Assembly: GCA_937890045.1 (NCBI GenBank)
Contig: CALBXV010000223.1
Span: 1 to 12,960, forward strand
From: an uncultured archaeon
Lineage (GTDB): Archaea; Thermoproteota; Nitrososphaeria; Nitrososphaerales; CALBXV01
Direction: 5' to 3'
DNA: 12,960 bases
Both the position numbers and the translations under genes were made by a program. Shown one piece after another: positions 1 through 12,960 of the stretch. The stretch's first letter is position 1; every line of letters starts with the position of its first letter. Under the pieces are notes generated by a model. It had not been told where the DNA came from. It did not search any database and was given only the letters and a program-made list of their open reading frames with translations.

Positions 1-53
1 AAGAAACTTTACTTGTGGCTAACAAACTTTGGAAAAAATATAACGGAAATTAA
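1..53 (+). CDS. 3' end of a small protein cut by the window edge
   Basis: Only the last sixteen codons are visible (frame starting at base 3), reading ETLLVANKLWKKYNGN and then TAA. The function is unknown. The tail resembles the C-termini of two complete genes downstream: VLKWANSMWRKYYNEK at the end of 1891-2226 and LLKRLNKMWKRYRPYD inside 2216-2521. All three fit a pattern of Leu, Asn, Trp, basic residues and Tyr. I infer a small paralogous family of which this is the third copy. The other two frames hit stops early and do not share this motif. Confidence 0.6.
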   Translation, partial: ETLLVANKLWKKYNGN

Positions 54-58
54 TTATT

Positions 59-328
59 ATGTGGGCTTACTATTTACATTGGGTAGCTATTATATTAATA
101 TCTACTGCTGATTATTTTGGCAAATTAGAACCAACAATGGATGTATTTGAAACAAAAATTGGATTAATGGAATACGAAAATGCTGATAGTACTGGTATAG
201 TATTACCAGACACTATTAATGTTCCACCTTACTATAGAGATCCAACCGGTTTTTCTATTGACACTTCAAGGGTGGAGAGATATAATGAAAATAACAATAC
301 AAACTTTAAAGAGGAAAATAGAATTTGA
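59..328 (+). CDS. small protein with N-terminal hydrophobic segment, unknown function
   Basis: An 89-residue open frame starting six bases after the stop of the preceding gene. Residues 2-17 (WAYYLHWVAIILISTA) are hydrophobic and could be a short membrane anchor or signal; the rest is polar and Asn/Glu-rich, with a PPYYRDPTG stretch in the middle. I do not recognise a family. The Shine-Dalgarno sequence is weak (GGAAA far upstream), so the start is uncertain. The last 44 bases overlap the next gene, and a consensus promoter lies inside its 3' part. It is probably real, because it fills the space between tightly packed genes and has no better competitor. Confidence 0.55.
   Translation: MWAYYLHWVAIILISTADYFGKLEPTMDVFETKIGLMEYENADSTGIVLPDTINVPPYYRDPTGFSIDTSRVERYNENNNTNFKEENRI
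258..286 (+). promoter_or_regulatory. perfect-consensus sigma70 promoter
   Basis: TTGACA at 258-263, a 17-base spacer, and TATAAT at 281-286 match the sigma70 consensus at all twelve positions with ideal spacing. It lies inside the 3' part of the 59-328 gene. Transcription would start near 293, after the ATG at 285, so transcripts from here would carry the bL12 gene (463) with a leader of about 170 bases but would not encode the 285-461 protein from its ATG. Known: hexamers and spacing of the sigma70 class. Inferred: actual use. Confidence 0.6.
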
Positions 329-461
329 ACTATCGGTTATAATTTTTATTTTACTTGTAATATTAAAGTATATGGTTATATTCACTTTGATGTTATGGAC
401 TTGGAATAGTATAATGCAAAGTATGTTAAAAGAAGTATTTAAAATTGGGATGATGGTATAA
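285..461 (+). CDS. small single-span membrane protein
   Basis: A 58-residue protein if started at the ATG at 285, which has a good GGAGA Shine-Dalgarno a few bases upstream; an earlier non-ATG start at 219 has no such site. Residues about 16-40 (ELSVIIFILLVILKYMVIFT and on) are strongly hydrophobic and should span the membrane. The N-terminus is basic (KITIQTLKRK), which favours a cytoplasmic N-terminus. It ends one base before the bL12 start. The odd feature is that its ATG overlaps the -10 box of a consensus promoter, so it can only be made from a longer upstream transcript. No family recognised. Confidence 0.6.
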   Translation: MKITIQTLKRKIEFELSVIIFILLVILKYMVIFTLMLWTWNSIMQSMLKEVFKIGMMV

Positions 462-462
462 T

Positions 463-831
463 ATGAAAATAACACAAGAAGATATATTAGAATATTTAGA
501 TAAATGTAATATGCTACAATTAAGTGAATTAGTTAAAAAGATTGAAGATAAGTTTGATGTAGTTACCGTACAATCAGTTCAAACTATTGCTGTAGAAGAA
601 GTACAGAAAGAAGAAAAACCTTCTACTGTAAATTTAGTTTTAAAGAATGCTGGTAAAGAAAGACTTAAAGTTATAAAATTTATTAAAACAGAATTTGGAA
701 CACCATTACTGGAAGCAAAAAACTTGGTTGATAAAGCTCCTATTGTTATTAAAGAAAATATTATACCCGAGGAAGCTGATAAACTTAAACTAAAATTTGA
801 GGAAGTTGGAGCGGAGATGGAGATTAACTAA
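463..831 (+). CDS. rplL: ribosomal protein bL12 (L7/L12 stalk protein), phage-encoded
   Basis: This 122-residue protein matches bL12 along its whole length, and bacterial L7/L12 is about the same size. Residues 1-33 (KITQEDILEYLDKC...ELVKKIEDKFDV) form the N-terminal dimerisation domain, about 34-54 the Glu/Val-rich hinge, and 55-122 the globular C-terminal domain. The factor-binding helices are kept: KVIKFIK (69-75), the turn ending PLLEAKNLVDKAP (81-93), and the AEMEI end strand. Aligned with E. coli, Ile69, Lys70, Leu80, Glu82 and Lys84 are conserved, and Arg73 is Lys. Known: bL12 recruits and activates elongation factors on the ribosome, and viral bL12 genes have been reported in environmental phages. 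Inferred: it could join host ribosomes during infection. Its neighbour begins two bases after its stop. Confidence 0.95.
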   Translation: MKITQEDILEYLDKCNMLQLSELVKKIEDKFDVVTVQSVQTIAVEEVQKEEKPSTVNLVLKNAGKERLKVIKFIKTEFGTPLLEAKNLVDKAPIVIKENIIPEEADKLKLKFEEVGAEMEIN

Positions 832-832
832 T

Positions 833-1129
833 ATGGGTTTAGTAAAACGTAAAAATGGATCTTATGCTTTAGAACACAATACAAAAAAAGCACGTAAAGG
901 TGATTGCGAAGAATGCGGAGAAAATCCAGGAGTAAGAAAAGGATTAAATAAGAAAAGACCAGCTGATGTTGAATTAGTAAAAGAACATATTGAAGACCAT
1001 CTTAATTTCTTTAGTATACATAAATCCATTACACCTATGTGGTGTAAAACTTGTGGTTGTCTAATAGAATATAAATTAGACCTTGATTACAAAAAAGTGT
1101 ACAAACGGGATTTGAAAGGGAATGTGTGA
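833..1129 (+). CDS. Cys-rich small protein, probable zinc binding
   Basis: A 98-residue protein from the ATG at 833, two bases after the bL12 stop and preceded by GGAG; a longer version starting inside bL12 at 797 is less likely. It is very basic at the N-terminus (GLVKRKNGSY, NTKKARKGD). CEEC at 25-28 and CKTCGC at 71-76 with His at 52, 56 and 63 between them suggest a two-pair zinc site. The spacing is loosely reminiscent of HNH-type or ribbon folds, but I do not see a catalytic pattern and assign no function. It overlaps the next gene by eight bases, so the two are probably translated together. Confidence 0.75.
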   Translation: MGLVKRKNGSYALEHNTKKARKGDCEECGENPGVRKGLNKKRPADVELVKEHIEDHLNFFSIHKSITPMWCKTCGCLIEYKLDLDYKKVYKRDLKGNV

Positions 1130-1385
1130 CCTATGTACGTTACAAATAAAAACTAAAGTATATTATGAGAATGACTATTTTATAATACTTGATTGTACTG
1201 GATGTTCTATTCCAATGGCAGTATGGAAAGAACATACAATGGATATACCAGAACCAGACCAATATATTATGGAAGCTGTGTTACAAGAAACAGCGGATAT
1301 GTTTTACGAAGGTAAAGCTTTTCATATAGATAAAGTACAGCGAACAATATTTGATCACCTACATTGGCATGCCAGAGAAGTATAG
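1122..1385 (+). CDS. compact HIT-like (histidine triad) protein
   Basis: The 87-residue protein ends in DHLHWHAREV, so residues 79-83 (HLHWH) match the histidine-triad pattern H-x-H-x-H with hydrophobic spacers. The N-terminus (MCDLC, then VYYENDYFIILD and VWKEHT) follows the HIT order: Cys pair, Tyr-Glu-Asn/Asp, Leu-Asp, and a Lys-Glu-His turn. HIT proteins hydrolyse or transfer nucleoside phosphates, the central triad His being the nucleophile. This copy is shorter than the usual 110 or so residues and ends right after the triad, so enzyme activity is not certain. It begins inside the end of the previous gene. The alternative is a zinc protein with a chance H-x-H-x-H. Confidence 0.6.
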   Translation: MCDLCTLQIKTKVYYENDYFIILDCTGCSIPMAVWKEHTMDIPEPDQYIMEAVLQETADMFYEGKAFHIDKVQRTIFDHLHWHAREV

Positions 1386-1435
1386 GAACAAATTATATAA
1401 GTGTTTGAAAAAAGTGTATTATATATATTGATGAA

Positions 1436-1651
1436 ATGAACTATTATTTTTTAGAATATCCAAATAGATATAGGAAACATCAAGATATTCAGAGAAGTAC
1501 TTATCAAGATGTAATTGCCGGAATGAAGAGTGGTAAGTATCTTAGTGATGTAGAGTGGGCAAATATAAGAATTGAAAGGGAGACGGGGAAGGAGCAACTG
1601 GATGCTTCCGGAAATAGCATTCAGGGTAAACAAAAGGTTAGTTCACCTTAA
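1436..1651 (+). CDS. small protein of unknown function
   Basis: A 71-residue polar protein beginning MNYYFLEYPNRYRK, with STYQDVIAGMKSGKYLS in the middle and a low-complexity C-terminus (SGNSIQGKQKVSSP). It follows the only sizeable gap in this part of the window (1386-1435), which is extremely AT-rich (alternating TA) and might hold a weak promoter, though no box pair has proper spacing. No clear Shine-Dalgarno. Its last 50 bases overlap the next gene. No family recognised; the coding call rests on position and length. Confidence 0.5.
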   Translation: MNYYFLEYPNRYRKHQDIQRSTYQDVIAGMKSGKYLSDVEWANIRIERETGKEQLDASGNSIQGKQKVSSP

Positions 1652-1760
1652 GAAAGAAACGGAGGTTGGGACGGGAATTGAAAAACTCAAGTGCGAATGG
1701 AATTCAGTTTTTAGTTCGGTTTTGAGAGGGTTGGTTGGTGGGAAAATAATTAAAGAATGA
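1602..1760 (+). CDS. small basic protein of unknown function
   Basis: A 52-residue protein from the ATG at 1602, chosen because GGAG at 1591-1594 sits seven bases upstream; a longer TTG start at 1572 lacks a site. It is basic (RVNKRLVHLKKE) and has one Cys. It overlaps the previous frame by 50 bases and ends in an ATGA overlap with the next gene at 1757, which supports it being part of the gene string. No family recognised. Confidence 0.5.
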   Translation: MLPEIAFRVNKRLVHLKKETEVGTGIEKLKCEWNSVFSSVLRGLVGGKIIKE

Positions 1761-1909
1761 TAAAACATCACATCAAAAAAGGTCGTGTATATGAAGTGTT
1801 CTATGATGTTGCTGGGCAACCAGTAGCCGAAACCGAACCACTTAATATATTCATTTACTTATTCAGAAAATTAAGTAATCTGCGAATTCAGTGGAAAAAG
1901 TACCAATAA
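1757..1909 (+). CDS. small basic protein of unknown function
   Basis: A 50-residue frame: MIKHHIKKGRVYEVFYDVAG, a short acidic turn, then a hydrophobic-basic helix (IFIYLFRKLSNLRIQWKKYQ). Its ATG overlaps the TGA of the preceding gene, the arrangement used repeatedly here. The amphipathic C-terminal helix could contact membrane or nucleic acid, but nothing fixes a role. The end overlaps the start region of the next gene. Confidence 0.5.
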   Translation: MIKHHIKKGRVYEVFYDVAGQPVAETEPLNIFIYLFRKLSNLRIQWKKYQ

Positions 1910-2226
1910 GAAAAACTATATATAGAAAGTTTCTCGATTTAAAAGATAGAATGAGAGTACATCAATTATCAGAAATGAACTTTGTTGGACATTCCGTGTA
2001 TAAAACAGATATAACGAATGAATGGGATATGGATTATGAAGGAGTGAATAGTATAATTGATTGTATCCGGCCAGAAAACTACAACCCCGACAAAGAAACA
2101 TATGAGGGCGTAATTATGATCCCAAAGTCATATGAAATTGGAGCATTTCAAAACTATTACGAAATGCAGCCAGACGTTTTAAAGTGGGCAAATAGTATGT
2201 GGCGTAAGTATTACAATGAAAAATAA
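1891..2226 (+). CDS. unknown protein with C-terminal N-x-M-W-R-K-Y motif
   Basis: Up to 111 residues from a GTG at 1891; an ATG at 1951 would give 91 residues, and neither has a strong ribosome site, so the start is open. The sequence is rich in Tyr, Asp and Glu and contains NEWDMDYEGVNSIIDC and KSYEIGAFQNYYEM. The C-terminus VLKWANSMWRKYYNEK resembles the ends of the cut gene at 1-53 and of 2216-2521. I infer a local small-protein family from gene duplication. No function can be given. It overlaps the next gene by eleven bases. Confidence 0.65.
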   Translation: MEKVPIRKTIYRKFLDLKDRMRVHQLSEMNFVGHSVYKTDITNEWDMDYEGVNSIIDCIRPENYNPDKETYEGVIMIPKSYEIGAFQNYYEMQPDVLKWANSMWRKYYNEK

Positions 2227-2521
2227 AACACTCTTAAAAAAATTAGAAGTATTACGACTTCGTATAGAAACTTGGTGTACTATAAATGGTTATGATGCTA
2301 TGGATAACTATTCGGAGCGATTAGATAAATACGGCAATGTAATTTGGAAACTAACAGACTGGGAATTTGTAGATAATATGCACAACACTATATATAATGA
2401 CCACGACTTTGGTTATGATGGTGATTTACTAAAACGACTAAATAAGATGTGGAAAAGATATAGACCTTACGATAGATATTTTTTTTCAGATTCCATAACA
2501 GAAGAATGTTTAGGAAAATGA
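2216..2521 (+). CDS. unknown protein, paralogue-like to the previous gene
   Basis: A 101-residue protein starting inside the end of the previous gene. The N-terminal third is a likely basic helix (KTLLKKLEVLRLRIETW), the middle is acidic and aromatic (DWEFVDNMHNTIYNDHDFGY), and residues about 72-83 (LLKRLNKMWKRY) repeat the Leu-Asn-Met-Trp-basic-Tyr pattern of its neighbour. About 18 extra residues (YDRYFFSDSITEECLGK) follow the motif. Its TGA overlaps an ATG at 2518, the probable start of the outer-membrane protein. No family recognised. Confidence 0.7.
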   Translation: MKNKTLLKKLEVLRLRIETWCTINGYDAMDNYSERLDKYGNVIWKLTDWEFVDNMHNTIYNDHDFGYDGDLLKRLNKMWKRYRPYDRYFFSDSITEECLGK

Positions 2522-3102
2522 TGTTATTAAATAGCATATTTAGTGGATTAATTTTTTTCTCTAGCTTTGCTATGAGAACACCTAATGATCAATCTATTAT
2601 ACAGGATGATTACGAAGTAACACTTGGATTTAAAAACAAACAGATATATTTCAAACGAGATTGGGAACGAGAGTTAGGACAGTATTATATTGATGATGAA
2701 GTATGGTTGGAATGGAAACCAAAAAACTTTTATTTTAAACCACAATATGTTAATAAGACATCTCGTGATTTAACGTATGGTAAGGCAGACATTCGTTATC
2801 GTAATGGTGATTATTCAGTTGGTTATACTGGAATGTATGCAGATGATAAATTCGAGAGTGGTGTATCAATTGGTTTGAGTAAGAAGAAAGAAATCAATCA
2901 TACATTATCTTTAGAGGCAAAGTTTGATGGATATTTATTTAGAAATGAATTGACTGGTGATAGTAGATTTGATATGGAAGATTATGCTAAGATTAATTAT
3001 AAGATAAATGATAATCTTACATTAACTAATATTTTTGATTACAATGATGTTAAAGATAAAAAATATTATAAGTTTAAAATAGGAATAGAATATAAGTTTT
3101 GA
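2518..3102 (+). CDS. predicted secreted outer-membrane beta-barrel protein
   Basis: A 194-residue protein from the ATG at 2518, which forms an ATGA overlap with the previous stop; a start at 2506 would add four residues, and 2521 is also possible after AGGA. Residues 1-18 (MMLLNSIFSGLIFFSSFA) look like a signal peptide with a cleavable SFA end. The mature part alternates polar and aromatic residues in short strands (YEVTLGFKNKQIYFKR, FYFKPQYV, YSVGYTGMY, GVSIGLSKK, LSLEAKFDGYLF, AKINYKI) and ends in FKIGIEYKF. A terminal Phe with alternating hydrophobics is the beta-signal read by the BAM machinery. Inferred: an 8-10 strand barrel in the host outer membrane, perhaps for superinfection exclusion or lysis timing. 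Its substrate is unknown. Confidence 0.75.
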   Translation: MMLLNSIFSGLIFFSSFAMRTPNDQSIIQDDYEVTLGFKNKQIYFKRDWERELGQYYIDDEVWLEWKPKNFYFKPQYVNKTSRDLTYGKADIRYRNGDYSVGYTGMYADDKFESGVSIGLSKKKEINHTLSLEAKFDGYLFRNELTGDSRFDMEDYAKINYKINDNLTLTNIFDYNDVKDKKYYKFKIGIEYKF

Positions 3103-3117
3103 AAAGTTTTATGAAGA

Positions 3118-3297
3118 ATGATAGTTATATTTCCTAGACTACCTAATAGAAATGTTATTTGGAAATGTGAATATTGCAACAGAAAACTAGAAGTTACTTC
3201 ACCTACTCGAAGGGTATGGTTAATATGTCGGTGTGGTAAAGGAAGTCCTGAATGTAACAAGAGATATTATTGTGATGGGGAGTATTTGAAAAATTAA
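3118..3297 (+). CDS. six-Cys mini protein, probable zinc binding
   Basis: A 59-residue protein with CEYC at 17-20, CRC at 37-39 and single Cys at 46 and 52. Six cysteines in under 40 residues suggest one or two structural zinc sites. The N-terminus is MIVIFPRLPNRNVIW. The Shine-Dalgarno is weak (GAAG at about 3113). Its stop TAA at 3295-3297 overlaps the proposed ATT start of the SufE gene by five bases, and its end carries the GGGGAG that would serve that start. No named family. Confidence 0.65.
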   Translation: MIVIFPRLPNRNVIWKCEYCNRKLEVTSPTRRVWLICRCGKGSPECNKRYYCDGEYLKN

Positions 3298-3679
3298 CAA
3301 AATACAAAATATAAAAGAAACTTTACATTCATTTCCAACATCAGAGATGGAATTAGAATATCTATTTGATTTAGGTAAGAAATCACAAAAGAATTTTTCA
3401 GAAGAATATAGAACGAAAAAAAACTTTATACCTGGTTGTATTTCTAATGCTTGGATAAAAATATTAAATGAAGATCCAATACAAATTGTCACAGTATCCG
3501 ATTCGCTCTTAGTTAGCGGTTTATTATATTTATTAGAAGAAGCGTTTAATGGAGAACCAAAAAGTTCTATTGATGGATATGACGGACAAGATTTAATAGG
3601 TGATATGGGATTACAAGGAACTATATCGAGTCAAAGATTACGAGGGGTCGCCACGGCCATTGAAATGATGAAACAATGA
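3293..3679 (+). CDS. sufE: SufE-like Fe-S cluster assembly / sulfur-acceptor protein
   Basis: SufE takes persulfide sulfur from the cysteine desulfurase SufS and passes it to the SufBCD scaffold. The match runs through the family's landmarks: YLFDLGKK, then FIPGCISNAWI carrying the acceptor Cys (residue 49 from the ATT start; Cys51 in E. coli SufE), DSLLVSGLLYLLEEAF, and the closing ISSQRLRGVATAI, which corresponds to the E. coli LTPSRSQGLEAMI segment. The first ATG (3347) would remove about 18 N-terminal residues that look like the SufE first helix (KIQNIKETLHSF). The open frame runs back to an ATT at 3293, ten bases after GGGGAG and overlapping the previous stop. From ATT the protein has 128 residues, near the family's 138. 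The family call is firm; the ATT start is inferred. Confidence 0.88.
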   Translation: MNKIQNIKETLHSFPTSEMELEYLFDLGKKSQKNFSEEYRTKKNFIPGCISNAWIKILNEDPIQIVTVSDSLLVSGLLYLLEEAFNGEPKSSIDGYDGQDLIGDMGLQGTISSQRLRGVATAIEMMKQ

Positions 3680-3712
3680 TAGAAGTTATATTTATAATTG
3701 AGGAGAAATATA

Positions 3713-3904
3713 ATGTTAGATATAATAAAGAATAGGAAATTAATTAGTATGGTTTTGGGGATATTAGCCGTGAGTTTATTTTATACTACGTGCCTCAATG
3801 ATAATGGTAATGTGGTAATAGAACAAGATCCGGAAGAAGAAAAGAACACTCCAGATCCAAGTATAAATTCATTTAATGCATCCGATTGGATTTTATATAA
3901 GTAA
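3713..3904 (+). CDS. small membrane-anchored or exported protein
   Basis: A 63-residue protein from the ATG at 3713 with AGGAG at 3701-3705; a TTG start at 3698 is rejected because that ribosome site would lie inside it. Residues 8-26 (RKLISMVLGILAVSLFYTT) form a basic-then-hydrophobic signal or anchor, followed by a single Cys27 that could be a poor lipobox Cys (YTTC), then an acidic tail (EQDPEEEKNTPDPS). This fits a small periplasm-facing anchored protein. It ends in a TAATG overlap with the next gene. No family recognised. Confidence 0.65.
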   Translation: MLDIIKNRKLISMVLGILAVSLFYTTCLNDNGNVVIEQDPEEEKNTPDPSINSFNASDWILYK

Positions 3905-4131
3905 TGTTTGATAGATTAGAAGAATATATGGTGAGAGGTAATTTGCCCGAAGATATTAGAGTATCATTGGAAGCTCTTTTAAAACAGGCACGTATAATGG
4001 AAGAATACGATTTAGATTTTATACCTGGAGAATATATGGCAAATTTTATGGAAGCACTTTCTAAACATCCAGAGTTTACTTATATTTTAAATGGAATGTT
4101 AGAAACATTAATTGAATTGGATATGGAATGA
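3904..4131 (+). CDS. small acidic protein of unknown function
   Basis: A 75-residue helical, acidic protein (MFDRLEEYMVRGNLPEDIRV, LLKQARIMEEYDLDFIPGEY, LETLIELDME). Its ATG overlaps the previous TAA and its TGA overlaps the next ATG, so it is probably translated by coupling. No motif or family recognised. It could be an adaptor or regulator of the small membrane proteins on either side, but that is only position-based. Confidence 0.7.
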   Translation: MFDRLEEYMVRGNLPEDIRVSLEALLKQARIMEEYDLDFIPGEYMANFMEALSKHPEFTYILNGMLETLIELDME

Positions 4132-4220
4132 ATCAAAAGTTTGGAGATATATTTACAAAGTTCTTATTTGTATTTTTTGTATGGACTTGTATAGCATTCT
4201 TTTTTGGAATAGGTCATTAG
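4128..4220 (+). CDS. 30-residue single-span membrane protein
   Basis: A frame of 30 codons: a short polar start (MNQKFGDIFTK), then an unbroken hydrophobic run of Phe, Val, Trp, Leu and Ile (FLFVFFVWTCIAFFFGIG), then His and TAG. It overlaps the previous stop as ATGA. A tiny membrane protein two genes before an endolysin could be a holin, antiholin or pinholin. This is inference from position and size; no family match is claimed. Confidence 0.55.
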   Translation: MNQKFGDIFTKFLFVFFVWTCIAFFFGIGH

Positions 4221-4229
4221 GAATATTAA

Positions 4230-4406
4230 ATGTTTAGTTTTATTAGAAAGTTATTTAAATCTATTTGTGATAAACCAAAAGATATAATGGCATCTATTGA
4301 AGAAGTAGATTACAATTGGGATGACGATATAAAACAATGGCAAGAAGAATTAAATGAAATTAATACCCGCTTAGAAGAAAAATTAAAAGAAATTGATGAA
4401 TTATGA
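4230..4406 (+). CDS. 58-residue protein with amphipathic start and coiled coil
   Basis: Starts at 4230 with AGGA about seven bases upstream. Residues 1-13 (MFSFIRKLFKSIC) form a basic amphipathic helix, and residues 31-58 (DDDIKQWQEELNEINTRLEE and on) form a strongly charged heptad-like helix, likely a coiled coil. This is the size and shape of small lysis-associated or scaffold peptides, and it lies directly before the endolysin, whose ATG overlaps its TGA. A spanin role is possible, but there is no lipobox or long transmembrane segment. Confidence 0.6.
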   Translation: MFSFIRKLFKSICDKPKDIMASIEEVDYNWDDDIKQWQEELNEINTRLEEKLKEIDEL

Positions 4407-4990
4407 AAACGGAAAATTGGATACACGGATGGTTAAAATCCATATGGGATACGGTTGTTTGGGAAAATCCGAATATCGAGAAACAAGAGGAGACTATTAT
4501 GAGTAATGAAACACTTACAGAGTTTGACGACATTATAGAAGTTGTCTTAAAACACGAGGGTGGTTATGTAAATGATCCGAAAGACCCAGGTGGTGAAACA
4601 AAATATGGTGTAAGTAAAAGAGCTTATCCAGACGTAGATATTAAAGGTCTTACGATAGAAGGAGCCAAGGAAATTTATAAGAGAGATTACTGGGACAAGA
4701 ATAAAGTAGATACAGTTCCATCTAAATTAAAACATATTTATTTTGATATGGCCGTTAATATGGGCAAAGGTCGTGCCGTTAGGATATTACAAGAAGCAGC
4801 TAATGGTAAGAATAAGAATAAAATAGATGTTGATGGTGGACTTGGACCGGCGACAAGACGGGCATTGGAAGGTGTAGAATTAGAAAGAGTAAGAGCATAT
4901 CGTGTTAAGTATTATGCAAATCTCGTGAAACGTAAACCAGATTTGGAGAAGTTTTATTTCGGTTGGTTTAGGAGATCATTGGAAGTTTAA
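4403..4990 (+). CDS. GH108-type lysozyme (endolysin) with C-terminal peptidoglycan-binding part
   Basis: Cleaves the glycan backbone of peptidoglycan to release progeny. The GH108 signature is clear: VVLKHEGGYVNDPKDPGG with the catalytic Glu at 52, then TKYGVSKRAYPD, KRDYWDKNKVDTVP, HIYFDMAVNMG, and the C-terminal DVDGGLGPATRRAL that marks the family's peptidoglycan-binding segment, ending FYFGWFRR. Two starts compete. The ATG at 4403 couples to the previous stop and gives 195 residues with a Trp-rich amphipathic extension (WIHGWLKSIWDTVVW). The ATG at 4499 has a strong GAGGAG six bases upstream and gives 163 residues, close to a bare GH108 protein. Both may be made. No signal peptide is evident in the short form, so a holin would be needed. 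Confidence 0.9.
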   Translation: MKTENWIHGWLKSIWDTVVWENPNIEKQEETIMSNETLTEFDDIIEVVLKHEGGYVNDPKDPGGETKYGVSKRAYPDVDIKGLTIEGAKEIYKRDYWDKNKVDTVPSKLKHIYFDMAVNMGKGRAVRILQEAANGKNKNKIDVDGGLGPATRRALEGVELERVRAYRVKYYANLVKRKPDLEKFYFGWFRRSLEV

Positions 4991-5334
4991 TGAGTAAGTT
5001 ATTTTTGTCAATGTCAACATTAGCCATAGCTAATGTGATAGCGTTCTTTCAGTTGAACGGACAGTTTTTAAATATAAGTTGGTTGAAAAAACCATTACCG
5101 ATTATATTACTTGGAGTCCCATTATCGTTAATGTTTTGGAAAGCAACATTATGGTCATATGAACACTTTCAATTTTATTGGAATATTAGACTTATAGGAT
5201 TTGGTATGGGAACAGTTATATTTGGATTATTAACTTGGACTGTTCTTGGAGAACAACCAACTTTGAAAGTAATAATTTCATTGTTGTTAGCAGTAGCTAT
5301 TATATTAATTCAAGTTACAAACGTAGTGGAGTAA
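4990..5334 (+). CDS. four-helix membrane protein, DMT/SMR-like or holin-like
   Basis: A 114-residue, very hydrophobic protein with about four spans: STLAIANVIAFFQLNG, PIILLGVPLSLMFWK, IGFGMGTVIFGLLTW and VIISLLLAVAIILIQV. The last two helices joined by VLGEQPTLK resemble the final helix pair of drug/metabolite transporters, where a Gly-Glu-x-Pro turn precedes the last helix, at about the size of an SMR half-transporter. It overlaps the endolysin stop by one base, so a holin role is equally plausible. Which one it is cannot be settled from sequence alone. Confidence 0.75.
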   Translation: MSKLFLSMSTLAIANVIAFFQLNGQFLNISWLKKPLPIILLGVPLSLMFWKATLWSYEHFQFYWNIRLIGFGMGTVIFGLLTWTVLGEQPTLKVIISLLLAVAIILIQVTNVVE

Positions 5335-5340
5335 TAAAAA

Positions 5341-5601
5341 ATGCCAAAGGTAGAAGATAGACAAGTAGCATTAAGACGAGTACCACCAGGAGATAAGTGG
5401 CACGACGCAGATGAAAGGTCAGAAGTATTTGATTCATTAACGGAAGGATTGGAATATGTTTTCCAAAAACATCAAGGTAAAATATCGAACTTCTTTTTAG
5501 CATCATTGGAAGGGGTTGTTTATACAGTAGCATATGAAGATGAACCCGATCCGGAACCAGAACCACCAAAGACATATTCTCTATATGGAGAAGAGTATTA
5601 A
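5341..5601 (+). CDS. small protein with Pro/Glu-rich C-terminus
   Basis: An 86-residue protein with GGAG ten bases before its ATG. The N-terminal part is mixed charged (PKVEDRQVALRRVPPGDKWH), the middle is a compact alpha/beta-like stretch (LEYVFQKHQGKISNFFLASL, GVVYTVAYED), and the tail is EPDPEPEPPKTYSLYGEEY, a disordered acidic linker with aromatic ends. No family recognised. It closes the lysis-area string; a hairpin follows. Confidence 0.7.
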   Translation: MPKVEDRQVALRRVPPGDKWHDADERSEVFDSLTEGLEYVFQKHQGKISNFFLASLEGVVYTVAYEDEPDPEPEPPKTYSLYGEEY

Positions 5602-5611
5602 GAGTATTAAA

Positions 5612-5654
5612 TGAAGAAAGGGCCAGTACCTTATTATACTTTCCCTTTACTTCA
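5612..5654 (+). terminator. hairpin after the lysis-area genes (possible weak terminator)
   Basis: TGAAGAAAGGG at 5612-5622 pairs with CCCTTTACTTCA at 5643-5654, eleven pairs with one bulged base and a loop of 20 bases. It lies in the only gap between 5601 and 5673. No T-run follows, so Rho-independent termination would be weak; a transcript-end or processing structure is as likely. A 15-codon frame from 5611 runs through the hairpin and is not called as a gene. Confidence 0.35.
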
Positions 5655-5672
5655 GTAGTAAATATTAAAAAT

Positions 5673-5918
5673 ATGAAAAAAACTAAGTTAAAATCTGAAA
5701 TAATTTACAATCACGCGGAGAATCAGATAATGGTTAGTTCGAGGGGAAACAAGATTATTGTGATATGTAACGATGAGGATCAAATGGGAAAAGTGCAGAA
5801 AAGGTTTTATGAAACTGGAAACTATTTGGTAGATTATGAAGAGTGGGATGAAGAAGAAGATAAGAAATACATAGTTACTTTCGAGGTAAGCGAGGAGGAC
5901 AAGCCGGTACAGAATTGA
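5673..5918 (+). CDS. small acidic protein of unknown function
   Basis: An 81-residue protein: short beta-rich N-terminal part (LKSEIIYNHAENQIMVSSRG, KIIVICNDED), a helix (MGKVQKRFYETGN), then a very acidic stretch (DYEEWDEEEDKKYIVTFEVS). No motif recognised. No ribosome site is evident upstream. It ends ten bases before the -35 box of the first of the three related promoters, so it belongs to the transcript coming from upstream rather than to the promoter-driven module. Confidence 0.65.
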   Translation: MKKTKLKSEIIYNHAENQIMVSSRGNKIIVICNDEDQMGKVQKRFYETGNYLVDYEEWDEEEDKKYIVTFEVSEEDKPVQN

Positions 5919-5927
5919 AAAAAAAGC

Positions 5928-5957
5928 TTGACACATATAGCGTTTTATGAGTATATT
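5928..5957 (+). promoter_or_regulatory. sigma70-like promoter 1 of 3
   Basis: TTGACA at 5928-5933, spacer of 18, TATATT at 5952-5957, preceded by an eight-A run (an UP-like element) and followed by AAGGTAT. It shares AGCTTGACA and TATATTA-x-GGTAT with promoters at 6161 and 8783. The expected transcript start is only two to four bases before the ATG at 5967, so the message would be nearly leaderless. Confidence 0.7.
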
Positions 5958-5966
5958 AAGGTATAG

Positions 5967-6164
5967 ATGATAAACGAGGTATTAAAGATTTACGAACAAT
6001 GGGGATATGACCGAGCGGTCAGGGAAGTTCGAGATATGTGCTTTGATGGCAGGATAGCCGTTGTACAAAGGCAACAAATAATGAATGTCTTAGCGGAGAG
6101 AGAAATGGGGCCTTCTCAAAGATCAATAACAAAAAAAGTTAAAAAAAGTGAAAATAAAGCTTGA
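5967..6164 (+). CDS. small basic protein of unknown function
   Basis: A 65-residue helical protein (MINEVLKIYEQWGYDRAVRE, VVQRQQIMNVLAEREM) with a basic tail ending KKVKKSENKA. The tail and stop codon are written by the 31-bp repeat that also forms the next promoter: the TGA stop is inside that promoter's TTGACA. The gene at 8631-8786 ends in the same KKSENKA for the same reason. An AAGG five bases before the ATG could serve as ribosome site only on transcripts from further upstream. No family recognised; the Arg-rich helices would suit nucleic-acid contact. Confidence 0.65.
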   Translation: MINEVLKIYEQWGYDRAVREVRDMCFDGRIAVVQRQQIMNVLAEREMGPSQRSITKKVKKSENKA

Positions 6165-6169
6165 CATTG
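6139..6169 (+). repeat. 31-bp exact direct repeat, copy 1 (UP element plus -35)
   Basis: Identical over 31 bases to 8761-8791 and preceded in both cases by a seven-A run. It holds A-tracts and the TTGACA box and at the same time encodes the C-terminal KKSENKA and stop of the upstream gene. The A-tracts in front of -35 fit an RNA polymerase alpha-subunit (UP) contact site. Confidence 0.9.
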
Positions 6170-6189
6170 ACGCCGATATGTCGTATATT
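6161..6189 (+). promoter_or_regulatory. sigma70-like promoter 2 of 3
   Basis: TTGACA at 6161-6166, a 17-base spacer and TATATT at 6184-6189, followed by AGGGTAT. Transcription should begin near 6195-6197, three to five bases before the ATG at 6200. The AGGG that would act as ribosome site (6190-6193) abuts the -10 box and would not be in the transcript, so translation would be leaderless or depend on read-through RNA. Confidence 0.8.
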
Positions 6190-6199
6190 AGGGTATAAG

Positions 6200-8392
6200 A
6201 TGAGTGAAAAGAAGTCAGTTTTGAGAAGTTTCAATCCGATGGCTCTTCGTGATAAATATTCGGCAGATGCTGTCAATAAACGGATGTTGAATAAACAGAA
6301 CAACTTCTCCTCATTTTGGTTGGATGATGATTGGAAAAACACGGGATCTATCTTTGATGAAGAGATTGAAAACCCGAAAGTTGACTTAATTGCGTTGGCT
6401 TCTTATCGGAGGGCAATAGCAAACTTCGTCAATATCTTAACGAAAAAGGATATTCCAGTTACATTTAAAACCTCTGGTGATTCTTATACTGATGGCAAGA
6501 AAGTTGTCATTTCATCTAAGTTAGATGACAAATTATTTGATAGTTCGGTTGGGTTAGCCCTTCACGAAGGTTCTCACGTTTTACTGTCAGATTTTGATTT
6601 TCTTAAACAACTTGATATAAATATTCCACAAGAATATTATGATAGGTCTGAATTGAAGGGGTTTTCTAAACAGGAAACCATTGGTTATGTTAAGAATCTT
6701 TTAAACTTCGTAGAAGATAGGAGAATTGATCATTATGTTTTTACTACTTCTCCTGGTTACAAAGGTTATTATCATTCGATGTATGATAAGTATTTTTACT
6801 TTAAAGCTATTGACATAGGATTAAAATCTTCTGAATATACTGAAGAAACTATTGATTCTTATTTCTTTAGAATTGTTAATATTACTAATTCCAATACTAA
6901 TTTAAATGCTCTTAAGGGATTAAGAGATATTTGGAAAATTTTAGATTTGAGGAATATTGGAAGATTATCTTCTATTGAAAAAACTTTCAAAGTCGCATTA
7001 GATATGTACGATATTATTCTGAATAACATTACTGATGGAATTGAAAAAGTAGATTCGGAAACTGGTGAAGTTTCTTACGAGAGGACTGATGGCGGTGGTG
7101 ATAAGAGTAATTCTGAGTCTACTGAAACTATAACTGATGAAGATTTTGATAAACTACTTGATTCGATTGAGAGTGGTGAAATGGAAACCGCCGGTGCACC
7201 TTCTGAGTCTGGAATAAGTATTCCTACTCCAGGTGGTGGAAAATCTGATGATAGTGATGGAAGTGACGAGATAGAAACCGAAACAATTGAACTGACAGAA
7301 AATCAGAAAAAACAACTTGAAAACGCCATCAAGAAACAGAAGAAGTTTATGGATGGTGAGATTTCTAAAAAGAATGTAACTAAAAAAGATAAAATGGCTT
7401 TAGACGCAGTTGAAGAAGCTGGTATGGAGTATAAGGAAGCTGGAAAAGATTTTAAAGACTGGGAAGGTAAATCAACTCCCACGAAAGTTATTGTTGTAAA
7501 TAACCTGACAAAAAAATTAATTGATTCAGGCACTATTAAAATAGCAATTGAGTGGAATGGAACGAGTTATGATGGTAGTGGTTACAGAGGGTCAGAAACT
7601 TACATTGAAGATGGTATTAGGTTGGGAACTATTCTTGGAAGAAAACTTCAAGTGAGGGGTGAAACCAGAGAAACAAAATATACTCGGAAATTCAAAGGTA
7701 GAATTGATAAAAGATTAATTGCGGAGTTGGGGTTTGATAATGAAAATGTTTTCAGTCAGACTTTTGTGGATAGTTACCCAGATGCTTATCTTCACATTTC
7801 AGTTGATGCTAGTGGTTCTATGAGTGGTGATAAATGGAGAAATACAATGACTTCTGTAGTAGCTATAGCAAAAGCAGTTGATATGATTTCCAATGTAGAT
7901 TTAGTAATCACATTTAGGGCGACAGAGAATAGTGGTGGTAGGCGTGGAGAATCTTTTCCTCTTATTCTCATTGCGTATGATTCAAGAAAAGATTCGTTTT
8001 CTAAAATTAAAAATTTATTTAAGTACATAAGTACTGTAGGAACAACCCCCGAAGGTTTGACTTTCGAGGCGATTATGGATGATATGATTCCTGGTGGAAG
8101 AGACAGAGAATCTTACTTCTTAAATTTTTCAGATGGAATGCCGATGTTTAGTAACAAAGATATTAGATATTATCATGATGTGGCTGTAAATCACACCAGA
8201 AAGATGGTTAAAGAAATTAGAAATAGAGGAATTAAAGTTCTTAGTTATTTCATTTCTGGAAGATATGACAGTGAATATGATTCAGATTCCTCAGATTTCA
8301 AAACTATGTATGGAAGTGATTCACATTTTATTGATGTAACTTCTGTAATGGCAGTAGCAAAAACAATGAATCAGAAATTTTTGGAGAAATAA
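6200..8392 (+). CDS. VWA-domain protein with HExxH metallopeptidase-like motif (CobT-like partner of AAA+ ATPase)
   Basis: A 730-residue protein. The start is the ATG at 6200; the frame continues up to a TTG at 6161, but that is the promoter's -35 box. HEGSH at 122-126 matches HExxH, and VEDRRID at 171-177 gives a candidate third metal ligand about 46 residues later. Residues about 300-380 are a Ser/Asp/Glu/Gly-rich linker, followed by a Lys-rich helical part. A VWA domain carries DASGSMSG at 536-543, the MIDAS D-x-S-x-S, with later TTPEG and FSDGMP supplying the Thr and Asp. The layout resembles CobT/CoxE-type VWA partners of MoxR-family ATPases; the ATPase lies three small genes downstream. 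Known: such pairs remodel or metallate target proteins. Inferred: a phage version with a peptidase-like module. The target is unknown. Confidence 0.85.
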   Translation: MSEKKSVLRSFNPMALRDKYSADAVNKRMLNKQNNFSSFWLDDDWKNTGSIFDEEIENPKVDLIALASYRRAIANFVNILTKKDIPVTFKTSGDSYTDGKKVVISSKLDDKLFDSSVGLALHEGSHVLLSDFDFLKQLDINIPQEYYDRSELKGFSKQETIGYVKNLLNFVEDRRIDHYVFTTSPGYKGYYHSMYDKYFYFKAIDIGLKSSEYTEETIDSYFFRIVNITNSNTNLNALKGLRDIWKILDLRNIGRLSSIEKTFKVALDMYDIILNNITDGIEKVDSETGEVSYERTDGGGDKSNSESTETITDEDFDKLLDSIESGEMETAGAPSESGISIPTPGGGKSDDSDGSDEIETETIELTENQKKQLENAIKKQKKFMDGEISKKNVTKKDKMALDAVEEAGMEYKEAGKDFKDWEGKSTPTKVIVVNNLTKKLIDSGTIKIAIEWNGTSYDGSGYRGSETYIEDGIRLGTILGRKLQVRGETRETKYTRKFKGRIDKRLIAELGFDNENVFSQTFVDSYPDAYLHISVDASGSMSGDKWRNTMTSVVAIAKAVDMISNVDLVITFRATENSGGRRGESFPLILIAYDSRKDSFSKIKNLFKYISTVGTTPEGLTFEAIMDDMIPGGRDRESYFLNFSDGMPMFSNKDIRYYHDVAVNHTRKMVKEIRNRGIKVLSYFISGRYDSEYDSDSSDFKTMYGSDSHFIDVTSVMAVAKTMNQKFLEK

Positions 8393-8394
8393 GA

Positions 8395-8496
8395 ATGAAA
8401 TTTCGTGAAATAGTTGGTAGCGTATTTTTACTTTTGATGATGTACGCAATCATGGTTATAATGTTTTCAATGGGGGGCACGCCGTTTTATGGATAG
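8395..8496 (+). CDS. 33-residue single-span membrane protein
   Basis: Starts eight bases after GGAG, right behind the VWA gene. A short charged head (MKFREIVGS) leads into a long Met-rich hydrophobic span (VFLLLMMYAIMVIMFSM), then GGTPFYG. It overlaps the next gene by eight bases. It lies between the VWA and ATPase genes, so it may anchor the complex at the membrane, but that is position-based inference. No family recognised. Confidence 0.6.
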   Translation: MKFREIVGSVFLLLMMYAIMVIMFSMGGTPFYG

Positions 8497-8638
8497 CATT
8501 ATTATAGAAGAGATGGTTAAGCGTGAGATAGAAAAGGACGTTTTGACTGGTGAGATTTATCAATTGGAAGATGAAGAATTAGAACAGGTGATATGGATAA
8601 TGATTAAGTCTGGAAGTGATTATATTGCTTATGCTTAA
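8489..8638 (+). CDS. 49-residue acidic protein of unknown function
   Basis: A small acidic helical protein (MDSIIIEEMVKREIEKDVLT, IYQLEDEELEQVIWIMIKSG) that overlaps its neighbours on both sides by eight bases, consistent with coupled translation. It looks like a helix pair, but no family is recognised. Confidence 0.6.
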   Translation: MDSIIIEEMVKREIEKDVLTGEIYQLEDEELEQVIWIMIKSGSDYIAYA

Positions 8639-8786
8639 AAGTTACGAAAAAGAGCTTGTTTCAGACACAGAACTATTAGAGTTAATGTTGACTCCCCGAC
8701 TGCAAAAGGTAAAAGTTGACAGGACACTTGATAAATTATTTGTAGAACTGGCCAAAAAAATTAAAAAAAGTGAAAATAAAGCTTGA
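8631..8786 (+). CDS. 51-residue protein ending in the repeat-encoded KKSENKA tail
   Basis: Starts within the end of the previous gene. Leu/Glu-rich helices (LKSYEKELVSDTELLELMLT) are followed by a basic part (RLQKVKVDRTLDKLF) and the tail AKKIKKSENKA. The tail and its TGA are supplied by the second copy of the 31-bp promoter repeat, and the stop lies inside TTGACA. The upstream part is unlike the 5967-6164 protein, so the shared tail comes from the repeat and not from common descent of whole genes. Confidence 0.6.
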   Translation: MLKSYEKELVSDTELLELMLTPRLQKVKVDRTLDKLFVELAKKIKKSENKA

Positions 8787-8791
8787 CATTG
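8761..8791 (+). repeat. 31-bp exact direct repeat, copy 2
   Basis: Same 31 bases as 6139-6169, again directly in front of a promoter spacer and again ending the preceding gene. The two copies lie 2,622 bases apart, one before the VWA gene and one before the ATPase gene. Confidence 0.9.
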
Positions 8792-8811
8792 GTGCAAATA
8801 TGTTGTATATT
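8783..8811 (+). promoter_or_regulatory. sigma70-like promoter 3 of 3, before the AAA+ ATPase
   Basis: TTGACA at 8783-8788, 17-base spacer, TATATT at 8806-8811, then AGGGTAT. The predicted transcript start is about 8817-8819. This falls on an ATG (8817) that opens a 12-codon frame stopping directly before the ATPase ATG at 8856, whose own ribosome site (AAAGGAAA) lies at 8842-8849. Confidence 0.8.
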
Positions 8812-8816
8812 AGGGT

Positions 8817-8855
8817 ATGACATTAGTTAGTAACAAACAAGAAAGGAAATTGTAA
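8817..8855 (+). CDS. possible leaderless 12-residue leader peptide
   Basis: ATG ... TAA encoding MTLVSNKQERKL, in the same frame as the ATPase and ending at the base before its ATG. The ATG coincides with the predicted start of transcription from the promoter at 8783. It may be chance, or a stop-start coupled leader. Confidence 0.25.
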   Translation: MTLVSNKQERKL

Positions 8856-10028
8856 ATGAATAGAAAAATAGTTGTCAAAATCGAAAAATCAGGCAATAGA
8901 TTTAATGCCTGGGATTTCGATGGCAACAAACTGACTTCTGAGATTGGAACTTCAACTCGGAAATCAGCTTTTAACGCTGGAATGGCATTGGAACAGAGAA
9001 CTGGTAAGGGCGGAAGAACTTACTGGTGGAAAGTCCCGATGTCTGAATTTGAAAGTTCCAGCGAAGTTGTCATCGATACAGCTTCAATTGATGTACCTGA
9101 GGAACATGCTGAAATGTTAAATTTCATTCATAGTTCGTACAGATTGAAGCCTACGGGACTGGTGATGAAGGAACTAAAGTGGAAATACTTAGTTCGGTCA
9201 GCAGTACGTGGAAAGAATATTCTAATGACTGGACCCGCCGGAAGTGGAAAAACCATGGCGGCCAAGTCAGTAGTTAATTCGTTGGATAGACCGGATTTTT
9301 ACTTTAATCTTGGAGCCACTCAGGATCCTCGGTCAACTTTAATTGGGAACACTCACTTTGATAAAAAGAAAGGAACTTATTTTTCCAAATCTCTTTTTGT
9401 CACGGCGATTACAACTCCCAATTCAGTTGTTCTCTTGGATGAATTGAGTAGGGCTCACCCCGACGCATGGAACATTCTAATGACTGTTCTTGATGAAGGT
9501 CAGAGATATTTAAGGTTGGATGAATCAGATGGTTCAGAAACCGTAAATGTCGCAGAAGGAGTTACTTTCGTAGCTACGGCTAACATCGGGAATGAATACA
9601 CTTCTACCAGAGTTATGGATAAAGCTCTGATGGACAGGTTCATTGTTGTTGAGATGGATGTTCTAAACTCTGAAGAGGAACTTGGACTTCTTGAATATAT
9701 GTTTCCTCACGTTGATGTTGAACCTCTGAAAGCAGTTTCAGAGATAGCTCATTTAACGAGAGTTGAATCCAAATCAGAAACCGGAAGGATTTCATCAGCA
9801 GTTTCAACGAGAACTTCTGTTGAGATGGCCGGTCTGATGTATGATGGATTTGGGTTGGATGAGGCAGCAGAAGTAACCATTTATCCTCAGTATTCTGAAG
9901 ATGGTGGGTTAGATTCTGAAAGGACTTACATTAAACAGCTTGTTCAGAAGTATGTAAGTGATGGAAGTTCTGAAGACCTGTTCAACGAAGATGAAATTGA
10001 AGAGTCAAACATGAAAGGTGATTCATAA
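8856..10028 (+). CDS. AAA+ ATPase of the MoxR/CobS type
   Basis: A 390-residue ATPase. Residues 1-65 form a small N-terminal domain ending in RTGKGGRTYWWKVPM. The AAA+ core starts near 100: Walker A GPAGSGKT at 126-133, Walker B VVLLDELSRA at 191-200, sensor 1 Asn in FVATANIGNEY (243), and DKALMDRF with the probable Arg finger at 261. The order and the LSRA after Walker B are typical of MoxR/CobS/NorQ ATPases, which act as hexamers with a VWA partner. The partner gene lies at 6200-8392 under a matching promoter. Phage genes of this type are often labelled cobS, but cobalt chelation is not shown here. The gene is visibly less AT-rich than its surroundings (29 of 60 bases are G or C at 9781-9840). 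It ends in a TAATG overlap. Confidence 0.92.
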   Translation: MNRKIVVKIEKSGNRFNAWDFDGNKLTSEIGTSTRKSAFNAGMALEQRTGKGGRTYWWKVPMSEFESSSEVVIDTASIDVPEEHAEMLNFIHSSYRLKPTGLVMKELKWKYLVRSAVRGKNILMTGPAGSGKTMAAKSVVNSLDRPDFYFNLGATQDPRSTLIGNTHFDKKKGTYFSKSLFVTAITTPNSVVLLDELSRAHPDAWNILMTVLDEGQRYLRLDESDGSETVNVAEGVTFVATANIGNEYTSTRVMDKALMDRFIVVEMDVLNSEEELGLLEYMFPHVDVEPLKAVSEIAHLTRVESKSETGRISSAVSTRTSVEMAGLMYDGFGLDEAAEVTIYPQYSEDGGLDSERTYIKQLVQKYVSDGSSEDLFNEDEIEESNMKGDS

Positions 10029-10195
10029 TGAATGGAAAAGTCAAAATGAAAAGTGGAGTTAATGTTAGCTCCACTTTACCTGTCATAGTATTGCAAGCAT
10101 ATCTGGACGCGATAACTAAGTCGATGAGACGAGGTGTTATTCCAGTTGCAATATTTGATAGGTTAAAAGATATAACCACCGAGATTAAAAAGTAG
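10028..10195 (+). CDS. 55-residue protein with a strong hairpin in its coding start
   Basis: Starts on the last A of the ATPase stop. The protein (MNGKVKMKSGVNVSSTLPVI, then LQAYLDAITKSMRRGVIPVA and a basic tail) looks like two short helices and has no recognised family. Codons 8-16 form a near-perfect RNA hairpin, described separately. It is the last gene of the VWA-ATPase module; a G-rich hairpin follows. Confidence 0.65.
   Translation: MNGKVKMKSGVNVSSTLPVIVLQAYLDAITKSMRRGVIPVAIFDRLKDITTEIKK
10050..10077 (+). promoter_or_regulatory. strong intragenic hairpin
   Basis: AAAGTGGAG at 10050-10058 pairs perfectly with CTCCACTTT at 10069-10077. Inside, one U-G wobble and three further pairs nearly close the loop. 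It begins 22 bases into the 55-residue gene and could limit translation, protect the upstream ATPase mRNA or attenuate transcription; no T-run follows. Confidence 0.5.
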
Positions 10196-10209
10196 ATTTT
10201 TATTACAGG

Positions 10210-10255
10210 GTGGGGGCAGGATTGTGTTACATTTCCTTTCTTGTCCTGCTCTCAC
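10210..10255 (+). terminator. G-rich 12-bp hairpin between modules
   Basis: GTGGGGGCAGGA at 10210-10221 pairs along all 12 bases with TCCTGCTCTCAC at 10244-10255 (two G-U pairs). The arms are unusually GC-rich for this genome. What follows is alternating TATATATTTATAT rather than a pure T-run, so it is an imperfect Rho-independent terminator or a structured 5' leader of the next gene (start 10280). Confidence 0.45.
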
Positions 10256-10279
10256 TATATATTTATATAGGAGAAAATT

Positions 10280-10477
10280 ATGGCAAAACTACCAAAGACC
10301 GTAAGTAGGTCAAGTAGAAAAAAACATAATAAAAGAAAACATAAAAGTAAGATGGAAGATATCTATCAGACTAATTATGAGGATATTACTCCTGAAATGA
10401 TCAGGAGAAGAAAACAAGCCAAACTTATATGGAAGAGAAACAAGTTCGGATACAGATTGAGGACGGGCAAATTATGA
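10280..10477 (+). CDS. small very basic protein, possible nucleic-acid binder
   Basis: A 65-residue protein with GGAG six bases upstream of its ATG. The first third is almost all Lys/Arg/Ser (KTVSRSSRKKHNKRKHKSK), the middle has DIYQTNYEDITPEM, and the end is again basic (RRRKQAKLIWKRNKFGYRLR). This charge pattern suits DNA or RNA contact, but there is no known fold signature. It couples to the next gene through an ATGA overlap. Confidence 0.7.
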   Translation: MAKLPKTVSRSSRKKHNKRKHKSKMEDIYQTNYEDITPEMIRRRKQAKLIWKRNKFGYRLRTGKL

Positions 10478-11364
10478 AACAATTAATAAAGGATGTATTG
10501 GATGATATAAACATGCAAGGTAATAGTCAAGTGAATCTTGGTTCAGAAGCAGCGAGGGAAACTGTATCAAGTTTAATTTCTGCTGCATTAAAGACTAAAG
10601 GAACTTACCACGAATATACTGAGACAGAAGTAGAAGAACAGGAAGCAAGAGCAACTTGGGTATGTTCTATATGTGGTAAATCTACGTATGATGTAGATTA
10701 TGATTATATCGGCACAGGCACTAATCATTTGGGCTGTGAACTTTCATCGAAAGATCACAATCTTGATAAGAGAAGGACTAAGAATTGGGCTCAAAAGAAA
10801 CACGAAGAAAAAGTTTTCGGAGATGATGTTAATTTAAATAAGAGAATAAACCAACATCATGAATTATATCTAAAGTTAGGACCACCTACTAATGGTTTAG
10901 AATATGGAAGTCCAGAAGATTATGGAGAGAAACCATTTATATACGTGAAAGATAAAAACAAAGTTAAAACACGGCGAATGACTGATGAAGAATATGGTTA
11001 CTATAAAACCCGCAAATTTTATGTAGAAAGTTATGCGATGGATTCCAATTCTTATGATGCCGGAGTAGACCTTAAAGACTATGATTCAATTCAGAAGCAG
11101 GCGTATAACGAAATGAGTTCTGATGGATTACCACCCGGCGGAGATGCACAGGCTGTAAGAGAGTCTCATAGATTAGCAGAAGAAATTATAGATAATACTG
11201 AAGGTAAATATATCTATGAAAGTCCTGATGGTGGCAAGACAATTTACAGGAGAGGGGTTGGTGAAGAAGAAAGAGAATTGGTTGAAGATTGGGAATCTGA
11301 AAAAAAGAAAATAGAAGATGATGCAAATAAATCAATTCCACCGCACTTAGCTCATCATGCTTAA
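10474..11364 (+). CDS. 296-residue protein with a Cys/His zinc-type motif, unknown function
   Basis: The start is the ATG at 10474, in ATGA overlap with the previous stop; the frame extends to 10429 without better support. Residues 63-90 (WVCSICGKSTYDVDYDYIGT, then NHLGCEL) carry Cys64, Cys67, His85 and Cys88, a plausible zinc knuckle. The rest is polar, highly charged and Tyr/Asp-rich, including KPFIYVKDKNKVKTRRMTDE, DGLPPGGDAQAVRESHRLAE and a near-helical acidic end (EEERELVEDWESEKKKIEDD). It reads like a multi-segment adaptor or structural protein. No family recognised. Confidence 0.8.
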   Translation: MKQLIKDVLDDINMQGNSQVNLGSEAARETVSSLISAALKTKGTYHEYTETEVEEQEARATWVCSICGKSTYDVDYDYIGTGTNHLGCELSSKDHNLDKRRTKNWAQKKHEEKVFGDDVNLNKRINQHHELYLKLGPPTNGLEYGSPEDYGEKPFIYVKDKNKVKTRRMTDEEYGYYKTRKFYVESYAMDSNSYDAGVDLKDYDSIQKQAYNEMSSDGLPPGGDAQAVRESHRLAEEIIDNTEGKYIYESPDGGKTIYRRGVGEEERELVEDWESEKKKIEDDANKSIPPHLAHHA

Positions 11365-11449
11365 AAAGAAAAAAACAAGACACAAAGGAGATGAAGGGAC
11401 TGTGGGGTTTTGGCTCTACATGAAGGCATTATATAAAGATGAAGGATAA
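11357..11449 (+). CDS. possible 30-residue basic peptide gene
   Basis: Open frame from an ATG inside the end of the previous gene: MLKKKKTRHKGDEGTVGFWL and then YMKALYKDEG. It fills the otherwise empty stretch 11365-11438 and overlaps the next gene by eleven bases, the style of this genome. There is no Shine-Dalgarno before it, so the call is weak. Confidence 0.35.
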   Translation: MLKKKKTRHKGDEGTVGFWLYMKALYKDEG

Positions 11450-11633
11450 ATGTGTAAATTGTAAAAGGGAAACCTTATATAGTAAAGAAACTCATATAGA
11501 TTTTAGGCTCGGATATGTAGAAGGTGCTGGCCAATTATGTTTAGATTGTTATGGTGTTATTTATAACGTAACAGCAAAACTTCAAGGTATGAATAAACTT
11601 ATTAGTAAATTAAAAGAAAGTGCGGAGGCGTAA
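11439..11633 (+). CDS. small four-Cys zinc-ribbon protein
   Basis: A 64-residue protein with CVNC at 5-8 and CLDC at 34-37, the classic two-pair zinc-ribbon spacing, followed by a helix (YNVTAKLQGMNKLISKLKES). Zinc ribbons of this size serve in protein or nucleic-acid contacts; which one is unknown. The GGAGG at its 3' end serves the next gene. Confidence 0.7.
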   Translation: MKDKCVNCKRETLYSKETHIDFRLGYVEGAGQLCLDCYGVIYNVTAKLQGMNKLISKLKESAEA

Positions 11634-11634
11634 A

Positions 11635-11955
11635 ATGAAAATGAAAGAGTGGTCCGGTTATGCAAAATATTTAGTTTTAGCAGACAGGGATAAGAGTAGA
11701 TTAATACCAGATTATAATGCATATTTAGAATTTGGAAAAGTAATTGACGCTTTACAGGTCATATCAAGAACCCAGTCCAAGACATATTTATATGAAGGAG
11801 AAGTTGTTAAAAAACCAATCACTCCAAGTAAAGCGGCTGACGCTTTAGTTAAAATAGAAAAATGTCAATATGACCAAAATGTAGAAGTTGTTGCTATTAG
11901 TCTTGGGATAGATGTTTTGAATACTAGTAAAAGTTTTATTACTGGAAACAGATAG
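11635..11955 (+). CDS. 106-residue protein of unknown function
   Basis: The ATG at 11635 is chosen because GGAGG lies at 11623-11627; a start at 11620 would hide that site. The protein looks compact: MKMKEWSGYAKYLVLADRDK, an aromatic strand-helix middle (YNAYLEFGKVIDALQVISRT), then KKPITPSKAADALVKIEKCQ and a hydrophobic end (VEVVAISLGIDVL). No motif recognised. Confidence 0.7.
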   Translation: MKMKEWSGYAKYLVLADRDKSRLIPDYNAYLEFGKVIDALQVISRTQSKTYLYEGEVVKKPITPSKAADALVKIEKCQYDQNVEVVAISLGIDVLNTSKSFITGNR

Positions 11956-11965
11956 GAGAAATTAT

Positions 11966-12352
11966 GTGGGCAAACAAGTTAAGAAACATGGATATAGTTG
12001 TAAATTAGTTAGAGTTGTTGATGGTGATACAGCGGATGCAATGATTGATTTAGGATTTAATACGTGGGTGAAAAAAAGAATAAGATTTTATGGTGTTGAT
12101 ACTTGGGAAAGTAGAACACGGGATTTAGAAGAAAAGAAAAAGGGGTTGGAAGCAAAAGCTTATGTAAAAGACCTTTTAGAAAATTCAGATGATGGTAAGT
12201 TTTCAATTATATCACATGGAACTGGTAAGTATGGTCGCGTGTTAGGTGAGTTATTTGTTAAAGGTCACGAACAATCTGTAAATGAATTACTTAAAGAGAA
12301 CGGACATGCGTACGAGTATCACGGAGAAAAGAAAAAAGTATTTGGGAGTTAA
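11966..12352 (+). CDS. staphylococcal-nuclease-like (SNase) endonuclease
   Basis: A 128-residue thermonuclease-type enzyme that would cut DNA or RNA with Ca2+. The S. aureus active-site set is complete: VVDGDT with Asp19/Asp21, Arg40 in RIRFYGVDTWE, Asp45, Thr46 and Glu48, and Arg91 in KYGRVLGEL. The closing segment (SVNELLKENGHAY) matches the family's last helix. The start is GTG at 11966, eight bases after GGAG; the ATG two bases upstream is out of frame and gives only 14 codons. No signal peptide is seen, so it acts in the cytoplasm, perhaps in host DNA breakdown or defence. The selenoprotein gene starts two bases after its stop. Confidence 0.9.
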   Translation: MGKQVKKHGYSCKLVRVVDGDTADAMIDLGFNTWVKKRIRFYGVDTWESRTRDLEEKKKGLEAKAYVKDLLENSDDGKFSIISHGTGKYGRVLGELFVKGHEQSVNELLKENGHAYEYHGEKKKVFGS

Positions 12353-12353
12353 T

Positions 12354-12608
12354 GTGAATATTTCAATAGAATATTGCATGGAATGAAACTATGAACCAAG
12401 AGCTCTCAGTTTGAGAGATGTATTACAGCAAGAATATCCCAATACTGAAATTGAATTACTTCCATCAGGTGGCGGTGTATTTGAAGTTATGATTAATGGT
12501 CACTTAAATGTTTTCTCTAAAAGAAAAACAGGAAGATTTCCAATATCGGAATATGAGGTTATTAAAACAATATCAGATGCTATTCTAGAAAGAAGAGTAA
12601 GTGTATGA
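12354..12608 (+). CDS. selenoprotein W-like (Rdx family) with in-frame TGA as selenocysteine
   Basis: Starts at GTG 12354, five bases after GGGAG, and gives 84 residues if the TGA at 12384-12386 is read through. The N-terminus is then NISIEYCMEUNYEPRAL: Cys8 and U11 form the CxxU redox motif of SelW (human VYCGAUGY). The rest matches the Rdx fold: LRDVLQQEYPNTEIELLPSG, GGVFEVMINGHL, FSKRKTGRFP. Length equals typical SelW (about 85). A perfect six-bp hairpin follows the TGA at SECIS distance. The fragment after the TGA has only a TTG at 12411 with no ribosome site, and would lack the redox motif. TGA is used as a normal stop elsewhere here. Role inferred: thiol/selenol redox with glutathione or thioredoxin. 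Decoding would need host SelA-D. The alternative is a Cys-to-stop mutation. Confidence 0.85.
12384..12386 (+). other. probable selenocysteine codon (TGA)
   Basis: In-frame TGA located exactly where SelW proteins have Sec or Cys, three residues after Cys8. Homology is strong on both sides in the same frame. Confidence 0.8.
12403..12417 (+). promoter_or_regulatory. bacterial SECIS-like hairpin
   Basis: CTCTCA, loop GTT, TGAGAG: six perfect pairs with a three-base loop starting with G. The loop begins 22 bases after the TGA. Known rules for bacterial SECIS elements are a short stem-loop in the coding region about 16-37 bases downstream of UGA with a G among the first two loop bases, and these are met. 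It would bind SelB. Confidence 0.7.
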
Positions 12609-12871
12609 AATATTATATTATTAATGAACACGATATTAATGAACTACCTATTAAATATATTAGGTTTCTAAAAAGGGTATCTATTCCAAATCCAATGATA
12701 GATGATAAACCAAAGGATTTACATTGTTTTGAAAAATATAACAATGCAATGGCTCATCAGTTATGGTGTAGAGAATGTGGTAGAGATTTTGAGGAAGAAG
12801 AAACTTATACCTTTGATGAACTACTAAAGAATGCTGGGGTTATAAAAGGCGGAGATGATTATAAGACATAG
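12605..12871 (+). CDS. small Cys-pair protein of unknown function
   Basis: An 88-residue protein that begins in ATGA overlap with the selenoprotein stop. The N-terminus is MKYYIINEHDINELPIKYIR; residues 40-41 (HC), 51 (His) and CREC at 55-58 could build a zinc site; an acidic helix (FEEEETYTFDELLKNAG) follows. No family recognised. The coupling suggests shared expression with the selenoprotein. Confidence 0.7.
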   Translation: MKYYIINEHDINELPIKYIRFLKRVSIPNPMIDDKPKDLHCFEKYNNAMAHQLWCRECGRDFEEEETYTFDELLKNAGVIKGGDDYKT

Positions 12872-12960
12872 AAAATTTCCAGTAGTTATAGAATGTAGAG
12901 ATCCTTGGGATAATATGTCAGATTTAATTTTAAAAGACCTACTTGAAAATGGTTGGTCAA
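12855..12960 (+). CDS. start of a gene cut by the window edge
   Basis: An ATG at 12855 inside the end of the previous gene opens a frame that stays open to the last base: MIIRHRKFPVVIECRDPWDN and then MSDLILKDLLENGWS. A GGCGGAG run is immediately upstream, though rather close. Too short to name. Confidence 0.55.
   Translation, partial: MIIRHRKFPVVIECRDPWDNMSDLILKDLLENGWS

What the first reader, a model, noticed from the sequence alone, without database searches (positions are those of the whole stretch)
12354..12608. Phage-encoded selenoprotein W with an in-frame TGA at the CxxU site
Reading through the TGA at 12384-12386 joins two parts that together make a full-length SelW/Rdx protein (84 residues) with Cys8-x-x-U11. 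The frame has a GTG start with GGGAG at the right spacing and is flanked by tight gene overlaps. TGA is a regular stop elsewhere in the window, so the code is not simply reassigned. A virus relying on host selenocysteine insertion would be unusual, and standard annotation would lose the N-terminus and redox site.
Basis: partly seen in the sequence, partly recalled or inferred. Interest (0 to 1): 0.95.

Follow-up and report, generated by a model that had tools for sequence, protein, structure and literature searches.

The report
Phage gene for selenoprotein W
A bacterial virus carries a gene of the selenoprotein W family with a UGA codon at the active site, followed by a predicted RNA hairpin whose pairing is kept across related viruses; the virus would likely need its host's selenocysteine machinery to make the full protein, which standard gene prediction cuts short.

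Summary
Reading TGA 12384-12386 as a residue gives an 84-residue SelW/Rdx protein (Pfam Rdx 64.9 bits, cut-off 22.6; TIGR02174 63.6, cut-off 34.2).

SelW frames lie on 40 distinct IMG/VR contigs, all with TGA at this site. So do 118 of 118 bacterial relatives fetched (capped list) with a pattern that also allowed Cys or Trp; 29 of 30 such genomes tested have SelB over cut-off. A predicted hairpin loop starts 22 nt after the UGA. In 24 distinct viral sequences 98.6% of its pair cells pair, against 63.0% shuffled.

The window shares gene order with three other viral loci, and 8 of 31 SelW-bearing virus records searched carry a T4-type capsid gene. Those searched lack SelB (0/24), tRNA-Sec over cut-off (0/24) and SelD (0/31), so host decoding is inferred.

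Not shown: selenium in the protein, the host, or what SelW does in infection. The window's hairpin (-6.5 kcal/mol) misses a published energy limit (-7.5). The paper searches listed no phage selenoprotein.

The parts
12354..12608 (+). selW coding sequence (84 codons plus stop), GTG start, Sec codon 11, TGA stop 12606-12608
   Evidence: Pfam Rdx 64.9 bits; TIGR02174 63.6 bits; model and fold matches
12344..12348 (+). GGGAG, likely ribosome-binding site, 5 nt before GTG
   Evidence: Sequence; function inferred
12384..12386 (+). In-frame TGA, predicted selenocysteine codon of the C-x-x-U motif
   Evidence: TGA at this site in every viral SelW frame found (45 loci) and in 118 of 118 bacterial loci fetched
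12403..12417 (+). Predicted bSECIS-like hairpin: stem 12403-12408 with 12412-12417, loop GUU 12409-12411, 22 nt after the UGA
   Evidence: Fold; covariation in 24 viral sequences and in 116 bacterial sequences plus the window
11966..12352 (+). SNase-type nuclease gene directly upstream; part of the shared block
   Evidence: Pfam SNase 34.5 bits, phrog_452 endonuclease; synteny
8856..10028 (+). AAA+ ATPase gene (called CobS-like here), anchor for finding related phages
   Evidence: Pfam AAA_5 63.4 bits, phrog_249; 105 relatives in IMG/VR, 80 kept
6161..8392 (+). 743-aa gene, called vWA/CobT-like here (label recalled; weak PHROGs matches); part of the shared block
   Evidence: phrog_1576 and phrog_5298, weak; no Pfam family; synteny

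Best explanation
This is a phage-encoded gene of the selenoprotein W family whose in-frame UGA at 12384 is predicted to be read as selenocysteine, likely directed by the hairpin that follows it and likely using the host's selenocysteine machinery. Shown by sequence: SelW/Rdx identity and predicted fold, UGA in every related viral frame found, covariation of the stem, a place in a phage gene block, and no SelB, SelD or tRNA-Sec over cut-off in the virus records searched. Inferred: Sec insertion itself, a Sec-decoding host, and the biochemical role. The role I think most likely is a small thiol/selenol oxidoreductase that keeps phage enzymes reduced during infection. Ribonucleotide reductase is a candidate partner, because a vitamin-B12-type reductase gene (RTPR family) matches in 11 of 31 SelW-bearing virus records searched; that partner is a guess from co-occurrence.
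For: Family: Pfam Rdx, TIGR02174, PDB chains, model pLDDT 85.2, and all 22 PDB fold matches at E<=1e-3 are SelW-family chains. Codon: TGA in all 45 viral SelW loci on 40 contigs, including 6 loci found among 80 chosen by a neighbouring gene, not by SelW; TGA in 118 of 118 bacterial loci fetched with a pattern that allowed TGC, TGT and TGG. Machinery: SelB over cut-off in 29 of 30 of the bacterial carriers tested, against 2 of 14 controls. Hairpin: 98.6% of cells paired against 63.0% shuffled, 50 two-sided cells against 19.6, score 0.835 against 0.171 (0 of 500 each), slid versions 31.9-59.7%. Viral context: shared block in L187, L188, L199; Gp23 in 8 of 31 records and 0 of 14 controls; the window in a virus-only set of 18 in one tree.
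Against: No experiment and no host. The window's hairpin (-6.5 kcal/mol) misses the -7.5 limit quoted in PMC13188914, as do 12 of 24 viral sequences with the window counted; it is the MFE structure in 21 of 24. Two of the five covariation measures do not exceed the shuffles: pairs with a two-sided change 4 against 4.0, further pair types 11 against 10.3. Codon identity near the UGA is only mildly raised (62% against 54%). Of 132 database homologues 2 have Ser and 1 Arg at this site, possibly real losses of Sec. In the more careful tree the support for the window's virus-only group is weak (85/54).
Confidence: 0.92

Rival explanations
1. The phage or its host reads UGA as tryptophan (as in code 4), so residue 11 is Trp and no selenium is involved.
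For: 128 of 132 database homologues carry W at this position.
Against: TGA ends 8 of 23 window genes and is internal only here, with 48 TGG codons in use. The aligned residue in the family is Cys. The bacterial carriers have SelB, and the stem covaries. The W rows are best read as UGA translated with table 4 by gene callers: the nearest fetched DNA (L014, 92% identical to P0108) has TGA. The DNA of the W rows themselves was not available.
Confidence: 0.02
2. The gene is read through at low level by ordinary UGA misreading, or only the 65-aa internal product is made; Sec is not inserted because the present host lacks or does not deploy the machinery.
For: No host is known, no Sec genes were found in the virus records searched, and the hairpin is weak in the window.
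Against: UGA, the loop G and the pairing are kept in 24 distinct viral sequences, with no Cys form found. That is not expected if the residue did not matter.
Confidence: 0.04
3. The TGA is a sequencing error or a pseudogene mutation of a Cys-type SelW.
For: Raw reads could not be seen.
Against: The same codon recurs in all 45 viral SelW loci found. The truncated database form P0003, which the window encodes, is listed for 149 contigs.
Confidence: 0.01
4. The window is bacterial DNA, and SelW is an ordinary cellular selenoprotein gene.
For: The same subfamily is widespread in bacteria, and no capsid gene was identified in the window.
Against: The block with the 743-aa gene, the CobS-like gene, g11620, SNase and SelW recurs in viral loci L187, L188 and L199. 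Gp23 is on 8 of 31 SelW-bearing virus records. The tree puts the window's SelW among viral ones.
Confidence: 0.01

Closest known systems
Bacterial SelW-like selenoproteins (Rdx family PF10262; TIGR02174 CXXU_selWTH)
   Same: Same fold and C-x-x-U motif, UGA at the same codon, stem at the same place with G first in the loop. PMC1794560 notes that SelW-like has few or no Cys homologues in Sec-using organisms (passage).
   Different: Carried by phages without SelB, SelD or tRNA-Sec in the records searched; viral sequences group apart from the bacterial ones fetched.
Poxvirus selenoproteins (glutathione peroxidases of molluscum contagiosum and fowlpox viruses; PMC8310308, passages read)
   Same: A virus carries a selenoprotein gene that host factors decode.
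   Different: Eukaryotic viruses, another protein family, another kind of SECIS and decoding system.
Phage-encoded tRNA-Sec of Basilisk-like phages (PMC6145125, passage read)
   Same: A link between phages and Sec decoding.
   Different: There a tRNA gene was reported; here a selenoprotein gene, with no tRNA-Sec over cut-off in 24 virus records searched.
Phage glutaredoxins and thioredoxins (recalled)
   Same: Small redox proteins carried by phages, possible electron donors to ribonucleotide reductase.
   Different: Cys-based, no recoding. A glutaredoxin match occurs in 4 of 31 SelW-bearing records searched, 3 over cut-off.

Membership tests
SelW/Rdx protein family | Curated profile match | tested here: met
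   Rdx 64.9 against 22.6; TIGR02174 63.6 against 34.2. The narrower NF041051 is just missed, 86.3 against 88.
SelW/Rdx protein family | C-x-x-C/U motif between first strand and first helix of a thioredoxin-like fold | tested here: met
   Residues 8-11 lie between E2-8 and H13-27 of the model; PDB SelW chains match it.
Bacterial selenoprotein gene | In-frame UGA aligned with Cys or Sec of homologues | tested here: met
   Cys in the two PDB alignments printed; UGA in relatives.
Bacterial selenoprotein gene | bSECIS geometry: loop 3-9 nt, stem 4-16 bp, G in first two loop positions, 16-37 nt after UGA (PMC13188914, passage) | tested here: met
   Loop 3, stem 6, G first, 22 nt; the stem covaries.
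Bacterial selenoprotein gene | Energy limit -7.5 kcal/mol in the same search model | tested here: not met
   Window -6.5; 12 of 24 viral sequences reach the limit. I treat this as a search setting, not a biological requirement, and call the element bSECIS-like.
Bacterial selenoprotein gene | SelA, SelB, SelC and SelD present in the cell | not testable with these tools
   Host unknown. SelB is over cut-off in 29 of 30 bacterial carriers of this SelW tested; SelA was not searched.
Bacterial selenoprotein gene | Selenium in the purified protein | not testable with these tools
   Needs 75Se label or mass spectrometry.
T4-type tailed phages | Gp23-type major capsid protein | tested here: inconclusive
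   In 8 of 31 SelW-bearing records searched, many of them fragments. The window has no identified capsid gene and is tied to these phages by synteny and by CobS-like identity up to 84%.

The most novel reading that the evidence does not exclude
Selenoproteins are a standing part of the gene pool of uncultured T4-type phages: viral SelW lineages keep UGA and a covarying hairpin of their own, tie productive infection to hosts that decode selenocysteine and to selenium supply, and may make up part of the SelW-like selenoproteins that marine surveys have counted as bacterial.
Probability: 0.6. Interest if true: 0.88.

Novelty: new variant of a known kind. Interest (0 to 1): 0.82.

Why it matters
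If translated as predicted, bacterial viruses use the 21st amino acid by leaning on a host system that many bacteria lack (recalled). SelW would then be made only in Sec-decoding hosts; elsewhere the UGA would leave a 10-residue stub. It links phage infection to selenium. It also shows how such genes are lost or misread in catalogues: the protein database holds a truncated form and forms with Trp at the Sec site. Phage SelW offers a compact system, one UGA and one 15-nt hairpin with natural covariation, for testing what SelB recognises.

Tried and rejected
Named phages: tblastn of SelW in 50,697 phage records gave no match. The best named match of the CobS-like protein was Microcystis phage Mel-JY01, 54% over 76%. 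A single-protein search of IMG/VR found nothing; DNA patterns and an alignment query were needed.

Hairpin energy as evidence: rejected, as it does not differ from shuffles and similar stems follow 44 of 345 TGAs. Codon conservation near the UGA is only mild.

Phage-borne Sec machinery: SelB 0 of 24, tRNA-Sec 0 of 24 over cut-off; 8 sub-cut-off hits in 6 records, where ARAGORN reads ordinary tRNAs; SelD 0 of 31. SelA was not searched. The 31 are 31 of the 40 SelW-bearing contigs; the 24 are part of those 31.

Other phage selenoproteins: a screen for conserved in-frame TGA gave 210 clusters. SelW was the largest (45 loci); of the 30 largest, which I looked at, the other 29 seemed antisense or non-coding frames (judged by eye).

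Host: no hit for the CobS-like protein in 52 genomes of the SAR324 MAG's phylum, nor for the SelW C-terminal part in 385 genomes of an alphaproteobacterial MAG's class; neither search had a positive control. The phage L7/L12 protein reaches at most 44% identity in the 30 bacterial genomes tried, too far to name a host. A single origin of all viral SelW is neither shown nor rejected (p-AU 0.43).

Rows dropped before counts: L019 (not SelW, TGC). Identical sequences were collapsed. L016, L026, L029 and L039 were mis-located by my motif finder and are TGA. One search used 59 of the 117 bacterial rows, four long-branch rows being left out on purpose, and 27 of the 29 viral rows.

Full report
WHAT IS IN THE SEQUENCE. 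The frame 12354-12608 starts with GTG, has GGGAG 5 nt upstream (12344-12348), holds one internal stop (TGA 12384-12386) and ends with TGA 12606-12608. It begins 1 nt after the stop of an SNase-type nuclease gene and overlaps the next ORF by ATGA. Read through, it gives 84 residues with C8-x-x-U11. Without read-through the listed product is 65 residues from TTG 12411.

FAMILY. The read-through matches Pfam Rdx (64.9 bits, cut-off 22.6) and NCBIfam CXXU_selWTH (63.6, cut-off 34.2; the narrower NF041051 is just missed, 86.3 against 88). A sequence search of the PDB finds five chains of the family; in the two alignments printed, position 11 meets Cys. An AlphaFold model of the read-through (Cys for Sec, one extra C from the terminal TGA, 37 aligned sequences) has mean pLDDT 85.2 and the order strand, helix, three strands, two helices. 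All 22 PDB matches at E<=1e-3 are SelW-family chains. PHROGs has no match at E<=0.001.

UGA IS NOT GENERALLY REASSIGNED. Of 23 hand-picked window genes 12 end with TAA, 8 with TGA (selW among them) and 3 with TAG. The only internal TGA is at 12384; TGG occurs 48 times. In this one gene UGA has two roles: predicted Sec at codon 11, stop at codon 85.

RELATIVES IN VIRUSES. No named phage record matches SelW. In IMG/VR, DNA patterns and an alignment query found relatives. The pattern left the third base of the Sec codon free, so TGA, TGC, TGT and TGG could all match. In the viral loci then held, 39 matched, 38 with TGA; the 39th (L019, TGC) is a short zinc-ribbon-like frame, not SelW. A profile scan of the viral loci held, with TGA read as Cys so that true Cys forms would show as well, found SelW in 45 loci on 40 distinct contigs. 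All have TGA: 41 are printed so, and 4 mis-located rows are TGA. A sample chosen without SelW is the 80 loci kept of 105 that encode a relative of the window's CobS-like neighbour. Six carry SelW, all TGA, including divergent forms such as YCTS-U-GYLNQALS. Many of the 80 are partial: of 39 that reach at least 6.5 kb upstream and 3.5 kb downstream of the anchor, 5 carry SelW. So the gene is optional in this group, and UGA is kept where it is present.

RELATIVES IN BACTERIA. Of 30 of those genomes searched, 30 have a match to the SelB profile and 29 are over its cut-off, against 2 of 14 control genomes over the cut-off. The thirtieth (L105) is a MAG and may be incomplete.

DATABASE PROTEINS. Among the 132 homologues listed (one search matched 3150 and listed 120), 128 carry W at the Sec position, 2 S, 1 R, and 1 is the truncated form. 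I infer that W is UGA translated with table 4 by a gene caller: the nearest fetched DNA (L014, 92% identical to P0108 with W) has TGA. The DNA of these proteins was not available, and they are not shown to be viral. The Ser and Arg forms could be real losses or errors.

THE HAIRPIN. Stem 12403-12408 with 12412-12417 closes a GUU loop that starts 22 nt after the UGA. The geometry fits the bSECIS model given in PMC13188914 (passages read). It misses that model's energy limit (-6.5 against -7.5), as do 12 of 24 viral sequences with the window counted; the hairpin is in the MFE structure of 21 of 24. In bacterial relatives 114 of 117 reach the limit, and the hairpin is in the MFE of 99. Energy alone proves nothing here. 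Covariation does: in 24 distinct viral sequences 98.6% of pair cells form standard pairs against 63.0% in shuffles, 50 cells change on both sides against 19.6, and the score is 0.835 against 0.171, 0 of 500 shuffles reaching any of these; slid versions give 31.9-59.7%. Two measures do not stand out: pairs with a two-sided change (4 against 4.0) and further pair types (11 against 10.3). The tool warns that relatedness inflates the shuffle control; the slid control keeps relatedness. Examples: CUCUCA/UGAGAG in the window, CUCUUA/UAAGAG in L003, CUCGUA/UACGAG in L024, CGGAAA/UUUCCG in L023. The loop G is invariant. In 116 bacterial sequences plus the window 94.3% of cells pair against 81.6% shuffled. 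Codon identity at shared residues is only mildly higher near the UGA (525 of 848) than in the rest (1262 of 2341).

VIRAL CONTEXT. The 743-aa (vWA-like) gene, the CobS-like gene, g11620, SNase and SelW come in this order in the window and in L187, L188 and L199 (L187 and L188 are near copies; g10429 also lies between in L199, as in the window). SelW begins 71-72 nt after the SNase match there. In L174 and L180 SelW lies between g5673 and the 743-aa gene; in L010 and L014 it follows g5673 with no match to the 743-aa gene on the piece; in L223 it lies between the 743-aa and CobS-like genes. Of 45 CobS-like loci with an SNase match and at least 600 bp beyond it, 3 have SelW there. T4-type Gp23 is on 8 of 31 SelW-bearing records and in 0 of 14 cellular controls; a terminase match is on 5 of 31, though 6 of 14 controls match that family too. 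Many records are fragments.

TREE. With 146 rows the window lies in a virus-only set of 18 (SH-aLRT 96); a second virus-only set of 10 has 99, and L017 stands apart. With the mixture model and 86 rows the window's group takes in L017 and sits beside four proteobacterial sequences (98/89 for the whole), its own support is weak (85/54), and one origin of all viral SelW is not rejected (p-AU 0.43).

MACHINERY AND HOST. No SelB in 24 virus records, no tRNA-Sec over cut-off in 24 (the 8 weaker hits lie at ordinary tRNAs), no SelD in 31. Host decoding is therefore inferred. Two host trials found nothing and lacked positive controls.

ROLE. From the family I infer a small thiol/selenol oxidoreductase. 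RTPR-type ribonucleotide reductase matches are on 11 of 31 SelW-bearing records, 9 over cut-off, and on 8 of the 10 records longer than 80 kb, some of them near copies. Glutaredoxin matches are on 4 of 31, 3 over cut-off. A role as reductant of ribonucleotide reductase is a guess that can be tested.

LITERATURE. Ten searches of the held open-access library listed no paper that I could see describing a phage selenoprotein. Listings were cut (20 of 493, 20 of 57, 10 of 42, 20 of 148), and subscription papers and preprints are mostly not held. PMC2398784 and PMC9402790 (passages) put SelW-like among the most widespread marine selenoproteins; PMC9402790 says that families other than those it names lack or have very few viral sequences. 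PMC1794560 (passages) notes few Cys homologues of SelW-like in Sec users. PMC6145125 (passage) reports tRNA-Sec in Basilisk-like phages. PMC8310308 (passages) describes poxvirus selenoproteins. In PMC13188914, PMC12013277, PMC5330540 and PMC9312934 the terms phage, virus and viral were not found. Of PMC7029224, PMC7139368 and PMC4022391 I saw single passages, none bearing on this.

VERDICT. Confirmed and supported: a phage gene for SelW, predicted to need host selenocysteine decoding, and one of a set kept in related uncultured phages. The protein family is known. Its recurrence with UGA and a covarying hairpin in T4-type phages is, as far as searched here, undescribed.

Noticed in passing
window 463-831 (+): Phage-encoded ribosomal protein L7/L12 (TIGR00855 95.3 bits, cut-off 84.4); at most 44% identical to the 30 bacterial genomes tried.
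   Followed up: partly
database proteins P0002, P0004-P0133: 128 of 132 listed SelW homologues carry Trp at the Sec position, probably UGA read with table 4 by gene callers: a catalogue-wide misreading.
   Followed up: partly
L016, L020-L023, L025, L026, L028, L029, L031, L032, L034, L037, L039, L040: A second viral SelW group (YCGS-U-NYKPQAESLS type) with a different stem (e.g. CAGAAA/UUUCUG) and Gp23 on three of its records.
   Followed up: partly
L002 173-2152 (-); records of L011's neighbours not included; records of L017, L026, L027, L029, L030, L033, L038, L188, L199, L223: RTPR-type ribonucleotide reductase genes on 11 of 31 SelW-bearing virus records searched.
   Followed up: partly
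L105 (contig PTLH01000157.1): The one of 30 bacterial carriers without SelB over cut-off; its 3.6-kb contig and MAG may be incomplete, or its SelW may be foreign.
   Followed up: no
window 12605-12871 (+): ORF overlapping the selW stop by ATGA, with a C-x-x-C pair; no family in Pfam or PHROGs and no match in the related viral loci.
   Followed up: partly
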